DNA from: Paraburkholderia acidisoli
Lineage (GTDB): Bacteria > Pseudomonadota > Gammaproteobacteria > Burkholderiales > Burkholderiaceae
DNA: 64,000 nt
Direction of reading: 5' to 3'
Assembly: GCF_009789675.1 (NCBI RefSeq)
Contig: NZ_CP046916.1
Location: 1,054,001 to 1,118,000, forward strand
In this document: piece by piece, positions 1 through 64,000 of the stretch
Layout: each line of letters starts with the position of its first letter
Position numbering within the stretch: position 1 is the first letter of the stretch
Translations under genes and position numbers: made by a program
The notes under the pieces: model-generated
Database searches by the model: none
Told to the model about the DNA's origin: nothing
The model's input: the letters and a program-made list of their open reading frames with translations, nothing else

Positions 1-725
1 ATACCGTTCACGAAGCTCGATTCGTCGGAGGCAAGGAACAGCGCGGCATTGGCGATCTCGTTGGCTTCGCCCACGCGGCCGAGCGGAATGCGCGAGGCGA
101 GGAAGTCGAGCAGACCTTGCTGCTGCGCGGCGTCGGGGCCCGCGAGATCGACGAGACCCGGCGTGCGCGTCGCGCCCGGCGCGATCGTGTTGACGCGGAC
201 GTGACGGTCCTTGAGGTCGAGAATCCAGTTGCGGGCGAACGAGCGCACGGCGGCCTTCGAGGCGGCGTAGACGCTGAACGCGGCCGTGCCTTCGCTGCCG
301 GCGGTCGAGCCCGTGAGGATCACCGAGGCGCGCTCGGCGAGCAGCGGCAGCGCCTTTTGCACCGTGAACAGCGTGCCCTTCACGTTGCGGTCGAAGGTGT
401 CGTAGTAATGCGCTTCGGTGATGTCGCCGAGCGGCACCATCGAGCCGCCGCCCGCGTTGGCGAACAGCACGTCGATATGGCCTTGTTCTTCGGCGATGCG
501 GGCGTAGAGCGCGTCGAGCTGGTCGAGCTTCGACGAATCCACGCGCAGGCCCGTCACGCTGCCGACCTGGCCGATCGCGGCAACGGCCGCGTCGAGTTCG
601 GCCTGGCGGCGGCCGGTGATGTACACGTGCGCGCCTTCCGCGGCGAAGCGCGTGGCGGTGGCGAGGCCGATGCCGCTGGTTGCGCCGGTAACGACTGCGA
701 TCTTGCCTGCAAGTTGCTTAGCCAT
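1..725 (-). CDS. SDR family oxidoreductase (3' end outside window)
   Basis: Classical short-chain dehydrogenase/reductase, about 241 residues visible; the C-terminus lies beyond the left edge. The N-terminus starts MAKQLAGKIAVVTGATSGIG, giving the TGxxxGIG cofactor loop at residues 13-20. NAG follows in strand 4, and the catalytic YxxxK pair falls at Tyr153/Lys157. The start at 725 is the first Met before the Rossmann strand. The gene is divergent from a LysR regulator with about 134 bp between them, the usual layout for a LysR target. An NAD(P)-dependent alcohol/carbonyl reductase activity is likely; the substrate cannot be read from sequence. Confidence 0.9.
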   Translation of the reverse strand, partial: MAKQLAGKIAVVTGATSGIGLATATRFAAEGAHVYITGRRQAELDAAVAAIGQVGSVTGLRVDSSKLDQLDALYARIAEEQGHIDVLFANAGGGSMVPLGDITEAHYYDTFDRNVKGTLFTVQKALPLLAERASVILTGSTAGSEGTAAFSVYAASKAAVRSFARNWILDLKDRHVRVNTIAPGATRTPGLVDLAGPDAAQQQGLLDFLASRIPLGRVGEANEIANAALFLASDESSFVNG

Positions 726-773
726 GATGAAAGCTCCTTCGTTCTTCGGTTTCGGGTTTGTCGGGGTGATTTG

Positions 774-790
774 CATCGCGTCGTGCGATG
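774..790. promoter_or_regulatory. Inverted repeat in the SDR/LysR divergent promoter
   Basis: Perfect 6-bp arms CATCGC and GCGATG separated by 5 bp, between the divergent SDR and LysR genes. Its size and place fit a regulator binding site; assignment to the adjacent LysR protein is inference. Confidence 0.4.
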
Positions 791-830
791 TAAGGAGAAT
801 ATCGACAGCCCCATCTTTTCGAAATAGAAT

Positions 831-843
831 TGGTTGCAAACCA
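831..843. promoter_or_regulatory. Inverted repeat TGGTTGCAAACCA just upstream of the LysR gene
   Basis: Arms TGGTT and AACCA flank a 3-bp centre, 17 bp before the chosen LysR start. It could be the autoregulatory half of a LysR site pair. No binding data can be inferred from sequence alone. Confidence 0.4.
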
Positions 844-859
844 TCATTGCAAAAATGAA

Positions 860-1777
860 ATGACGAGACTGCCCGATTTCGAAGGTCTGGCGATGTTCGC
901 GAAGGTCGCGGAAGAAGGTTCATTCGCGGCGGCGGCGCGCGCGCTGGGCGTTTCCGTGGCAACGGTGTCGCGCGGCGTGGCGCGGCTGGAGGAGCGGCTC
1001 GGCGCGCGGCTGCTCAACCGCACGTCGCGCCAGCTGGCGCTCACGGAGTTCGGCGCGGGGATCGCCGAAAAAGCGAGCGAGATTTTTCGGCAGGCGGAAG
1101 AAACGGAAAACGCCGCGCGCGAGCTTTCGGTGCAACCGCGCGGGCTGGTGCGGCTGGCCGTGCCGATGTCGTTCGGCTTGCGCTGGGTCGCGCCGCTGTT
1201 GCCGGAATTCCTGCAGCGCTATCCGGAAGTGCAGATCGATCTGCATCTCGCCGACGCCACCATCGACCTCGTGGCGCAAGGTTTCGACGCCGCGCTGCGC
1301 ATCGCGGCGCTGCCCGATTCCTCGCTGGTGGCGCGGCGCCTGTGCGCGGTGTCGCAAATGGTGGTGGCTTCGCCGGGCTATCTGGCGCGGCACGGGCGGC
1401 CGCAGCATCCGTCGGAACTGACGAGCCGCGCGTGTCTCTCGTATGCGTATCGTGCGCGCAGCGACGTCTGGCGTTTCACCAACGACGCCGGCGACGAAGT
1501 GCCGGTCACGCCGGTGGGGCCGCTGCGCGTCACCAACTCCGACGCGCTGCTGCCCACGCTGCTCGCGGGCCTCGCGATCGCCGAGTTGCCCGAATTCATC
1601 GCGGGCGACTATCTCGCGGACGGCCGCCTCGAAGCGATCCTGCCCGGCTGGCATCTCACGCGCGGCGGCCTGTACTTCGTCACGCCTTCGGCACGCGCGC
1701 GGCCCGCGAAGGTGAGCGCGCTGAGCGATTTTTTCGCGGAGCGGCTTTCGACGCCCACGTGGCGGGTCGCAAGCTAA
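860..1777 (+). CDS. LysR-family transcriptional regulator
   Basis: A 305-residue LysR-type regulator of the usual length. An N-terminal winged helix-turn-helix (about residues 5-62; FAAAARALGVSVATVSRGVARLE) is followed by a type-2 periplasmic-binding-like effector domain. I chose the ATG at 860 because the protein then begins MTRLPDFEGLAMF, as in the family; an in-frame start 30 bp upstream would add an untypical extension. It is of the DhcR/AaeR-like group that often controls adjacent oxidoreductases. The divergent SDR gene is the obvious target, through the inverted repeats in the shared promoter. Confidence 0.9.
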   Translation: MTRLPDFEGLAMFAKVAEEGSFAAAARALGVSVATVSRGVARLEERLGARLLNRTSRQLALTEFGAGIAEKASEIFRQAEETENAARELSVQPRGLVRLAVPMSFGLRWVAPLLPEFLQRYPEVQIDLHLADATIDLVAQGFDAALRIAALPDSSLVARRLCAVSQMVVASPGYLARHGRPQHPSELTSRACLSYAYRARSDVWRFTNDAGDEVPVTPVGPLRVTNSDALLPTLLAGLAIAELPEFIAGDYLADGRLEAILPGWHLTRGGLYFVTPSARARPAKVSALSDFFAERLSTPTWRVAS

Positions 1778-1831
1778 TGCCGTAAGCCGATACCGCACGC
1801 CGCGCGGCATCGACTGGACATCGCGCGAACG

Positions 1832-2719
1832 TCACGCGAATTTCGCCTCGGCGAGATCGTCGAGCAACGTCGGGCCGCCCGGCCGCCAGCCCAGTTGCGC
1901 CTGCGTCTGCGCGCTCGAGGCCGGCATGTCGAGACCGGCGAACATGCCCATCCAGCCGAAATGCGCGGCGGCTTCGTCGGCGGAAATCGACACGACCGGC
2001 AACTTCAGGCCGCGGCCCAGCGACTCGGCGATGGCGCGGCTCGTGATGCCTTCCTCGCCCACCGCGTGATAGCGCGCGCCGCGTGCGCCCTTTTCGATCG
2101 CGAGCCGGTACACGCGCACCACGTCGGACAAGTGGCCGGCGGGCCAGCGGTTCGCGCCTTCGCCCACGTAGGCGACCTTGCCCTTCTCGCGCGCGATCTC
2201 GACCAGCGGAGAAATCAGCCCTTGCCGATACGGATTGTGGACTTGCGGCAGGCGCACCACGGACACGTTGACGCCCTGTTCGAGCAGCGCGTTCGCCGCG
2301 ATCTCCGAAGCGATGCGCGGGTTCGGATGGCTCGTGTTGAACACGTCTTCGCGCGCCGGTTCGCCGTGCGCGCCGCTGCCAATGCCGGTGCCCGAGGTGA
2401 TGACGAGCGGCCGCGCGGAGCCCGCGAGCGCCGCGCCCAGCGCCGCGATCACGCGCTGGTCTTTCTGGCAGTTGTCGATGAAACGCGAGAAGTCGTGATC
2501 GAACGCGAGATGGATAACGGCATCGGCTTGCGCCGCGCCTTCGCGCAAACCTTCGGGGTCTTCGAGCGTGCCGCGATACACCTGCGCGCCCGCGACGGCG
2601 AGCGCTTGCGCGCCGGCTTCGGAACGCGTGACGCCGATCACCTCGTGACCCGCGCCGATCAGTTCGGGAACGAGCGCCGAGCCGATAAAACCGGTCGCGC
2701 CAGTAACGAAAATACGCAT
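1832..2719 (-). CDS. Atypical SDR / NAD(P)-binding epimerase-like protein
   Basis: A 295-residue extended/atypical SDR. It starts MRIFVTGATGFIGSALVPEL, the GxxGxxG dinucleotide-binding loop of the NAD-dependent epimerase/dehydratase superfamily. A later HLAFDHDF segment and a C-terminal substrate region (HFGWMGMFAGLD) resemble uncharacterised YwnB/SDR_a5-type proteins. The start at 2719 is supported by AGGAGAG a few bases upstream; the open frame extends 10 codons further without a better ribosome site. It is convergent with the LysR gene. An oxidoreductase or NAD(P) sensor role is possible; substrate unknown. Confidence 0.85.
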   Translation of the reverse strand: MRIFVTGATGFIGSALVPELIGAGHEVIGVTRSEAGAQALAVAGAQVYRGTLEDPEGLREGAAQADAVIHLAFDHDFSRFIDNCQKDQRVIAALGAALAGSARPLVITSGTGIGSGAHGEPAREDVFNTSHPNPRIASEIAANALLEQGVNVSVVRLPQVHNPYRQGLISPLVEIAREKGKVAYVGEGANRWPAGHLSDVVRVYRLAIEKGARGARYHAVGEEGITSRAIAESLGRGLKLPVVSISADEAAAHFGWMGMFAGLDMPASSAQTQAQLGWRPGGPTLLDDLAEAKFA

Positions 2720-2873
2720 CGTGAACTCTCCTGAGTGGGATGCGTTCACTATGCGGCGCGCGACGCGGTGCGTGAAGCCGGGACGTTATCGTAGGAAAGG
2801 GGTTAACAGGATGAGGCGTGGAGGATGGCGGGGCGCAGTGCTAATCCACGTTGGCGCGCCGTCTCCGCCGCCC

Positions 2874-3629
2874 TCACCCATGGTGCGCCTCGTCATCGTC
2901 GTCATGATGCGCGCTCATCGAGCCCATGCCGCCGCCCATTCCGCCGCCCGCGCCCATCGCTCCCAATCCGCCGCCGCCGCCGCCCTTTCCCTCGCCGCCG
3001 CCGTCCTTGCCCTTCGCGCCCGAGCCCGAGCCTGAACCCGATGGCCGCGCCGGCCCTTGCTCGGGAATCGCGAGATCGCCGGGCACCGCGTCGAGATCGA
3101 GCACCGAGCGAATGAAGGTGCGCAGCGACACCACCAGCGCGGCCGTATGCACCGGCCGTCCCTGCGTCATTTCCTGCGCGGCCTTCACGGCGAGCCGCAC
3201 CTGCTCCTCGGTGCCGAGCAGCACGATATCGGCGAGCGCGCCTTCCACGGCGTCCCGAATGCGCCGCGCGCGATCCGTGCTGGCCGCTTCGCTCGACTCG
3301 GCGGGCGGCGGCGCGGGCGTGGCGACAACGGCGTCTTTCGCATCGAGCGCGACCTGCGCCTGCGGCGGCACCGCCATCGAGGCGCGCCGGAGATCGCGCA
3401 GATGCGTGGGATCGACGGCCAGGTTGCCCGTGAACGAGCCGCCCAGCGTTTTATATGCGGCGATCAGCGTACGCAGGCGTTCGTTGATCTGACGATTCTC
3501 GCGCTCGCGCCGTTGCTGCACCGTCTGCATCACGAGCAGGCGAATACCCACGCCGATCAACGTGATGACGGCGAGACCGAGCAGGGTCGAAAGCAGACTG
3601 GTCAGGGAACTGAAGTCGAGTGTGCGCAT
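2874..3629 (-). CDS. Membrane-anchored protein with glycine-rich, His/Asp-ended tail
   Basis: A 251-residue protein I do not recognise. One N-terminal membrane segment (about residues 9-33) is followed by a charged, probably coiled helix (QQRRERENRQINERLRTL) and a helical domain to about residue 185. A low-complexity Gly/Met-rich tail then ends in HHDDDDEAHHG, which could bind divalent metal. It is the third gene of a leftward run, 99 bp after a receiver-domain gene and a KaiC-like ATPase, so a role as membrane partner of that signalling block is plausible. The start at 3629 places Met just before the membrane segment; the open frame extends 17 codons upstream. Confidence 0.7.
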   Translation of the reverse strand: MRTLDFSSLTSLLSTLLGLAVITLIGVGIRLLVMQTVQQRRERENRQINERLRTLIAAYKTLGGSFTGNLAVDPTHLRDLRRASMAVPPQAQVALDAKDAVVATPAPPPAESSEAASTDRARRIRDAVEGALADIVLLGTEEQVRLAVKAAQEMTQGRPVHTAALVVSLRTFIRSVLDLDAVPGDLAIPEQGPARPSGSGSGSGAKGKDGGGEGKGGGGGGLGAMGAGGGMGGGMGSMSAHHDDDDEAHHG

Positions 3630-3728
3630 GGAAGCCCGAAGCCGGCGGCGTGCCGATACCAACCGGCAACGCCCAAGCAAACGCTGCGCCCAGCAAGGAG
3701 GCGTGCGGCGCGCGTCGAGCGCGTCGAC

Positions 3729-4118
3729 TCAGGCTTCGCCGCCTTCGTGGCCCCTGGCGCCCGCGGCCATGACGAGCACGAGGGTTTGCAGCAGCCGCGC
3801 GGCCGCATAGGGTTTGTCGAGGATCGCCGCGAACAGGTTCGGATGCGCGCGCGCCGAAGCGCCTTGCGCCGCGCTCGACAGGATCACGGGAATGTGAGCG
3901 AGCGCGCCGTCGGCTTTCATGGCGCGCGCGAGGTCCAGCCCCGACATGGCCGGCATCATGTAGTCGGTGATGACGACGTCGGGCCGCACGCGCCCGATCA
4001 GTTCGAGCGCGTCCACGCCGTTGCGCGCGGCATGCACGATATACCCCGCGTCCTCGAGGAAGAAGGTGAGGAAGTCCGTGATCAGGGTTTCATCATCGAC
4101 TACAACGATGGTCGTCAT
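3729..4118 (-). CDS. Single-domain response regulator (CheY-like receiver)
   Basis: A 129-residue protein made only of a receiver domain. Acidic pocket residues Asp8/Asp9, the phospho-acceptor Asp52 (in VVITDYMMP), Ser81/Ser82 at the switch position and Lys102 in DKPY are all in place, so it should be phosphorylatable. It has no output domain and therefore acts by protein contact. It lies 49 bp downstream of the KaiC-like ATPase on the same strand, suggesting one transcript and a shared pathway. No histidine kinase is encoded nearby, so the phosphodonor is unknown. Confidence 0.92.
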   Translation of the reverse strand: MTTIVVVDDETLITDFLTFFLEDAGYIVHAARNGVDALELIGRVRPDVVITDYMMPAMSGLDLARAMKADGALAHIPVILSSAAQGASARAHPNLFAAILDKPYAAARLLQTLVLVMAAGARGHEGGEA

Positions 4119-4167
4119 TCCGGCTCACTCTGGTGCGCTGCCGCGGGCGTCGCCAAACACGACGCCA

Positions 4168-5604
4168 CTATCGCAACGCCGGTTTATCAGCAACCGTCAC
4201 GCTGATATCTGCGCCCGATCGCAGGGCGCCGTCCGGAATCGTGAGCTTCGTAATGGAAGGCGCGAATGCACTGTCCCGAACCTTGATTACCTTGATCCCC
4301 TGGTACAGCGCGTCTTCCGTTTCTTCAAGCTGCATGCCGATGACGTTATCGAAGAGGCTGAGCGCCTCGGGTAGCGTGGTACTCGTGGGCACCGAACTGG
4401 ACTCCTTCGTTTCCCACGTGCATAGCAGCGTCACGTCCATCACGCGAAGCTGGTTCGTGAGCGCGGCGAGAAACTCAGGAAAGCGCTGACGATCGACGGC
4501 CGCGCGCTCGAAACCCGCGAGACCGTCAATCACGAGTCTGCGCACACCACGTGCCTGCACGGCGTCGAGCAACTGATACGCGAGACTGTCGATCACGTTC
4601 TCGGTGAGCGGATTCCACATCACCGTCAACGCGCCCGACTCCACGAGCGCTTCCATGTCGATGCCGAGCGCGCGCGCCTTGCTCGCGAGCCGCGCGGGCG
4701 TTTCGTAGAAGCCGAAATGCAGCCCCGGTTCGTCCGGTGTGGCGAGGCGCAGGAAGTTGAGCCCGAAACTGGTCTTGCCGCTGCCGCCCGGCCCTACCAC
4801 GGCCGTGGCCGAGACGGCCGGCAGGCCGCCCTTGATGCGCTTGTCCAGTTCCTCGAAGCCGCTCGACACGCGCTCGAGCGGCGCGTGATCGCGCCCGAGC
4901 GGATGCGCGTACAGCGCTTCGAGACGCGGATACACCGTCACGCCGTCGTCGCTGATGCGGTAGTGGTGCAGGCCGCCGAGCGCCTTGCTCCCGCGCGACT
5001 TCGACACGCGCAGGCGCCGCACCGTCTTCGAGCCGAACAGTTCTTCTTCCAGTTGCAGCACGCCGTCGACCATGGTGTGCTCGGGACTCGATTCGTCGAT
5101 TCGCGCGCTCGTGAGGAACAGCACCGTGCAACCGCTGAAGGCGGCATGGCCTTGCAGCTCCGCCACGAACGCCTTCACGTCCAGCGAACTGTGCGTGCTC
5201 TCGCGCGCGTTGAGCAGGCCGTCGAGCACGAGCATGGTGGTGCCCTGACGCGCCATTTCCTTGCGCAGGAGTTCGACCAGCGCCGTGAGTCCTTCCACGC
5301 GCAAGGTGCGGAACAGGCTCAGATACGAGACTTCCTTGCCGACCACGTCCGGGTCGTAGAAGCCGAGCGTCGAAAGCGACTGGAACAGCCGGTCGTGCGC
5401 TTCGGCAAGCAGCGTGATGTAGAGCACCTTGCCGCCCTGCTTCGCCTGCGCGAACGCGATCTGGTTGGCGAGGATGGTCTTGCCCGCGCCCGGCCGCCCC
5501 TGAAGAATGTAGGCGGAACCCGCGATCAGGCCGCCGCCGAGAATGGGATCGAGGCCGGGAACATGGCTGTTCAGGCGCATCAAGGTCTGTTGCATCGCGT
5601 GCAT
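4168..5604 (-). CDS. Double-domain KaiC-like ATPase
   Basis: A 478-residue protein with two RecA/KaiC domains. The first has Walker A GRPGAGKT (Lys42) and the signature opening GLDPILGGGL. The second has Walker A GPGGSGKT near residue 270, preceded by SGFEELDKRIKGGLP. The KaiC-type acidic motif after strand 2 is kept as LLAEAHDRL and FYETPARL. Length and layout match KaiC-like proteins of proteobacteria. The CII phosphosite pair Ser-Thr of cyanobacterial KaiC is not recognisable and no kaiA or kaiB is present, so a clock is not implied. A second Met lies three codons in; neither start has a clear ribosome site. Confidence 0.9.
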   Translation of the reverse strand: MHAMQQTLMRLNSHVPGLDPILGGGLIAGSAYILQGRPGAGKTILANQIAFAQAKQGGKVLYITLLAEAHDRLFQSLSTLGFYDPDVVGKEVSYLSLFRTLRVEGLTALVELLRKEMARQGTTMLVLDGLLNARESTHSSLDVKAFVAELQGHAAFSGCTVLFLTSARIDESSPEHTMVDGVLQLEEELFGSKTVRRLRVSKSRGSKALGGLHHYRISDDGVTVYPRLEALYAHPLGRDHAPLERVSSGFEELDKRIKGGLPAVSATAVVGPGGSGKTSFGLNFLRLATPDEPGLHFGFYETPARLASKARALGIDMEALVESGALTVMWNPLTENVIDSLAYQLLDAVQARGVRRLVIDGLAGFERAAVDRQRFPEFLAALTNQLRVMDVTLLCTWETKESSSVPTSTTLPEALSLFDNVIGMQLEETEDALYQGIKVIKVRDSAFAPSITKLTIPDGALRSGADISVTVADKPALR

Positions 5605-5820
5605 AAATTCGGCGAGGAGAAGGACCGGAAGCCCGGCAAGAACCGCGGGCGCTACGCGCTCCGGTGCCGTGTGAATCGAAAAGCTCGCGCGGAGGGGATA
5701 AGTCCGCCGACGTCATTATGCGGCAAACGTCCAGTACTGGCGAATCGCCCGATTAAGCGGGGCGCTATCCGGAAGGCGCGCCGATAAAGGCCAGGCGCGA
5801 ATTAACGATAGCGAACCTAT

Positions 5821-5835
5821 GCGCTTTGAAAGCGC
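5821..5835. promoter_or_regulatory. Palindrome GCGCTTTGAAAGCGC
   Basis: Seven-base perfect arms around one central base, 217 bp upstream of the KaiC-like gene and 344 bp upstream of the phosphatase gene. A protein-binding site is plausible; no factor can be assigned. Confidence 0.35.
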
Positions 5836-6097
5836 TTTATCCAGCGCTTCGAGTCGAGACTTCCCGATCGCGGCGAAGCGACCGTTTTATCCAATTGATT
5901 TCACGGGCATTGTTACCGGCTTCACGACTTCTTTAATACGGATCGGCACAATTTCAAATGCCTTTCGATTGCATTTCACTCACCCGGAGCGGTAACGATT
6001 CCGGGGCGCGCTTTCGAACTCGCCGGAATTCGCGCAAAGCCGTGTCCAGCGTTGCGATGCCGGTAAATAGACAGGGCATGAAGCCTGTTTGCCACAC

Positions 6098-6107
6098 GCA
6101 AACGTTT
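6098..6107. promoter_or_regulatory. CAAACGTTTG palindrome upstream of the sia operon
   Basis: A perfect 10-bp palindrome whose core AACGTT resembles LacI/GalR-family operators. It lies about 71 bp before the phosphatase start. The same decamer recurs at 53795-53804. No LacI-family gene is in the window. Confidence 0.35.
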
Positions 6108-6178
6108 GACTCATTTTGAATCGTCGCATGTAACGAAACCGACACAAAAGGGCTTTAGCGTGCTGGTTTCCTCATACG

Positions 6179-7450
6179 ATGTGCCGCCACGTCATGCATC
6201 CAGCGCTTGCGCAGTTTCGTCGCCCCGGTGTTCCCCAGAGCCCCCGTTGCGCAGGCGATCTTTCCCAGGAAGTGCCGGCCGTCGATTCGGCGGATTCGAA
6301 TTCGCTCGTGATGGAAATCTTCTATTCGCGACGCGACATGGTGAGCCTCGCCGTGATCGAAGGCGACCGCCCCATCGGCCTCATCAACCGCGACATCTTT
6401 CTTTCGCAGATGAGCAAGCCGTTCCATCGCGAGCTCTACGACAAGAAGAGCTGCATCGCGTTCATGGACAAGGAACCGCTCATCGTCGACGCCGACATGA
6501 CGCTGGAAGCGCTCACCTTCAAGACCGTGGAAGTGGGCGAGAAAGCACTCGTCGACGGCTTCATCGTGACGAAGGAAGGCCGCTTCGCGGGCATCGGCAA
6601 CGGCCTGCAACTGCTGGGCGCGGTGGCGGAAATGCAGGCCGAGCGCAATCGGCAGGTGATGCAGAGCATCGAATACGCGAGCGTGATCCAGCAGGCGATG
6701 CTGCGTGCCTCGCGCGACGCGCTCGCGGAAAAGTTGCCCGGCGCGGCGCTGCTGTGGGAACCGCGCGACGTGGTGGGCGGCGACTTCTATCACTTCGCCG
6801 CGTTCGCGGACGGCTGGTTCGGCGCGGTGGCGGACTGCACGGGGCACGGCGTGCCCGGCGCGTTCATGACGCTGCTCGCCTCCGCCTCGCTCACGCAGGC
6901 GCTCGAACAGTTGGGCCCGCGCGACCCGAGCGCGCTGCTCGCGGCAGTCAACCGCAACGTCAAGGGCCTGCTCGGCCAGGTGCACGGCGCGGGTGAGTCG
7001 CCGCAATCGAACGACGGCCTCGACGCCGCCTTTTTCTGGTTCGACAGCGCGAAGCAGCAACTCCATTTCGCGGGCGCGCGCATCGCGCTGCACGTGCTGC
7101 GCCCCGAGGCGGAGCACTTCGAGACCGTGGCGGGCGAACGCATGGGCGTGGGTTACGTGGACAGCCTCGCCGACCACGAATGGGCGCTGCACACGATCGA
7201 CCTGCCCGCCGGCAGCCTGCTGTTCATCTCGACCGACGGGCTGATCGACCAGATCGGCGGCCCGAAGAAAATCGCTTTCGGCAAACGCCGCGCGCTCGAC
7301 CTGATTCTCGAACGCCGCGCGCAAGCGCCCGCCTTCCTGTGTGACGCGCTGCGCGAAGCGCTCGTCGCGTGGCAAGGCGGTCAGTCGGACAAGGAAGCCG
7401 ACAAACAATCGCGTCGCGACGACGTGACGCTATTCTTCACCCGCGTTTAA
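6179..7450 (+). CDS. siaA: SiaA-like PP2C (SpoIIE) protein phosphatase with CBS-type input domain
   Basis: A 423-residue Ser/Thr phosphatase. Residues about 30-155 look like a CBS-domain pair (LAVIEGDRPIGLINRD, then VDGFIVTKEGRFAGIG). The PP2C domain follows, with metal ligands Asp202 (VVGGDFY), Asp219 (ADCTGHG), Asp353 (STDGLID) and a late RRDDVTLFF. In the known Pseudomonas SiaABCD system, SiaA dephosphorylates SiaC and has membrane-bound HAMP input. This version has no membrane segment, so its signal is probably cytoplasmic, perhaps a nucleotide. It is the first gene of a four-gene run. The start is uncertain: Met also occurs at codon 6 and neither has a good ribosome site. Confidence 0.85.
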   Translation: MCRHVMHPALAQFRRPGVPQSPRCAGDLSQEVPAVDSADSNSLVMEIFYSRRDMVSLAVIEGDRPIGLINRDIFLSQMSKPFHRELYDKKSCIAFMDKEPLIVDADMTLEALTFKTVEVGEKALVDGFIVTKEGRFAGIGNGLQLLGAVAEMQAERNRQVMQSIEYASVIQQAMLRASRDALAEKLPGAALLWEPRDVVGGDFYHFAAFADGWFGAVADCTGHGVPGAFMTLLASASLTQALEQLGPRDPSALLAAVNRNVKGLLGQVHGAGESPQSNDGLDAAFFWFDSAKQQLHFAGARIALHVLRPEAEHFETVAGERMGVGYVDSLADHEWALHTIDLPAGSLLFISTDGLIDQIGGPKKIAFGKRRALDLILERRAQAPAFLCDALREALVAWQGGQSDKEADKQSRRDDVTLFFTRV

Positions 7451-7458
7451 GGTAGTCC

Positions 7459-8028
7459 ATGAACATGTCGGATTTCATCGATCAGGACGGTGCGTTCTTC
7501 GAACTCGCACAGCGCCGCAACCTGATCTTCTATCACAAGGGCTATTTCTCGCATAACATCGTCGCGGCGATGAGCGAGGTGGTGAAGCTGCAACTCGAAG
7601 TGGCGGGTGTGAGTACGCCCACGCGCCGCAAGCTCTTTTCGTCGTTTATCGAACTTTCGCAGAATATCGTGCATTATTCGGCCGACTCGCTCGTCGACGG
7701 CCTGGATAAGGGCGGCGCCGTGCGTGAAGGCGCCGTTTGCATCAGCACGGAAGGCGAACGTCACCTCATGATGTGCGCGAATCCGGTTGCTGCGGGCGCA
7801 GTGGACGATTTGCGCGAAAAGCTCGAGCCGTTGCGCAACATGACGCTCGAGGAAATCAAGGCGGCCTACAAGACCTCGCTGCGCGCGGAAACGCCGCCGG
7901 AAAGCAAGGGCGCGGGACTGGGCTTCCTGACGATGGCACGCGACGCGAGCGCACCGCTCGAATTCGCGTTTCATCCGCGCGCCGGCGATCCCGGCACTGT
8001 CCTTTTCTGCCTCAAGACCATCATCTGA
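7459..8028 (+). CDS. siaB: SiaB-like protein kinase
   Basis: A 189-residue GHKL-type protein of the SiaB family. An N-box-like helix (FIELSQNIVHYS, about residues 62-73) and a G-box-like loop (SKGAGLGFLTMARDA, about residues 151-165) are visible. In characterised SiaABCD systems this kinase phosphorylates SiaC on a threonine and the SiaA phosphatase reverses it. It begins 9 bp after the phosphatase gene, so it is almost certainly cotranscribed. The order phosphatase-kinase-SiaC-cyclase is the main support for the family assignment, together with the length. Confidence 0.85.
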   Translation: MNMSDFIDQDGAFFELAQRRNLIFYHKGYFSHNIVAAMSEVVKLQLEVAGVSTPTRRKLFSSFIELSQNIVHYSADSLVDGLDKGGAVREGAVCISTEGERHLMMCANPVAAGAVDDLREKLEPLRNMTLEEIKAAYKTSLRAETPPESKGAGLGFLTMARDASAPLEFAFHPRAGDPGTVLFCLKTII

Positions 8029-8048
8029 GTAAAGTACGCGAACCAGCC

Positions 8049-8435
8049 ATGGAAAATCTCTTCATTGCCGCCACGGCGACGTCGCCGGAGATCGATTTCC
8101 GGTTCGACCAGAACCTGCTTTCGCTCAGGGGCGAGTCGTATCCGGAGAACGCGGCCGCATTCTATTCGCCGATCATCGAGCGTCTGAATGCCTACCTCGA
8201 AAGCTGCTCGGACGCGGCGATCACCGTCGACGTGACCCTGACGTATTTCAATAGCTCCAGCACGAAGATGCTGTTCAGCATCTTCGATTCGCTCAACGAA
8301 ACCGCCGCCGCGGGCAATCGCGTCCAGGTCAACTGGTATCGCGACGACGAGGACGAAACCATCCTCGAGTTCGGCGAAGAATTGCAAACCGACTTCACGG
8401 CGATCAAGTTCACCGATTGTCCCGTTTCGGTTTGA
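8049..8435 (+). CDS. siaC: SiaC-family regulatory phosphoprotein (DUF1987)
   Basis: A 128-residue protein with the hallmark LTYFNSSSTKMLF stretch. By position, Thr72 in this SSTK motif matches the phospho-threonine of Pseudomonas SiaC. In that system unphosphorylated SiaC binds and activates the diguanylate cyclase SiaD; phosphorylation by SiaB stops this and SiaA restores it. The ATG at 8049 gives the family's usual length and lies 20 bp after the kinase stop. It is the switch protein between the kinase/phosphatase pair and the cyclase. Confidence 0.9.
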   Translation: MENLFIAATATSPEIDFRFDQNLLSLRGESYPENAAAFYSPIIERLNAYLESCSDAAITVDVTLTYFNSSSTKMLFSIFDSLNETAAAGNRVQVNWYRDDEDETILEFGEELQTDFTAIKFTDCPVSV

Positions 8436-8449
8436 ACACGGAGAGCAAG

Positions 8450-9202
8450 GTGCCGAACACCCCTGCGGACGCGTCGTCGAGCGACGCACCGGATCTGTTT
8501 CGCAATGAAAGCGACGCGCTGGAAAAGGCGCGCGCCACGCGTGCGGACGACCACGGCAGCGCCGAGCAATACCGCGCCGCGCTAGGCGACCTGATCGGGC
8601 ATTTCGAGCGGCTGATGCGCGAAACGCGGCGGCTGATCGGCCGCAGCGATCGTGCCGAGCGCGAGATGCAGGCGCTCACGAATCAGCTCCAGTATCGCGC
8701 CACGCACGACGCGCTCACCGACGTGTTCAACCGCAGCGCCGTCATCGAGCGCACGGCGAAGGCGCTGCGCGCCGGCCGCGCGGTCATGATCCTGCTCGAC
8801 ATCGACGAGTTCAAGAAGGTCAACGACGACTTCGGCCATCCCGCTGGCGACGCCGTGATCATGGGGATCGTGAGCTGCCTGCGCCGGATCGTGGGCGACG
8901 AGGGGTTCATCGGCCGCGTGGGCGGCGAGGAATTCACGGTCGTGCTGCCGAAGTACGATCTTGCCGAAGCGCTGGAGATGGCCGACCGCATGCGTGTCGC
9001 CATCGCCACGCACGTGTTTCCCGCGCCGGTGCATCGCTGCATCACGGCGAGCTTCGGCATCAGCGCGAACGAGGCCGGCACCGACTTCGACACCGCCTAC
9101 GGTCTCGCCGACTCCGCGCTCTATCGCGCGAAACGCGGCGGCCGCAACCGCGTGGTATCGGCCGACCCGCACGAAACTTCGGACCCGGCCCAGCCGCTTT
9201 AA
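8450..9202 (+). CDS. siaD: SiaD-like GGDEF diguanylate cyclase
   Basis: A 250-residue cyclase. A helical, probably coiled N-terminus (about residues 25-75) leads into a GGDEF domain with DALTDVFNR, LDIDEFKKVND and the active motif GGEEF at residues 158-162. The RxxD inhibitory site normally just before the motif is not present (GDEG there), so product inhibition may be weak. I chose the GTG at 8450 because GGAG lies at the right distance. An in-frame TTG at 8417 would overlap the SiaC stop and lacks a ribosome site. It should be activated by SiaC, making c-di-GMP for aggregation or biofilm. Confidence 0.88.
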   Translation: MPNTPADASSSDAPDLFRNESDALEKARATRADDHGSAEQYRAALGDLIGHFERLMRETRRLIGRSDRAEREMQALTNQLQYRATHDALTDVFNRSAVIERTAKALRAGRAVMILLDIDEFKKVNDDFGHPAGDAVIMGIVSCLRRIVGDEGFIGRVGGEEFTVVLPKYDLAEALEMADRMRVAIATHVFPAPVHRCITASFGISANEAGTDFDTAYGLADSALYRAKRGGRNRVVSADPHETSDPAQPL

Positions 9203-9235
9203 GCGCCTGCTTTAAGCGCCTGCTTTAAGTGTCTT
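9197..9235. repeat. 13-bp tandem repeat (x3) spanning the siaD stop codon
   Basis: CTTTAAGCGCCTG occurs twice exactly (9197-9209, 9210-9222), then once degenerate (CTTTAAGTGTCTT). The siaD stop TAA is inside the first copy, so copy-number change would not alter the protein. Possibly slippage-generated. Confidence 0.85.
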
Positions 9236-9238
9236 TTC

Positions 9239-9261
9239 CGCTCCGGCTACATCCCGGAGCG
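9239..9261. other. Stem-loop between siaD and the lipocalin gene
   Basis: CGCTCCGG and CCGGAGCG form an 8-bp perfect stem with a 7-base loop, between convergent genes. No U-run follows on either strand, so it is a weak terminator candidate or an mRNA 3'-end stabiliser. Confidence 0.45.
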
Positions 9262-9285
9262 ATCAAGTCTGCGGCCCGGCTGTGC

Positions 9286-9891
9286 TCAAGACGCGAGCCG
9301 CTCGTGCGCCTCGTGCTCGTGGCGCTGCGCGGTGAAGCGCAGCAGCGAGGTGTCGTAGCCGAGTTCGCGCGCGCGCCCGACGAGCTCCTTGGCGGTTCTC
9401 GCATCCGGTTCCGCGTCGCGCGTCAGGATCCACAGAAAACGCCCCGAGGGTTCGCCGACGATCGACCAGCGGTAGTCGTCGGCGTGATCGAGCACCCAGT
9501 AATGGCCCACGTAAAACGGGCCAAAAAACGACACCTTGAGCTTGGCGTTGCCGCTACCGGCCACGACCTTCGCGCGCCCGCGCGCCGCGCGGATCGGCCC
9601 GCTCGCCGAGCCTTCGCGGCACAGATTCAGCACGTCGATCAGACCGTCGCCACGCTTGGCGTATTGCGCCATCACGCCTTCGCAGCCGCGTTCGAAGCGA
9701 TTGTCGTAGCGCGCGAATTCGAACCAGCGGCCCGCATACCGGTCGAGATCGACGGGCTTCAACGGCTCCGGGACCCGGCGATTACCGCGCGGGCCGCCCG
9801 CGAACGCACCAGACTTCTTGACCAGCACGGCGCCCACCGCGAGCGCGCCGAGGGCGAGCCATGCGGGGTGGATTCGATCTTCGTCTTTCAT
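9286..9891 (-). CDS. Bacterial lipocalin (Blc-like), membrane-anchored
   Basis: A 201-residue lipocalin. The diagnostic GRWFEFARYDNRFE at residues 54-67 is the lipocalin GxW motif with the Blc-type continuation, and later YWVLDHADDYRWSIVGEP and LWILTRD segments match bacterial lipocalins. Residues 10-24 form an uncleaved-looking membrane segment instead of the usual lipobox, so attachment may be by a transmembrane anchor. The start at 9891 is preceded by AGGA; the frame stays open upstream without support. Family members bind fatty acids or lysophospholipids in the envelope. Convergent with siaD. Confidence 0.88.
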   Translation of the reverse strand: MKDEDRIHPAWLALGALAVGAVLVKKSGAFAGGPRGNRRVPEPLKPVDLDRYAGRWFEFARYDNRFERGCEGVMAQYAKRGDGLIDVLNLCREGSASGPIRAARGRAKVVAGSGNAKLKVSFFGPFYVGHYWVLDHADDYRWSIVGEPSGRFLWILTRDAEPDARTAKELVGRARELGYDTSLLRFTAQRHEHEAHERLAS

Positions 9892-10274
9892 GCGGGATCC
9901 TCGTGGCACAAGTGGACGAGACCGGGACGCATGGTTCGTGCCCAGCGGCCCACGCGCGGCGGCGCGGTGGCCTTGCGCGACGAAACCGGCTGGCATGGCG
10001 CCGGCGGCATTTTGCAGGCTGCGCGCGGCGGGAACCCTTGCGCAGCGCGCGATGCGGGTCGAGCGCCGGATGGGCGCCAGCGTCTTCCAGGCGCCCCGTG
10101 CTCGCGCCTCGCCGTTGCGCACGCAACGGTTCGAGCGCATCGCAGCGCCAGCATCACGCCGATTCGTGCACGGGCCGCAACGCCGGCCGCCTCCTCGCGG
10201 CCCGCATCGCGCGCATCGACCTCAGTCGCCCCGCGTCGCGCTCAGCCGCCACGCAGCGGCCCGTTAGACGCAGT

Positions 10275-10787
10275 TCACTCGCTCGCGCCCGCCGCCTTCG
10301 AAGCCGCCGCAGCCGTCGAGGACACCGCCTTGCCCGCCGCGTCGACGATCTGCGCCGCGCCCTCGGCCGCCTGCGCCGGGCTGGGCACTTCCGCCGTAAG
10401 GATCGTGGCCTCGCCGCGTGCCGCGGATTGCTCCAGCGCGCCCGTCACCGCCATGAAGTTCTGATTCATGCGGCCTTCGGCGTCGGCTACGGCGTCGGTC
10501 AACGTGTCGAGCACGATTTCCGTGGCGTGGCGGAAGTACGCGACCGTCTTGGCCGTGCCCGCCAGCGAATAACTCGTTTGCAAACGCCACACGCCCAGCG
10601 GCGAGCGCTCTTCGGCGGCCGCCAACGCGATCGCGCGCTGCTCGTCGAGACTCGTGCGGATCGCCTGCGCCGTGAGATCGGCGAGACGCGTGGCCGCGCC
10701 GCCCCAGATGCCCATCCAGCTCGCCGCACCGGCATTCGCATGGAGGGCGGGGTTGACGCTCACATTCGTCACTTGAAGGTCGCTCAT
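10275..10787 (-). CDS. Phasin-family protein
   Basis: A 170-residue, Ala-rich, almost wholly helical protein of the phasin_2 type found in Burkholderiaceae. Recognisable features are the WRLQTSYSLAGTAKTVAYFRHATE region and an Ala/Lys-rich C-terminal tail. Phasins coat polyhydroxyalkanoate granules and control their size. No pha synthase or depolymerase is nearby, so it is an unlinked accessory phasin. The start Met gives the usual MSDLQV-type beginning and the tail ends at 10275. Confidence 0.7.
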   Translation of the reverse strand: MSDLQVTNVSVNPALHANAGAASWMGIWGGAATRLADLTAQAIRTSLDEQRAIALAAAEERSPLGVWRLQTSYSLAGTAKTVAYFRHATEIVLDTLTDAVADAEGRMNQNFMAVTGALEQSAARGEATILTAEVPSPAQAAEGAAQIVDAAGKAVSSTAAAASKAAGASE

Positions 10788-11296
10788 GATCTGACTCCTG
10801 TCTATATAGAGACGTGAAAGAGACGGCTAAAACCAGGGTTCGATGACAACAATGCAGCGCGACAATTGGGTGCGCCGCTTGAGGCTCGAATCACGCAACG
10901 GCCGTGCCTTCGCGGCGGCGTGCGGCGCAGCGAATTCACTTGCCGATACACCGCCGGGCCGACCATCGATCGCTACTGCGACGACCTTACGCCTCGAATA
11001 AGGCACCGAAACGAATCACACGAATGGAGCAACGGGTGAAAACTGCACTGACGTCACGCCCAAAGCTACACGAACGACCATGCGTAATTTCCCCGAGGCT
11101 ACGCACTGCGCATCACGCCACGCGCCGCGCCTTACCAGGCGGACTTCAATTCGTCATACGGCAGGCGTTTTTGCATTGCGGCATGTCTGGAACGGAGCTT
11201 GCTTAAAGGGTTTCCAATTGCTCGATTACGCACATGCGGCCGCATCGAGCGATCCAGCGAATCGCCGATCCACACTGCACATCCGGGGAGTCACCC
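10788..11296. other. 509-bp intergenic region upstream of glgA
   Basis: No supported gene; short open frames here lack family features. The notable content is a sigma-54-like promoter at 11188-11203 and the ribosome site for glgA near 11285. Confidence 0.6.
11188..11203 (+). promoter_or_regulatory. Sigma-54 (RpoN)-type promoter upstream of glgA
   Basis: TGGAACGGAGCTTGCT matches the -24/-12 consensus TGGCACGRNNNTTGCW at every fixed position except one (A for C at position 4). The spacing between GG and GC is exact. Transcription would start near 11214, about 80 bp before the glgA start. An enhancer-binding activator would be needed; none is encoded in the window. Confidence 0.6.
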
Positions 11297-12883
11297 TTGT
11301 CGCTCAACGTCCTGATGGTTGCCGCCGAAGCCGCGCCGCTCGCCAAGAGCGGCGGCCTCGGGGACATGGTTAGTGCTTCCTCCGCGGCACTGCGTCAACG
11401 CGGCGCCGATGTTTCCATCCTCATGCCCGGCTACGAGTGCGCCTTCGATCGCGCCCGCGCCGCCACGCCGCTCGGCTATATCCGCGATCTGCCCGGCGGC
11501 GACGCGCGTTTGTGGCGCGCCGCGATGCCCGATTCCGACGTGCCGGTGCTGCTCCTGCAAATGGATCATCTCTATGCGGGCCGAGGCAGCGGTCTCTATC
11601 AGGACGCGACGGGCCGCGAATATATCGACAATTTCGCGCGTTTCGTCTCGCTCTCGGCCGCCGCTGCGCGTATCGCGACCGGCGTGCGCGGCGTGGTGCG
11701 GCCGCGCGTGGTGCATGCGCACGACTGGCACGCCGGGCTCACGCCGCTCTTCATGAAGCTCGCGGGCGCCTCGGCGAAAAGCGTGTTCACGATCCACAAC
11801 CTCGCGTTCCAGGGCAACTATCCCACTGCGCTCGCCCCGTACGCGGGCATTCCTTCAGGATTGCTGAACGCTTCGCCGGACGACGCGCAGAGCATTGAGT
11901 TCTACGAAACGCTGAGCTTCATGAAAGCGGCCATCGTCTACGCGGACCGTGTGACGACGGTGAGCGAGCGCTATGCGCGCGAGATTCTCACGCCGCGCTT
12001 CGGCAATCGCATGGAAGGCGTGCTGGCCGCGCACACGGGCAAGCTCAGCGGCATCATCAACGGGATCGACGACGACACCTGGAATCCCGCCGACGATCCC
12101 GCACTCGCGCAGCCCTACGGTATCGACGATCTCGCGGGCAAGCACGCCTGCAAAAAGGCGCTGCAGCAGAGCTACGGCCTGCACGTCGATCCGTTCGCGC
12201 CGCTCGTGGCGATCGGCAGCCGCCTCACGGAACAGAAGCTCGCCGACGTGGTGTGCGAAGCCCTGCCCGCCGCGCTCGCGCGCTGGCCGCGCGTGCAGTT
12301 CGCGATCCTCGGCCAGGGCGACGCACGCATCGAAAACGCGTTGCGCCGGCTCGCGCGCGAATGGCCGGGCCGGCTCGGCGTGCATATCGGTTACGACGAA
12401 GATCGCGCGCACCGCCTGCACGCAGGCGCCGACATTCTGCTGCACGGCAGCCGCTTCGAGCCCTGCGGTCTCACGCAGCTTTACGCCATGCGTTACGGCA
12501 CGATTCCGGTGGCGTCGCGCGTGGGCGGTCTCGCCGACACCATCGACGATTGCCCGGCCTCGGAAGACGGCACGCACACGACCCGCGCGAACGGTTTCCT
12601 GTTCACGGGCGAGCACGCGAGCGACGTGTTCCATGCGCTCGGCCGCGCGCTCGGCGCCTTCGCGCAACCCACGCTCTGGCGCGCGCTCCAGCGCAACGCG
12701 ATGAAGCGCGATTCGAGCTGGCGCGTGCCGGTGGCGCGCTATCTGGACCTCTATCGCTCGCTCACGCAAGGGCAGATCGCGCCGGCCTCGCAGGTCGCGC
12801 GCGTGAGCGGCAATGCGGTGGCGCGCAAGACGAACCCGGCGCGACAACGCCGGGCGCAGGCGGAAGTGCGTCGCAGCGCCTGA
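11297..12883 (+). CDS. glgA: Glycogen synthase, GT5 family
   Basis: A 528-residue ADP-glucose:alpha-1,4-glucan glucosyltransferase. KSGGLGDM near the N-terminus binds ADP-glucose. HAHDWHAGL, NGIDDDTWNP and the C-terminal RFEPCGLTQLYAMRYGTIPV acid/nucleotide site are all typical of GlgA. I place the start at the TTG at 11297: GGGGAG lies 6 bases upstream and the product then begins SLNVLMVAAEAAPL as in the family. The first ATG 63 bp upstream would add an untypical leader. It stands alone, without glgB, glgC or glgP beside it, behind a sigma-54-like promoter. An Arg/Lys-rich tail extends past the usual end. Confidence 0.93.
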   Translation: MSLNVLMVAAEAAPLAKSGGLGDMVSASSAALRQRGADVSILMPGYECAFDRARAATPLGYIRDLPGGDARLWRAAMPDSDVPVLLLQMDHLYAGRGSGLYQDATGREYIDNFARFVSLSAAAARIATGVRGVVRPRVVHAHDWHAGLTPLFMKLAGASAKSVFTIHNLAFQGNYPTALAPYAGIPSGLLNASPDDAQSIEFYETLSFMKAAIVYADRVTTVSERYAREILTPRFGNRMEGVLAAHTGKLSGIINGIDDDTWNPADDPALAQPYGIDDLAGKHACKKALQQSYGLHVDPFAPLVAIGSRLTEQKLADVVCEALPAALARWPRVQFAILGQGDARIENALRRLAREWPGRLGVHIGYDEDRAHRLHAGADILLHGSRFEPCGLTQLYAMRYGTIPVASRVGGLADTIDDCPASEDGTHTTRANGFLFTGEHASDVFHALGRALGAFAQPTLWRALQRNAMKRDSSWRVPVARYLDLYRSLTQGQIAPASQVARVSGNAVARKTNPARQRRAQAEVRRSA

Positions 12884-12903
12884 GCGGCGTCGCGCAAAAC
12901 GAA

Positions 12904-12933
12904 ATTGCCGCGCGCCTCGTGACGCGCGGCAAT
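12904..12933. terminator. Hairpin between convergent glgA and lactonase genes
   Basis: ATTGCCGCGCG pairs perfectly with CGCGCGGCAAT (11 bp) around an 8-base loop, 21 bp after the glgA stop and 5 bp before the opposing gene's stop. Flanking A- and T-rich bases are short, so termination in both directions is likely but not certain. Confidence 0.6.
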
Positions 12934-12937
12934 GCGT

Positions 12938-14212
12938 TTAGACCGCCGCGAACGCGATATCCGAAGGACTGCCCACGGCCACGTAATTGCCCGTGAAGCG
13001 CAATTTCCCGCTGGCTTTGTCAGCGGAGAAAATGGCAATGTGATCGCTGCGCTGATTCAGCGAATACAAAAAGCGCCCCGAAGGATCGAAGCGAATCACG
13101 CGCGGGTAATCACCGCCCGTGGGCGTTTCCCCTATCCAGTGCACCTGCCCGTTCGCCCCGATGCCGAACTGCGCGATCGTGTCGTGCAACCGGTTCGCCA
13201 CGTAGATAAAGCGGGCGTCGTGCGAAAGCATGATTTCCGAGGCGAAGCTCGTGCCCTGATAACCGGGCGGCAACGTGGACACCGACTGCATCTGCGTGAG
13301 CGTGCCGTGCTGCGCATCGTAGCCGTAGGCGACCAGCGTGGACGCTTCCTCGGTCACTTCGTAGAGCCAGCGCCCGTTCGGATGGAACGCCACGTGACGC
13401 GGCCCCGCGCCCGCCGAAGCGGCCACGAACGCCGGTTCGTTCGGCGCGAGCGCGCCCGAAGTCTCGTCGAATTTCCACAGGTAGGTTCGATCCACGCCCA
13501 GGTCGGTCGAGATCGCGAAACGCCCGTCCGGCGACGGCACGATCGTGTGCGCGTGCGGGCCGTCGTGGTCGCTGATCGCGAAGCTGCCCGGCACGCCCTC
13601 GGCAGCGTGCCCCGCGCCGGCGGGCGCTTGCGGCGCCTGCATCGAAACGGCGTCGCGCAGCGTGCCGTCCTCGCCCACGGGCAGCACCGCGACGCTGCCG
13701 CTGTTGTAGTTCGCCACCAGCAGATAGCGCCCGTTCGGATGCAGGCTCAGATACACCGGCCCCGCGCCCTGCGAGTTCACGGTGCTGACCGGATGCAGCG
13801 CGCCCGTGCCCGCCTCGATCGCGTACGAACTCACGGAGCCGTTGGTGGTGCCGTTGTAGTTCTTCACCTCGCTGGTGCTGAACAGAAAGCGCTGGGTTTT
13901 GTCGATGACGAGCGCGCTCGGGTTTTCGATGCCCTGCACCGGGTCGAGCGCGTCGAGCTTGCCCGTGGCGCGATCCACGCGAAAACGATGAATGCCGAGC
14001 CCGTGCGGCGTATAGGTGCCGACGAACGCGAACCACGCTTTGTCGTTCTGCGCGGCCGCGGCGGCCGCGCGCTTCGCGGGCTGCGCCGCACTTGCGGGGT
14101 TCGCGCCCGCGAGCGAGCCCATGGCCGAGACCGCCGCCATGGCGCTCACGCTCTTGAGCCACGCGCGCCGCGTCGCGAAGCCGGGGACTTCGAGTTGCCG
14201 ATCCTTCGTCAT
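12938..14212 (-). CDS. Tat-exported lactonase-family beta-propeller protein
   Basis: A 424-residue protein of the 6-phosphogluconolactonase-like seven-bladed propeller family (PF10282). The N-terminus has a twin-arginine leader, RRAWLKS at about residues 15-21, then a hydrophobic stretch and an ANPASAAQ cleavage region. The mature part shows blade repeats such as FVGTYTPHGLGIHRF, LSLHPNGRYLLVANYNSGSVAV and VAFHPNGRWLYEV. Export to the periplasm means it is unlikely to serve the cytosolic pentose phosphate pathway; a sugar-lactone or binding role is possible. Divergent from the Ku gene. Confidence 0.85.
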   Translation of the reverse strand: MTKDRQLEVPGFATRRAWLKSVSAMAAVSAMGSLAGANPASAAQPAKRAAAAAAQNDKAWFAFVGTYTPHGLGIHRFRVDRATGKLDALDPVQGIENPSALVIDKTQRFLFSTSEVKNYNGTTNGSVSSYAIEAGTGALHPVSTVNSQGAGPVYLSLHPNGRYLLVANYNSGSVAVLPVGEDGTLRDAVSMQAPQAPAGAGHAAEGVPGSFAISDHDGPHAHTIVPSPDGRFAISTDLGVDRTYLWKFDETSGALAPNEPAFVAASAGAGPRHVAFHPNGRWLYEVTEEASTLVAYGYDAQHGTLTQMQSVSTLPPGYQGTSFASEIMLSHDARFIYVANRLHDTIAQFGIGANGQVHWIGETPTGGDYPRVIRFDPSGRFLYSLNQRSDHIAIFSADKASGKLRFTGNYVAVGSPSDIAFAAV

Positions 14213-14542
14213 CAGCCTGCCTCCTCGTGATGTTTCATGTCGTTTTGAGCGTGCCTATCCTAAACGGATCGGCGCCATCGCGCGCTGGCAGCGGCTTGCG
14301 GGCGATCGTCAAAAACGGGGAAGAGCAGCCGACCATGCGCGTTGCATGCGCCAATCAGGCGCGCGCGCTACCATGCGCGCAGGAGTGCGCACTCGCCGCC
14401 GCACTCGCTTGCTCATGCGGCGCCGCCTCTATCCGGCCCCGCTTTTATGCGCCACGAGAGGCCTTCAGGCGAGCCGCTTGCTGTTCGCGTGCGGTTGACT
14501 GCTTGCTCAAGCATCACCGCCGATCCGCTCTGGAGGTGTTCC
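14213..14542. other. 330-bp divergent intergenic region (lactonase / Ku)
   Basis: No supported gene. Open frames running into Ku from here lack a ribosome site and family similarity. Presumably carries both promoters; no clear boxes seen. Confidence 0.5.
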
Positions 14543-15499
14543 ATGGCCGCGCGTTCCCTGGCATCGCTGTCGTTGTCGTTCGGACTCGTCTCGATTCCCG
14601 TGAAGGTGTTCACGGCCACGGAAAGTCACGCGGGCGTGAGCTTCAATCTGCTGCACAAGGACTGCGGCTCGCGCCTGAAACAGCAGTATGTGTGTCCGCA
14701 GCATCAAACCGTGGTGCCGCGCGAGGACATGGTCAAGGGTTACGAGTTCGAGAAGGACCGCTACGTCGTGTTCGAGAAAGACGAACTCGAAGCCCTCGAA
14801 GCCACCGCGCAGCACACCGTCGACATCATCGCGTTCCTGCCCGCGAGCGCGATCGACCCGCTCTATCTCGACAAGCCCTACTATCTCGGCCCGGACAAAC
14901 GCGGCGGCAAACCTTATTGGCTGCTGGCGAAGTCGATGCTGGAAACGGGCACCTGCGCGCTCGCCAAATGGGTGTGGAAAGGCAGCCAGCACATGGTGCA
15001 ACTGCGCGCGACCGAGGACGGCATCATCCTCACGCAGTTGCTGTTTGCCGACGAGATTCGCGCGATGACGGGACTCGACGTCGAAAAGCCCGATCTTTCG
15101 GCCTCCGAAATGACACTCGCCGGGCAACTCATCGAGCAATACCGCGTGGATGCCTACGACGCGGCTGCCTTTCACGACGAAGAGAAGGAGCGCGTGCTCG
15201 CCGCCATCGACCAGAAGATCGCGGGCAAGAAGATCACCGTTGCGCCCGTCGCGCAGCAAGCGGGCGCCGAGATCATCGACCTCGCCGACGCGCTGCGCCG
15301 CAGTCTGCAGGGCCGCGGCAAACGCGCCGCGCCCGCCGCGGCGAAAACCGCACGCGCGGCGCAAGCGGCGCAATCCGCAGACGAAACGCCGGCCGCCACC
15401 GTCGCGGCGAAGCAGCGCAAGCCCGCGCGCCGCGCGAGCGGCAGCACGGCCACGCCCGCCGCCGTGCCCGTGAAGCGCACGGGCACGCGGAAGTCGTGA
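14543..15499 (+). CDS. ku: Ku protein, non-homologous end joining
   Basis: A 318-residue bacterial Ku homologue. It begins MAARSLASLSLSFGLVSIPVKVFTA, and YEFEKDRYVVFEKDELEALE, DKPYYLGPDKRGGKPYWLLA and ALAKWVWKGSQHMVQLR are typical Ku core motifs. It binds DNA ends as a homodimer and normally recruits LigD. A Lys/Arg/Ala-rich tail (about residues 262-318) extends past the core, as seen in Ku proteins whose tail binds DNA. The start at 14543 has GGAGG 7 bases upstream. No ligD is adjacent. The stop overlaps the next gene's start (ATGA), implying translational coupling. Confidence 0.93.
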   Translation: MAARSLASLSLSFGLVSIPVKVFTATESHAGVSFNLLHKDCGSRLKQQYVCPQHQTVVPREDMVKGYEFEKDRYVVFEKDELEALEATAQHTVDIIAFLPASAIDPLYLDKPYYLGPDKRGGKPYWLLAKSMLETGTCALAKWVWKGSQHMVQLRATEDGIILTQLLFADEIRAMTGLDVEKPDLSASEMTLAGQLIEQYRVDAYDAAAFHDEEKERVLAAIDQKIAGKKITVAPVAQQAGAEIIDLADALRRSLQGRGKRAAPAAAKTARAAQAAQSADETPAATVAAKQRKPARRASGSTATPAAVPVKRTGTRKS

Positions 15500-16335
15500 T
15501 GTCGGTCGGCGGCTACAGCCTGCGCGACGTGCAGCGCATGCTGGGCGTGTCGCGCGGCGTGATCGAACGGCTGATCGCGGCGGGCTTCGTCACGCCCGCG
15601 GGCGGCGGCCGCGCGCGGCGCTTTTCGTACCGCGACGTGGTGATGCTGCGCACGGCGCATTCGCTGCGCGTGGCGGGCATCGCGCCGCGCCGGATCGTGC
15701 GCGCGCTCGAAGCGTTGCGGCGGCGTTGGCTGCGCGAAGGCGGCCCGGGCGATCTCACGGCCGCGCGGCTCACCGCCGTGGGCAATCACGTGGCCGTGCG
15801 CGCGCACGACGCCACGCTGCTCGCGGAAACGGGCCAGTTGCTGCTCGACCTCGAACCGCGCGCGGCGCCCGGCGACGTGCTCGACTGGTCGGCGGCCAGC
15901 TCGCTGCGCCAGCAGGACGCGGCGCTCGATGCGTACCGCGAAGGCGAGCGCCACGAAGGCGAAGGCGACGCGCGCGCCGCGCAGGAGGCGTACCGGCGCG
16001 CGCTGGCCGTCAACCCGCGGCATCTCGACGCCGCCTTGAATCTGGGCTACCTGCTCTGCGACGAAGGCCACTGCCGGCAGGCGGTGAACGTGTATCGCGC
16101 GGTGCTCGCGAGCGGCGCGGACTCGCCGCTGCTGCAATTCAACCTGGGCGTGGCGCTCGAGGACGCGGGCGATTTACGCGGCGCGCTCGGGGCCTATAAC
16201 CGCTGCATCGACGAACAACCCGATTTCGCCGATGCGCATTTCAACGCGGCGCGCATTCACGAAGTGCTCGGCGACACGGCGCGCGCGATTCGCCATTTCA
16301 ACCGCTACCGCATTCTGGATCGCGGCGGCGAGTAG
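15499..16335 (+). CDS. MerR-type HTH protein fused to TPR repeats
   Basis: A 278-residue fusion. Residues about 5-75 form a MerR-like winged helix (SLRDVQRMLGVSRGVIERLIAAGFV, then FSYRDVVMLRTAHSLRVAGI). A linker helix follows, and from about residue 150 there are at least three TPR-like repeats (AYRRALAVNPRHLDAALNLGYLL; VYRAVLASGADSPLLQFNLGVALE; AYNRCIDEQPDFADAHFNAARI). It overlaps the Ku stop by 4 bp, so the two are translated together. A regulator or scaffold role in end joining is inferred from this linkage only; no standard effector domain is present. Confidence 0.85.
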   Translation: MSVGGYSLRDVQRMLGVSRGVIERLIAAGFVTPAGGGRARRFSYRDVVMLRTAHSLRVAGIAPRRIVRALEALRRRWLREGGPGDLTAARLTAVGNHVAVRAHDATLLAETGQLLLDLEPRAAPGDVLDWSAASSLRQQDAALDAYREGERHEGEGDARAAQEAYRRALAVNPRHLDAALNLGYLLCDEGHCRQAVNVYRAVLASGADSPLLQFNLGVALEDAGDLRGALGAYNRCIDEQPDFADAHFNAARIHEVLGDTARAIRHFNRYRILDRGGE

Positions 16336-16421
16336 GCATCGACAGGCCGAGTCGACAGACGGATGATCGGCGTCACCACCCGCGCGATGCTCGACGGCAT
16401 CGCCATTTCAAGGAGCGAGTC

Positions 16422-16793
16422 ATGAAGAAGAATCTGCTGCGAGCCGCGTGCGTCGTTTCGCTTTCGGCGTTTGCCCTGGGCGCGTATGCGCAAACGGCCA
16501 GCGACGCCACCAGCACGAACGATATGTCGATGTCGCAATCCGCGCCCGCCGCCTCGGGCAAGGCGACCAAGGCCGACCGCGCCCTCGGCCGCGCCGTGCG
16601 CAAGGCGCTCGCCAAAACCAATGGCTTCGACGTCTCGGGCGTGTTCGTGCGCGCGCGCGGCGGCGCCGTGACGCTGAGCGGTTCGGTGCGCAGCGGCGAC
16701 CAGATCCAGAAGGCCGAGGACGTGGCGAAGTCGGTGCAAGGCGTGACTTCGGTGTCGAACAAGCTCACGCTGTTCCATGGCGGCAACGGCTGA
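16422..16793 (+). CDS. Secreted BON-domain protein
   Basis: A 123-residue protein. A Sec signal peptide (MKKNLLRAACVVSLSAFALGAYA, cut before Gln) is followed by a short Ser/Met-rich linker and one BON domain from about residue 50 (LGRAVRKALAKT, VTLSGSVRSGDQIQKAEDVAKSVQGVTSVSNKL). BON proteins such as OsmY act in the periplasm and are linked to envelope stress and membrane contact. A clear GGAG precedes the start. It appears to be a single-gene unit. Confidence 0.88.
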   Translation: MKKNLLRAACVVSLSAFALGAYAQTASDATSTNDMSMSQSAPAASGKATKADRALGRAVRKALAKTNGFDVSGVFVRARGGAVTLSGSVRSGDQIQKAEDVAKSVQGVTSVSNKLTLFHGGNG

Positions 16794-16941
16794 GTTTCGG
16801 GCATCGATCGGGGTTTGATAGTGGGGCTTGCGGCGCTGCCATGGCGGCGTCGCGCCGCCCGCCGGCATCCGCGCGCGCATGCCGTGAAAGCGTTAGTCCG
16901 CGTGTATGAATGGGCGCGGCCGTTCAGCGCTTCCCAGCACC

Positions 16942-18174
16942 CTACGCGTCACCGTAGGCATCGAGATACGCGCGCAATTTCGCGGCGTACCAATCGGTGA
17001 AATGATTCAGCATGAATTCCGCCGGGGCATACGTTCCCGGCCGATACCCGCGCGAACTCACGCCCGCCTGGTTGTGCGCGACGAGCGCCGCGTCCTGCGC
17101 ATTCGTGGCGCGCCATACCGCGGTCAGCGTCTCGATGTCGTAATCGACGCCTTCCACGGCGTCTTCGTGCACGAGCCACGTGGTCGTGAGCGCCGTGCGA
17201 TTGGGCGCAAGCGGCAGCACGCGAAAGTGGAGGATGTGATCGGCGAGAAAATGATTCCAGTTGTTGGGCACGCGGAACATGCGCACCGACCCGAGATCGG
17301 GCTCGCGAAACTCGCCCAGTAACTTACGGCACGCGGCGCGCCCATCCATCGTGAACGAAAGCGCACCGCGACGCAGCGGCAGGCGAATGCAGCGGAACTC
17401 CGTGCCGCCGCTCGCGGGCAAGTGCGGTAAATCGAGCGCCTCCCAACGCGCCGTTTTCTCGCTCATGAGCGCCTGAAAATCCTGGGTGCCGCGCGGGTCG
17501 TCGGGCAATGCGAATTCGACCAGCGTTTCCAGCAATTCCGGATGACTGCCCGCGCAGTGATAACACTCGCGATTGTTTTCGATCACGAGCTTCCAGTTCG
17601 CCTCTTCGACGATGGTTTCCGACCACGCCACCCGCGTGCGTTCGGGCCGATGCGGCGCGATATACGGCGAGACCGCCGCCTTGAAGCGAGAGAAGTCAGG
17701 GGGCGTCTCGCCGAGGCAGAGATACACCATGCCGCACAGCGTTTCCACCGGTACGCGGCCGAGCCCATGCGCCGACCGGTCGAAACGGTCCGGCATCTGG
17801 CGCGCATGACGCAGCGAACCGTCGAGGTCGTAGACCCACTGGTGATACGGGCACACGAACTTCTTGACGTGCCCGTGCGCCTCGGTGCACAGCACCGAGC
17901 CGCGATGGCGGCAGGTATTGAAGAAGGCGGCCACGCCGCCGTCCTCGCCGCGCACCACCACCACCGACGTCGCGCCGATACGCAAGGTCACATAATCGCC
18001 CGCGCGCGGAATCTCGGCCACATTGCACGCGAAAAGCCACTCGTTCGAAAAGACCGCTTCGATATCGAGGTCGAATAACGCGGCGTCGGTATAAAACGCG
18101 CCTTCGAGACTGTGACCTTCACGGCGCGCTTCGAGCAGCGCCCGCACGGTGTTGATCGTCGCTTCCTGAATCAT
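16942..18174 (-). CDS. gbcA: GbcA-like Rieske non-heme iron monooxygenase, alpha subunit
   Basis: A 410-residue Rieske oxygenase closest to glycine betaine monooxygenase GbcA. The Rieske cluster motifs are CRHRG and CPYHQW; the mononuclear iron site lies in NNRECYHCAGSHPEL. The bridging residue is Glu203, where classical ring-hydroxylating oxygenases have Asp; Glu is typical of quaternary-amine oxygenases. GbcA removes one N-methyl of glycine betaine as formaldehyde and needs a GbcB reductase, which is absent here; the CntB-like reductase at 24.7 kb is the nearest candidate. It overlaps the upstream LysR gene by 4 bp. The exact substrate is inferred. Confidence 0.85.
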   Translation of the reverse strand: MIQEATINTVRALLEARREGHSLEGAFYTDAALFDLDIEAVFSNEWLFACNVAEIPRAGDYVTLRIGATSVVVVRGEDGGVAAFFNTCRHRGSVLCTEAHGHVKKFVCPYHQWVYDLDGSLRHARQMPDRFDRSAHGLGRVPVETLCGMVYLCLGETPPDFSRFKAAVSPYIAPHRPERTRVAWSETIVEEANWKLVIENNRECYHCAGSHPELLETLVEFALPDDPRGTQDFQALMSEKTARWEALDLPHLPASGGTEFRCIRLPLRRGALSFTMDGRAACRKLLGEFREPDLGSVRMFRVPNNWNHFLADHILHFRVLPLAPNRTALTTTWLVHEDAVEGVDYDIETLTAVWRATNAQDAALVAHNQAGVSSRGYRPGTYAPAEFMLNHFTDWYAAKLRAYLDAYGDA

Positions 18175-19103
18175 GCCGCTTCTCCTTGCTCCGTTTTCTT
18201 GAGCGACGGCGCGAATGCCTCTGCCAGCCACTCCACGCACACCTTGACTTTCGCCGACTGCGCGAGCCGCTCCGGATACACCGCCCAGACGTTCGCTGGC
18301 TGCGTGGCCTCGGGCAGCACGCGCCGCAGTTGCCCGCTTTCCAGTAATGGCTGCACGTCCCACACCGAGCGCAGCACGATGCCGCGCCCCGCCAGCGCCC
18401 ATTGCACGGCGGCCTCGCCATGATTGGTCGAAAGCGGTCCCGTCACCTTCACGCACTGCGTTTCGCCGTTCACGTCGAGCTTCCACGCGCCGAACGGCCG
18501 GTCGCGCTCCTTGATGGCGAGGCACGCATGCGACGCGAGATCGGCCACCGTGCGCGGCGCGCCATGCCGCGCGAGATAGGCGGGCGACGCGCACAGCACG
18601 CGATGGTTCGCCGCCAGTTGCTTCGCGATGAGATGCGCGGCGATCTCGTCGCCGATGCGCACGTCGAGATCGAAGCCCTCCGCGGCCACGTCGACCACGC
18701 GATCGAACAGATCGAGCCGCACGGTCAGTTGCGGATAGCGGTCGGACAGCGCCGCCAGCGCGGGCGCGACGTACTGGCGCCCGAAGCCGAAGCTGCTCGA
18801 GATACGCAGCGTGCCGCGCGCGACGCGGCCCGTGCTCGCGACGTCGTCGACCATCTCGCCCACGTCGCCGAGTATCCTGTCGGCCCATGCGAGCACGCGC
18901 TGCCCGGCGCTGGTGAGCGTCACGCGCCGTGTCGAGCGATGCAGCAGCCGCGCGCCGAGCCGCGTTTCGAGCACGCCCACGCGCTTGCTCACATAGGCGG
19001 GCGACACCGCCATCGCCTGCGCGGCCGCGCTGAAACTCGCCTCGCGCGCAACGGCGCAGAACACGCGCAAATCGTCGAGTTCGGGAAACGCGGGTGCGGT
19101 CAT
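18171..19103 (-). CDS. LysR-family regulator, coupled to gbcA-like gene
   Basis: A 310-residue LysR-type regulator: N-terminal HTH (LRVFCAVAREASFSAAAQAMAVSPAYVSKRV) and an effector-binding domain with LGARLLHRSTRRVTLT at the hinge. It ends 4 bp inside the Rieske oxygenase gene, so it is translationally coupled to it. The run continues upstream with a porin and an NCS1 permease on the same strand, so it probably reports on an amine substrate of this operon. Start Met at 19103 gives the usual family length. Confidence 0.88.
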   Translation of the reverse strand: MTAPAFPELDDLRVFCAVAREASFSAAAQAMAVSPAYVSKRVGVLETRLGARLLHRSTRRVTLTSAGQRVLAWADRILGDVGEMVDDVASTGRVARGTLRISSSFGFGRQYVAPALAALSDRYPQLTVRLDLFDRVVDVAAEGFDLDVRIGDEIAAHLIAKQLAANHRVLCASPAYLARHGAPRTVADLASHACLAIKERDRPFGAWKLDVNGETQCVKVTGPLSTNHGEAAVQWALAGRGIVLRSVWDVQPLLESGQLRRVLPEATQPANVWAVYPERLAQSAKVKVCVEWLAEAFAPSLKKTEQGEAA

Positions 19104-19132
19104 GACAGGTTTCCTCGCGACGCGCCGCGCGC

Positions 19133-20287
19133 TCAGAACGAGTGACGCATGCCAACGCGCACGTCGGCTTGCGTCGTGGTGCGGGATGGCGCGAAGCTAT
19201 AGCCGATCACCGCGTCGATGCCCTGCGACGCCTTCAGCCAGTCGCCCGACACGTAGAGGTCGGTGCGTTTGGACAGCAGGTAGTGCGCCCCCGCCGAAAG
19301 CTGGTTCCAGTGATGCGCGTCGAAATGCGTGTACTGATAGCCGCCCGCGAGACTCAATGCGGGCGCGATCTGCCAGTTCGCGCCGCCCTCGCCCACCTGC
19401 ATGATCTGCGTTGCGCCCGACGCCTTGATCTGCGTGTGCGTGTAGGCGCCCATCAGCGTGACGTTGCCGATGGCGTAACTCGCGCCGAGTGCGAGCGCGC
19501 CTTGCCGGTCGACGGGAAACGGCGTGCCTGCGTAGAGATCGGTGACGGCGCCCGTCGTGGCGTCGACGCTGACCGTCGGTTGGCCGAAGAACGTTCGCGC
19601 GCCGATCATCGCGTACGGATCGAATGCGGCACTCCCCGAAGGCGTGTTCAACTGCGTATAGGCCGCGCCCATCGAAAGCGGCCCGCGTTGATACTGGCCG
19701 CCCACGCTCCACGCACTGCCCGCATGAAAGCTGCCGGGCGTATTGCTGAACGAATACACGCCACCAAAGCGAAATCCGCCGAACGGCTTCGAGACGAACT
19801 TGATCGCATTGGGCAGATGGTCGCCGTTCATGCGGTCGAAGTCGCCCTGATCGATCGCATAGCCGCTCGCCCACGCGGAAACGTTGTAGAGATAGACGAA
19901 CTCCTGCGTCATGTCGAACTGGTTGCCGAACGCCAGCGTGCCCCAATCGTTCTGGAGTCCGACATAAGCATTGCGGCCGAACTCCGCGCCGCCGTTCGCG
20001 CTGCGCCCGTTGCCGAGGCGAAAGCCGCTCTCCAGCCGGAACACGGCCTGCCAGCCGCCGCCCAGGTCTTCCACGCCTTTCACGCCCCAGCGGTTCGCGT
20101 AGGACACGCCATCGTCGAATTCCACCAGCCGCGCGCCGCCCGCGTTGCTCACGTAGGTCACGCCCGCGTCGAGCACGCCGTAGAGCGTCACGCTGCCGTC
20201 GCTCGCGCGCGCGCCGGCGGAAAACAGGGCGAGCGCGCACGCGGCCGCGCACGGCGTCGCGCGCCGTGCCTGAGTCAGTATTGTCAT
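19133..20287 (-). CDS. Gram-negative porin (OmpC-like, Burkholderiales type)
   Basis: A 384-residue outer-membrane trimeric porin. A signal peptide runs to about residue 29 (ending AGARAS). The mature N-terminus DGSVTLYGVLDAGVTYVSN is the standard first strand and the C-terminus RVGMRHSF ends in the Phe required for outer-membrane insertion. The LGNGRSANGGAEFGRNAYVGLQ segment is conserved in beta-proteobacterial porins. It lies between the NCS1 permease and the LysR-gbcA pair on the same strand, suggesting outer-membrane uptake for the same substrate. Confidence 0.92.
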   Translation of the reverse strand: MTILTQARRATPCAAACALALFSAGARASDGSVTLYGVLDAGVTYVSNAGGARLVEFDDGVSYANRWGVKGVEDLGGGWQAVFRLESGFRLGNGRSANGGAEFGRNAYVGLQNDWGTLAFGNQFDMTQEFVYLYNVSAWASGYAIDQGDFDRMNGDHLPNAIKFVSKPFGGFRFGGVYSFSNTPGSFHAGSAWSVGGQYQRGPLSMGAAYTQLNTPSGSAAFDPYAMIGARTFFGQPTVSVDATTGAVTDLYAGTPFPVDRQGALALGASYAIGNVTLMGAYTHTQIKASGATQIMQVGEGGANWQIAPALSLAGGYQYTHFDAHHWNQLSAGAHYLLSKRTDLYVSGDWLKASQGIDAVIGYSFAPSRTTTQADVRVGMRHSF

Positions 20288-20309
20288 GAGAGAAGTCGCG
20301 CGGGGAGGA

Positions 20310-21755
20310 TCAGTTCAGGCCACGGTCGGCGTCACGCACGAAACGCCGTTCTTTTTCGATGTCGAGGGAGCGGCACGCCCACAGATACACCAGCCCCGAG
20401 ACCGGCAGCCCCACGAGCATCGCCACGTCGGCACCGTCCAGCGCGCGCGCCACCGGCCCCATGTACAGCTCGGTCTTGAAGAACGGAATCATGGCGACGA
20501 ACCCCACCGCGTAGGCGCTCAGACCGCGCCAGCTCCAGCGTCCGTAAATGCCGCGCGGATTGAAGATCTCGCGCACCGAATAATGCGAGTGCCGCACGAT
20601 GAAGAAGTCGACGAGATTGATCGCGGTCCAGGGCGTGAAGAGGTAACCGAGGATGCCGAGGAAGTCGCCGAACTTGCCCATGAAATTGTCGGTGGCCGAG
20701 AACGCGAGCGCGGTGGCCACGCAGGCTACGATCACGAGACTCAGCACGCGCTTCAGCGCACTCGACTTGAGCGGCCGGAACGAATCGGCAATGCTCAGCA
20801 GCGTGAGGGATGCGCCGTAGAAGTTGAGTCCCGTGATGGCGAGCAGACCCAGCAGCGCCAGCAACAACGTGATCGCGCCGAAGCCGGGAAAGATCGCGTC
20901 GCCGGCGCGCTGCACGGCGTCGGTGATCTCGATCTGCGCGTTGAGCGCCGCTGCCGCCGTGCCGACCAGCATCATCCACACGCCGCCGATCAGCGCGCCC
21001 AGAAAGGTCCACCAGAACGTCGAACGCACGCCGGTGGTGGGCGGCAAATATCGCGAGTAATCCGAAACATAGATCGACCACGAGAGCTGATACGCCGCCG
21101 CCGCGAACAATTGCACGAGAAAGGGCGTGGACTTGAAGCCTGCGAAGCTGAGCTGCCCGGCGGGAAACTGCACCTTCACGCAAATGCCCACGCTGAACAG
21201 CGTGAGCACGACCAACAGCGCGAAAGCCAGCCAGCGCTGCGCCTTGTGGATCAGGTCATAACCGAAGATCGCGAGCGCGAGCGAGGCCAGCGTGAACACC
21301 ACGTAGCTCACGTGCGGCTCGGTGCCGAGCAGATGATGCGCGGTCTGCCCCGCCATCAGCTGGTTGAACGAGTTGTAGCCGATATAGGTGACCAGCGCGA
21401 CGACCCACACGAGCAACGCGCCCATATAGCCGAACTGCGGGCGCGACTGGATCATTTGCGGCAAGCCGAGTTGCGGCCCCTGGCTCGAATGAAACGCCAT
21501 GAAGAAGGTGCCGAGCACGTTGCCGAGCACCACCGCGATCGCGCTCCACAGCAGATTGCCGCCCAAGCTCACGCCAATCGCGCCGGCGGCAATGGTGGCG
21601 AGATTGGCGTCGCCGGTAAACCAGACCGGCCACAAATGCCATGCCTTCCCTTTGCGCTCGGCGAGCGGCACGTAGTCGATGGAACGTGATTCGATGCGCG
21701 TTTTCGTGCGCGGCCGGTCGCCATCCAGCGGCTCGGCCCATGCGTCCTGAGACAT
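20310..21755 (-). CDS. NCS1-family permease (CodB/allantoin-type)
   Basis: A 481-residue inner-membrane transporter with about 12 membrane segments. The early segment WFTGDANLATIAAGAIGVSLGGNLLWSAIA, then SRPQFGYMGALLVW and the late LFTPWTAINLVDFFIVRH are typical of the nucleobase:cation symporter-1 family. Related proteins move cytosine, purines, allantoin or hydantoins. Here the neighbours (porin, betaine-type oxygenases) suggest a methylated amine or related compound. It is the first gene of the leftward operon, with GGAGGAG just before its ATG. Divergent from the cntA-like operon across an operator-rich region. Confidence 0.88.
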   Translation of the reverse strand: MSQDAWAEPLDGDRPRTKTRIESRSIDYVPLAERKGKAWHLWPVWFTGDANLATIAAGAIGVSLGGNLLWSAIAVVLGNVLGTFFMAFHSSQGPQLGLPQMIQSRPQFGYMGALLVWVVALVTYIGYNSFNQLMAGQTAHHLLGTEPHVSYVVFTLASLALAIFGYDLIHKAQRWLAFALLVVLTLFSVGICVKVQFPAGQLSFAGFKSTPFLVQLFAAAAYQLSWSIYVSDYSRYLPPTTGVRSTFWWTFLGALIGGVWMMLVGTAAAALNAQIEITDAVQRAGDAIFPGFGAITLLLALLGLLAITGLNFYGASLTLLSIADSFRPLKSSALKRVLSLVIVACVATALAFSATDNFMGKFGDFLGILGYLFTPWTAINLVDFFIVRHSHYSVREIFNPRGIYGRWSWRGLSAYAVGFVAMIPFFKTELYMGPVARALDGADVAMLVGLPVSGLVYLWACRSLDIEKERRFVRDADRGLN

Positions 21756-21794
21756 GTCTCCTCCTGTGCGAGGTTATCTTTCGGTTAACGTAAA

Positions 21795-21813
21795 ACTATT
21801 GGTTAACAATAGT
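21795..21813. promoter_or_regulatory. Inverted repeat ACTATTG-N5-CAATAGT
   Basis: Perfect 7-bp arms enclosing GTTAA, 40 bp upstream of the permease start. It contains TTGGTTAACAA, related to the GGTT units near cntA. Candidate operator for the permease-porin-LysR-gbcA operon. Confidence 0.5.
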
Positions 21814-21962
21814 ACGCAACGATGACCTCACTCATGCACTAGCGAATTCGCCTATTGACGCGTCCCGCTTTGCTGATCTCAGGACTTGACTATCTGCCAC
21901 ACGCGCGGCCCAGCAAGGGATAACCCGAATCCCCTCTCCGTCCTGATTCTTCTATCCTTCCG

Positions 21963-21996
21963 TAAACCTTTGGTTTATTGTAAACCTGCGGTTACG
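21963..21996. promoter_or_regulatory. Two tandem AACC-N3-GGTT operators before cntA-like gene
   Basis: Unit 1 is TAAACC-TTT-GGTTTA (perfect 6-bp arms); unit 2 is GTAAACC-TGC-GGTTACG (arms matching in the AACC/GGTT core). They are 18 bp apart centre to centre and 38-71 bp before the start codon, a position suited to activation or repression. Confidence 0.55.
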
Positions 21997-22033
21997 TTAA
22001 ATCTCTTTACTCCTTCGTCAACAGGCGGACGCC

Positions 22034-23182
22034 ATGACCTATCTCCCCATCGAGTTCCACAAGCCGGAATCCTCTCCCAAACTGCCGGCGGACTTCTGCG
22101 CCAGGCACGAGAACGCCTGGACGATTCCCGCCAGCTTCTACACCTCGGAAACGGTGTATCGGCACGAAGAAAAGAAGATTTTCGAAGACACGTGGATCTG
22201 CGTCGCGCATCGCAGCGAAGTCGCCAACGCCAACGCGTACATCACGCGCGACGTGGTCGGCGAAAGCATTCTGGTCGTGCGCGGCAAGGACAAGGTGCTG
22301 CGAGCGTTCTATAACGTCTGCCCGCACCGCGGCCATCAACTGCTCGAAGGCAGCGGCCAGGCGAAAAACGTCATCACCTGCCCGTATCACGCGTGGGCGT
22401 TCAAGCTCGACGGCGCGCTCGCGCATGCGAACAATTGCGATCACGTGGAGTCGTTCGACAAGGACAAGTCGTCGCTCATGCCGGTAAGCGTGGAGGAATA
22501 TGCGGGCTTCGTGTTCATCAACCTGAATCCGCAGGCGTCAAACGTGGAAGCGCAACTGCCGGGGCTCGAAGCGAGCCTGCGCAAGGCCTGCCCCGTGATC
22601 GACGACCTCAAGCTCGCGGCGCGCTTCGTGTCGGAAACGCCCGCGAACTGGAAGTCGATCGTCGACAATTATCTCGAGTGCTACCACTGCGGCCCCGCGC
22701 ATCCCGGCTTTTCCGATTCGGTGCAGGTCGACCGCTACACGCATTCGCTGCACGGCAACTGGACGCTGCAATTCGGCCATGCGAAGTCGTCGGAGCGTTC
22801 GTTCAAGCTCGATCCCGCCATCAAGGACCCGAGCTTCCACGGCTACTGGGCATGGCCCTGCACCATGTTCAACGTGCCGCCGGGAAGCGACTTCATGACC
22901 GTGATCTACGAATTTCCGATGAGCGCGGAAGTCACTCTCCAGCACTACGACATCTATTTCCTCAACGAGGAACCCACGGCCGAGCAGCAAAAACTGATCG
23001 AGTGGTATCGCACCGTATTCCGTCCGGAAGACCTGCGCCTCGTCGAGAGCGTGCAGAAGGGCCTCAAGTCGCGCGGCTATCGCGGCCAGGGCCGCATCAT
23101 GGTCGACGAGGCGCGCAGCGGCATCAGCGAGCACGGCATCGCGCATTTCCACCATCTGCTGGCGCAGCAGTATCAAGACTGA
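22034..23182 (+). CDS. cntA: CntA-like Rieske oxygenase (carnitine/quaternary amine)
   Basis: A 382-residue Rieske oxygenase alpha subunit of the CntA/YeaW and proline-betaine demethylase group. The [2Fe-2S] ligands lie in CPHRGHQ and CPYHAW; the iron site lies in NYLECYHCGPAHPGF with Glu215 as bridging residue and His218/His223. Length and the Glu-for-Asp swap fit carnitine monooxygenase, which splits carnitine into trimethylamine and malic semialdehyde. The downstream aldehyde dehydrogenase and reductase, plus the D-malate dehydrogenase at 27 kb, support carnitine. Stachydrine or gamma-butyrobetaine cannot be excluded. Start Met begins MTYLPIEFHKP. Confidence 0.85.
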   Translation: MTYLPIEFHKPESSPKLPADFCARHENAWTIPASFYTSETVYRHEEKKIFEDTWICVAHRSEVANANAYITRDVVGESILVVRGKDKVLRAFYNVCPHRGHQLLEGSGQAKNVITCPYHAWAFKLDGALAHANNCDHVESFDKDKSSLMPVSVEEYAGFVFINLNPQASNVEAQLPGLEASLRKACPVIDDLKLAARFVSETPANWKSIVDNYLECYHCGPAHPGFSDSVQVDRYTHSLHGNWTLQFGHAKSSERSFKLDPAIKDPSFHGYWAWPCTMFNVPPGSDFMTVIYEFPMSAEVTLQHYDIYFLNEEPTAEQQKLIEWYRTVFRPEDLRLVESVQKGLKSRGYRGQGRIMVDEARSGISEHGIAHFHHLLAQQYQD

Positions 23183-23210
23183 CGCAAGCCACGCCTGCCC
23201 GGAGAACCGC

Positions 23211-24701
23211 ATGACATCGCTCGAACAACCTCGCCTGCAGCATGAGCAGGCTCATATCGACGGCCGCTGGTGCGACGCCGCCGACGGCGCGACGCTCGAC
23301 GTCGTCAATCCGTCCACGGGCGCGCATCTCGCTCGCGTGCCCAACATGGGCGCGGCCGAAACGCGCGCGGCCATCGAGGCGGCGCATCGCGCGTTGCCCG
23401 GCTGGCGCGCGACCACGGCGAAAGAACGCGCGCGGTTGTTGCGCGCCTGGTTCGATCTCGTGATGGCGCATCAGGACGAACTGGCCACGCTCATGACGCG
23501 CGAGCAAGGCAAGCCGCTCGCCGAGGCGCGCGGCGAGATCGCGTATGCCGCTTCGTTCATCGAATGGTTCGCCGAGCAGGCGAAGCGCGTCGACGGCGAC
23601 GTGATTCCGGGCACCCACCCCGATCAGCGGCTCCTGGTCACACGCGAACCCATCGGCGTCTGCGCGGCGATCACGCCGTGGAATTTCCCCTCGGCGATGA
23701 TCACGCGTAAGGTCGCGCCCGCGCTCGCGGCGGGCTGCACGATTGTCGTGAAGCCCGCGAACGAAACGCCGCTTTCGGCGCTGGCGCTGGCCGCGCTCGC
23801 CCAGCAGGCGGGCATTCCGGCGGGCGTGGTCAACGTCGTCACGGGCAAGTCGCGCGAGATCGGCCTCGAAATGACCTCGAATCCGCTCGTGAAAAAGCTC
23901 ACGTTCACAGGCTCGACCGAAGTTGGCCGCCTGCTCATGCGGCAGTGCTCGGACACCGTCAAGAAAGTCTCGCTCGAACTGGGCGGCAACGCACCGTTCA
24001 TCGTATTCGACGACGCCGATCTCGACGCCGCCCTCGAAGGCGCGCTGCTTTCGAAGTATCGCAACGCGGGCCAGACCTGCGTGTGCGCGAACCGCTTTTA
24101 CGTGCACGATTCGCTCTACGCGGCATTCTGCGAGCGCTTCGCGGCGCGCGTGGCCGCGCTGCAAGTGGGCGACGGTTTCGCCGCGGGCGTGAACATCGGC
24201 CCGCTCATCAACGGCGCCGCGCGCGCCAAAGTCGACCAACTCGTGCGCGATGCGTTATCGCAAGGAGCACGCGTGCTCACGGGTGGCGCGCCGCACGCGC
24301 GTGGCGGCAACTTCTACGCGCCCACCGTGCTCGCCGACGCGAAACCCGGCATGGCCGTGCTCAGCGAGGAAATCTTCGGCCCGGTCGCGCCCATCGTGCG
24401 CTTTGCGAGCGACAGCGAAGTCGTGCAACTCGCCAACGACTCGATCTACGGGCTTGCCGCGTACTTCTACAGCCGCGACATCGGCCGCATCTGGCGCGTG
24501 GCCGAGCAGCTCGAATACGGCATCGTGGGGATCAACACCGGCCTGATCTCGAACGAAGTCGCGCCGTTCGGCGGCGTCAAGCAGTCGGGTGTCGGGCGCG
24601 AAGGCTCGAAGTACGGCATCGACGACTATCTCGCGCTCAAATATCTCTGCATGGGCGGCATCTCGGAGCGCGCCGCCGCGCCGGCCGGGAGCGCGAAATG
24701 A
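23211..24701 (+). CDS. NAD(P)-dependent aldehyde dehydrogenase (succinate/malic semialdehyde type)
   Basis: A 496-residue aldehyde dehydrogenase of the GabD type. The catalytic Glu is in ELGGNAPFIVFDDAD and the nucleophile Cys in NAGQTCVCANRFYV; PWNFPSAMITRKVAPALAAGC and FTGSTEVGR bind cofactor. GabD-like enzymes oxidise C4 semialdehydes. Between the oxygenase (28 bp upstream) and the reductase (4-bp overlap downstream), malic semialdehyde released from carnitine is the fitting substrate, giving malate. Substrate assignment is by context. Confidence 0.88.
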   Translation: MTSLEQPRLQHEQAHIDGRWCDAADGATLDVVNPSTGAHLARVPNMGAAETRAAIEAAHRALPGWRATTAKERARLLRAWFDLVMAHQDELATLMTREQGKPLAEARGEIAYAASFIEWFAEQAKRVDGDVIPGTHPDQRLLVTREPIGVCAAITPWNFPSAMITRKVAPALAAGCTIVVKPANETPLSALALAALAQQAGIPAGVVNVVTGKSREIGLEMTSNPLVKKLTFTGSTEVGRLLMRQCSDTVKKVSLELGGNAPFIVFDDADLDAALEGALLSKYRNAGQTCVCANRFYVHDSLYAAFCERFAARVAALQVGDGFAAGVNIGPLINGAARAKVDQLVRDALSQGARVLTGGAPHARGGNFYAPTVLADAKPGMAVLSEEIFGPVAPIVRFASDSEVVQLANDSIYGLAAYFYSRDIGRIWRVAEQLEYGIVGINTGLISNEVAPFGGVKQSGVGREGSKYGIDDYLALKYLCMGGISERAAAPAGSAK

Positions 24702-25669
24702 ATGCGCGCGAATCGATGACCGTCGACGTCGTCGGCGTGGAAACGCTCACGCCGCTCATCAAGCGCTACACGCTCGCGCTGCCGGACGGCGCGCCGTTGC
24801 CGTCGTTCACTGGCGGCGCGCACGTGCTCGTGTCGATGCAGGACGGCGACGTGTGGCATCACAACGCATATTCGCTGCTCGGTTCGCCGCACGACACGCG
24901 CCGCTACCAGATCGCGGTGCGCCGCGAGGCAGTGTCGCGCGGCGGCTCGGCGTTCATGCACGAGCAGGTGCGGGTGGGCACGCGGCTCGCCATCGGCACG
25001 CCTGCGAATCTGTTCGAACTCGCGCGCGACGCAAGGGATCACGTGTTCATCGCAGGCGGGATCGGCATCACGCCGTTTCTCGCGCACCTCGCCGAGCACG
25101 CGACGAGCGATCTCGACCTCGAACTGCACTATGCCTACCGCAGCCCCGAGCATGGCGCGTTCGTGAGCGAACTGCGGGAGCACCCGCGCGCGGCACACGT
25201 GCATTGCTACGCGGACAGCGCGGGCCCGCGCCTCGATCTGCTCGAACTCTTCAAGCGCCTGCAACGCGAGCGCCCCGCGGCCCATGTGTACGTGTGCGGC
25301 CCGCAAGGGCTCAACGACGCGGTCTATGCGAACGCCGCGCTGCTCGGCTGGCCGAAGGCGCAGTTGCATTCCGAACAGTTCGCGGCCACGGATACGGCGG
25401 GCCAGGCGTTCACCGTGGTGCTGGCGAAGTCGGGCCTGGAAGTGACGGTGGGCGAGGACGAAACCATCCTCAAGGCCATCGAGCGGGCGGGCGTGAGCGT
25501 CGAATCGCTGTGCCGCGAGGGCGTGTGCGGCACCTGCGAAGTCCCGATCCTCGAGGGCCGCGCGGATCATCGCGACCAGTATCTCGACGAGGACGAAAAG
25601 GCCGCGCAGAAAACCGTTCTGCTGTGCGTCTCCCGCGCGCTCACGCCGCGGCTCGTGATCGATCTGTAG
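24698..25669 (+). CDS. cntB: CntB-like Rieske-system reductase (FMN/NAD/2Fe-2S)
   Basis: A 323-residue phthalate-dioxygenase-reductase-type protein. A flavin-binding barrel (about residues 1-100) and an NAD-binding domain (FIAGGIGITPFLAHL; YVCGPQGLNDAV) are followed by a C-terminal plant-type ferredoxin with CREGVCGTCE and a distal Cys. It carries electrons from NAD(P)H to Rieske oxygenases. It overlaps the aldehyde dehydrogenase by 4 bp. It is the only such reductase in the window, so it may serve both the CntA-like and GbcA-like oxygenases. Confidence 0.9.
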   Translation: MNARESMTVDVVGVETLTPLIKRYTLALPDGAPLPSFTGGAHVLVSMQDGDVWHHNAYSLLGSPHDTRRYQIAVRREAVSRGGSAFMHEQVRVGTRLAIGTPANLFELARDARDHVFIAGGIGITPFLAHLAEHATSDLDLELHYAYRSPEHGAFVSELREHPRAAHVHCYADSAGPRLDLLELFKRLQRERPAAHVYVCGPQGLNDAVYANAALLGWPKAQLHSEQFAATDTAGQAFTVVLAKSGLEVTVGEDETILKAIERAGVSVESLCREGVCGTCEVPILEGRADHRDQYLDEDEKAAQKTVLLCVSRALTPRLVIDL

Positions 25670-25844
25670 AGGCCTGCCCACGCCGATCCGTTACACTACG
25701 GGCTCGCCCAGCGAGCCGCGCCAGCGCGCCTCCGTGCGCCCTGGCCCGCCCCGGCGGCACACGCCTGGCCGACCCCGGCCCGCGGCGTCTGCCGTCTTTT
25801 TCGTTCGATCGCGCGTTCGACGCGCCCGCCATCAAGGGAAATGG

Positions 25845-26885
25845 ATGTCCGAGGATACGTTCGCGTTCCGGCTCAAAGTGTTACTCGAACACAAGCAACT
25901 GAGCTTGCAGCAGGTCGCCGATGTGGTAGGCATCTCGCGCCCCGCCGTGCACAAGTGGACACGCGGCGGTGAGATCGACTATTCGAATCTGCGGCGCCTC
26001 GCCGCCTTTCTCGACGTGAACTGGGTCTGGCTGCGCTACGGCGACGAAGCCGTGAAAGATCTCGGCATCAACGGCAAGACCGAATTGCCCATGACCGATC
26101 TGCGCCGCCGGCATACCGCGGAAATCGTCTCGAACGAAGCGCGCATGAAGCAGGCGCAGGAAGCGGCCGGCATCGTCACCTGGGAATGGAATCTCGTCAC
26201 CGACGAACTGTTCTATTCGAGCAATTGCGCGCGGCTCTACGGGCGCGAGATTCACACCAACGAGGCATTCTGGGAGATCCTGCATCCGGAGGACGCGCAC
26301 TGGCTCAATGCCGAGACCATGCGCGCGGTGATCGCGAAGAAAGCGCCGCAGGTCTGGGACTTCCGCATCATCCTGCCCGACGGCCGGGTGCGCTGGATCG
26401 AATCACGTCTCGCCACGCTGCTCGACGACGCGGGCCGCGCCGTGCGCGTGGTGGGCACGACCATCGACATCAGCGCGCGCAAGGAAGCGGAGTCGGCGCT
26501 CCTGAGCCGCTTTCAGTTGCTCAACGACGCCGCGCGGCTTGCGGGTGTGGGCGCGTGGCGCTGGCTGCGCAACGCCGACGAACTCGTGGTGACCGAGGAA
26601 TGGTGCCGGTTGTTCGGCGTGGACGCCGCCGCGCCGCCGCGACATTACGTGGATCTGTCGCGGCACATTCATGCGGAAGATCGCGCGGCGCGCGAAGCCG
26701 CCGTGAACGAGGCGCTCGCCCAGCGCGCCGACTACCGCGTGCTCTACCGCGCGGCGTTGCCCGACGACACCTGGCGCCTCGTGGTCGAGCACGGCCAGGC
26801 GCGCGTGTCGCCACACGGCGACGACGTATGGATCACGGCATTGTGCCGCGCCGCGCAACCGGCCGACATGAACGCCAGCGACTGA
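25845..26885 (+). CDS. XRE-type HTH regulator with two PAS domains
   Basis: A 346-residue regulator. Residues about 1-65 are a Cro/CI-like helix-turn-helix (LSLQQVADVVGISRPAVHKWTRGGEIDYSNLRRLAAFLDVN). Two PAS_3-like sensor folds follow (WEWNLVTDELFYSSNCARLYG to DISARKEAE, then GAWRWLRNADELVVTEEWCRLFG). No kinase or GGDEF output follows. I start at the ATG at 25845, where the product begins MSEDTFAFRLKVLLEH; upstream codons are proline/arginine-rich and unlike protein. It lies directly after the cntA-ALDH-cntB genes, so it is a good candidate reader of the operators at 21.8-22.0 kb. Confidence 0.82.
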   Translation: MSEDTFAFRLKVLLEHKQLSLQQVADVVGISRPAVHKWTRGGEIDYSNLRRLAAFLDVNWVWLRYGDEAVKDLGINGKTELPMTDLRRRHTAEIVSNEARMKQAQEAAGIVTWEWNLVTDELFYSSNCARLYGREIHTNEAFWEILHPEDAHWLNAETMRAVIAKKAPQVWDFRIILPDGRVRWIESRLATLLDDAGRAVRVVGTTIDISARKEAESALLSRFQLLNDAARLAGVGAWRWLRNADELVVTEEWCRLFGVDAAAPPRHYVDLSRHIHAEDRAAREAAVNEALAQRADYRVLYRAALPDDTWRLVVEHGQARVSPHGDDVWITALCRAAQPADMNASD

Positions 26886-26886
26886 C

Positions 26887-26904
26887 ACGCCCATGAGGGC
26901 GTGA
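26887..26904. terminator. Hairpin between convergent XRE-PAS and ttuC genes
   Basis: CACGCCC and GGGCGTG form a 7-bp stem with a 4-base ATGA loop in the 27-bp gap between convergent stops. No strong U-tract, so a modest terminator. Confidence 0.45.
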
Positions 26905-26912
26905 GGCGCGAT

Positions 26913-27995
26913 TCAGAGCCCTCGCGCGATGGCTTCGCCCACGCCGGACGTACTCGCATTGCCGCCCATGTCCGGCGTACGCGGTCCTTCCACGAGCACC
27001 GTTTCGATGGCCTGCATGATGGCATCGTGCGCGGCTTGATACGCAGCATCGCCGTTGCCGAGAAACTCGAGCATCATCGCGCCCGACCAGATCATGGCGA
27101 TGGGATTAGCGATCTGCTTGCCGAAGATGTCGGGCGCGGACCCGTGCACCGGCTCGAACAGCGAAGGAAACCTGCGCTCCGGATTCAGGTTCGCCGAAGC
27201 CGCCAGACCAATCGTGCCCGTGCAGGCCGGACCGAGGTCGGAAAGAATATCGCCGAACAGGTTCGACGCAACCACCACGTCGAAGCGATCCGGTTGCAGC
27301 ACGAAGCGCGCGCACAGAATGTCGATATGCTGCTTGTCCCACTTCACCTCGGGATACGACCGGGCCATCTCCGCCACGCGCTCGTCCCAGTACGGCATGC
27401 TGATCGAAATACCGTTCGATTTCGTGGCCGCCGTGAGTTGCTTGCGCTTGCGCTGATTCGCGAGATCGAAGGCGTATTGCAGAATGCGATCCACGCCCTG
27501 ACGCGTGAACACCGACTCCTGCAACACGAATTCGCGCTCGGTGCCTTCGAACATCTTGCCGCCCACCGAAGAATATTCGCCTTCGGTGTTCTCGCGCACC
27601 ACGAGAAAGTCGATATCGCCCGGTTTGCGGTTGGCGAGCGGACACGGCACGCCCGGCAGCAGGCGCACGGGACGCAGATTCACGTATTGGTCGAATTCGC
27701 GGCGGAATTTGAGCAGCGAACCCCACAGTGAAATATGGTCGGGGACTTTCTCGGGCCAACCCACCGCGCCAAAGTAGATCGCGTCGAAGCCCTTGAGCGT
27801 GGCGAACCAGTCGTCGGGCATCATCTTGCCGTGCTGCAAATAATAGTCGCAGCTGGCCCAGTCGAAATGCGTGAATTCGATCTTCAGGCCGAACTTCGCG
27901 GCAGCGGCTTCGACCACGCGCACGCCCTCGGGCATCACTTCCTGGCCAATGCCGTCACCGGCAATGGCGGCGACCTTGAATATTTTTTGCGTCAT
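26913..27995 (-). CDS. ttuC: Tartrate/D-malate dehydrogenase, isopropylmalate dehydrogenase family
   Basis: A 360-residue beta-hydroxyacid oxidative decarboxylase. KVAAIAGDGIGQEVMPEGVRV at the start, DFLVVRENTEGEYS, ASNLFGDILSDLGPA and LFEPVHGSAPDI are the metal/NAD and substrate motifs of the IMDH/TtuC family. TtuC-type enzymes act on tartrate and on D-malate, giving pyruvate and CO2 from the latter. R-carnitine cleavage gives malic semialdehyde with the R centre, which oxidises to D-malate, so this gene completes a route to pyruvate. Convergent with the XRE-PAS regulator. Confidence 0.88.
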   Translation of the reverse strand: MTQKIFKVAAIAGDGIGQEVMPEGVRVVEAAAAKFGLKIEFTHFDWASCDYYLQHGKMMPDDWFATLKGFDAIYFGAVGWPEKVPDHISLWGSLLKFRREFDQYVNLRPVRLLPGVPCPLANRKPGDIDFLVVRENTEGEYSSVGGKMFEGTEREFVLQESVFTRQGVDRILQYAFDLANQRKRKQLTAATKSNGISISMPYWDERVAEMARSYPEVKWDKQHIDILCARFVLQPDRFDVVVASNLFGDILSDLGPACTGTIGLAASANLNPERRFPSLFEPVHGSAPDIFGKQIANPIAMIWSGAMMLEFLGNGDAAYQAAHDAIMQAIETVLVEGPRTPDMGGNASTSGVGEAIARGL

Positions 27996-28146
27996 AGCGG
28001 CTCCCGTTCAGGGTGATGAGTTGAACGACAGCATGTCACAACGGTGCGCGCGCATTAACGGCCCACGCGTGTTTCCCATGAACACGAAACGTGAAGAATC
28101 GATAGCCGACGTGCAGACTTCGAAGTCCTCGATCAGCAAGCGCGCC

Positions 28147-29481
28147 TCAGCACGCCGTGATGCGCTCGCGGGATCGCCGCGCCGCCCAGGCGAGCGCCAG
28201 GCACGACAAACCGTTATACGCGAAGATCCCCTTTGGACCCAGTACGGTCATGAATACGGAGGCAATCGCGGGCCCCGTCATGCCGCCCACCGAAAACAGC
28301 ACCAGCAGCAGCGAGGCAATCGCCACGCGCAATGGCGGGTCGATCCGGTCGTTGGTATCGCCCGCCACGAGGCCGTATTGTGTGAACGTGACCGCGACAT
28401 AGGCAATCGCGCCCAGCCACAAAAACGCGCCCTCGTGAAAGATCAGGAGCGCCGCGCTCAACGCCGCTGAGAGCAGCGCGATGCGGTACACCAGCACGCG
28501 CCGCGCGTAACGATCCGAGAGCCGCCCCATGGGCCGCTGCGTGAACAACGCGCCGAGCAGGCACACGCCCATGAAGAGCGAGAGATTCGCGGTGGCGAAG
28601 CCGGAGCGCACGAGAAACACCGGCATCAGCGAATAAAAGCCGCTGTAGAGAAAGCCCGCGATGATGCAGCCCGGCACCGCCAGCGAGGTCGCGCCGGTCA
28701 GCGCGCGCAGCACCTCGATCCAGCTATGCGGGCGCGCAGATGGATTCGCGTCGCCCGTGGCCATCCTGGGCCAGCCCGACAGCAGCGCCACGGGAATGAT
28801 CGCGGCGGCGAACAACGCGGACGCGAGGCCAAACCCGGTCGTGCCGGCGGGACCGCCGACATTCAGCAGCAGTTGCCCCGTGCACAACGAAAAATAGTTG
28901 ATGGTGGTGTAGGTGCCGAAGATGCGGCCGCGATTGGCATTGGACGCCGTGCCCTGAATCCAGCTTTCTATCGACGAAAACAGGCCCATGAACGCGAAGC
29001 CCGTGGCGAGCCGGATCAGTCCGAGCGTGGCGGCCAATTCGAATGCGCCGAACGCCTGCGTGAGAATCGTGGCGAGCGCGGCGAACGCGATGAACACGCG
29101 ATGCTGACCGAACCGGTCGATCAGGCGTCGCGCGGTGAATGCGCCGAGCAGGAAGCCGAGGTAATAGCACGACTGAATGAAGCCCACCACCAGCGTGGAT
29201 TCGCCGTGACGCACGAGGCGCAGCGGAATGAGCGTCTGGAACAGACCATTGCCGAGAATCAGAAACGCCGCGCCGAGCAGGAGACCCGCGAGCGTGCGGT
29301 ACTCGCTGGGCGTTTGCACGGGCTTCGCCGCAAACGGCTGGGCAAGCGGGCCCTGAGCGCTTGCCGTGGCCGCACGCGCCGCGCCTTCATGCGCCGATGG
29401 GCCGTCTTGCACGCTCTGTTGCGCATGGTGGCGCGCGTCGTGCTGCACTGCTGCGCTCTCGTCTCCTCGTGCTTCCGTCAT
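28147..29481 (-). CDS. MFS transporter
   Basis: A 444-residue major facilitator protein with about 12 membrane segments. A cytoplasmic N-terminal leader of about 55 polar residues comes first, then LLLGAAFLILGNGLFQTLIPLRL. The loop motif ARRLIDRFGQHRVFI and QRPMGRLSDRYARRVLVYR are MFS signature loops. It resembles YcaD-type transporters of unknown substrate. Start at 29481 is tentative: the ribosome site is weak and the frame stays open 180 bp upstream. Its place next to ttuC and a porin suggests organic-acid or amine uptake. Confidence 0.82.
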   Translation of the reverse strand: MTEARGDESAAVQHDARHHAQQSVQDGPSAHEGAARAATASAQGPLAQPFAAKPVQTPSEYRTLAGLLLGAAFLILGNGLFQTLIPLRLVRHGESTLVVGFIQSCYYLGFLLGAFTARRLIDRFGQHRVFIAFAALATILTQAFGAFELAATLGLIRLATGFAFMGLFSSIESWIQGTASNANRGRIFGTYTTINYFSLCTGQLLLNVGGPAGTTGFGLASALFAAAIIPVALLSGWPRMATGDANPSARPHSWIEVLRALTGATSLAVPGCIIAGFLYSGFYSLMPVFLVRSGFATANLSLFMGVCLLGALFTQRPMGRLSDRYARRVLVYRIALLSAALSAALLIFHEGAFLWLGAIAYVAVTFTQYGLVAGDTNDRIDPPLRVAIASLLLVLFSVGGMTGPAIASVFMTVLGPKGIFAYNGLSCLALAWAARRSRERITAC

Positions 29482-29825
29482 TCTCGCCGTCCGTCGAACC
29501 GTTGCCGGTGAGCGTGGTCCAGAATGCGGCCGCGCGCGAAATCCATCATCAAACGTGATAGAAAAATTAAGCGCACGTGATGCTCGTTTCCGTCGATATG
29601 AAACCGAAGTGAAGCCGCGCAAGTGAACCGGCATCGACTGCTCGCATGGCGCGAAACTCACTCCCGCGAGCCCGTTGTCAAGCGAATATCACACACGCTT
29701 ATTTTCAGAATAAGTTGCGCCGTCCTCTATACGGCCGACTATTTTGACTTCCCTACTCTGCGAGCGGCTGACGTCGCCCATTGCTTCGCCGGCGTCCTTT
29801 TCATTTCAACCGCAGAGACCAACAC
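29482..29825. other. 344-bp divergent intergenic region (MFS / porin)
   Basis: No supported gene. Contains a perfect inverted repeat CTTATT-N5-AATAAG at 29698-29714 about 112 bp before the porin start. Confidence 0.5.
29698..29714. promoter_or_regulatory. Inverted repeat CTTATT-N5-AATAAG (copy 1)
   Basis: Perfect 6-bp arms with a 5-bp centre. An identical-arm copy with the same spacing lies at 40959-40975 in another divergent promoter, pointing to a shared regulator. Confidence 0.55.
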
Positions 29826-30980
29826 ATGCAAAAACATCTTTTTGCAGCGGCAATTTCGCTCGCATTCGCCACGGCCGCCCACGCCCAAAGCTCCGTCACG
29901 CTGTACGGCTTGATCGACGTCGGCGTGATCTACGCCAACAACGCCGGCGGCCATAGCCAGTATCAAATGGGCAGCGGCAATATCCAGGGTAGCCGTTGGG
30001 GCCTGCGCGGCACGGAAGATCTCGGCGGCGGACTCAAGGCGTTGTTCGTGCTCGAAAACGGCTTCAGCGTGACGAACGGCAAGCTCGGCCAGGGCGGCGA
30101 CGAATTCGGCCGCCAGGCGTACGTGGGACTGTCTTCCGCGAATCTCGGCACGGTCACGCTCGGCCGCCAGTACGATTCGGTCACCGACTTCACCTACATG
30201 TTCGAAGCGGCCAACGTGTGGTCGCCGTATTTCGGCGCGCATCCGGGCGACCTCGACAACCTGAACGGCACCAATCGCGTCAACAACGCGATCAAGTACA
30301 AGAGCCTCTCGTACGGCGGCTTCACGTTCGGCGGCCTCTACAGCCTGGGCGGCGTGGCGGGCCAGTTCAATCGCAACCAGATCTGGTCGCTCGGCGCGAA
30401 CTACGCGCATGGCCCGTTCGTGCTGGGGGTGTCGTACCTCAACGCGAAGGACCCGAACTACTCGTACTTCGGCAATAACTCGACCTCGAGCACCACGGCG
30501 TCGAACATGACGTCGAGCCGCGTGTACTCCGGGTATGCCTCGGCGAAGACGCAGCAGGTCATTGTCGCGGGCGCGCAATACACGTGGCAGGCGGCGACGT
30601 TCGGTCTGACGTACAGCAACACGCAGTTCAAGGACATCGGCACGCTTGCGGGTCTGCCCGCCACGGGCGCGGGCGGCGACGCGAAGTTCCACAACGTCGA
30701 AGCGAACTTCCGCTACCAGCTCACGCCTGCGCTGCTGCTGGGCGCGGCCTACGACTACACCAAGGGCTATGGCGTGAACAGCGCGAAATACCACCAGGGG
30801 GTGATCGGCGCCGACTACTTCCTCTCGAAGCGCACCGACGTGTACGCCGACGCGGTGTATCAGCATGCATCCGGCACCGACTCGACGGGCGCGAAGGCGG
30901 TGGCGAACATCAACTTCCTTTCGGCATCGACCACGCAGAACCAGGTCATGGCGATCGTCGGGATGCGTCACCGTTTCTAA
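29826..30980 (+). CDS. Gram-negative porin (OmpC-like)
   Basis: A 384-residue outer-membrane porin. Signal peptide MQKHLFAAAISLAFATAAHA, then mature QSSVTLYGLIDVGVIYANN. The C-terminus ends VGMRHRF with terminal Phe. LEDLGGGLKALFVLENGFS-like and FGRQAYVGLSSANLGTVTLGRQYD segments match beta-proteobacterial porins. The start at 29826 is set by the signal peptide; 15 upstream codons in frame lack signal features. It resembles the porin at 19.1-20.3 kb in family but differs enough not to be a recent copy. Confidence 0.92.
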   Translation: MQKHLFAAAISLAFATAAHAQSSVTLYGLIDVGVIYANNAGGHSQYQMGSGNIQGSRWGLRGTEDLGGGLKALFVLENGFSVTNGKLGQGGDEFGRQAYVGLSSANLGTVTLGRQYDSVTDFTYMFEAANVWSPYFGAHPGDLDNLNGTNRVNNAIKYKSLSYGGFTFGGLYSLGGVAGQFNRNQIWSLGANYAHGPFVLGVSYLNAKDPNYSYFGNNSTSSTTASNMTSSRVYSGYASAKTQQVIVAGAQYTWQAATFGLTYSNTQFKDIGTLAGLPATGAGGDAKFHNVEANFRYQLTPALLLGAAYDYTKGYGVNSAKYHQGVIGADYFLSKRTDVYADAVYQHASGTDSTGAKAVANINFLSASTTQNQVMAIVGMRHRF

Positions 30981-31041
30981 TATCGCTTCCCGTACCGCTT
31001 CCATACCGTTGCGCCTCCGGGCGAACGCCGGTTGCTTTGCG

Positions 31042-31076
31042 TAAGCGGCGCTTATGGTTAGAAACAGCGCCGCTTA
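31042..31076. other. Stem-loop between porin and amidohydrolase genes
   Basis: TAAGCGGCGCT pairs perfectly with AGCGCCGCTTA (11 bp) around a 13-base loop, 61 bp after the porin stop. No U-run follows, so terminator, attenuator or operator all remain possible. Confidence 0.45.
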
Positions 31077-31189
31077 GGCACCAGCGTTTCGCCACGGGTT
31101 CGGCTACCGTAGGGCAACGCACGCCGCGCCCCCGGCCGGCGTGCCGCCGCCCGCGAATCACGCGCGCAAGCGAACCCGAGGTATTGAAC

Positions 31190-32083
31190 ATGCAGAGCCT
31201 GGCTTTCGGGCACGTTTTTCGTGCCGATTCACCGCTGGTCCTCGTCACGCCGCATAGCGGCAGCCGTATTCCCGGCGAGTTGCTGGACCACGCGTCATGG
31301 GCCGCGATCGAAGGGCGGATGGCCGATCCGGCGGGTCTCGCGCTCGAAGCCCTCGCCGAAAAGCGCGGTATCACCACGATCGGCGCGCGCTACCACCCGT
31401 GCGTGATCGACTTCAATGTGGCGACGGAAAGCCGTCCGCTATCGCTGCGCCTGAGCCGCAGCGGCCTGTGCCGCACGCATACGTCGCGCGGCGAGCCGCT
31501 TTACGACGACTCGCATCCGCCCTCGGAGCGCGAAGTCGAAGGTCGCGTCGATCAGTACTGGCGGCCCTTTCATGCGGCCGTGGCGGCGGAACTCGCGCGC
31601 CTGCGCGGCCTGCACGCCAACGTGCTGCTGCTGGTCTCGCACGCGAGCTACTGGCTCTCGCCGTATCGCAACCAGAGCGGTGCGCTCGACTGCAACATCG
31701 GCAGCAACCGCGGCCGCTCGTGCGACCGCCAGCTCGTCTCCGCACTCACCGACACCGTGGGCGAACACGGCCGCTCGTGGGTCGTGAACGGCAAGGTCGC
31801 CGACATGTTCGCGGCGCAGCACTACGGCGCGCCGGGCCTGGGCGTGCATGCCGTGGAAATGGAGATCGCGGGCCGCTGGCGCAGCGCGCTCGAATACGAA
31901 CGCGAGCAGCAGGAAGGCGCCGAAGCCACGGCCACGCTCGGCGCGCTGTTCGATGCGCTCGAAGGCGCGCTCGCGCGGTTGCCCGCGGCATCGGCATCCG
32001 CAGCGGCATCGGCATCGGCATCGGCATCGGCTTCGCTCCATTCAGCCACGACGGCCGCCCACGCCGACCGTTCGCCGAAGTAA
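31190..32083 (+). CDS. N-formylglutamate amidohydrolase-family protein
   Basis: A 297-residue protein of the HutG/PF05013 family. LVLVTPHSGSRIPGEL carries the metal-binding His, DFNVATESRPLSLRLS and HVNVLL-like strands follow, and LGVHAVEMEIAGRWR is the late conserved segment. It differs from the canonical HutG at 45 kb, so its substrate may be another N-acyl amino acid. The last 35 or so residues are an Ala/Ser tail built on a hexanucleotide repeat. The start has GAGG about 10 bases upstream. It lies just before a LysR gene on the same strand. Confidence 0.82.
   Translation: MQSLAFGHVFRADSPLVLVTPHSGSRIPGELLDHASWAAIEGRMADPAGLALEALAEKRGITTIGARYHPCVIDFNVATESRPLSLRLSRSGLCRTHTSRGEPLYDDSHPPSEREVEGRVDQYWRPFHAAVAAELARLRGLHANVLLLVSHASYWLSPYRNQSGALDCNIGSNRGRSCDRQLVSALTDTVGEHGRSWVVNGKVADMFAAQHYGAPGLGVHAVEMEIAGRWRSALEYEREQQEGAEATATLGALFDALEGALARLPAASASAAASASASASASLHSATTAAHADRSPK
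31988..32035. repeat. Hexanucleotide GGCATC repeat tract in coding sequence
   Basis: Imperfect then perfect GGCATC units, encoding (Ala-Ser)n in the C-terminal tail of the amidohydrolase. Slippage would change tail length in steps of two residues without a frameshift. Confidence 0.8.
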
Positions 32084-32158
32084 GCGCCATGCGTTTTTTC
32101 CCAATATGTGCGCCCGGACAACCGTGTTAACATTTTGGCTGTCACGTCGCAGGCGACC

Positions 32159-33160
32159 ATGAAAGAAAGCGCACCTGAACATTATCCAGACTGGGATCTG
32201 CTCGCGAGTTGGGTTGCCGTGGTCGAGTCGGGGTCGATCTCGGACGCGGCCAGCCGCCTCGCCATTTCGCAGGCGGGCGTCTCGCAGCGCATCAAGGCGC
32301 TCGAAACCATTCTCGACACCACGCTGCTCGACCGCGCCACGCGTCCCGCGCGCCCCACGGCCGCCGGTCAGCGTCTGTTCGAACACGCCACGGTGCTGCT
32401 GCAAGGCGCCGACCAGATGGTCGAAGCCGTGCGCAACGTCACGCGCGCGAAGCGTGTGGTCGTGCGGCTCGGTTGCGTGGACTCGTTCGCGGCCACCATC
32501 GGCCCGATCATCATCAAGGCGCTCGCGGGCACCTCGCATCAAATCCGTTTGTGGTCGGGCATCACGCCCACGCTCGACGCGCAGCTCGAAGCGCGCCAGC
32601 TCGACATGGCCGTGACCACCACCGAACTCTCGCAGGCGCCCGGCATTCGCCGCCAGAAGCTCTTTTCGGAGCCCTACGTGGTCGTGCTGCCGCGCAGCTT
32701 CGAAGTGGACCGCTTCACCACGCTCACCGAACTGAGCCGCCAGCTGCAATTGATCCGTTATAGCGCGCGCTCGGTGATCGGCCAGCATATCGACGCCTAT
32801 CTCGCGGCCAACGCCGAGAACATCGAACGCACCTGCGAATTCGACGCCACCGACCCCATGCTGAGTCTCGTGGCGGCCGGGCTCGGCTTCGCGGTGACTA
32901 CGCCGCTATGCCTGTGGCAGTCGCGTCATTACGTTCCCGACCTGCGCGTGGTCGCGCTCTCCTCGTTCTCGCGCCATGGCCGGCCATACCAGGGCCTGAG
33001 CCGTTCGTTCTTCCTCGCCTCGCGCGAGAACGAACTCGGCCATCTGCCCGCCGACCTCTACGATCTGCTCAAGCGCGCGTTCGAGCGCCAGGTGTCGCGC
33101 GACATTGCCAAGGCGCTCGCGCTCGCGCCCGAAGAAGTCTGTATCGCCGACGAGGAATGA
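32159..33160 (+). CDS. LysR-family transcriptional regulator
   Basis: A 333-residue LysR-type regulator. HTH at about residues 12-45 (SGSISDAASRLAISQAGVSQRIKALE), then a long effector domain. It begins 75 bp after the formylglutamate amidohydrolase-like gene and is followed, in the same direction, by the glutamate-semialdehyde dehydrogenase 226 bp on. It probably controls one or both. The start at 32159 gives MKESAPEHYPDWDLLASW; 17 upstream codons are in frame without a ribosome site. Confidence 0.88.
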   Translation: MKESAPEHYPDWDLLASWVAVVESGSISDAASRLAISQAGVSQRIKALETILDTTLLDRATRPARPTAAGQRLFEHATVLLQGADQMVEAVRNVTRAKRVVVRLGCVDSFAATIGPIIIKALAGTSHQIRLWSGITPTLDAQLEARQLDMAVTTTELSQAPGIRRQKLFSEPYVVVLPRSFEVDRFTTLTELSRQLQLIRYSARSVIGQHIDAYLAANAENIERTCEFDATDPMLSLVAAGLGFAVTTPLCLWQSRHYVPDLRVVALSSFSRHGRPYQGLSRSFFLASRENELGHLPADLYDLLKRAFERQVSRDIAKALALAPEEVCIADEE

Positions 33161-33386
33161 CGCGCGCGCCGCCAACGCGGCGTGCGCCGTCCCGCAGGCG
33201 GCCCCTTCCATAACGCCCGCCGATCCAAAGCATAAGTCGAGGTTTAGCAACGCCCCGCGTGCGGCCTTGCCGCTAGTCTGGACACTGAGCCTCGCCCCCG
33301 GCGGCGAACGGCGCGCCACGCGGCGGCGCCGTTCACGAACCGCAACGCCGGCGGTGTTTTCGAATCCCCTTCCCTAAGGAGCCAGT

Positions 33387-34997
33387 GTGATTTCAGGTCC
33401 TCAATTCCCGCTGCCCGCGAACGAACCCGAACTGCATTTCGGCACGGGCACGCAGGCGCAAGCGGAGCTGCGCAAGGCGCTCGAACAGCGCGACGTGGTG
33501 GACATTCCCACCGTGATCGACGGCCAGCGCTACTTCTCCAACGACGTGGTCGAAGTGCGCGCGCCGCACGACACGCAGCGCCTGCTCGCCCGCATTCACC
33601 GCCCGACCGAAGCGCAGATCCAGCAAGCGGTCGCGAGCGGCAAGCGTGTGGCGAAGGACTGGGCCAAACTCACGCACGCGAGCCGCGCCACGATCCTGCA
33701 TCGCGCCGCCGACATCATCGCGACGCGTTCGCGCATGAAGATCAACGCCGCCACCATGCTCGGCCAGAGCAAGACCGTGGAAGAAGCCGAGCCGGACAGC
33801 GCCTGCGAACTGATCGACTTCCTGCGCTTCAATGCCTATAACGCGCAACGCGTGTACGCCGAGCAACCCATGTCGGTGGCCACGGCCGCGAACCGCGCCG
33901 ACTGGCGTCCGCTCGAAGGTTTCGTCTATGCCGTGTCGCCGTTCAACTTCACGGCTATCGGCGGCAATCTGACCACGGCGCCCGCCATCATGGGCAACAC
34001 CGTGCTGTGGAAGCCCTCGGAAAAGTCGGCGCTCGCCAACTACATCTTCTTCGAAGCGCTCGAAGAAGCGGGCCTGCCGCCGGGCGTCATCAACTTCGTG
34101 CCGGGCGAGGCCGAACTCACCACGCGCGTGGCGCTCGCCTCGCCCGATCTCGCCGGCATCCACTTCACGGGTTCTTCGGCCGTGTTCCAGTCGCTCTGGA
34201 AAGGCGTGGCTTCGAAGGTCGACTCGTTCCGCACCATTCCGCGCCTCGTGGGCGAAACGGGCGGCAAGGACTTCGTACTCGCGCATGCCTCGGCGCATCC
34301 GTCCGAAGTGGCCATCGCGCTGATTCGCGGCGCGTTCGGCTATCAAGGCCAGAAGTGCAGCGCCGCCTCGCGCGCCTACATTCCGCGCAGCCTGTGGTCG
34401 CAAGTGCGCGACGAACTGCGCGCGCGTCTCGCCGAGCTGAAAGTGGGCGACGTGGCCGACTTCAGCACGTTCATGGGCGCCGTGATTTCCGAAGCCTCGC
34501 ACCAGAAGCTGAGCCGCGTGCTGGCCGCGGCGAAGGACGACTCGGCCGTGACCTTCGTGAGCGGCGGCAAGACGTGGTCGGAGCCGGGCTATTTCGTCGA
34601 GCCGACCGTGCTCGAAGTGAGCAACCCGAAGCACGCGCTCATGACCGAGGAACTGTTCGGGCCGATCCTCTCGGTGTTCGTCTACGAAGACAACGCATGG
34701 GATGACACGCTCACGCTGATCGACTCGACGAGCCCCTATGCCCTCACCGGCTCGATCTTCTGCACGGACCGCTTCGCGCTGCATCAAGCCGAAGACGTGC
34801 TCGTCAACGCAGCGGGCAACCTCTACCTCAACGACAAGCCCACGGGCGCGATGATCGGCCAGCAACCGTTCGGCGGCGGCCGCGCGAGCGGCACCAACGA
34901 CAAGGCCGGTTCGTATCTGAACCTGCTGCGCTGGGCCTCGCCGCGCGTCGTGAAGGAAACCTATCTGCCCACGCGCGAGTGGCGCTTCGGCGCTTGA
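33387..34997 (+). CDS. L-glutamate gamma-semialdehyde (P5C) dehydrogenase
   Basis: A 536-residue aldehyde dehydrogenase of the stand-alone P5C dehydrogenase type (ALDH4-like), not the PutA fusion. Catalytic Glu in LVGETGGKDFVLAH and Cys in GYQGQKCSAASRAYI; FNFTAIGGNLTTAPAIMGN and the C-terminal QQPFGGGRASGTNDKAGS are characteristic. It oxidises glutamate semialdehyde to glutamate with NAD. Start is GTG at 33387 with AAGGAG 6 bases upstream. No proline dehydrogenase is adjacent; semialdehyde may come from an N-methylated or other proline derivative oxidised by the FAD enzyme at 41-42 kb. Confidence 0.9.
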   Translation: MISGPQFPLPANEPELHFGTGTQAQAELRKALEQRDVVDIPTVIDGQRYFSNDVVEVRAPHDTQRLLARIHRPTEAQIQQAVASGKRVAKDWAKLTHASRATILHRAADIIATRSRMKINAATMLGQSKTVEEAEPDSACELIDFLRFNAYNAQRVYAEQPMSVATAANRADWRPLEGFVYAVSPFNFTAIGGNLTTAPAIMGNTVLWKPSEKSALANYIFFEALEEAGLPPGVINFVPGEAELTTRVALASPDLAGIHFTGSSAVFQSLWKGVASKVDSFRTIPRLVGETGGKDFVLAHASAHPSEVAIALIRGAFGYQGQKCSAASRAYIPRSLWSQVRDELRARLAELKVGDVADFSTFMGAVISEASHQKLSRVLAAAKDDSAVTFVSGGKTWSEPGYFVEPTVLEVSNPKHALMTEELFGPILSVFVYEDNAWDDTLTLIDSTSPYALTGSIFCTDRFALHQAEDVLVNAAGNLYLNDKPTGAMIGQQPFGGGRASGTNDKAGSYLNLLRWASPRVVKETYLPTREWRFGA

Positions 34998-35090
34998 ATG
35001 CGCGCTTGATTGCGCGTTGGAATGCGCGCCTGCATGAACGCATGAGCGCGCGGTGGAGATCGCATCCCGGCATCGTCGGGATGCCTTGAA

Positions 35091-35120
35091 AAAAGGGCTC
35101 ATCGTACGATGAGCCCTTTT
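35091..35120. terminator. Bidirectional rho-independent terminator
   Basis: A near-continuous palindrome: AAAAGGGCTCATCG pairs with CGATGAGCCCTTTT around a 2-base centre, with T-runs on both sides (TTTTTC rightward; a T-rich run on the minus strand). It lies between the convergent P5C dehydrogenase and ETF-QO genes. Confidence 0.9.
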
Positions 35121-35124
35121 TCTT

Positions 35125-36798
35125 TTACATGTTCGGATAGTTCGGTCCGCCGCCGCCTTCGGGCGTGACCCAGACGATATTCTGCGTCGGGTCCTTGATA
35201 TCGCAGGTCTTGCAGTGAATGCAGTTCTGCGCGTTGATGACGAGCGCGCTCTCTCCCGCCGGTGCTTCCGTGAACTCATACACGCCCGCCGGGCAGAAGC
35301 GCGCTTCCGGTCCCGCGTACCGCCCGAGATTCACGCGCACGGGCACGCTCGCGTCCTTGAGTGTGAGATGCACGGGCTGGTTTTCTTCGTGATTCGTGTT
35401 CGAGAGGAACACCGAGGAAAGCCGGTCGAACGTGAGCTTGCCGTCCGGTTTCGGATACACAATGGGCTTACACTGCGCCGCTGGCTGCAATGTTTCGTGA
35501 TCCGAATGATGATGATGCAGCGTCCAGGGCACCCGGCCGCCCAGCACCTTCTGCTCCAGCCCCACCATCATGCTGCCCACATACAGGCCTTTGCTCATCC
35601 ACTGCTTGAAATTGCGCGCGCGATGCAGTTCTTCCTTGAGCCACGACTGCTCGAAGGCCTGCGGATAGGCATCGAGCGTGTCGTTGCCACGTCCCGCTTG
35701 CAGCGCCTCGAACGCGGCTTGCGCGGCCATCTTGCCCGAAGCGATTGCCGCATGGCTGCCCTTGATGCGCGAGGCGTTGAGCATGCCCGCCTCGCAGCCG
35801 ATCAGCGCGCCGCCCGCGAACGCGAGCTTCGGCATCGACATGATTCCGCCCGCCGCAATCGCGCGCGCGCCGTACGACAAACGCCGGCCACCTTCGAGGA
35901 AACGCCGGATCGCGGGGTGCGTCTTGTAGCGCTGGAATTCCTCGAACGGCGAGAGATACGGATTGGTATAACCGAGCCCGACGACGAAACCCACCACCAC
36001 CTGGTTGTCGTTCAGGTGATAGAGAAACGAGCCGCCATACGTGTCGCTTTCGAGCGGCCAGCCCGCCGTGTGGATCACGAGTCCGGGCTTGTGCAGCGCC
36101 GGGTCGATCTCCCAGAGTTCCTTGATGCCGAGGCCGTACACCTGCGGGTCCGCGCCTTCGTCGAGCTTGAAACGCGCGATGAGTTCGCGCCCGAGATGGC
36201 CGCGCGCGCCTTCGGCGAACAGCGTGTAGCGCGCATGCAGTTCCATGCCCAGCTGGAAGTTGGCGGTGGGTTCGCCGTCCTTGCCCACGCCCATGTTGCC
36301 CGTGGCCACGCCGCGCACTTCGCCGTGTTCGCCGTACAGCACTTCGGCCGCCGCGAAACCCGCGAAGATCTCCACGCCCAGCGCTTCGGCCTGTTCCGCG
36401 AGCCAGCGCGTGACGTTGCCGAGACTCACCACGTAATTGCCGTGGTTCTTGAAGTTGTCGGGGAGCAGCCAGTTGGGCACCGGCTTCGCGCCGCTTTCGG
36501 AGAGAAACAGAAAGCGGTCTTCGGTCACGGGCACGTCGAGCGGCGCGCCGCGCTCCTTCCAGTCGGGAATCAGTTCGTCGAGCGCGCGCGGGTCCGTGAC
36601 CGCGCCCGAGAGCGTGTGTGCGCCAACCGCCGAGCCCTTTTCGAGCACACACACGCTCACTTCGGCGTTGCGTTCCTGCGCCATCTGCTTGAGACGAATG
36701 GCGGCGGATAAACCGGCCGGCCCTCCGCCGACGATGACGACGTCGTATTCCATCGATTCGCGCGGGCCAAACTGCGCTGCGAAGTTATTCGTGTTCAT
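35125..36798 (-). CDS. Electron transfer flavoprotein-ubiquinone oxidoreductase
   Basis: A 557-residue ETF-QO. FAD-binding VVIVGGGPAGLSAAIRLKQ near residue 20, a long membrane-associated ubiquinone region, and a C-terminal ferredoxin-like part with CIHCKTCDIKDPTQNI, the 4Fe-4S ligand set. It passes electrons from reduced ETF to ubiquinone at the inner membrane. The nearby etfBA pair (43-44.8 kb) and FAD oxidoreductase imply it services this island, though it may be the general cellular enzyme. Met at residue 16 is an alternative start. Confidence 0.93.
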   Translation of the reverse strand: MNTNNFAAQFGPRESMEYDVVIVGGGPAGLSAAIRLKQMAQERNAEVSVCVLEKGSAVGAHTLSGAVTDPRALDELIPDWKERGAPLDVPVTEDRFLFLSESGAKPVPNWLLPDNFKNHGNYVVSLGNVTRWLAEQAEALGVEIFAGFAAAEVLYGEHGEVRGVATGNMGVGKDGEPTANFQLGMELHARYTLFAEGARGHLGRELIARFKLDEGADPQVYGLGIKELWEIDPALHKPGLVIHTAGWPLESDTYGGSFLYHLNDNQVVVGFVVGLGYTNPYLSPFEEFQRYKTHPAIRRFLEGGRRLSYGARAIAAGGIMSMPKLAFAGGALIGCEAGMLNASRIKGSHAAIASGKMAAQAAFEALQAGRGNDTLDAYPQAFEQSWLKEELHRARNFKQWMSKGLYVGSMMVGLEQKVLGGRVPWTLHHHHSDHETLQPAAQCKPIVYPKPDGKLTFDRLSSVFLSNTNHEENQPVHLTLKDASVPVRVNLGRYAGPEARFCPAGVYEFTEAPAGESALVINAQNCIHCKTCDIKDPTQNIVWVTPEGGGGPNYPNM

Positions 36799-37010
36799 TT
36801 CGACCGATATGTGACTGTGCGGGACGGCCGCGAAGCACGCATCGAGACGTGCGTCGCGGCCTCGTGGATATTCCGGCGCGCGCCATACGAAGCGGCGCGG
36901 CCGGACTGCAAGCCATCCTACGTCGCCAGATACCGGAAGCGCGCGACATCACCCGCGCTTATGCAGCATTCAAGCCCGCGTTAGTCTTGCGGGCCGCCAT
37001 GCCGCGCCGC

Positions 37011-38585
37011 TCAACGCGAAGTCGGTACGGCCGCCGACGCCGCCAGCGCGTCCCAGCAGTCGTCGATCCGCTTCGAAAGCGACGGCTTCTGGATACGCTG
37101 CGTGGGCGTTTTCGGAAACTCGTCGACGATCGCGATGAAGCGCGGCACCTGGAACTTCGCCATGTTCGCCTCGCACCACGCCACGAACGCCTCGGGCGTG
37201 AATGCATCCGCGCCCGGACGCAGCTTGACGAACAGCTTCAGGTCTTCGTCGGCGAATTCGTTGGTCACGCCAATCAGCGCGCTCTCTTCCACGTCGGGAT
37301 GGCCGTTGGCGACATTCTCGACTTCCCACGCCGAGATGTTTTCGCCGCGCCGCCGCACGCTGTCCTTCTTGCGGCCGAGAAAGTACAAATAGCCCTGCGC
37401 GTCCGCGCGACCGAGATCGCCCGTATAGAGCCAGCCGTTGCGCAGCGTTTCGCGCGTTTTCTCCGGATTGCGGAAATAGCCTTCGGTGATGGTGCCGGGC
37501 TCGCGCGCCTTCACGCGAATTTCGCCCACCGATCCGTGCGGCAGCGGCACGTCGTCATCGCCCACGATCTCCACGTCGAAATAGTCCACGGCCTTGCCGA
37601 TGGAGCCGATCGGGCCGTCGAGATTCACCACGCTGAAACTCGACGTTTCCGTCATGCCGTAACCCTCGCGCACGGGAATGCCGAAGCGCTGCTCGAACGC
37701 CTGCCACACTTCCACCGGCGCGCCGCCGCCCCACGCAATGCGCACCGTGTGCTCGCGGTCGCGTGGCGAAGGCGGCTGCTTGAGCAGCAGTTGCAGCACG
37801 CCGCCCACGAAATGCAGATGCGTGGCGCCATAACGCGCGACTTCGTCCCAGAACCCGGAGGCGCTGAAGCGCGGCACGAACGCGAGCGTGATGGGTTGCA
37901 TCAGCGCCATCACGAGCACTTCGCTGCCGAACACGTGATAGATCGGGTCCCAGAAGTGCAGCACGCTGCCCGGCGTGATCGAGCCGATCCACGACGAACC
38001 CAGCGCCGCCGCGCGCACCATGCGGTCGCTCATCAGCACGCCTTTGGCGGGACCGCTCGTGCCCGAGGTGTAGAGAATCGCGCGCAAGTCCGTGTCGTGC
38101 GCCGCGAAAGCGGGTTCGGCTTCGTTCGGCTCGTCGCGCCATTGCGCGAACTCGCCGCCGCCTTCCGCGCTGCGCCAGATCGTGCGCAAGCCGGCCACAC
38201 GCGCGGCCGCCGGTTCGAGCGCGGGCGCGAACACGTCGTCGGCCAGCGCGAACGCGGGCTCGGAGTCCGTCAACACGTGTTCGAGCGCCGCGCCCTTCAG
38301 ATGCACGTTGACCGGCACCTGCACCGCGCCGAGCTTGCACAGCGCGAAGTAGGCGAGCGCATGATCGACATGATGCGACAGCATCACGGCCACGCGGGTG
38401 TGCGCGCGCACGCCGGCCCGCGCGAGTCCGTTGGCCAGCCGGTTCACGCGCGCGTTGAGTTCGGCGTAAGTGAGCGACGTGTCGCCGGAGCGGCAGAACA
38501 CGTGGCCCGGATTGCCTGCCGCGCAGTCGCGCAACAGCTTGGGGATATTGTCATCCGCCGAAAAATGCACCGTCGATTGCGACAT
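37011..38585 (-). CDS. CaiC-like acyl/betaine-CoA ligase (AMP-forming)
   Basis: A 524-residue ANL-superfamily ligase. The P-loop LYTSGTSGPAKGV, GYGMTETSS, YTGDLGRADAQGYLYFLGRKKD and the C-terminal catalytic Lys region (PTQRIQKPSL) are intact. Overall it resembles crotonobetaine/carnitine-CoA ligase CaiC and long-chain ligases. The start at 38585 gives MSQSTVHFSADD. It is the last gene of a leftward trio with an unrecognised 357-aa protein (32 bp upstream) and a binding protein. No acyl-CoA dehydrogenase or hydratase lies beside it, so the fate of the thioester is open. Confidence 0.85.
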   Translation of the reverse strand: MSQSTVHFSADDNIPKLLRDCAAGNPGHVFCRSGDTSLTYAELNARVNRLANGLARAGVRAHTRVAVMLSHHVDHALAYFALCKLGAVQVPVNVHLKGAALEHVLTDSEPAFALADDVFAPALEPAAARVAGLRTIWRSAEGGGEFAQWRDEPNEAEPAFAAHDTDLRAILYTSGTSGPAKGVLMSDRMVRAAALGSSWIGSITPGSVLHFWDPIYHVFGSEVLVMALMQPITLAFVPRFSASGFWDEVARYGATHLHFVGGVLQLLLKQPPSPRDREHTVRIAWGGGAPVEVWQAFEQRFGIPVREGYGMTETSSFSVVNLDGPIGSIGKAVDYFDVEIVGDDDVPLPHGSVGEIRVKAREPGTITEGYFRNPEKTRETLRNGWLYTGDLGRADAQGYLYFLGRKKDSVRRRGENISAWEVENVANGHPDVEESALIGVTNEFADEDLKLFVKLRPGADAFTPEAFVAWCEANMAKFQVPRFIAIVDEFPKTPTQRIQKPSLSKRIDDCWDALAASAAVPTSR

Positions 38586-38617
38586 CGATCGTATCCTCGT
38601 TGCGTGGGCGGGGCCGC

Positions 38618-39691
38618 TTACCAGAGCCACGTTTTCGTGTCGGTGAAGGTCCAGCGCTCGAAACCGCTCGCCGGATCGTAGTGACGTTCGAGGCGCACGT
38701 GACCGTTGAGCGTGCGCACGCTCATGTCGAAGAACGCGAACACGGCCGCGCGCATGGCGGCCGAATGCGGATACGGAAACGGCTCGAAGGTTTCGAAGCT
38801 CAGTTCGGCCACGTCGTCGCTCAGCGACTTCCACTGCGGTGCATTCTTGAACGCGCCGATGATGGTCGCGTAAGTCTGCGCGAGCGCCGCCGGGCTGTTG
38901 CCTTCGACTTCCGTCGCGGCCTTCAGCGAAGGCGTGAATTGCACCGCCAGCAACTTCATGGCCGAGGCGACCAGATGGCTCGCCGTGTGCATGCCGAACT
39001 GCGCCACGATCACTTCGATCGCGTGCTTCACATAGTCGGCCGCGTAGTTCGCGCTGCCCTTCATGATGCGCGCCTCCGGCCATTGCGCCGGGTCGAGCCT
39101 GGGCGCCTTCGCCGCGTCGAACTCGGGCGAGCGGTCCACATGCTCCACGCGGAACCGCTCTTCCGGCCGCAAATCGCGGTCGTACTCCAGGAAATAGCCT
39201 TCGTCGTACGGGTGGCCTTCCGCCACGAACTTGGTCGCCACCCAGCCGAGCCGCGGGCAGCCCAGCAGTTCGCCATTACGCGGATGCCAGGTGGACAGGA
39301 TGGTGCGGCGCACCGACGAAGGCACCGCCAGCGCGGAAATGCCGGGGAACGTGCCCCACGGCGGCATATAGCGAATCCAGACTTTCTTCGGCGATTCCTC
39401 GACGTACTGCAACGTGAGACCGCCGATGGTATTGCTGAAATAGTGATACTTCGCGGCCGTGACAGCGGGCGGATCGTTGCGGATGCCGAGCTTCTCCAGC
39501 GCCTCCACGAAGCGCTGCGATTGCTCCGCCGCCATCAGCGTGCGCCAGACGTTATTGAGCGCGGCTTCGCCCTTCTCGCGCAGGACGATCGCCGTCACAC
39601 CCGAAACCACCGACCAGCCGAACGCGCCCGAGAGATCCACGCGTTTTTGCAGCGCCGTCATGTCTTCATTGCCGAACTGCTTTGCTTCCAT
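38618..39691 (-). CDS. Unrecognised 357-residue protein in CoA-ligase operon
   Basis: I do not recognise a family. The protein is soluble, with no signal peptide or membrane segment. Notable stretches are KYHYFSNTIGGLTLQYVE, VWIRYMPPWGTFPGISALA, TWHPRNGELLGCPRLGWVATKF and the Trp-rich end FTDTKTWLW. Internal pattern (strands with aromatic residues, then a helical middle) suggests an enzyme or ligand-binding fold. The start at 39691 has GGAGGC directly upstream and gives MEAKQFGNEDM. It sits between a Tat-exported binding protein and a CoA ligase, so it probably acts on the imported compound. Confidence 0.75.
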   Translation of the reverse strand: MEAKQFGNEDMTALQKRVDLSGAFGWSVVSGVTAIVLREKGEAALNNVWRTLMAAEQSQRFVEALEKLGIRNDPPAVTAAKYHYFSNTIGGLTLQYVEESPKKVWIRYMPPWGTFPGISALAVPSSVRRTILSTWHPRNGELLGCPRLGWVATKFVAEGHPYDEGYFLEYDRDLRPEERFRVEHVDRSPEFDAAKAPRLDPAQWPEARIMKGSANYAADYVKHAIEVIVAQFGMHTASHLVASAMKLLAVQFTPSLKAATEVEGNSPAALAQTYATIIGAFKNAPQWKSLSDDVAELSFETFEPFPYPHSAAMRAAVFAFFDMSVRTLNGHVRLERHYDPASGFERWTFTDTKTWLW

Positions 39692-39741
39692 GCTGCCTCC
39701 TGTTTCCCTGTTCACCACGTTTTCACTGCATTGCACCGGCA

Positions 39742-40818
39742 TCACGACATCGTCCATTCCTTGAAGCGGCGCGTGACTTCGTCAAAATTTTTCGCCCACC
39801 ACGAATCGTCCATCAACACGCTGTTTTCCGATTGCAGGTCGGGGATCCACTTGCGGCTTTCCGGGCTCATCAGCGTGAGCGCCTTTTTGCTGCCGGGCGT
39901 ATTGCCGATCAATTCCATGAAGGCCGCCTGACGGTCGGGGCGCGCGGCGAAGGCGAGAAATTTCATCGCGTTGGCCTTGTTCGGCGCGTTCTTCACCACG
40001 GCGAGATATTCGAAACCGTTGACCGTCTGTTCGAACGAAAAGTCGACCGATTGCCCCGAGGCCTTCGCGGGCTTCACACGCGACGCATAGGTGTAGCTGA
40101 AGTCGGTTTCGCCGGTTTGCAGCAGCGTGAGCGTTTGCGGCGTCTGGTCGATCCACTTCACCACGTTCGGCTTGATGCGCTCCAGCACGCGAAACGCGCG
40201 GTCCACGTCGAGCGGATAGAGGTGCTTCGGCGAGACGCCGTCGGCGAGTAACGCGGCTTCGAAGGTTTCGCTCGGCCGGTTGCGGAAGGTGCGGCGGCCC
40301 GGAAACGCCTTGACGTCGAAATACTCGCGGAAATTGCGCGGATGTTTGCCCGCCGGATACTTCGCCGGGTCCCACGCAATGCCGCCCACGAACACGTACC
40401 AGGGCAGCAGATTGTTCTTGATGTCGATGACGAGATCGCCGCGGTCGAACATCGCGAGATCGAGCGGTTCCCAGAAGCCCGCGTTCGCGCCCGCCACGCC
40501 GAGTGCATTGGGCGCGTCGAACACGTCCCACTGCACGTTGTTGGTCTGGATCTGCGCTTTGAGCTTGGCGAGGTCGGGCGTGTCGATAATCGTGACCTGC
40601 ACGCCCGTTTCTTTCATGAACGGCTTGACGACCGACTCTTCCACGGCCTGCCGGTACGCCCCGCCCCAACTCACGAGCGTCATCTGGCCACCCGCGGCAT
40701 GGGCTTTTTTCGAGGTGAGAATGGCCGGGGCGGCGGCCGCCGCGATTGCGATACTGGAGACACCCGAGACGAATTGCCTACGTCCCGTTGAAACGCCTTC
40801 CTTTCGAAGCTTTGACAT
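39742..40818 (-). CDS. Tat-exported PotD-like substrate-binding protein (orphan)
   Basis: A 358-residue periplasmic binding protein of the spermidine/putrescine-type family. Twin-arginine leader GRRQFVSGVSSIAIA, then mature MTLVSWGGAYRQAVEESVV. DTPDLAKLKAQIQTNNVQWDVFD and QTPQTLTLLQTGETDFSYTY are shared nearly word for word with the binding protein at 51.4-52.5 kb, so the two are paralogues. No permease or ATPase lies beside this one; it may feed the PotABC transporter at 48.5-51.4 kb. Start at 40818 fixed by the leader. Confidence 0.87.
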   Translation of the reverse strand: MSKLRKEGVSTGRRQFVSGVSSIAIAAAAAPAILTSKKAHAAGGQMTLVSWGGAYRQAVEESVVKPFMKETGVQVTIIDTPDLAKLKAQIQTNNVQWDVFDAPNALGVAGANAGFWEPLDLAMFDRGDLVIDIKNNLLPWYVFVGGIAWDPAKYPAGKHPRNFREYFDVKAFPGRRTFRNRPSETFEAALLADGVSPKHLYPLDVDRAFRVLERIKPNVVKWIDQTPQTLTLLQTGETDFSYTYASRVKPAKASGQSVDFSFEQTVNGFEYLAVVKNAPNKANAMKFLAFAARPDRQAAFMELIGNTPGSKKALTLMSPESRKWIPDLQSENSVLMDDSWWAKNFDEVTRRFKEWTMS

Positions 40819-41232
40819 AGCGGGTCTTCTCACACTGTGGTTGGAATGACATGCCCGGCGAGTCACGGCGAGTTCGCCGGTTCTGGGTGCGGCGTGGAGC
40901 GAGCCGTGACAGTCACGCTATGCAGCCAGAATTCGGCAGGCCATATCGAGTACGAATGCTTATTTAATGAATAAGGCGCGGTGATCCTGTGGCGCGCCGC
41001 CGCGAAAGCGGAATTCCCGAGGCAACAGGCGCGCAACGACCCGTCTGAATGCGGCAAATACCCCGCATTCCACTCGTCATCCGCATCGAAACCCGTGCAA
41101 AACCGCCCCGCGCGGCGTGCCAGTGCGACAGCCGCTTTTACTAATCATCTGTCCTGCTTATATTGGCGCGCCCCGGTTTATGGCGTTTCACACTTCGCCC
41201 CATACCCTTTGCTCAGGAAAGGACGCGAAACC
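40819..41232. other. 414-bp divergent intergenic region (binding protein / FAD oxidoreductase)
   Basis: No supported gene. Holds the inverted repeat CTTATT-N5-AATAAG at 40959-40975 and presumably promoters for both flanking operons. Confidence 0.5.
40959..40975. promoter_or_regulatory. Inverted repeat CTTATT-N5-AATAAG (copy 2)
   Basis: Same arms and spacing as at 29698-29714, here 141 bp upstream of the binding-protein start. A shared regulator for the porin/MFS and binding-protein/FAD-oxidoreductase promoters is inferred. Confidence 0.55.
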
Positions 41233-42420
41233 GTGAACAAATATGATGTGGTCGTGATTGGCGCTGGCGTGATCGGCAGCTCCGTCGCATTTCAACTGGC
41301 GAAGCTCGGCGCGAAGAACGTGCTCGTGCTCGACCGCGGCACGATAGGCGCCGGAACGACCTCGCAGTCGTCGGGCATCTTGCGCACCCACTATTCCGTG
41401 AAGGAAAACGTGGAACTCGCGCTCAAGAGCTGGGACGTGTTCAACGACTTCCCGGCGTATCTCGGCGACGAAGAAGCGTCGTGCGGGCTCGTGAAGTGCG
41501 GCTACATGATCGTGGCGAGCGAAGGCGACAAGCTCGAACCGCTGCGCGCCTCGCTCGAGCAGCAAAAGGCCCAGGGCGTGCCGCTCGAACTGCTCGACGC
41601 GAAAGCCGCGCACGAGTTGCTGCCGATCGCCCGCTTCGACGACGCCGCGCTGATCGGCTACGAGCCCGAAGCCGGTTTCGCCGACGCCTACCTCGTCGCC
41701 ACCAGCTTCGCGCGCGCCGCGCGCCGTGGCGGCGTGACGATCCGCGAGAACGTTTCCGTCAACCAGATCCTGTTCGAAGGCAACCGCGTGGTGGGCGTTT
41801 CGACCAGTGCGGGCGACTTCGCGGCGGGCACCGTCATCAGCACGCAAAACATCTGGACGCCCGAGCTTGCGGGCTGGACCGGCCGCAACCTGCCCGTCAT
41901 GCCCGAGCGCCACGCGGTGCTCGCGCTCGAATGCGAAGCGGCGAAATACACGTTCTCGATGCCGGTGTTCAAGGACCTGGCCTCGCCCGGCATGCTCTAT
42001 TACCGCAGCTACGGCGGCAGCCAGATGCTAGTGAGCGAAGGCATCGTGGGCGAAAAGCTCGGCGCCGCCGAGACCGAGCAAGGCGACATTCCCATGGACT
42101 ACGTGGTGGAAGTGGGCGCGCAGGTCGCCGAGCGCTTCCCCGAGTACGAAACGGCGGGCATCGCTTCGTCGTGGACCGGCGTGTACGACGTCACGCCCGA
42201 CTGGAACCCGGTGCTGGGCCGCCTGCCCGGTATCGAAGGTCTCGTGGTCGGTTACGGCTTCTCGGGCCACGGCTTCAAGCTCTCGCCCACCGTGGGCCGC
42301 GTGCTCGCCCAGGAGGCGCTGGGTCTGCCGACCGACGTCTCGCTCGCCCCGTACTCGATCGAACGTTTCGAAACCGGCGCGCTGCTCACGGGCAAGTACG
42401 GCCTCGGCGCGGTGTCGTGA
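41233..42420 (+). CDS. FAD-dependent amine oxidoreductase (DAO/sarcosine-oxidase-beta type)
   Basis: A 395-residue D-amino-acid-oxidase-fold flavoprotein. VVVIGAGVIGSSVAFQLAKLG binds FAD; SQSSGILRTHYSVKENVELA and the C-terminal DVTPDWNPVLGRLPGIEGLVVGYGFSGHGFKLSPTVGR are typical of sarcosine/dimethylglycine-type dehydrogenases. It is the first gene of an operon ending in etfB-etfA, so it probably donates electrons to ETF rather than to oxygen. The GTG start at 41233 has an AGGAAAGGA stretch upstream. The substrate is likely a secondary or tertiary amine acid; which one is unknown. Confidence 0.87.
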   Translation: MNKYDVVVIGAGVIGSSVAFQLAKLGAKNVLVLDRGTIGAGTTSQSSGILRTHYSVKENVELALKSWDVFNDFPAYLGDEEASCGLVKCGYMIVASEGDKLEPLRASLEQQKAQGVPLELLDAKAAHELLPIARFDDAALIGYEPEAGFADAYLVATSFARAARRGGVTIRENVSVNQILFEGNRVVGVSTSAGDFAAGTVISTQNIWTPELAGWTGRNLPVMPERHAVLALECEAAKYTFSMPVFKDLASPGMLYYRSYGGSQMLVSEGIVGEKLGAAETEQGDIPMDYVVEVGAQVAERFPEYETAGIASSWTGVYDVTPDWNPVLGRLPGIEGLVVGYGFSGHGFKLSPTVGRVLAQEALGLPTDVSLAPYSIERFETGALLTGKYGLGAVS

Positions 42421-42424
42421 CGTC

Positions 42425-43033
42425 ATGGCGATGAAGCCGCCCGAAGCCCGCGCGCTCGCCGCGCTGCCGCCCGAAGCATGGCGCAACGGCGGCGGCGTCA
42501 CGCGCACGCTGGCGATGCACGACAGCGGTGGCAATAGCGGCGACGCCTGGCGCATCAGCATTGCCGAAGTCGAGCGCGACGGCCCGTACTCGCGTTTCAC
42601 CGGCATGACGCGCGTGTCGTTCGTGTTGCGCGGCGCGGGCGTCGTGTTGCGCGAAGGCGCGCTCGACGTTTCGCTCGCGCCCGACGAAGCCGTGGAATAC
42701 ACGGGCAATGCGGCGTGGGACGCGCGTCTCGTGAACGGGCCTGTCACGGTGCTCAACGTGATGAGCGCGGCGCAGCGATATGGCGTGAAAGTGCGCGCGC
42801 TCGCCGCGCCCGCAACGGTTGCCGCCGGCAGCATCGCCCTCGTGCTCGCGCTCGAAGGCGCCTGCGAGATCGCCACGCACGGCGCCGCGAGCGTGCGGCT
42901 CGAAGCGGGCCACTACGCCGCGTTCGACGGTTTGCGCGCCTCGTTGCGCGTCACGCCGCATGCAGCGAATGCTGCAAACGCGCGCATCGTGCTCGTCACG
43001 TTGTCGCCGGCTGCGCCGTTGGTATCGGCATGA
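42425..43033 (+). CDS. hutD: HutD/Ves-family protein
   Basis: A 202-residue cupin-like protein of the HutD family. LPPEAWRNGGGVTRTLA near the start and WRISIAEVERDGPYSRFTGMTRVSFVLRGAGV are the family's most conserved stretches. HutD is found in histidine-utilisation operons and is thought to limit pathway flux by binding an intermediate such as urocanate or formylglutamate. Here it lies 4 bp after an amine oxidoreductase, far from any hutH/hutU/hutI. With two formylglutamate amidohydrolase-family genes in the island, a formylated or imino intermediate is suggested. Confidence 0.85.
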   Translation: MAMKPPEARALAALPPEAWRNGGGVTRTLAMHDSGGNSGDAWRISIAEVERDGPYSRFTGMTRVSFVLRGAGVVLREGALDVSLAPDEAVEYTGNAAWDARLVNGPVTVLNVMSAAQRYGVKVRALAAPATVAAGSIALVLALEGACEIATHGAASVRLEAGHYAAFDGLRASLRVTPHAANAANARIVLVTLSPAAPLVSA

Positions 43034-43076
43034 ACGAATGGATTTGAGCGCTTTTTAGTATTCCGAGGAAACCAGC

Positions 43077-43826
43077 ATGAAAGTGATTACCGCAGTCAAG
43101 CGCGTCGTCGATTACAACGTGAAGGTCCGCGCGAAAGCGGACGGCAGCGGCGTGGATATCGGCAACGTCAAGATGTCGATGAACCCCTTCGACGAAATCG
43201 CCACCGAAGCGGCCACGCGCCTCAAGGAAGCGGGCCACGCGAGCGAAGTCGTGGCGGTGTCGTGCGGCGTGGCGCAAAGCCAGGAAACGCTGCGCACGGC
43301 ACTCGCCATTGGCGCGGACCGCGGCATTCTCGTGGAAACCGCCGTGGAATTGCAGCCGCTCGCCGTGGCGAAGCTGCTCAAGGCCGTCATCGACAAAGAA
43401 CAGCCGCAACTGGTGATCCTCGGCAAGCAGGCCATCGACGACGACGCGGGCCAGACCGGACAGTTGCTCGCCGCCCTGCTCGACTGGCCGCAGGCGACCT
43501 TCGCGAGCGCGATCGAGATCGGCGACGGCACGGCCACCGTCACGCGCGAAGTGGACGGCGGCCTCGAAGTGATTTCGCTGCGCCTGCCCGCCATCGTCAC
43601 GACCGACTTGCGTCTGAACGAGCCGCGCTACGTCACGCTGCCCAATATCATGAAGGCGAAGAAAAAGCCTCTCGAGACGCTCACGCCCGAGCAGCTCGGC
43701 GTCGATCCGGCGCCGCGCCTGAAGACGCTCAAGGTGGTGGAGCCGCCCGTGCGCCAGGCGGGCGTGATCGTGCCGGACGTGGCCGCGCTGGTCGAAAAAC
43801 TCAAGAACGAAGCGAAGGTGATTTGA
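43077..43826 (+). CDS. etfB: Electron transfer flavoprotein beta subunit
   Basis: A 249-residue EtfB. It opens [23 protein letters not shown] and shows [42 protein letters not shown] and a C-terminal AMP-binding/recognition region ([21 protein letters not shown]) as in the family. It accepts electrons from flavin dehydrogenases and partners EtfA, whose gene starts at the next base. In this operon the likely donor is the DAO-type oxidoreductase; the acceptor is ETF-QO at 35-36.8 kb. Confidence 0.95.
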
Positions 43827-44756
43827 ATGACAACTCTCGTGATCGCCGAACACGGCGAAGGTCAACTGAAGCCCGCGACGCTGCACACGATCGCCGCCGC
43901 ACAGCGGGTGGGCAACGGCGTACACGTGCTCGTGACGGGACATGACGCGAGCGCCGTGGCGCAGGCCGCGAGCCGCGTGGCGGGCGTCGACAAAGTGGTG
44001 CTGATCGACGCGCCGCATCTCGCCGACGCGCTCGCGGAAAACGTGGCGGCACAAGTGCTCGCGCTCGCCTCCGACTACACGCATCTGCTCTTTCCCGCCA
44101 CCGCGTTCGGCAAGAACGTCGCGCCGCGCGTGGCCGCGAAGCTCGACGCCTCGCAGGTCTCCGACGTGATCGCCATCGACGCGCCCGACACGTTCCAACG
44201 CCCGATCTACGCGGGCAACGCCATCGCCACCGTGCAATCGGCCGACGCCGTGAAGGTCGCGACGATCCGCACGACCGCGTTCGAAGCGGCCGCCACGCAA
44301 GGCGGCAATGCCGCGATCAGCGAAGCGCCGGCCGTACCCGACACGGGTCTCGCGACCTTCGTGCGCCGCGAGATCGCCACGAGCGACCGGCCCGACCTGA
44401 CTTCGGCGCGCGTGGTGGTCTCGGGCGGCCGTGGTCTTGGCAGCGCGGAAGACTTCGCGCGCCTCGATCCGCTCGCCGAAAAGCTGGGCGCGGCGATTGG
44501 CGCCTCGCGCGCGGCTGTCGATTCGGGCTATGCGCCGAACGATCTGCAAGTGGGCCAGACGGGCAAGATCGTCGCGCCGGAGCTGTATGTGGCCGTTGGC
44601 ATTTCGGGCGCCATCCAGCATCTCGCGGGCATGAAGGACTCGAAGGTGATCGTCGCCATCAACAAGGATGCCGATGCGCCGATCTTCGGCGTGGCCGACT
44701 ACGGTCTCGTCGCCGATCTGTTCGAAGCGGTGCCCGCCCTCGCGCAAGCGCTGTGA
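43827..44756 (+). CDS. etfA: Electron transfer flavoprotein alpha subunit
   Basis: A 309-residue EtfA. N-terminal [24 protein letters not shown] and the C-terminal FAD-binding [51 protein letters not shown] and [24 protein letters not shown] motifs are complete. It follows etfB directly with no gap, as expected for a 1:1 heterodimer. A strong terminator lies 87 bp downstream. Confidence 0.95.
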
Positions 44757-44796
44757 TGCCACGCGCGGCGTGCGCGCCGCGCGTTGTATCGTTGCA

Positions 44797-44816
44797 CCGC
44801 GTTGTACCGCGTTGTA
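44797..44816. repeat. 10-bp tandem repeat CCGCGTTGTA (x2)
   Basis: Two exact copies, with a third degenerate copy just upstream (GCGCGTTGTA), between etfA and its terminator. No function evident. Confidence 0.7.
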
Positions 44817-44842
44817 CCGAATCCTCACGCAGTAGCAGGTTC

Positions 44843-44892
44843 GCCGTCTTCCCGCGCATCGTTCCGATGCCTTCGTGAAGACGGCTTTTTTT
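44843..44892 (+). terminator. Rho-independent terminator of the etfBA operon
   Basis: GCCGTCTTC pairs with GAAGACGGC across a 25-base loop that itself contains GCATCG/CGATGC, followed by seven T. Correct orientation for the rightward operon. Confidence 0.85.
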
Positions 44893-44931
44893 CGCCTGCC
44901 GATGTCTGCCGATAGGTGCCACGGACGTAAA

Positions 44932-44954
44932 AAAAGCGGGCATTGCCCGCTTTT
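44932..44954. terminator. Bidirectional terminator before convergent hutG
   Basis: AAAAGCGGGC pairs with GCCCGCTTTT around a 3-base loop. On the minus strand it is followed by a run of seven T, so it mainly ends the leftward operon finishing in hutG. Confidence 0.85.
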
Positions 44955-44980
44955 CGTCGACACCCGACGCTCGCGATGAC

Positions 44981-45793
44981 TTAGCGCGGCAACGCGCGCA
45001 CCGCGTCGAACGCCGCCTTCACCATGCGCTCGACCACGGGCTCGACCTTGCTCGCCACTTCAGGCAGATACGCGAACGGCGCGGTCTCGCTCATATACGT
45101 GGACTGGCACATTTCGAGCTGCACCGCGTGCACGCCCTTGTGCGGCTCGCCATAAAAGCGCGTGTTGTAGCCGCCCTTGAAGCGGCCATTGGCGATCCAC
45201 GTGAACGGCTGGTCGCCGAGCGTGGCCGTGACGGCCTCGAGCACGCTGGCGTCGCAACTGAGTCCGCCGTTCGTGCCGAGATTGAGGTCGGGCAGCTTGC
45301 CTTCGAACAGACGCGGCAGCACGCTCGCGATCGAATGCGCTTCCCACAGCAGCACGGTGCCGAACTCGGCCACGAGGCGATCGAGTTCCGCGCGCAACTG
45401 CGCGTGATACGGGCGCCAGTACTGCTCGAGACGCCGCGCGACTTCGGCGGCATCCGCGCCCGTGCCATGACGATACAAAGGCTCGCCGCGAAACGTCTCC
45501 GTCGGGCACAAGCCGGTGGTCGTCTGGCCCGGGTACAGACTCTCGCCCGAAGGCGGCCGGTTCAGGTCGATCACGTAACGCGAGACGCGCGCGCCCAGCA
45601 CCGAGGCGCCCATCTCGCGCGCGAAGGCGTAAAGGCGATCGAGATGCCAGTCGGTATCGGCAACTTCGCTCGCGACGTCGGTGAGTTGGGGGCGCACGTC
45701 GTCGGGAAGCGCGGTGCCCAGATGCGGAATGGAGATGAGCAACGGCACCGTGCCGCGCTGAAAATCGTAGATCGGGGAAGTCATGCGAGTCAT
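44981..45793 (-). CDS. hutG: N-formylglutamate deformylase, HutG type
   Basis: A 270-residue HutG. PLLISIPHLGTALPDDV has the metal His, DTDWHLDRLYAFARE and RYVIDLNRPPSGESLYPGQTTTGLCPTETF are diagnostic of N-formylglutamate deformylase, and GVHAVQLEMCQSTYM closes the site. The product of the reaction is glutamate plus formate. The ATG at 45793 overlaps the upstream stop (ATGA), implying coupling; a second Met three codons later is equally possible. It is the last gene of an eight-gene leftward operon that lacks hutH, hutU and hutI, so its formylglutamate must come from elsewhere. Confidence 0.9.
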   Translation of the reverse strand: MTRMTSPIYDFQRGTVPLLISIPHLGTALPDDVRPQLTDVASEVADTDWHLDRLYAFAREMGASVLGARVSRYVIDLNRPPSGESLYPGQTTTGLCPTETFRGEPLYRHGTGADAAEVARRLEQYWRPYHAQLRAELDRLVAEFGTVLLWEAHSIASVLPRLFEGKLPDLNLGTNGGLSCDASVLEAVTATLGDQPFTWIANGRFKGGYNTRFYGEPHKGVHAVQLEMCQSTYMSETAPFAYLPEVASKVEPVVERMVKAAFDAVRALPR

Positions 45794-47028
45794 GTCGAGG
45801 TGACGTTGAGGGGAGCGGCCTGCGGAGCGCGGGCGGCACGCATCGTGCCCGCCCTGTGCGCGGCGAGCGCGGCCAATGACGCCAATGCCCCGCCATGCGC
45901 GGCGAGCCGGTCGGGCCCGAGCGACGCAATGCTCGTACAGCCGAGCAAACGCATGCAGGTGTCGAATTCCTTGTGCAGCAACGCGAGCACGCCCTGCGCA
46001 CCGGCCTCGCCCGCCGCGGCGAGACCATAGAGCGGCGCGCGGCCGAGCAGCACGCCTTTCGCGCCCAGCGCGACGGCCTTGGCGATGTCGCTGCCGCGCC
46101 GGATCCCGCCATCGACGAGAATTTCCGCGCCGCGCGGCGCCATGGCGGCTGTGTGCGCGAGGATGTCGATGGGGCTCAGCGCGCCGTCCAGTTGGCGGCC
46201 GCCGTGATTCGAGAGCACCACGCCGTCGGCTTCATGTTGAAACGCGCGCGCGGCGTCGGCGGCCGTCTGGATACCCTTGATGAAAATCTTGCCGGGCCAA
46301 TGGCGGCGCAGCCATGCAATGTCGCGCCAGTCGAGCGAGGTATCCATCTGACGCCCGAGCGCGGCCGCCTGGGCTTCGATGCTCGCGCCGAGCCGCGCGC
46401 TGCGCGCAAGATTCACGAGTTGCGGCACGCCGTGCACGCCCACCTTCGCGAGCCAGCGCGGATGCGTGGCGATGTCCCACAGCAGGCGCGGCGTCCAGCG
46501 CAGCGGCAAGGTGAAGCCCGTGCGCGCGTAGTGATCGCGCTGGCCGGTCACCGGGGTATCGACGGTCAGCAGCAGCGTGGAAAAGCGCGCGGCACGCGCT
46601 CGCGCCATGATGTCCTCGGCGATACGGCGATCCTGCTGCACGTAAAGCTGCAGCCAGAGTTCGCCGTCGGTGGCCGCGCGCACGTCTTCGAGCAGGCTCG
46701 TGGAAGCGGTCGAAAGCGCGAACGGCAAACCCACCGCATGCGCCGCGCGCGCGAGCGCTTCCTCCGCGCCGCGACAATAGAGGCCGTTCAAACCGGTTGG
46801 GCCGACCACGGCGGGCCACGCGGCCGGGCCACCCGCGAGCGTGGTGTGCGTGCTCACGTTCGAGACGTCGACCAGCACTTGCGGCGCGAAAGCGATCGAC
46901 TCGTAAGCCGCGCGATTGCGCCGCATCGTGATCGATTCTTCCGCGCCGCCTTCCAGATACGACCATGCGAAGTCGGGCAGATAACGCCGGGCCGCTGCGC
47001 GGTAATCGGCGACGTTGGAGTACACCAT
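45790..47028 (-). CDS. FMN-dependent alpha-hydroxy-acid dehydrogenase (LldD/mandelate type)
   Basis: A 412-residue TIM-barrel flavoenzyme. FAWSYLEGGAEESITMRRN at the start, LLLTVDTPVTGQRD, IFIKGIQTAADA and the catalytic SNHGGRQLDGALSPIDIL are all present, as in L-lactate and mandelate dehydrogenases. It oxidises an L-2-hydroxy acid to a 2-oxo acid. It lies 7 bp from the GlcD-like gene upstream and overlaps hutG, so together they could oxidise both enantiomers of a 2-hydroxy acid made in this pathway. Confidence 0.9.
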   Translation of the reverse strand: MVYSNVADYRAAARRYLPDFAWSYLEGGAEESITMRRNRAAYESIAFAPQVLVDVSNVSTHTTLAGGPAAWPAVVGPTGLNGLYCRGAEEALARAAHAVGLPFALSTASTSLLEDVRAATDGELWLQLYVQQDRRIAEDIMARARAARFSTLLLTVDTPVTGQRDHYARTGFTLPLRWTPRLLWDIATHPRWLAKVGVHGVPQLVNLARSARLGASIEAQAAALGRQMDTSLDWRDIAWLRRHWPGKIFIKGIQTAADAARAFQHEADGVVLSNHGGRQLDGALSPIDILAHTAAMAPRGAEILVDGGIRRGSDIAKAVALGAKGVLLGRAPLYGLAAAGEAGAQGVLALLHKEFDTCMRLLGCTSIASLGPDRLAAHGGALASLAALAAHRAGTMRAARAPQAAPLNVTST

Positions 47029-47035
47029 CGCGCGC

Positions 47036-48496
47036 CTAAGCGGCAGCCGACGCCGACGAAGCGGGCACCACGCGGCCCGGATTCATCGTGTCGTTCGGAT
47101 CGAGCAACTGCTTCATCTGCCGCATCAAGGCAATTTCGTTCGCGTCCTTGTACAGCGACATTTCGGGCACATGCAACGCGCCAATGCCGTGTTCCGCGCT
47201 GAACGTGCCGCCCATGCTCGCGGCGATGTCGTAAAGCCGGTGGCTCAGCGCGAGTTGCGTGCCGACCTTGTCCGCCACGCTCGCCCAGTATTCATGGGAG
47301 AACATGGCGATGTAATGCAGATTGCCGTCGCCCATATGGCCGACCACGACCTGCGTGGCTTGCGGATAATGCGCCGCGAGCGTCTGTTCCGCGGCGGCCA
47401 TGAAGTCGGGAATGCGATACGTGGGCACGGCGATATCGTGCGTCAAGCCCATGCCTTCGCGGCCGTTCGCCTCGGTCACGTGATGGCGGATATGCCAGAG
47501 GTCGGCGCGCTGCTGGGCGCTCGCGGCCACGATCGCGTCGACGATCACGCCCGCTTCGAACGAGGGCGCGAGCGCGTCGGTGAGGCGCGCGGCAATGGCT
47601 TCGTCGTTACCGGAGGACGCCGCGAGTTCGACCAGCACCATCCACGCCGGTGTTTCGCCGAACGGGTTGCGTGCCTTCGCGGCATGGCGCAGCGAGATTT
47701 CGAATTCGCTGCGCGAGATGAGTTCGAGCCCGACCAGTTCGCCCGGAAACGCCGCCTGAAGCTTGAGCCCTTCCTGCACGGCGTCGTTCACGGTGGCCAC
47801 GCCGAGCATGGCCGTGGCGGTGGCGCGCGGGCGCGGATAGAGTTTGAGCGCGGCTTGCGTGACCACGCCGAGCGTGCCTTCCGCGCCCACGAACAGGTTC
47901 TTGAGATCGTAGCCGCTGTTGTTCTTGCGCAGCGTGCGGATGCCGTTCCAGATGCGGCCATCGGCGAGCACGACTTCGAGGCCGAGCACGAGATCGCGCG
48001 TGTTGCCGAAGCGCAGCACGTTGGTGCCGCCGGCATTCGTGGCGATATTGCCGCCGATCTGGCACGAGCCTTCGGCGCCGAGCGTGAGCGGGAAAATGCG
48101 GTCCGCGTCGAGTGCGGCCTGTTGCAGGTCGGCGAGGATGCAGCCCGCTTCGACCGTCATCGAGTTGTTGTCGGCGTTGATCTCGACAATGCGGTTCATC
48201 TTCGCGAGATTCAGCAGAATGCTGTTACCCGAGGCGTCCGGCACCGAACCGCCGCACACGCTCGTGTTGCCGCCTTGCGGAAACACCTTCACGCCGCGCG
48301 CGTCGCACCAAGCGAGCACTTTCGAGACCTGCGCGGTGTCGCGCGGGAACACCACGCACGCGGCGCGGCCCGAATGGCGCTTGCGCCAGTCGATCAGATG
48401 CGGCGCCATGTCGGCATCGCTTTCCAGCACGTTGGCGACGCCCGCGAGTTCGCGCATCGCATCGATAATCGTCGTTTGATTCATCGCTTGATTCAT
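47036..48496 (-). CDS. FAD-linked D-2-hydroxyacid dehydrogenase (GlcD-like)
   Basis: A 486-residue VAO/PCMH-fold flavoprotein. PQGGNTSVCGGSVPDASG and EGSCQIGGNIATNAGGTNVLRFG form the FAD pocket; the C-terminus has VVGHMGDGNLHYIAMFSHEYW and GGTFSAEHGIGALHVPEMSLYKD, typical of GlcD/D-2-hydroxyglutarate/D-lactate dehydrogenases. It is 7 bp after the ABC ATPase gene. If the pathway yields 2-hydroxyglutarate or a related acid, this enzyme and its LldD neighbour would return it to a 2-oxo acid. Start among two close Met codons is uncertain. Confidence 0.9.
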   Translation of the reverse strand: MNQAMNQTTIIDAMRELAGVANVLESDADMAPHLIDWRKRHSGRAACVVFPRDTAQVSKVLAWCDARGVKVFPQGGNTSVCGGSVPDASGNSILLNLAKMNRIVEINADNNSMTVEAGCILADLQQAALDADRIFPLTLGAEGSCQIGGNIATNAGGTNVLRFGNTRDLVLGLEVVLADGRIWNGIRTLRKNNSGYDLKNLFVGAEGTLGVVTQAALKLYPRPRATATAMLGVATVNDAVQEGLKLQAAFPGELVGLELISRSEFEISLRHAAKARNPFGETPAWMVLVELAASSGNDEAIAARLTDALAPSFEAGVIVDAIVAASAQQRADLWHIRHHVTEANGREGMGLTHDIAVPTYRIPDFMAAAEQTLAAHYPQATQVVVGHMGDGNLHYIAMFSHEYWASVADKVGTQLALSHRLYDIAASMGGTFSAEHGIGALHVPEMSLYKDANEIALMRQMKQLLDPNDTMNPGRVVPASSASAAA

Positions 48497-48503
48497 AAGT
48501 CGA

Positions 48504-49667
48504 TCACTTCCTCAACACCACGGCGTCGCGCGCGGCCCAGCGCACGGCCAGTTGCTGCCCCACGTTCGCGCGCTCCGCGGCACGCGCCGAAATGCCCTTC
48601 ACGAGCAGCGTGGCGCCGTCGGCGAGCGTCAATTCGAAGCGCGTCATGCCGCCCACGAACGAGACCTGCGCGATCGTGCCGGTGCAGGTGTTGTCGTCTT
48701 CCGCACGCATCTGCTCGACGATGTCGATTTTCTCGGGGCGCACCAGCACCTTCACCTTCGCGCCGATCGCGTGCCCTTGCGTGCTGCGCACCTTGAGCAC
48801 GCGATTCGCGGAAACGCGCACCACGCCTTCGTCCTGCACCACGCCCTCGATCAGGTTCGATTCGCCCACGAAGTCCGCGACGAACTCGTTGACGGGCTCG
48901 AAGTACAGTTCGTCCGGCGTGCCCAGTTGCGCGATGCGGCCGCCGTTCATCAGGCACACGCGGTCGGAGAGATTGAGCGCCTCCTCCTGATCGTGCGTGA
49001 CGTACACGAGCGTGGTGCCGAGATCGCGATGCAGACGCTTGATCTCGCCCTGCAACTGGTCGCGCAACTTCTTGTCGAGCGCGCCGAGCGGTTCGTCCAT
49101 CAGGATCACCGAAGGCGAATACACGATGCAGCGCGCGATCCCCACGCGTTGCTGCTGGCCGCCCGACATCTCGCGCGGCTTGCGATGCTCGTAGCCGGTG
49201 AGACCGACGCGCTCCAGCGCATTGCGCACGCGTTGCTGAATCTCCGACTTCGCCACGCCGCGAATGCGCAGCGGAAACGCCACGTTGTCGAATACGTTCA
49301 GATGCGGCAGCAGCGCGTAGTTCTGGAACACCATGCCGAGACCGCGTTCGCGCGGCGGCACGGTGGACACGTCCTTGCCGTCGAGCACGATGATGCCTTC
49401 GGTGGGCGCCACGGCACCCGCGATGATGTTGAGGATCGTGCTCTTGCCCGAACCGCTCGGCCCGAGCAAGCTCAGGAATTCGCCTTTGCGGATCGAAAAG
49501 TCGGTGGCGTGCAGCGCGACCGCGCTGCCGTACTGCTTGCTCACGCCGCGAAAGACGATCATGTCTTCCGTGTTGCGCTGCGTCGCCGCGACGCTCGCGG
49601 CATCCTTGCCCGTGGGAGCGGCTGCGGCCTGCGGACGGCCGTCGTTATCCAGTAGAACGTGTGACAT
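48504..49667 (-). CDS. potA: PotA-like ABC transporter ATP-binding protein
   Basis: A 387-residue ATPase. Walker A GPSGSGKST, Q-loop VFQNYALLPH, signature MSGGQQQR, Walker B VILMDEP and switch THD are complete, followed by a TOBE domain (VRPEKIDIVEQ). About 40 extra polar residues precede the core. GGAG lies 8 bases before the ATG at 49667. It follows the two permease genes closely and energises import of the ligand caught by the PotD-like proteins. Confidence 0.93.
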   Translation of the reverse strand: MSHVLLDNDGRPQAAAAPTGKDAASVAATQRNTEDMIVFRGVSKQYGSAVALHATDFSIRKGEFLSLLGPSGSGKSTILNIIAGAVAPTEGIIVLDGKDVSTVPPRERGLGMVFQNYALLPHLNVFDNVAFPLRIRGVAKSEIQQRVRNALERVGLTGYEHRKPREMSGGQQQRVGIARCIVYSPSVILMDEPLGALDKKLRDQLQGEIKRLHRDLGTTLVYVTHDQEEALNLSDRVCLMNGGRIAQLGTPDELYFEPVNEFVADFVGESNLIEGVVQDEGVVRVSANRVLKVRSTQGHAIGAKVKVLVRPEKIDIVEQMRAEDDNTCTGTIAQVSFVGGMTRFELTLADGATLLVKGISARAAERANVGQQLAVRWAARDAVVLRK

Positions 49668-49681
49668 GTTTTTCTCCAACC

Positions 49682-50533
49682 TCAATGCGACGACTCGGGC
49701 GCAGCCGGCTGAAGCCAAACCGACACGCAACAGAAAATCAGCGAAAGCAACGTGAGCAGCGCGGAAACCGCCGCGATCACGGGTGAAATATCCCACTGGA
49801 TGCTGCTGTACATCCGCACCGGCAGCGTGGTCGTGGCCGGGCTCGTGAGAAACCATGCGATCACGACCTCGTCGAACGACACCAGGAACGCGAACAGCGC
49901 GCCCGCGAGAATCGACGGACGAAGCTGCGGCAGCACCACCTTGAAGAACACCGTGCTGCGTTTCGCGCCCATGATGGTGGTGGCGAACTCGAGCGCGGGA
50001 TCGAGTTTCTTCACGCCGGCCATCACCGTCATCATCATGAAGGGCGTGACGTAGGCCACGTGGCTCATGACGAGACCGAGCGTCGAGCCGACCAGATGCA
50101 AGCGCGACAGATACAGATACAGACCGAGCGACATTACGATCACGGGCACGAGGATCGGGCTCATGAGCAACAGCAGCACAAAGCGCTTGCCGGGAAACTC
50201 GTGACGCACGAGACCGTAGGCGGCCGGCACGCCCAGCAGCACGGAAACCAGCATGGTTAGACTCGCCACCTTCAGGCTTTGCAGGATCGGGCCGACCCAA
50301 CTGTCCGAGGTGAACAGATGCACGTAGAGCGAGGTGGACCACACGCGCGGCGGGAACGTCAGCTCGCCGTCGCCGCCGAACGAGATCGGAATGACGATGA
50401 GTGTGGGCACCAGAATGAACACGTACACCAGAATGGCGATCACATTGCGCAGGCGCGCATAGCGGCGCGCGAGACCGTCGACCACCACACCGCGCCGGAC
50501 CGCCGGCAGACTTGCTTGCATCGACGTGCTCAT
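49682..50533 (-). CDS. potC: PotC-like ABC transporter permease
   Basis: A 283-residue permease with six membrane segments (YVFILVPTLIVIPISF first). The EAA-type loop that contacts the ATPase is seen as EFATTIMGAKRSTVFFKVVLPQLRPSI. Its start overlaps the upstream permease stop by 4 bp, showing tight coupling. With PotB- and PotA-like partners it forms a type I importer of polyamine/opine type; the specific ligand is unknown. Confidence 0.92.
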   Translation of the reverse strand: MSTSMQASLPAVRRGVVVDGLARRYARLRNVIAILVYVFILVPTLIVIPISFGGDGELTFPPRVWSTSLYVHLFTSDSWVGPILQSLKVASLTMLVSVLLGVPAAYGLVRHEFPGKRFVLLLLMSPILVPVIVMSLGLYLYLSRLHLVGSTLGLVMSHVAYVTPFMMMTVMAGVKKLDPALEFATTIMGAKRSTVFFKVVLPQLRPSILAGALFAFLVSFDEVVIAWFLTSPATTTLPVRMYSSIQWDISPVIAAVSALLTLLSLIFCCVSVWLQPAAPESSH

Positions 50534-51363
50534 GCCATCACCTTTTTCGAATCGCGCTTCTGGAAACGCTCCGCGCCGAGCGCCGCGAGCGTGACGATGC
50601 CGAGCAGGATCACGCCGATGGCGGACGCCATGTTCCAGTCCATCGTTTCGCGCGTATAAAAGTCCACGAGATTGGACATCATCGCGTCCTTGCGGCCACC
50701 CAGCAGGGCCGGAATCACGAAGAAGCCCATCGACATGACCGTGGTGCTCAACGCGGCCGCGGCCACGCCCGGCATCGACAAAGGCAGCGTGATACGGAAG
50801 AAAATGCGCGGCGGCTTCGCGCCCATGATTTCGGAAGCGCGGTACAAGGACTGGTCGATGGCGAGCAAGCTGGCGAGCACGGGAAACACGATGAACGGAA
50901 TCAGATAGTTCGTCATGCCGACCATTACGCCGAAGCGGTTGAACAGCATCGGCAATTGCACCTGGGTGGCGAACAGCACCGAGAGCATTTTGTTGACGAG
51001 GCCGTCACGGCCGAGCAGGACCGTGAACGCGTAGCTCTTCACGAGAATGCTGGTCCAGAACGGCACCAGCACGAGCACCATGTAGAGCGCGCGTTTTTTG
51101 GGCGTCTGTTTCGCGAGATGCATGGCAATGGGATAACCGAGCAGCAGGCTGCACAGCGACGCGCAAATGCTGATCTGGAACGTCGACCACAAGGTGCGCA
51201 GAAAAAGCTCACTGCCGAACAGGCGCCGATAAGCCGAAAGCGACAGGCCGTCATTCACCCAGACACTCGTGTAGACCACGTACATCAGCGGTACGAACAC
51301 CACGAGAAATAAAAATACCGTTGCCGGGCCGACGTACAGCAACCCATCTTTTCTGCCTTTCAT
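50530..51363 (-). CDS. potB: PotB-like ABC transporter permease
   Basis: A 277-residue permease. MKGRKDGLLYVGPATVFLFLVVFVPLMYVVY starts the first of six membrane segments, and the coupling loop reads RASEIMGAKPPRIFFRITLPLSMPGV. I start at ATG 51363 because GGGAGGAG lies just upstream; a GTG four codons earlier falls on that ribosome site. Cotranscribed with the binding protein 78 bp upstream and potC downstream. Confidence 0.9.
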   Translation of the reverse strand: MKGRKDGLLYVGPATVFLFLVVFVPLMYVVYTSVWVNDGLSLSAYRRLFGSELFLRTLWSTFQISICASLCSLLLGYPIAMHLAKQTPKKRALYMVLVLVPFWTSILVKSYAFTVLLGRDGLVNKMLSVLFATQVQLPMLFNRFGVMVGMTNYLIPFIVFPVLASLLAIDQSLYRASEIMGAKPPRIFFRITLPLSMPGVAAAALSTTVMSMGFFVIPALLGGRKDAMMSNLVDFYTRETMDWNMASAIGVILLGIVTLAALGAERFQKRDSKKVMA

Positions 51364-51441
51364 CACTCCTCCCACTGCTGAATTGCCCCACTGCCCACCG
51401 CGCGGCCGCCGCTTGCGCGACGGCCGGTTGTTCCCGCTTCG

Positions 51442-52512
51442 TTACGACAGCACCCACTCCTTGAAGCGCAGCGTGAGTTCGTCGTAATGCTCGGCCCACC
51501 AGATGTCGTTGCTGATGAGGTTCATCTTGTTGCCCGGGTCCGAGAGCCACTTGCGCACATCGGGCTTGACGAGCGGCAGCGCCTTCTTGCTGGCCGGCGT
51601 GTTGCCGAGGTAGTCCATGAGCGCGGCCTGGCGGTCGGGGCGCATCGCGAACTGCACGAACTTCATCGCGTTGGCCTTGTTCGGCGCGTTCTTCAGGACC
51701 ACGAGATATTCGAGGCCGGTGAGCGTCTGCTTGAACGAGAAGTCGATCGGCTTGCCCGAATCCTGCGCGGCCTTCACGCGCGTGGAGTACGTATAGCTGT
51801 AATCGACCTGGCCGGTTTCCACGAGCGAGACCGTCTGCGGCGTCTGGTCGACCCATTTGCCGATAAACGGCTTGATGCGGTTCAGCGAGCGGAACGCGCG
51901 TTCCACGTCGAGCGGATAAATCTTTTCCGGCGGCACGCCGTCGGCGAGCAAGGCGATCTCGAGCGTTTCACTCGCGCGGTTGCGCAGCGTGCGCTGGCCG
52001 GGAAACTTCTTCACGTCGAAGTAATCGGCGAACGTTTCCGGGTGCTTGCCCGCCGGATACTTGCTGTTGTCCCAGCAAATGCCGCCCGTGAAGCCGTAGA
52101 ACGGCACGGCGAATTTCGTCATCGGCGCGATCAGGTCGTGCTGATCGAACAGCGCCGGGTCGAGCGGCTCCCAGTAACCGTTCTTCGCGCCCGTCATTGC
52201 CATCGGGCCCACGGCGTCGAACACGTCCCATTGCACGTTGTTCGTCATCACCTGCGCCTTGACGCGCGCGAGGTCGGGCGTGTCGACGAGCGTCACGTGC
52301 ACGCCGAATTCCTTTTCGAACGGCTTCGCGAGCGCTTCCTCCACGCCCTGATGATAATTGCCGCCCCAGCTCACCACCGTGAGATTGCTCGCGGCCGCCG
52401 CCTTGCGCGACGTGACGATCATCGGTGCGGCAACGGCCCCCGTGAGTAGCGTGGCGCCCGCCGCCTGAAGAAAGCGGCGACGCGGAAGAATGATGTTGTT
52501 ATCGGATGACAT
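51442..52512 (-). CDS. Tat-exported PotD-like substrate-binding protein
   Basis: A 356-residue periplasmic binding protein with twin-arginine leader PRRRFLQAAGATLLTGAVAAP and mature LTVVSWGGNYHQGVEEALA. DTPDLARVKAQVMTNNVQWDVFD and QTPQTVSLVETGQVDYSYTY match the orphan paralogue at 39.7-40.8 kb. As the gene directly before potBCA it is the main ligand receptor of this importer. Related proteins bind polyamines, opines or amino-acid derivatives. Confidence 0.92.
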   Translation of the reverse strand: MSSDNNIILPRRRFLQAAGATLLTGAVAAPMIVTSRKAAAASNLTVVSWGGNYHQGVEEALAKPFEKEFGVHVTLVDTPDLARVKAQVMTNNVQWDVFDAVGPMAMTGAKNGYWEPLDPALFDQHDLIAPMTKFAVPFYGFTGGICWDNSKYPAGKHPETFADYFDVKKFPGQRTLRNRASETLEIALLADGVPPEKIYPLDVERAFRSLNRIKPFIGKWVDQTPQTVSLVETGQVDYSYTYSTRVKAAQDSGKPIDFSFKQTLTGLEYLVVLKNAPNKANAMKFVQFAMRPDRQAALMDYLGNTPASKKALPLVKPDVRKWLSDPGNKMNLISNDIWWAEHYDELTLRFKEWVLS

Positions 52513-52563
52513 GGGCTTCTCTCTTTTCGTATCGATGCGTGCAGAAGGTCTTCTCGGCGCGTT

Positions 52564-53487
52564 TCAAACGGCTGCCGCGGTGGTGGAATACGCGGCCTCG
52601 CGTGCGACGAGCGGCGCCATCACGTCGGCGAGACGCTGGCGCAGCGCGGCCGATGCGGGCTTGAGCGGCGGCAGCACGTCGCCGAACGGCAAGCCTTGCA
52701 ACGTGAGCGCGGCCTTGATGGGCGCGGGATTCGGTTCGGCGAAGATGGCGTCGATCAGCGGGCGCAGCGTGGCGTGCAGCGCGACCGCCTGGTCGAGCTG
52801 ACCACCGGACGCGAGCGAGAGCACGCGCGCCCATTGCTTCGGCACAAGATTCGAGCTGGAGATGATGCCGCCCACGGCGCCCATGGCCACGTGCAGCGGG
52901 AGCACGTCTTCCTCGCCGCTCAGGATCGCGATCTTCGAGGCGCAGAGTTCGGCCGCGCGCATCTGCGTGGCGAGATCCGGGTTGCACGCCTTGATGCCGA
53001 CGACGCGCGTGAGCGCGGCGAGCTTCGCGACGGTTTCGTAGTGCAGCGAGACGCCCGTGCGATACGGGATTTCGTAGAGGATGATGTCCGCGTCGACTTC
53101 GTCGGCGAAGCGACGGTAGTAATCGACGATCCCTTCCTGGGTGGGCCGGAAATAGTACGGCGTAACGACCATGAGCGCCTTCGCGCCGGCCTTGACGAAG
53201 GCCTGGGCGTTGTCGATGGCGTCGCCCAGACCCGGCGAGAGGATGCCCGGCACGACAGGCAGCGCGCCCGCCGCCGCTTCGAGCGAGGTCTCCACCACGC
53301 GCATACGCTCGGCGAACGTCAACGCCGTGTATTCGCCGGTGCCGCCGAGCGGCACCACGCCGTCCGCGCCAGCCTCGACGAGTTTCCCGATCTGCGCCGC
53401 GAGCGGTGCGGCGACGAAGCGGCCGTCCGCGTCGAGAGGAGTGGGAACCGCCGTCAAAATGCCTGCATAGGGGTGCAACTTGCTCAT
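52564..53487 (-). CDS. DapA/NanA-family lyase
   Basis: A 307-residue class I aldolase-superfamily protein. GILTAVPTPLDADGRF, GGTGEYTALTFAER, TPYYFRPTQEGIVDYYR (active Tyr) and VVGIKACN (Schiff-base Lys) are in place, and AEPNPAPIKAAL near the end matches the family. Members include dihydrodipicolinate synthase, N-acetylneuraminate lyase and hydroxyproline-pathway deaminases. As first gene of the PotABC-GlcD-LldD-HutG operon it is a catabolic lyase or deaminase rather than a lysine-biosynthesis enzyme. Start at 53487 gives MSKLHPYAGIL; upstream codons in frame lack support. Confidence 0.88.
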   Translation of the reverse strand: MSKLHPYAGILTAVPTPLDADGRFVAAPLAAQIGKLVEAGADGVVPLGGTGEYTALTFAERMRVVETSLEAAAGALPVVPGILSPGLGDAIDNAQAFVKAGAKALMVVTPYYFRPTQEGIVDYYRRFADEVDADIILYEIPYRTGVSLHYETVAKLAALTRVVGIKACNPDLATQMRAAELCASKIAILSGEEDVLPLHVAMGAVGGIISSSNLVPKQWARVLSLASGGQLDQAVALHATLRPLIDAIFAEPNPAPIKAALTLQGLPFGDVLPPLKPASAALRQRLADVMAPLVAREAAYSTTAAAV

Positions 53488-54307
53488 CAGTACGCTCTTC
53501 GAGATTGGGCCGGTCAACGTCGCCGGAAATTTGAATGAGACTCCATGGCTTGAACGATAAGGAGGCAAAAAAACCGCGCCTGCACCATCAGTGCCAGTTA
53601 CCCTCTTTATAAGGCCTCGTTATTCAATGCTGGAACTGGCTTGCGTAAAAAGGTGCCGCGCCGGGTTGCGTCGGCGAAAAGCTTGGGGAGGCACGATGAA
53701 TCGACGCGAATTGCGGGTATTCCCTGATTTGCCCCTGTATTTTTATCGAGTAGCCCGGCGGTTGATGGAATTGTCGCCTCACAAAAAACTGTTGCAAACG
53801 TTTGTGATCGCGGGTGGGCGGTATGGGGCGCGGGCAATGGCGGGGTTGACGCGGGCGGTTGTGGGACGCAGAGATCGAGGGCTCGTCCTAGCCGTCACAC
53901 TTCGATTCGCCGGGATGAAGCTTTGGAGATGGTGGATGCCTGCTTGAACATGCAGTTGTCGTGCAAGCGATCGATGGGGCGGTACATCCCCGCATAGACA
54001 AGCTGGGGTATTTTTCCACTCGGTCAGTAACGTGCTTTGGGTTCGACACCACCGCGGCGAATTAAGCAAATGGGCTTACTCAAACAAACATGGAGTGTTG
54101 AGGCCGCAATCTTTTAGGTAGTTTTTTGCTTAAGCCAAATATTAGTTGGGTTGTAAACCGTAGTGTTCCCACTCCGCTTCCATCTCGAAGCAGGCGACCG
54201 GCGACCCGACGTCGAGTGTACGTCCGTTCGCCAGCGTACATTACGTTCCGCTTTCCTCCGCCAATATTTCCGTCATTGATCCACGTCCAGATGCAACAGG
54301 GGGCAAT
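53488..54307. other. 820-bp region without a confident gene
   Basis: Contains the promoter side of the DapA operon and the palindrome CAAACGTTTG at 53795-53804. An open frame at 53591-53947 (+) and one at 53607-53837 (-) overlap and neither has family features or a clear start. Composition becomes less GC-rich here. Confidence 0.55.
53795..53804. promoter_or_regulatory. CAAACGTTTG palindrome
   Basis: A second copy of the decamer at 6098-6107, about 308 bp upstream of the DapA-family gene. It resembles a LacI/GalR-family half-site pair; function inferred only. Confidence 0.3.
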
Positions 54308-54874
54308 ATGGCCAAATGGCTGGCAGCGCTTTCGGTAGTATTCAACAAAGATCATCAGCACATCGCAACGTGGATACAAACGCTCGTGGTCGTACTGGGA
54401 GTAATCATTGCAAACTTTCAACTGGCGGCAATGGTTGAACAAAATGATATTACTCGTAACACGAAGCTCCATGACTTGCTCGAAGAATATCGCAGGGACA
54501 TCGCACAACCCATCTTTCTCCTCGAGGGTGCGATTATTCGTGCTGGACGTCCGGAGACAAGCGACCAAGAAATGAAAGACGATTTTGCAACCGTTCTCCC
54601 CCAACAAACTCTCGCGAAGTACATCGATTTCCTGAAGCGCATGGAGACTTGTGGAGAAGACCATGTATGCAATCGATCACAAACCTCTGCGTTTGTTTGC
54701 AAGAAAGCCAAGACCACATGGCAAGCCCTGAACTATTATTCGAAGGACGTTCGCTTCGCACCATGGAAGAGCATGGAGATGATGAAATACAGCTCGCAAC
54801 TGGATGATCTAATCGCACGCGAATGCGACTATTTCAGCGCGGTCTGGCTTCGCATGAAGACAGATATTTTCTGA
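54308..54874 (+). CDS. Unknown single-pass membrane protein
   Basis: A 188-residue protein I do not recognise. One membrane segment (about residues 20-41, IATWIQTLVVVLGVIIANFQLAAM) precedes a hydrophilic, mostly helical domain with several Cys (TCGEDHVCNRS, then VCKK, later ECDY) that could form disulfides or bind metal. AGGGGG lies 8 bases before the ATG. Codon use is less GC-rich than in the catabolic island, suggesting an accessory gene. No functional neighbour is evident. Confidence 0.65.
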   Translation: MAKWLAALSVVFNKDHQHIATWIQTLVVVLGVIIANFQLAAMVEQNDITRNTKLHDLLEEYRRDIAQPIFLLEGAIIRAGRPETSDQEMKDDFATVLPQQTLAKYIDFLKRMETCGEDHVCNRSQTSAFVCKKAKTTWQALNYYSKDVRFAPWKSMEMMKYSSQLDDLIARECDYFSAVWLRMKTDIF

Positions 54875-55325
54875 TCTACGGATTATCCCAACCTTACGCG
54901 GAACGCAGGGCGATAAGACCATTCGCCGTGCGCTATTCTCGCGATGCTTAACCATGTCGGGGACTCGATCGGAGCGAATCGATCACTGGTGCCGGCCACC
55001 TCTAACGGCGCCGCCTCTCCCGGCTACGTCGACGCGCGTAGAAGTCATGCAAACGCATCGACCTTCGGCCGGTACGGCAAGAATTCTCCGCTATGCTCAC
55101 AATGGTTCGGATTCCTTTAAAACTAATCTGATAGATAACTACCGAAGCAGCACTTCGAAAAACGCCGTCAACAATCGCCTTACTTTCGCGCCGCTTCGCT
55201 GTCTCTTACCATCTCGTCCCAGACACTGCACACGCCTGAATCACAGAGATTCTTCAGCGTATATGCTTATCGGAAATCGCTAAATCGCTCTGTTATCCCA
55301 AGTTATCGAACGAACGGAGATAGCT
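54875..55325. other. 451-bp intergenic region
   Basis: No supported gene or clear repeat. It contains moderately AT-rich sequence (around 55090-55160) that may hold the alkylsulfatase promoter. Confidence 0.5.
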
Positions 55326-57380
55326 ATGTCCGAATCGAATGACGCGACAAAAACAACGGGTAGAAGGGCCTTCTTGAAGAACGTAGCGGTCGTTGGGGCG
55401 GCTTCGGGGTTCTCCGGCGTGGTGGGCGATTCGTTCGCGCAATCCGGCTCGGCTTTGCCCCCGACCACGCCGGCCGCAAAGCCGGCCACCGCGTCGACGA
55501 TTGCCCTGAACAAGCAATACGCAGACTTCCTCAGTTTCGCCGATGCGCAGGACTTCGAGGACGCGCGCCGGGGACTCGTCGCAACGCTGCCCGAACCGGT
55601 CGTCATACCCGGACCAGGAGGCACGCCAGCATGGGATCTGGCGCAGTTCGCATTCGTCAGCGGCGGCCCCGAGAACAACGCACCGCCCACCGTCAACCCG
55701 AGCCTCTGGCGTAACGCCAAGCTCAACATGAACCACGGACTCTTCGAGGTAGTCGACGGCATATGGCAGGTACGCGGCTATGATCTATCGGTCATGAGCA
55801 TCATTCGCGGCGACACCGGTTATATCGTCGTCGACCCGTTCATCACGACCGAAGTCGCCTCGACAGTTTGGAAACAACTGGTTATTCCGCATCTGGGCGA
55901 TAAACCGATCACGCATGTGATCTATACGCACAGCCATGTCGACCACTACGGCGGGGTGCGCGGCCTGGCAAGCGACGAAGACCTGAACTCCGGCAAGGTG
56001 CAGATCGTGGCGCCCGTCGGCTTCACCGAGGCCGCCGTAGGCGAGAACGTCATTGCGGGAAACGCAATGGGACGCCGGGCGAGTTTCATGTACGGGTCTC
56101 TGCTTCCGCGTAGCGCTGCTGGCATCGTGGATGGAGGTCTGGGTAAAACCACGTCGGTCGGCACGATCACGCTGGCTGTGCCGACCCTGTTCGCCGAAAA
56201 GACCGGACAGAAGATGACGCTCGACGGCGTCGAGGTCGTGGTGCTGATGGCGCCGGAGTCGGAAGCGCCCTCGGAGTTCATGTTCTATCTGCCGAAATAC
56301 AAGGCTTTCTGCGCGGCCGAAGACGCCACGCACACTCTGCACAATCTGTACACGCTTCGTGGCGCCAAAATGCGCGATGGTCTGCTGTGGTCGAAGTATC
56401 TGCAGACGGCGCTCGATATGTTCGGCGGCGACGCACAGGTTCTATTCGCTTCGCACTACTGGCCAACCTGGGGCAACGACCGGATCGTTCCTTTCCTGCG
56501 CGCGCAGCGCGACATGTTCCGCTACCTGCACGACCAAACCTTGCGCATGGCCAACCAGGGCTTGACGCCGCTGGAAATCGGCGAGGCGATGCGGCTGCCA
56601 GACAGTCTCGCCAAACACTGGTATTGCCGCAGCTATTACGGCACGGTCTATCACGACGCCGTGGCGCAATACAACCTGCGTCTCGGCTTTTTCGACGGGG
56701 TGCCGGCCAATCTTCACCGTCTGCCGCCAACCGAAGCCGGAAAGCGTTACGTCGAGTTCATGGGCGGCGCCCCCGCCGTGCTCAGCAAGGCGCGCGCCTA
56801 TTTCAACAAGGGCGACTACCGCTGGGTGGCCGAGGTCGTCAATCAGGTCGTATTCGCCGAACCACAAAACATAGCAGCCCGACAGCTTCTGGCGGACACT
56901 TATGAGCAGTTGGGCTATCAGTCCGAATCCGCTCCCTGGCGCAACTTTTATCTCACCGGCGCGATGGAACTGCGCGACGGCGTGAGGAAGCTGCCGGCGC
57001 CTAATCCGCAGAGCCCCGACACCATTCAGGCGATGCCGCTGCCCATGTTCCTCGACTACCTCGGCATCCGGCTGAACGGCGATCGCGCGGCCGGCAAAAC
57101 GGCGTCGTTCAATCTCTCGCTCACCGACACGAAGGAGCATTACGTCCTCGGCGTCGAAAACAGTGCCCTGCACTATTCACGAGACACGAACGCGCAGAGT
57201 GCCGATGCGACCGTAACGATGTCGCGCGCCGATCTCAACGACATCATGATGGGCAAGACCAATATGCAAAAGCTCGTGATGGCAGGAAACGTGAAGATCG
57301 ACGGCAATAGCCAGAAGTTGGGGGAGTTCGTATCGTGGCTCGATACGTTCGACTTCTGGTTCAACATCGTTACGCCCTGA
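55326..57380 (+). CDS. SdsA1-like alkylsulfatase, Tat-exported MBL-fold enzyme
   Basis: A 684-residue metallo-beta-lactamase-fold sulfatase. A twin-arginine leader (GRRAFLKNVAVVGAASGF) is followed by a Zn motif THSHVDHYGG with His202, His204, Asp206 and His207. EDATHTLHNLYTLRGAKMRD adds the second metal set, then come the alkylsulfatase dimerisation domain (about 430-560) and an SCP2-like C-terminal domain (about 570-684). Relatives cleave SDS and secondary alkyl sulfates to alcohol and sulfate. Length and order match SdsA1. A 172-residue protein follows 9 bp downstream. Confidence 0.92.
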   Translation: MSESNDATKTTGRRAFLKNVAVVGAASGFSGVVGDSFAQSGSALPPTTPAAKPATASTIALNKQYADFLSFADAQDFEDARRGLVATLPEPVVIPGPGGTPAWDLAQFAFVSGGPENNAPPTVNPSLWRNAKLNMNHGLFEVVDGIWQVRGYDLSVMSIIRGDTGYIVVDPFITTEVASTVWKQLVIPHLGDKPITHVIYTHSHVDHYGGVRGLASDEDLNSGKVQIVAPVGFTEAAVGENVIAGNAMGRRASFMYGSLLPRSAAGIVDGGLGKTTSVGTITLAVPTLFAEKTGQKMTLDGVEVVVLMAPESEAPSEFMFYLPKYKAFCAAEDATHTLHNLYTLRGAKMRDGLLWSKYLQTALDMFGGDAQVLFASHYWPTWGNDRIVPFLRAQRDMFRYLHDQTLRMANQGLTPLEIGEAMRLPDSLAKHWYCRSYYGTVYHDAVAQYNLRLGFFDGVPANLHRLPPTEAGKRYVEFMGGAPAVLSKARAYFNKGDYRWVAEVVNQVVFAEPQNIAARQLLADTYEQLGYQSESAPWRNFYLTGAMELRDGVRKLPAPNPQSPDTIQAMPLPMFLDYLGIRLNGDRAAGKTASFNLSLTDTKEHYVLGVENSALHYSRDTNAQSADATVTMSRADLNDIMMGKTNMQKLVMAGNVKIDGNSQKLGEFVSWLDTFDFWFNIVTP

Positions 57381-57389
57381 GGTGAAATC

Positions 57390-57908
57390 ATGTGCGCGAT
57401 CTGCGAATTCAGGATCGAGTTCGGCATAGGCCATCCGCTCGCGCTCAGCGTGGCCGTCGCCACGCGCAAAGCGATCGAATCGGGCCTGGTCGACGAAATG
57501 GAAGCTGACAACGGCGCACTGTCTGCGGCACGCAAACGCTTGTCCGCAGTCGATGCGCTCAATCGTTTGCAAGCGAGTATCGAGGCGGCCCATTCGACCG
57601 ACGATCTGCTCGCGCTCCCCGACTTCTATGTTCTGCTGATCGAGAACGACACGTGGGGATTTTTTCACGCGACCACGGATGGCTTTGCCCCGGACATCGT
57701 GCCCGCCATGCCGGACACGACGACAACCGACGATGCCAGGCGCAGCAATATCATTGTGACCTCCGAGGCCGCGTTGCGTGCGTGGCTTGCCGGTCGTTTC
57801 GACACGACGCATGCGCTCGACACCGGGCTGATCCTGGCCGATGCGCCCGCGATGTCTGCGTCTGATCTTGCACGGATGCTTCACAGCGCGAGCATGCAGG
57901 TCGTCTAG
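57390..57908 (+). CDS. Unknown protein downstream of alkylsulfatase
   Basis: A 172-residue soluble protein of no family I recognise. It opens MCAICEFRIEFGIGHPLALSVAVATRKAI; the CxxC at residues 2-5 could bind metal or be redox active. A middle stretch, LPDFYVLLIENDTWGFFHATTDGF, is strand-rich. The gene starts 9 bp after the alkylsulfatase stop with GAGGTG upstream, so the two are one operon. A partner or maturation role is inferred from this only. Confidence 0.75.
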   Translation: MCAICEFRIEFGIGHPLALSVAVATRKAIESGLVDEMEADNGALSAARKRLSAVDALNRLQASIEAAHSTDDLLALPDFYVLLIENDTWGFFHATTDGFAPDIVPAMPDTTTTDDARRSNIIVTSEAALRAWLAGRFDTTHALDTGLILADAPAMSASDLARMLHSASMQVV

Positions 57909-58147
57909 GTCACACGCCCTGAATGCGACCATTCTCTGCCGCTCTTGCCGAATGGCCGCTTTTGGGTTGCGCTCAGGCTGTCGCGCTACTTCGATGCTAC
58001 CTTGACCTTTGCGGAACGAATGAGTTACGGGTCAGCCCATTCTCGTCATTCGCCTCACGCGCGGCGGTGAGTGACAGCGCAAAGGCGAACGCCTGGATAT
58101 CCCGAAGGTGTAGCTGCTGGATGACAACGCCTTCCTCAGGAGCCTGA

Positions 58148-58915
58148 ATGACACAGCTTGTCCATCACCCTGCGTATCTTTTCATCGCGCTGATTATTCT
58201 AATGTCGGTCGCAGCCTTGATCGGAACCGCGGGGTTATCGCGTTGGGTGCCGCTTTCTGACGATGCGCGCGACAATTACAACGTTGTGCAGGGGGCGACG
58301 CTCACGCTATTGGCCCTGCTGATCGGCTTTACCCTCTCGATGTCCGTGAGTCGTTACGACCAGCGCAAGAACTTCGAGGAGGAGGAAGCTAACGCCATAG
58401 GCACGGAATATTTACGCGTCGAACTGCTTGGCGATTCGCAATCTTCGCCCATCAAACGTTTATTGCGTGACTATGTCGTCGTGCGCATTGAATACTACAA
58501 GACACGCGACGCGCAGGAACTGGAGATCATCAACAGAAAGACCGCCGAAATCCAGAATCAGCTTTGGACGCCGGTGCGCGAATCCGCACAAGCCCAGCCG
58601 AATCCCGTTACAGCGTTAGTTGTGGCGGGCATGAACGACGTCATCAATACCCAAGGTTACACACAGGCCGCGTGGCTTAACCGCATTCCCATCTCGGCGT
58701 GGATACTGATGATCGCGATAGCGTTTTTCAGCAATGTCATGCAAGGGTATGGCGCTCGTGGCGTGACCGGAAGGCGCGTTTTACTTTTTGTACTGCCGAT
58801 CACCGTGTCGCTATCCCTTTCCCTGATCGCCGACGTCGATAGTCCGCGAGGCGGCCTTATCCGCGTGGCGCCCCTTAACCTCATCAGCCTGCAGCAATCA
58901 ATGCCGGTAAATTGA
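58148..58915 (+). CDS. Bestrophin-like (DUF4239) membrane protein
   Basis: A 255-residue integral membrane protein. Two N-terminal segments (about 9-29 and 52-70, the second ATLTLLALLIGFTLSMSVSRYDQRKN) and two C-terminal segments (about 180-200 and 212-230) flank a long helical cytoplasmic part (EEEEANAIGTEYLRVELL). This is the DUF4239 pattern, thought to resemble bestrophin ion channels. AGGAG lies 6 bases before the ATG. Convergent with nhaA; a link to ion or pH balance is possible. Confidence 0.82.
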   Translation: MTQLVHHPAYLFIALIILMSVAALIGTAGLSRWVPLSDDARDNYNVVQGATLTLLALLIGFTLSMSVSRYDQRKNFEEEEANAIGTEYLRVELLGDSQSSPIKRLLRDYVVVRIEYYKTRDAQELEIINRKTAEIQNQLWTPVRESAQAQPNPVTALVVAGMNDVINTQGYTQAAWLNRIPISAWILMIAIAFFSNVMQGYGARGVTGRRVLLFVLPITVSLSLSLIADVDSPRGGLIRVAPLNLISLQQSMPVN

Positions 58916-58955
58916 TCTTTCCGGGAACAAAGCGGCTGGCGATGCTCGCTCATCT

Positions 58956-60302
58956 TCACCCAGCCTTCCGGGCGCAATACAATCCCCACCCTAATCCGGC
59001 ACATCCCGCGACGAACGAACCGAGCAGCACACCCAGCTTTGCCGCATCGAGCGCTCCGGCCCCGGCGAATGCGAGCGTCGCAATGAAAATCGACATCGTG
59101 AAGCCGATGCCCGCTAGCAGCGCGACAAGGCTGACGCCGCGCCAGGACATCTCCGTGGGCAGTCGGCACAGCCCAAGCTTGACCAGAATCCAGCTGGTAA
59201 AAAACACGCCAACAGGCTTACCGACCACCAGCGCCAGCGCGACGCCTAGCATGACCCACGTTGTTTCGTCATTCGCGAAATTGACGCCATCGAGCGGCAC
59301 GCCGGCGTTGGCGAGCGCGAAGAGCGGCATGATCCCGTACGCGACCCACGGATGCAGTGCCCACTGCACTCTCACGACCGGCGGCAAGAGATCGCGCTGT
59401 GCGACACGCAGCGTGTGCAGCGGCTTTTCCAGCCGGTCGAATTCCTGCGCATTCCCAACATCGACTTCGCTCACGTGTTGTGCGGCTTCCGAGAGTTCGA
59501 CCAGCACGCGCTCATGCCCGCGCGAAGACACAACCGGCGTCATCAGCCCGAGCACGACACCGGCGAGCGTCGGGTGCACGCCGCTGACGAACAAACCCGC
59601 CCAGATGACCGCGCCGGGAACGATATAGGCCGTCGCGCGACTGATGTCGAGGCGCTGCATGATGACGACGGCCACGATGCCTGCGCCTGCGAGCGCAAAG
59701 CCGCTGTAGTTCAGTCCCGACGAATAGAACACCGCGATAATCAGCACGGCGATGATGTCGTCGACGATCGCGAGCGTCAGCAGGAATACGCGCACATTGC
59801 CGGGAATCGAGCGTCCGAGAAGCGCAAGCACGCCGACGGCGAACGCGATGTCGGTGGCAGTGGGCACGGCCCAACCCTGAGCCGCGTCCGAGCCGTGATT
59901 CACCGCCAGATAGATGAGCGCCGGCACCGTCACACCGCCCGCCGCCGCAGCGAGAGGCAACGCCGCCTGCCTGAAATCGCTCAACGATCCCGCATGGATT
60001 TCCCGGCGGATTTCCATTCCCACGACCAGAAAAAAGACGGTCATCAGCGCGTCGTTGATCCAGAAATGCAGGGGCTTCGAGAACTCGAATGCGCCCGCGC
60101 CGATCGTCACCGACGCTTCGAAGAGCTCGTGGTACTCCGATGCAAAGGGGGAGTTGGCCCAGATGAGCGCGATCGCGGCCGCAAGAAGCAGGATGATGCC
60201 GCTCGCCGCTTCGACATGGAGGAAGTGTTCGAGCGCGGTGAACGCTTTCTTTGCGATGTGCGTGGGACGGGCGAGCGGGCGTGAGAAGTCGTTTGGTCGC
60301 AT
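58956..60302 (-). CDS. nhaA: Na+/H+ antiporter NhaA
   Basis: A 448-residue Nha[30 protein letters not shown] is the first helix; [17 protein letters not shown] and the paired acidic residues in [16 protein letters not shown] are the ion site. [18 protein letters not shown] and [14 protein letters not shown] are also family hallmarks. It is longer than the E. coli protein by about 60 residues, mainly in the loop after helix 8. Start at 60302 ([13 protein letters not shown]) precedes a typical amphipathic N-terminus. It exports Na+ at alkaline pH. Confidence 0.95.
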
Positions 60303-60483
60303 GGGCGTGTCAGGTCCCGCGTGGCGGCCCGACCAGCGCGATGTACCTGTCCCGCTGCCGCATGCAGCTAACACCCTGCCTGTATTTTACACAGTGCTTT
60401 CCAAACACCGTGCCTCTGCGCATACGCTGCGTAGCAGGCCGGTGCTGGAAGACGGGAATCAATCAACGTGCGTCCGGGAAAGG

Positions 60484-60843
60484 TTGCCTTTGCCGGCAAT
60501 CGACGTGATCGGCCGGCAGGCGCGGCTGCTTTCGATATGGGCGGAAGGGCCGCGGCTGAAGGAGGACACACAAGCGCGCTTCGGTCACGTCCATGTCGTC
60601 GCGCTGACTTCGCATGATCTGTTCGACGGCGCGTTTCGGGTCATCGCCCGTGACGGCGCCGCGTTGATCCAAATACAGTTGCGCTTGCAAAAGACATTCC
60701 GTGCGCTACCCGGCATGGGCGACAGCGTATTTCAGGAAGCGGCTCGTCACCAGGCGCAGCTTGCCATGACGCAAGCCGAAGATGCGATGGTGCTCGAGGA
60801 CGACAAAGAACGGGTCAGAGCGGTAGCTCGGCACTCGCTGTAA
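60484..60843 (+). CDS. Possible small protein of unknown function
   Basis: A possible 119-residue product in an open frame with protein-like composition (GHVHVVALTSHDLFDGAFRVIARDGAALIQIQLRL). The start is weak: TTG at 60484 or GTG at 60505 are the only nearby choices and the ribosome site is poor. No family recognised. It may be the remnant of a longer gene. Confidence 0.35.
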   Translation: MPLPAIDVIGRQARLLSIWAEGPRLKEDTQARFGHVHVVALTSHDLFDGAFRVIARDGAALIQIQLRLQKTFRALPGMGDSVFQEAARHQAQLAMTQAEDAMVLEDDKERVRAVARHSL

Positions 60844-61556
60844 TGCTTCGCCTCGTCAGCAGCTATTGACCACCATGACGATGTGCACGTGTAATCGCTT
60901 CTGCCACTCAAGCGGGGATTCGACAGATCGGGGCGATGGAAGAGCGCCCAGTGTTGATCGCGTGCCAGCACGAGTCGGAGCGAACAAGGCAAAGCAACTG
61001 GCGGGAAAGCGCTCCATAGCGGACGTATTGCCAACGTTGATCGAACGGCGGCGTTGGGTCGGGCTGAGTCCATCGGTGCCTTGATTTCATCGCCGCGAAG
61101 CGGTCATTGGTGTTTCGCTTCCCAAAAGCGGCCGGTCGCGTCAACGCGTACTCCCGACCCAATGCCGACGGTCGCGCCAGCGCGGCATATAGGACGGCTT
61201 CCAAGGCAGAACGGACATTCGTTTAGGCGTATCGGAAGACCGGAGTTCGGCCGAAGCCGTCGTTCGCGATCCACCTAGGGATCGCACCTAGTTACTTCGC
61301 AAATCGAGCTTTTCGCCAAAATAAAAGTAGCCGAAGGCAGCGAAGACACGGATATTGGCAATCCATTATGCATATATTTCGCGAGCAGTAGCACCTGAAT
61401 GCATAGGCCCCTGGCGACTCGGCCGTGCCGCCTCGTCGCTCCTCAGATAAAAAACGGACGTCACCGAGATCGCTGCGGTGGTCGCATTGGACGACATGCA
61501 TGTTCGTCCGATACTATTGCTTGAACAACAATCCACTGCACGGGCCAAGGAACCAA
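60844..61556. other. 713-bp intergenic stretch, probably decayed
   Basis: No convincing gene. Several short motifs of the form GCGGNCRTT recur (near 61018, 61096, 61124 and 61207), resembling degraded intergenic repeat sequence common in this group. A 7-bp stem GCGATCC/GGATCGC lies at 61266-61285. The stretch forms the border with the AT-rich nuclease gene. Confidence 0.5.
61266..61285. other. Stem-loop GCGATCC-N6-GGATCGC
   Basis: Perfect 7-bp stem with a 6-base loop (ACCTAG), 272 bp before the nuclease-NTPase gene. No U-run. Could be part of a decayed repeat or an island boundary. Confidence 0.4.
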
Positions 61557-64000
61557 GTGAAAAACAAGAAACAAGTGAATTCGGACGATAAACTTGAAAA
61601 GCTTATGGAAGTTGCGGAATTTGCAAGAGCTCGCGACATCAATGAGGCGGAAACGAGGCACAAAGTGATTGATTTCGTGCTGCACGATTTTCTGTCCTGG
61701 CCCAAGAATCGCGTAGCTGTCGAGGAGTACATCTCGCCCGGATTTGCAGATTATGTCTTGAAGAAAAGCAATGGCGATGATTTATTATTTATTGAAGCAA
61801 AACGCGCCGGAGTTTTTTTTGATCTACCGATCCCCCATTCCAACACTGAAACTTCATGTTATATCGGAATTGCAAAATTATTGACCAATGAGAATATAAA
61901 GCTGGCGATGCAACAGGTTCGGGCATATTGTTTTGATACAGGGTGCGAATACGCGTGCATTACAAATGGCTTGGAGTGGATTTTCTTCAAAACATTTGAA
62001 AAAGGAAAGCGCTGGGAAACGCTGCAAGCGTTCGTTGTAAGAAGCCTCGATTTTTTTAAAACTGAATACACTAAATCTATTAATAATCTATCGTTCATTG
62101 CAATCACTGAACGAATGTCGTTGCCGACGCTGCTGAGCAGCGCGCCTCCCAAGGATCGGAGCGTTTTTTATCCAAAGGAAAAAATATCATCCTATTCGCA
62201 TACGATTACTGCGAATCGACTCGCAACGCAATTGCGCCCGATTGTGAACAGGTATTTTGGCGTAATTAAGGATGATGACACTGAATTCATGGAGCGCTGC
62301 TATGTTTCCCAGCGAGAATATCAAGGAACATCCGATGGTATGCGATCTCTCATTCAGGATTCTCTATCTCCATATTTTCAAGGTTATGGCGTTCAGCAGC
62401 TTGAAGATACCGGTAAAGGTGGTCGTCTTGGAGGGCGTCTCACAAAAAACATTAAAGATAAGAGGAAAGGTGAAGTCTTGGTTTTGTTCGGTGGTAAAGG
62501 AGCAGGAAAGTCGACTTTTATCAAGCGACTCTTGCATCACAATGCGCCAAGGTGGTTAAGAGACCATGCCGCAATAGCAATTATTGATCTCCTTAAAATC
62601 CCGGAGGATGTCGGGGTTATCAGATCAACAATTTGGCAAGGGCTCGTTTCGCATCTTGACAAGGAAGATCTTTTGCGAGCGGATCGCGATCTTCTATTGA
62701 AAGAGCTTTTTTATGACCGATTTGCCGTTGCACGCAAGCAGGACCTCGCAGGCTTATCGCCCACTTCGGAGAGCTATAATATTAAGCTCAATTCGCTCAT
62801 CGCAAGTTGGAAGGCGGACTTACCATATTGTGCCGAGAGATTGGTAGAGCGTCTCGCGGGGCAAGATCGCGGGGCAATTGTCGTCATTGACAACACCGAT
62901 CAGTATTCTTCGGACGTCCAGGATTTTTGCTTTTCCTCTGCACAAGAAATATCGAACAAATTGCAGTGTGTCACGCTAATCTCAATGCGAGAGGAGCGAT
63001 TTTACGATTCAAAAATACACGGCGTTCTTGACGCGTTCCAAAATTCTGGATTTCATATTAGCTCTCCCAAGCCCGCTGAGGTTTTCAAGAGACGCCTGGA
63101 CTATACCGTATCAGTACTATCCGGAAGGCAGTCGAGCGACGAAGATGATTTTGATATGGGCGGCGTAGATTTTATACAAGAGAGCGCTAAATATCTGCGG
63201 ATACTTAGTCGAGAGTTTTCGAATGATCAGTCTCCTTTGAATAAATTTTTGACAGCCTGTGCTCATGGAGATATCCGCCTTTCGCTTGATCTTTTTCGTA
63301 GTTTTCTCCTTTCAGGCTATACCAACGTTGAGGAGATGATTGCCTATGGAACCTGGAATTTTCAGATTCACCAAGTGATCAAACCCGTGATGATCCCGAA
63401 CCGGTACTTTTATGATGAATCGTTAAGCGACATACCTAACATATATCAGCTCCGCTCCATTCGGCACGGGTCGCATTTTACCGCACTTCGCATCCTCAGA
63501 AAGCTGTCCAAAGGCATCGACCCAAGCGCGCCATCCTATTTTTCTGTCGCCGAATTGAGGGCGTATTTTTCCGAAACATTCGGAATGCTTGATGATTTCG
63601 AGCAGAACTTGGATGTTCTGCTTCGCCATGGTTTTGTCGAGTCAAACAACCGATTGGATGCATATTCAGAGTCAGTTGATAGCGTGAAAATAACCAGCTA
63701 CGGCATGTACATGCTCGGTGAGTTGGCCTATTATTTTACCTATTTGGACCTTGTATGCACCGACTGCGGCATATTTAGCGAGACAACAAGCAATTACCTC
63801 ACGGAGGCCGCTCGCATAGAATATAACTATTTCACTCGTGGCGAACGAGTTGAGCGAGTGAAGGTCAGACTTGAGCGCGTCGAAGAATTCATTAAATATA
63901 TAAAATCTGAAGAATCCCGCGAACGAGAGTTGTACTCGTTGGGGATGCCTGAAGAAGAAATGTTCACTGCAAAAGCAGCGTTGAGCTTTGATAGTGAAAA
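61557..64000 (+). CDS. HsdR-N-type nuclease fused to P-loop NTPase (3' end outside window)
   Basis: An uninterrupted frame of at least 814 codons, still open at the right edge. GTG start at 61557 with AAGGA upstream. Residues about 25-170 match the type I restriction R-subunit N-terminal nuclease: EAETRHKVIDFVL (Glu32), GFADYVL (Asp65) and FIEAK (Glu80, Lys82), a full PD-(D/E)xK set. A P-loop NTPase follows: Walker A GGKGAGKST (Lys318) and Walker B AIVVIDNTDQ (Asp445), with ISMREERFYDS after it, STAND/KAP-like. The C-terminal half is helical without a helicase core, so it is not HsdR. Low GC and isolation suggest transfer. A defence role is inferred. Confidence 0.85.
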   Translation, partial: MKNKKQVNSDDKLEKLMEVAEFARARDINEAETRHKVIDFVLHDFLSWPKNRVAVEEYISPGFADYVLKKSNGDDLLFIEAKRAGVFFDLPIPHSNTETSCYIGIAKLLTNENIKLAMQQVRAYCFDTGCEYACITNGLEWIFFKTFEKGKRWETLQAFVVRSLDFFKTEYTKSINNLSFIAITERMSLPTLLSSAPPKDRSVFYPKEKISSYSHTITANRLATQLRPIVNRYFGVIKDDDTEFMERCYVSQREYQGTSDGMRSLIQDSLSPYFQGYGVQQLEDTGKGGRLGGRLTKNIKDKRKGEVLVLFGGKGAGKSTFIKRLLHHNAPRWLRDHAAIAIIDLLKIPEDVGVIRSTIWQGLVSHLDKEDLLRADRDLLLKELFYDRFAVARKQDLAGLSPTSESYNIKLNSLIASWKADLPYCAERLVERLAGQDRGAIVVIDNTDQYSSDVQDFCFSSAQEISNKLQCVTLISMREERFYDSKIHGVLDAFQNSGFHISSPKPAEVFKRRLDYTVSVLSGRQSSDEDDFDMGGVDFIQESAKYLRILSREFSNDQSPLNKFLTACAHGDIRLSLDLFRSFLLSGYTNVEEMIAYGTWNFQIHQVIKPVMIPNRYFYDESLSDIPNIYQLRSIRHGSHFTALRILRKLSKGIDPSAPSYFSVAELRAYFSETFGMLDDFEQNLDVLLRHGFVESNNRLDAYSESVDSVKITSYGMYMLGELAYYFTYLDLVCTDCGIFSETTSNYLTEAARIEYNYFTRGERVERVKVRLERVEEFIKYIKSEESRERELYSLGMPEEEMFTAKAALSFDSE

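Follow-up and report, generated by a model that had tools for sequence, protein, structure and literature searches.

Orc/Cdc6 ATPases, restriction endonucleases (REases) and winged helices have been described together in a 2024 survey, under the term 'HerA/FtsK capture', as proposed anti-invader systems (PMC10853773). As outlined in the available text of that survey, a set may be a single polypeptide or several, an inactive REase sits between the AAA+ ATPase and the winged helix, and HerA/FtsK is usually present. The protein reported here resembles them, as far as that text describes them, in having an Orc/Cdc6 AAA+ ATPase, an active REase, a winged helix and mobile neighbourhoods, and differs in being a single protein that starts with the active-looking nuclease; in the ORFs read, no HerA/FtsK was recognised. 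ORC/Cdc6 ATPases also act in defence as BrxC and BrxD of BREX, with a winged helix in BrxC (PMC12839542); BREX is multi-gene, and no fused N-terminal PD-(D/E)xK nuclease appears in the available text of that paper, whereas the protein studied here has the fusion. The text available for DefensePredictor counts PD-(D/E)XK domains in 13 of 31 additional validated systems, and a system of the present kind may be among those tested. The idea of an anti-invader Orc/Cdc6 ATPase with an REase is already known and not categorically new, because PMC10853773 describes such systems with a winged helix. A literature search of listings and abstract starts, with supplements outside its scope, found no paper on the one-protein nuclease plus ORC/Cdc6 form, and in these sources a nuclease-first single protein with optional OB-fold tails was not found described.

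HsdR has the same HSDR_N type nuclease, with its residues, at the N-terminus, but the protein studied here gives no SF2 helicase match, and no hsdM or hsdS was recognised in the ORFs read. BpuSI (type IIG, 3s1s) also has a PD-(D/E)xK nuclease of the HsdR_N/BpuSI type; it is a restriction enzyme with its own methyltransferase, in the place of which our protein has an ATPase. Avs/NLR-like STAND proteins and RdrA differ, with no PADLOC match at E<=1 and no repeat sensor in the structure model of our protein.

The window, i.e., the whole stretch of 64,000 nucleotides that was analysed, comprises bases 1054001-1118000 of contig C4 in the 7.9 Mb, five-contig genome of Paraburkholderia acidisoli. The gene starts with GTG at 61557 and runs past the window's right edge; in the downstream sequence, obtained from the parent contig, it closes 82 bases beyond the window (window position 64082) to give a product of 841 aa. 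The longest open frame within 61001-64000 has 864 codons, compared with at most 241 in 500 base shuffles, and the frame at 61557 is a real gene. Its product begins with a PD-(D/E)xK nuclease of the HsdR_N/BpuSI type, continues with an ORC/Cdc6-STAND type ATPase and a winged helix, and ends in a short helical tail (Table 1). When the 814 in-window residues were scanned with Pfam, the N-terminus matched HSDR_N_2 (E 1.7e-4) and HSDR_N (9e-4) and the middle matched AAA_16 (5e-6), all under the curated cut-offs, and PADLOC and NCBIfam scans of the protein gave weak P-loop or nuclease matches alone. Searching solved structures by sequence, with either the single query or a 68-row profile, returned nothing below E 0.01, and the weak matches were mainly to P-loop stretches.

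Table 1. Features of the gene and its surroundings, in window coordinates (residue counts refer to rows of aligned relatives).
Feature	Position	Strand	Remarks
Imperfect inverted repeat, left arm	61066..61158	-	right arm near 64429-64519, beyond the window
Shine-Dalgarno-like AAGGA	61547..61551	+	5 bases 5' of the GTG start, seen in the sequence
CDS	61557..64000 in window; stop codon ends 64082	+	first 814 of 841 residues inside the window
N-terminal PD-(D/E)xK nuclease, residues 9-193	61581..62135	+	Glu30 61644-61646, Asp65 61749-61751, Glu80 61794-61796, Lys82 61800-61802
ORC/Cdc6-STAND type ATPase core, residues 221-600	62217..63356	+	
Walker A, residues 312-319 (Lys318)	62490..62513	+	G317, K318, S319 each 165/165 rows
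Walker B, signature D445-N446-x-D448	62877..62900	+	D445, N446 165/165; D448 164/165 (one Tyr)
Arg478, putative sensor-1 arginine	62988..62990	+	165/165 rows
Arg574 in HGDIRLSLDLFR, putative sensor-2 arginine	63276..63278	+	165/165 rows; invariant in eight-sequence superfamily alignment
Winged helix, residues 642-712 (about 640-720)	63480..63692	+	predicted structure
Helical tail, residues 714-814 in window	63696..63998	+	

A preliminary description of this DNA had named Glu32, Asp65, Glu80 and Lys82 as the nuclease residues. The last three are as stated, and the conserved first acid is Glu30, not Glu32. Over 165 rows of relatives, in which protein matches and loci overlap and some proteins are counted twice, Glu30 is present in 164 (one gap), Asp65 in 163 (one Asn, one gap), and Glu80 and Lys82 in all 165, while position 32 is filled by Glu 112 times and by Asp 41 times. 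A search of these rows for homologues without the nuclease residues found none, the residues being invariant or nearly so. Across an alignment of eight superfamily sequences with identity down to 19%, Glu30, Asp65, Glu80, Lys82, Lys318, Asp445, Asn446, Asp448 and Arg574 are all invariant, and the predicted active sites of nuclease and ATPase are, judging by these alignments, under strong constraint. The predicted nuclease could instead cut RNA or be regulatory. The top match in a viral structure library was an uncultured phage protein named for a type I R N-terminal domain (TM 0.18/0.36).

The middle of the protein had been described as a STAND/KAP-like NTPase with both Walker motifs intact. 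Lys318 and Asp445 are indeed kept in 165/165 rows and the ATPase is of the STAND class, but the KAP label is not supported for the window protein, which has no match to Pfam KAP (PF07693) at E<=1; structure searches placed its fold nearest ORC/Cdc6, with CED-4, Apaf-1, NRC4 and RdrA also among the fold matches. Among nine relatives scanned, one matched KAP above the cut-off (28.7 versus 20) and two below it (17.9, 16.4). The distant relative L063 (24% identity, named P-loop NTPase fold protein), in which KAP is above the cut-off, sits on a 109 kb IncFIB Klebsiella record that has a phage N-6-adenine methyltransferase and may be a phage-plasmid. Besides its fold and the C-terminal winged helix, the ORC/Cdc6-STAND hallmarks of the window protein comprise Walker A, the Walker B Asp and two putative sensor arginines; we assigned these by eye, taking Arg478 to be sensor-1 from its role in STAND proteins and Arg574 to be sensor-2 from its role in Cdc6. 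Arg513 is likewise invariant (165/165 rows). In AAA+ proteins a catalytic Glu usually comes after the Walker B Asp. Here that position is Asn446 in 165/165 rows, and Asn also in 120/120 rows of the S1-tailed branch described below; the Asn in place of the catalytic Glu suggests a slow switch, not a fast motor.

The helicase core of HsdR is missing, as had been claimed: the Pfam scan of the window protein found no SF2 helicase family at E<=1 and one weak HerA-type P-loop match (12.6 bits), and an ORC-type fold stands in its place. A C-terminal SF2 helicase with adjoining hsdM and hsdS was looked for as well, and none of the three was recognised when the ORFs of 50000-64000 and those of the parent-contig stretch L002 to 20 kb were read and five L002 ORFs were scanned with Pfam. 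A conserved partner gene was also rejected: no neighbour recurs at a fixed position over 37 loci, and the widest neighbour clusters reach 6/37 loci, at differing distances. Since no neighbour recurs at a fixed place, the window gene appears to be stand-alone.

What had been described as a long helical C-terminal region is in fact a winged helix followed by about 95 helical residues, and the structure model contains no repeat sensor. Some relatives extend further. A second branch, with at least 942 relatives (E<=0.001, 7998 candidates scored), shows profile homology to the window family (702 columns, probability 99.9), and all eleven residues checked are conserved in 120/120 of its rows; precomputed annotation gives an S1 domain to 71 of the best 120 of these at least 942 proteins. 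When nine relatives were scanned, S1 was above the Pfam cut-off in two, L013 and L015, which were the two second-branch members among the nine. A relative on a Rhodobacteraceae plasmid has two cold-shock domains at its C-terminal end. S1 and cold-shock domains are binders of single-stranded nucleic acid; these tails belong to the relatives, and the window protein has neither.

The first protein search found at least 558 relatives (E<=0.001, 7996 candidates scored), the best match listed being 93% identical and from Burkholderia cepacia, and a second protein search gave a nearly identical close set. The best 120 of the at least 558 are 811-885 aa long, and one cluster among the relatives listed comprises 236 contigs and is named Pseudomonas aeruginosa. 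When 84,980 species genomes were scanned, matches turned up at 40 loci, and 37 of these cover three quarters of the query or more; the loci lie in alpha-, beta- and gammaproteobacteria, a member of the Desulfococcaceae, Syntrophus, Bacteroidota, a planctomycete and a verrucomicrobium. For neighbour and residue counts, L046 (a duplicate of L045) and L056-L058 (short matches) were left out; L053 (a broken gene) was excluded from residue counts, L045 and L053 were excluded from the tree, and the rows of L033 and L038 were cut at the stop. The gene is patchily distributed. Within the family, 14 of 398 genomes have matches, the source genome included, four of these with identity of at least 43% along almost the entire gene and the rest distant or partial; the corresponding figure for the phylum, again with the source genome, is 4 of 398. 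Relatives were confirmed in none of 36 pattern matches among viral contigs, no match was found among 50,697 phage records at E<=1e-5, and a DNA search of E. coli genomes with the Pantoea gene as query gave no match. The query matches 29 plasmid records; in seven the match covers 80% of it or more, and three are at 60-80% identity.

A 35-row tree groups the window gene with genes from a Paraburkholderia, a Pantoea and a Pseudomonas (support 100/99), a set of two beta- and two gammaproteobacterial rows, and places the six Bacteroidota rows in one clade. This mixing of beta- and gammaproteobacterial copies, the patchy presence and a foreign base composition support horizontal spread. Paraburkholderia ginsengisoli has a full copy (L019, C47:220303-222807). 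The C-terminal part also occurs alone, as a 346-aa frame matching query residues 493-825 at 50% identity (L018), in a genome that also has a full copy (G104/G811), and plasmid record NZ_CP066077.1, named Paraburkholderia ginsengisoli, has a similar C-terminal-only copy. The Brucella cytisi copy (L053) is broken into three overlapping matches.

The locus had been claimed to be AT-rich and mobile-looking, and its composition and phylogeny agree. The GC content of the window gene is 0.446, versus a mean of 0.646 for stretches of the same length in 1-60000 (z -6.7), and its GC3 is 0.46, versus 0.77-0.87 in six other genes measured. A second, milder GC dip (0.54-0.56) lies at 53001-56000. To the right, the next clear frame is again AT-rich (216 aa, GC 0.487; L002:8841-9491, i.e., 64841-65491 in the window frame, beyond the window). 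It has a D...EFK pattern and a very weak match to Shedu SduA_C (12.3 bits, E 0.2, below the cut-off), and is possibly a second small nuclease. Relatives of this frame (below 60% identity) occur in 110 plasmid records, 80 of them Klebsiella, and one that was looked up is near a caspase-family gene.

Genes for mobility are found near several copies. Each of the plasmid copies looked up at about 60% identity or more, the closest four, has an integrase, recombinase or transposase at most 1 kb away. For chromosomal copies, a recombinase- or transposase-like protein was detected at 4/20 loci versus 0/20 control stretches (Fisher one-sided p 0.053, short of the 0.05 level), with controls from the same contigs, one ORF rule for both sets, and 16 recombinase/transposase queries (two of 18 were too short). 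Similarly, the first 25 of 115 Pfam families near the gene include resolvase (3 proteins), phage integrase (2) and IS66 (1), none of which is among the first 25 of 129 control families. The distant relative L122, on a 38 kb Shewanella plasmid, adjoins an IS30 transposase and an annotated DNA methyltransferase and restriction endonuclease. Genome-wide, the imperfect inverted repeat matches at three places, each of them within this locus (61066-61158 and, in the window frame, 64300-64530 and 65865-65982). These three bracket both AT-rich genes, and stretches like them were found on 18 plasmid records, of which 13 are Paraburkholderia. Among four related plasmid repeats from Paraburkholderia, two are in ordinary intergenic DNA, one is near IS91 and IS66 genes, and one is in an unannotated record. 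With all its genome matches at one locus and two of four plasmid counterparts in ordinary intergenic DNA, the repeat was rejected as a mobility signal. Nor was a clean empty site found: the locus is at a synteny break, and the ten same-genus stretches compared define no insertion edge. These ten have an ABC-F gene in common, and on the side of the window gene seven share nothing more; the other three share short repeat matches only (L107), an inverted piece of 66192-67985 (L111) and far-flank pieces of 70530-77511 (L115).

Neighbouring defence genes did not set the locus apart. Among 128 proteins from 20 loci around the gene, PADLOC matches at E<=1e-20 fell into 51 families; among 138 proteins from 20 matched control stretches they fell into 31. 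This comparison counts families, not proteins. Among the 25 families listed per set, those near the gene include PDC-S06, Mza, PD-Lambda-5, AriA, a reverse transcriptase, GajB, Old and Ppl, and those in the controls include Hachiman HamA/HamB, a type IV enzyme, AbiEii, mad3 and QatC. Because PADLOC matches occur near the gene and in the controls alike, and fail to separate the 20 loci from the 20 controls, defence-island enrichment is not claimed; an earlier control-free scan (242 of 245 neighbour ORFs, chosen by script, with three L002 ORFs omitted) looked persuasive until the matched control was added. Scanning the window protein and eight relatives with PADLOC models gave weak matches at best (7.6e-6). 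At E<=1 the window protein matched REase_I, mad8 and LeoA only, and a profile check against Avs, suggested by the likeness to antiviral STAND proteins in the preliminary description, gave no match to the AVAST (Avs) models at that threshold.

The gene thus has an intact nuclease and ATPase in a defined order, no recurring partner, and a history of horizontal spread, and we infer putative defence against phages or plasmids as the most economical explanation. On balance, we think it somewhat probable that this mobile gene encodes an anti-invader nuclease that works as a single protein and is powered by its ORC/Cdc6-STAND type ATPase. Such an ATPase would rest closed with ADP; the winged helix, joined in some relatives by an S1 or cold-shock tail, would contact foreign or replicating nucleic acid, and ATP binding would then build a ring or other oligomer there. 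The oligomer would bring at least two PD-(D/E)xK domains together, leading to cutting of DNA, which may be the invader's or, as abortive infection, the cell's own. A tentative proposal, to which we give a good deal less credence, is an origin-licensing-like immune enzyme, whose ORC/Cdc6-type ATPase would load directly on replicating or single-stranded foreign DNA or RNA via the winged helix and swappable tails (none, S1 or twin cold-shock), with loading leading to cutting by the fused restriction nuclease and neither a modification partner nor a protein trigger.

The trigger could instead be a phage component, bound by the C-terminal part of a STAND sensor whose ATPase would oligomerise and whose nuclease would kill the cell, as in Avs/NLR-like proteins. 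The fold matches to CED-4, Apaf-1, NRC4 and RdrA and the invariant Arg478 fit this reading, which we nevertheless regard as unlikely: a winged helix with about 95 helical residues is no repeat sensor, some relatives have nucleic-acid-binding tails, and 841 aa is short for Avs, whose proteins are larger. We think it likelier that the enzyme senses invading nucleic acid directly than that it senses a phage protein, mainly because some relatives carry S1 or twin cold-shock tails.

Less likely again is a role in mobile-element biology rather than host defence, with an ORC- or TnsC-like ATPase and a nuclease aiding the movement or replication of the element or the exclusion of rivals. With no neighbour family keeping its position across the 37 loci, the window gene behaves as cargo, and the lack of matches in phage records and of confirmed relatives among viral contigs also argues against such a role. 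A chromosomal repair or replication factor would account for the ORC/Cdc6 fold and winged helix, but is very improbable for a gene of foreign base composition found so patchily in the family and phylum. A remnant of a type I restriction enzyme after helicase loss, suggested by the HSDR_N domain and by the database names of relatives, was rejected as barely credible, given that an intact ATPase of another type, with a winged helix of its own, stands in place of an SF2 helicase, that the best 120 of at least 558 relatives measure 811-885 aa, and that no hsdM or hsdS was recognised in the ORFs read.

If the anti-invader reading is true, a large family, with at least 558 and at least 942 proteins in its two branches (E<=0.001), would consist of one-gene immune enzymes; most of the relatives listed carry the name 'hypothetical protein' or a name taken from type I restriction. 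The swappable OB-fold tails would then offer a handle on what is sensed. The ATPase of these enzymes would be of the class that marks replication origins, and a single chain would join replication licensing to restriction.
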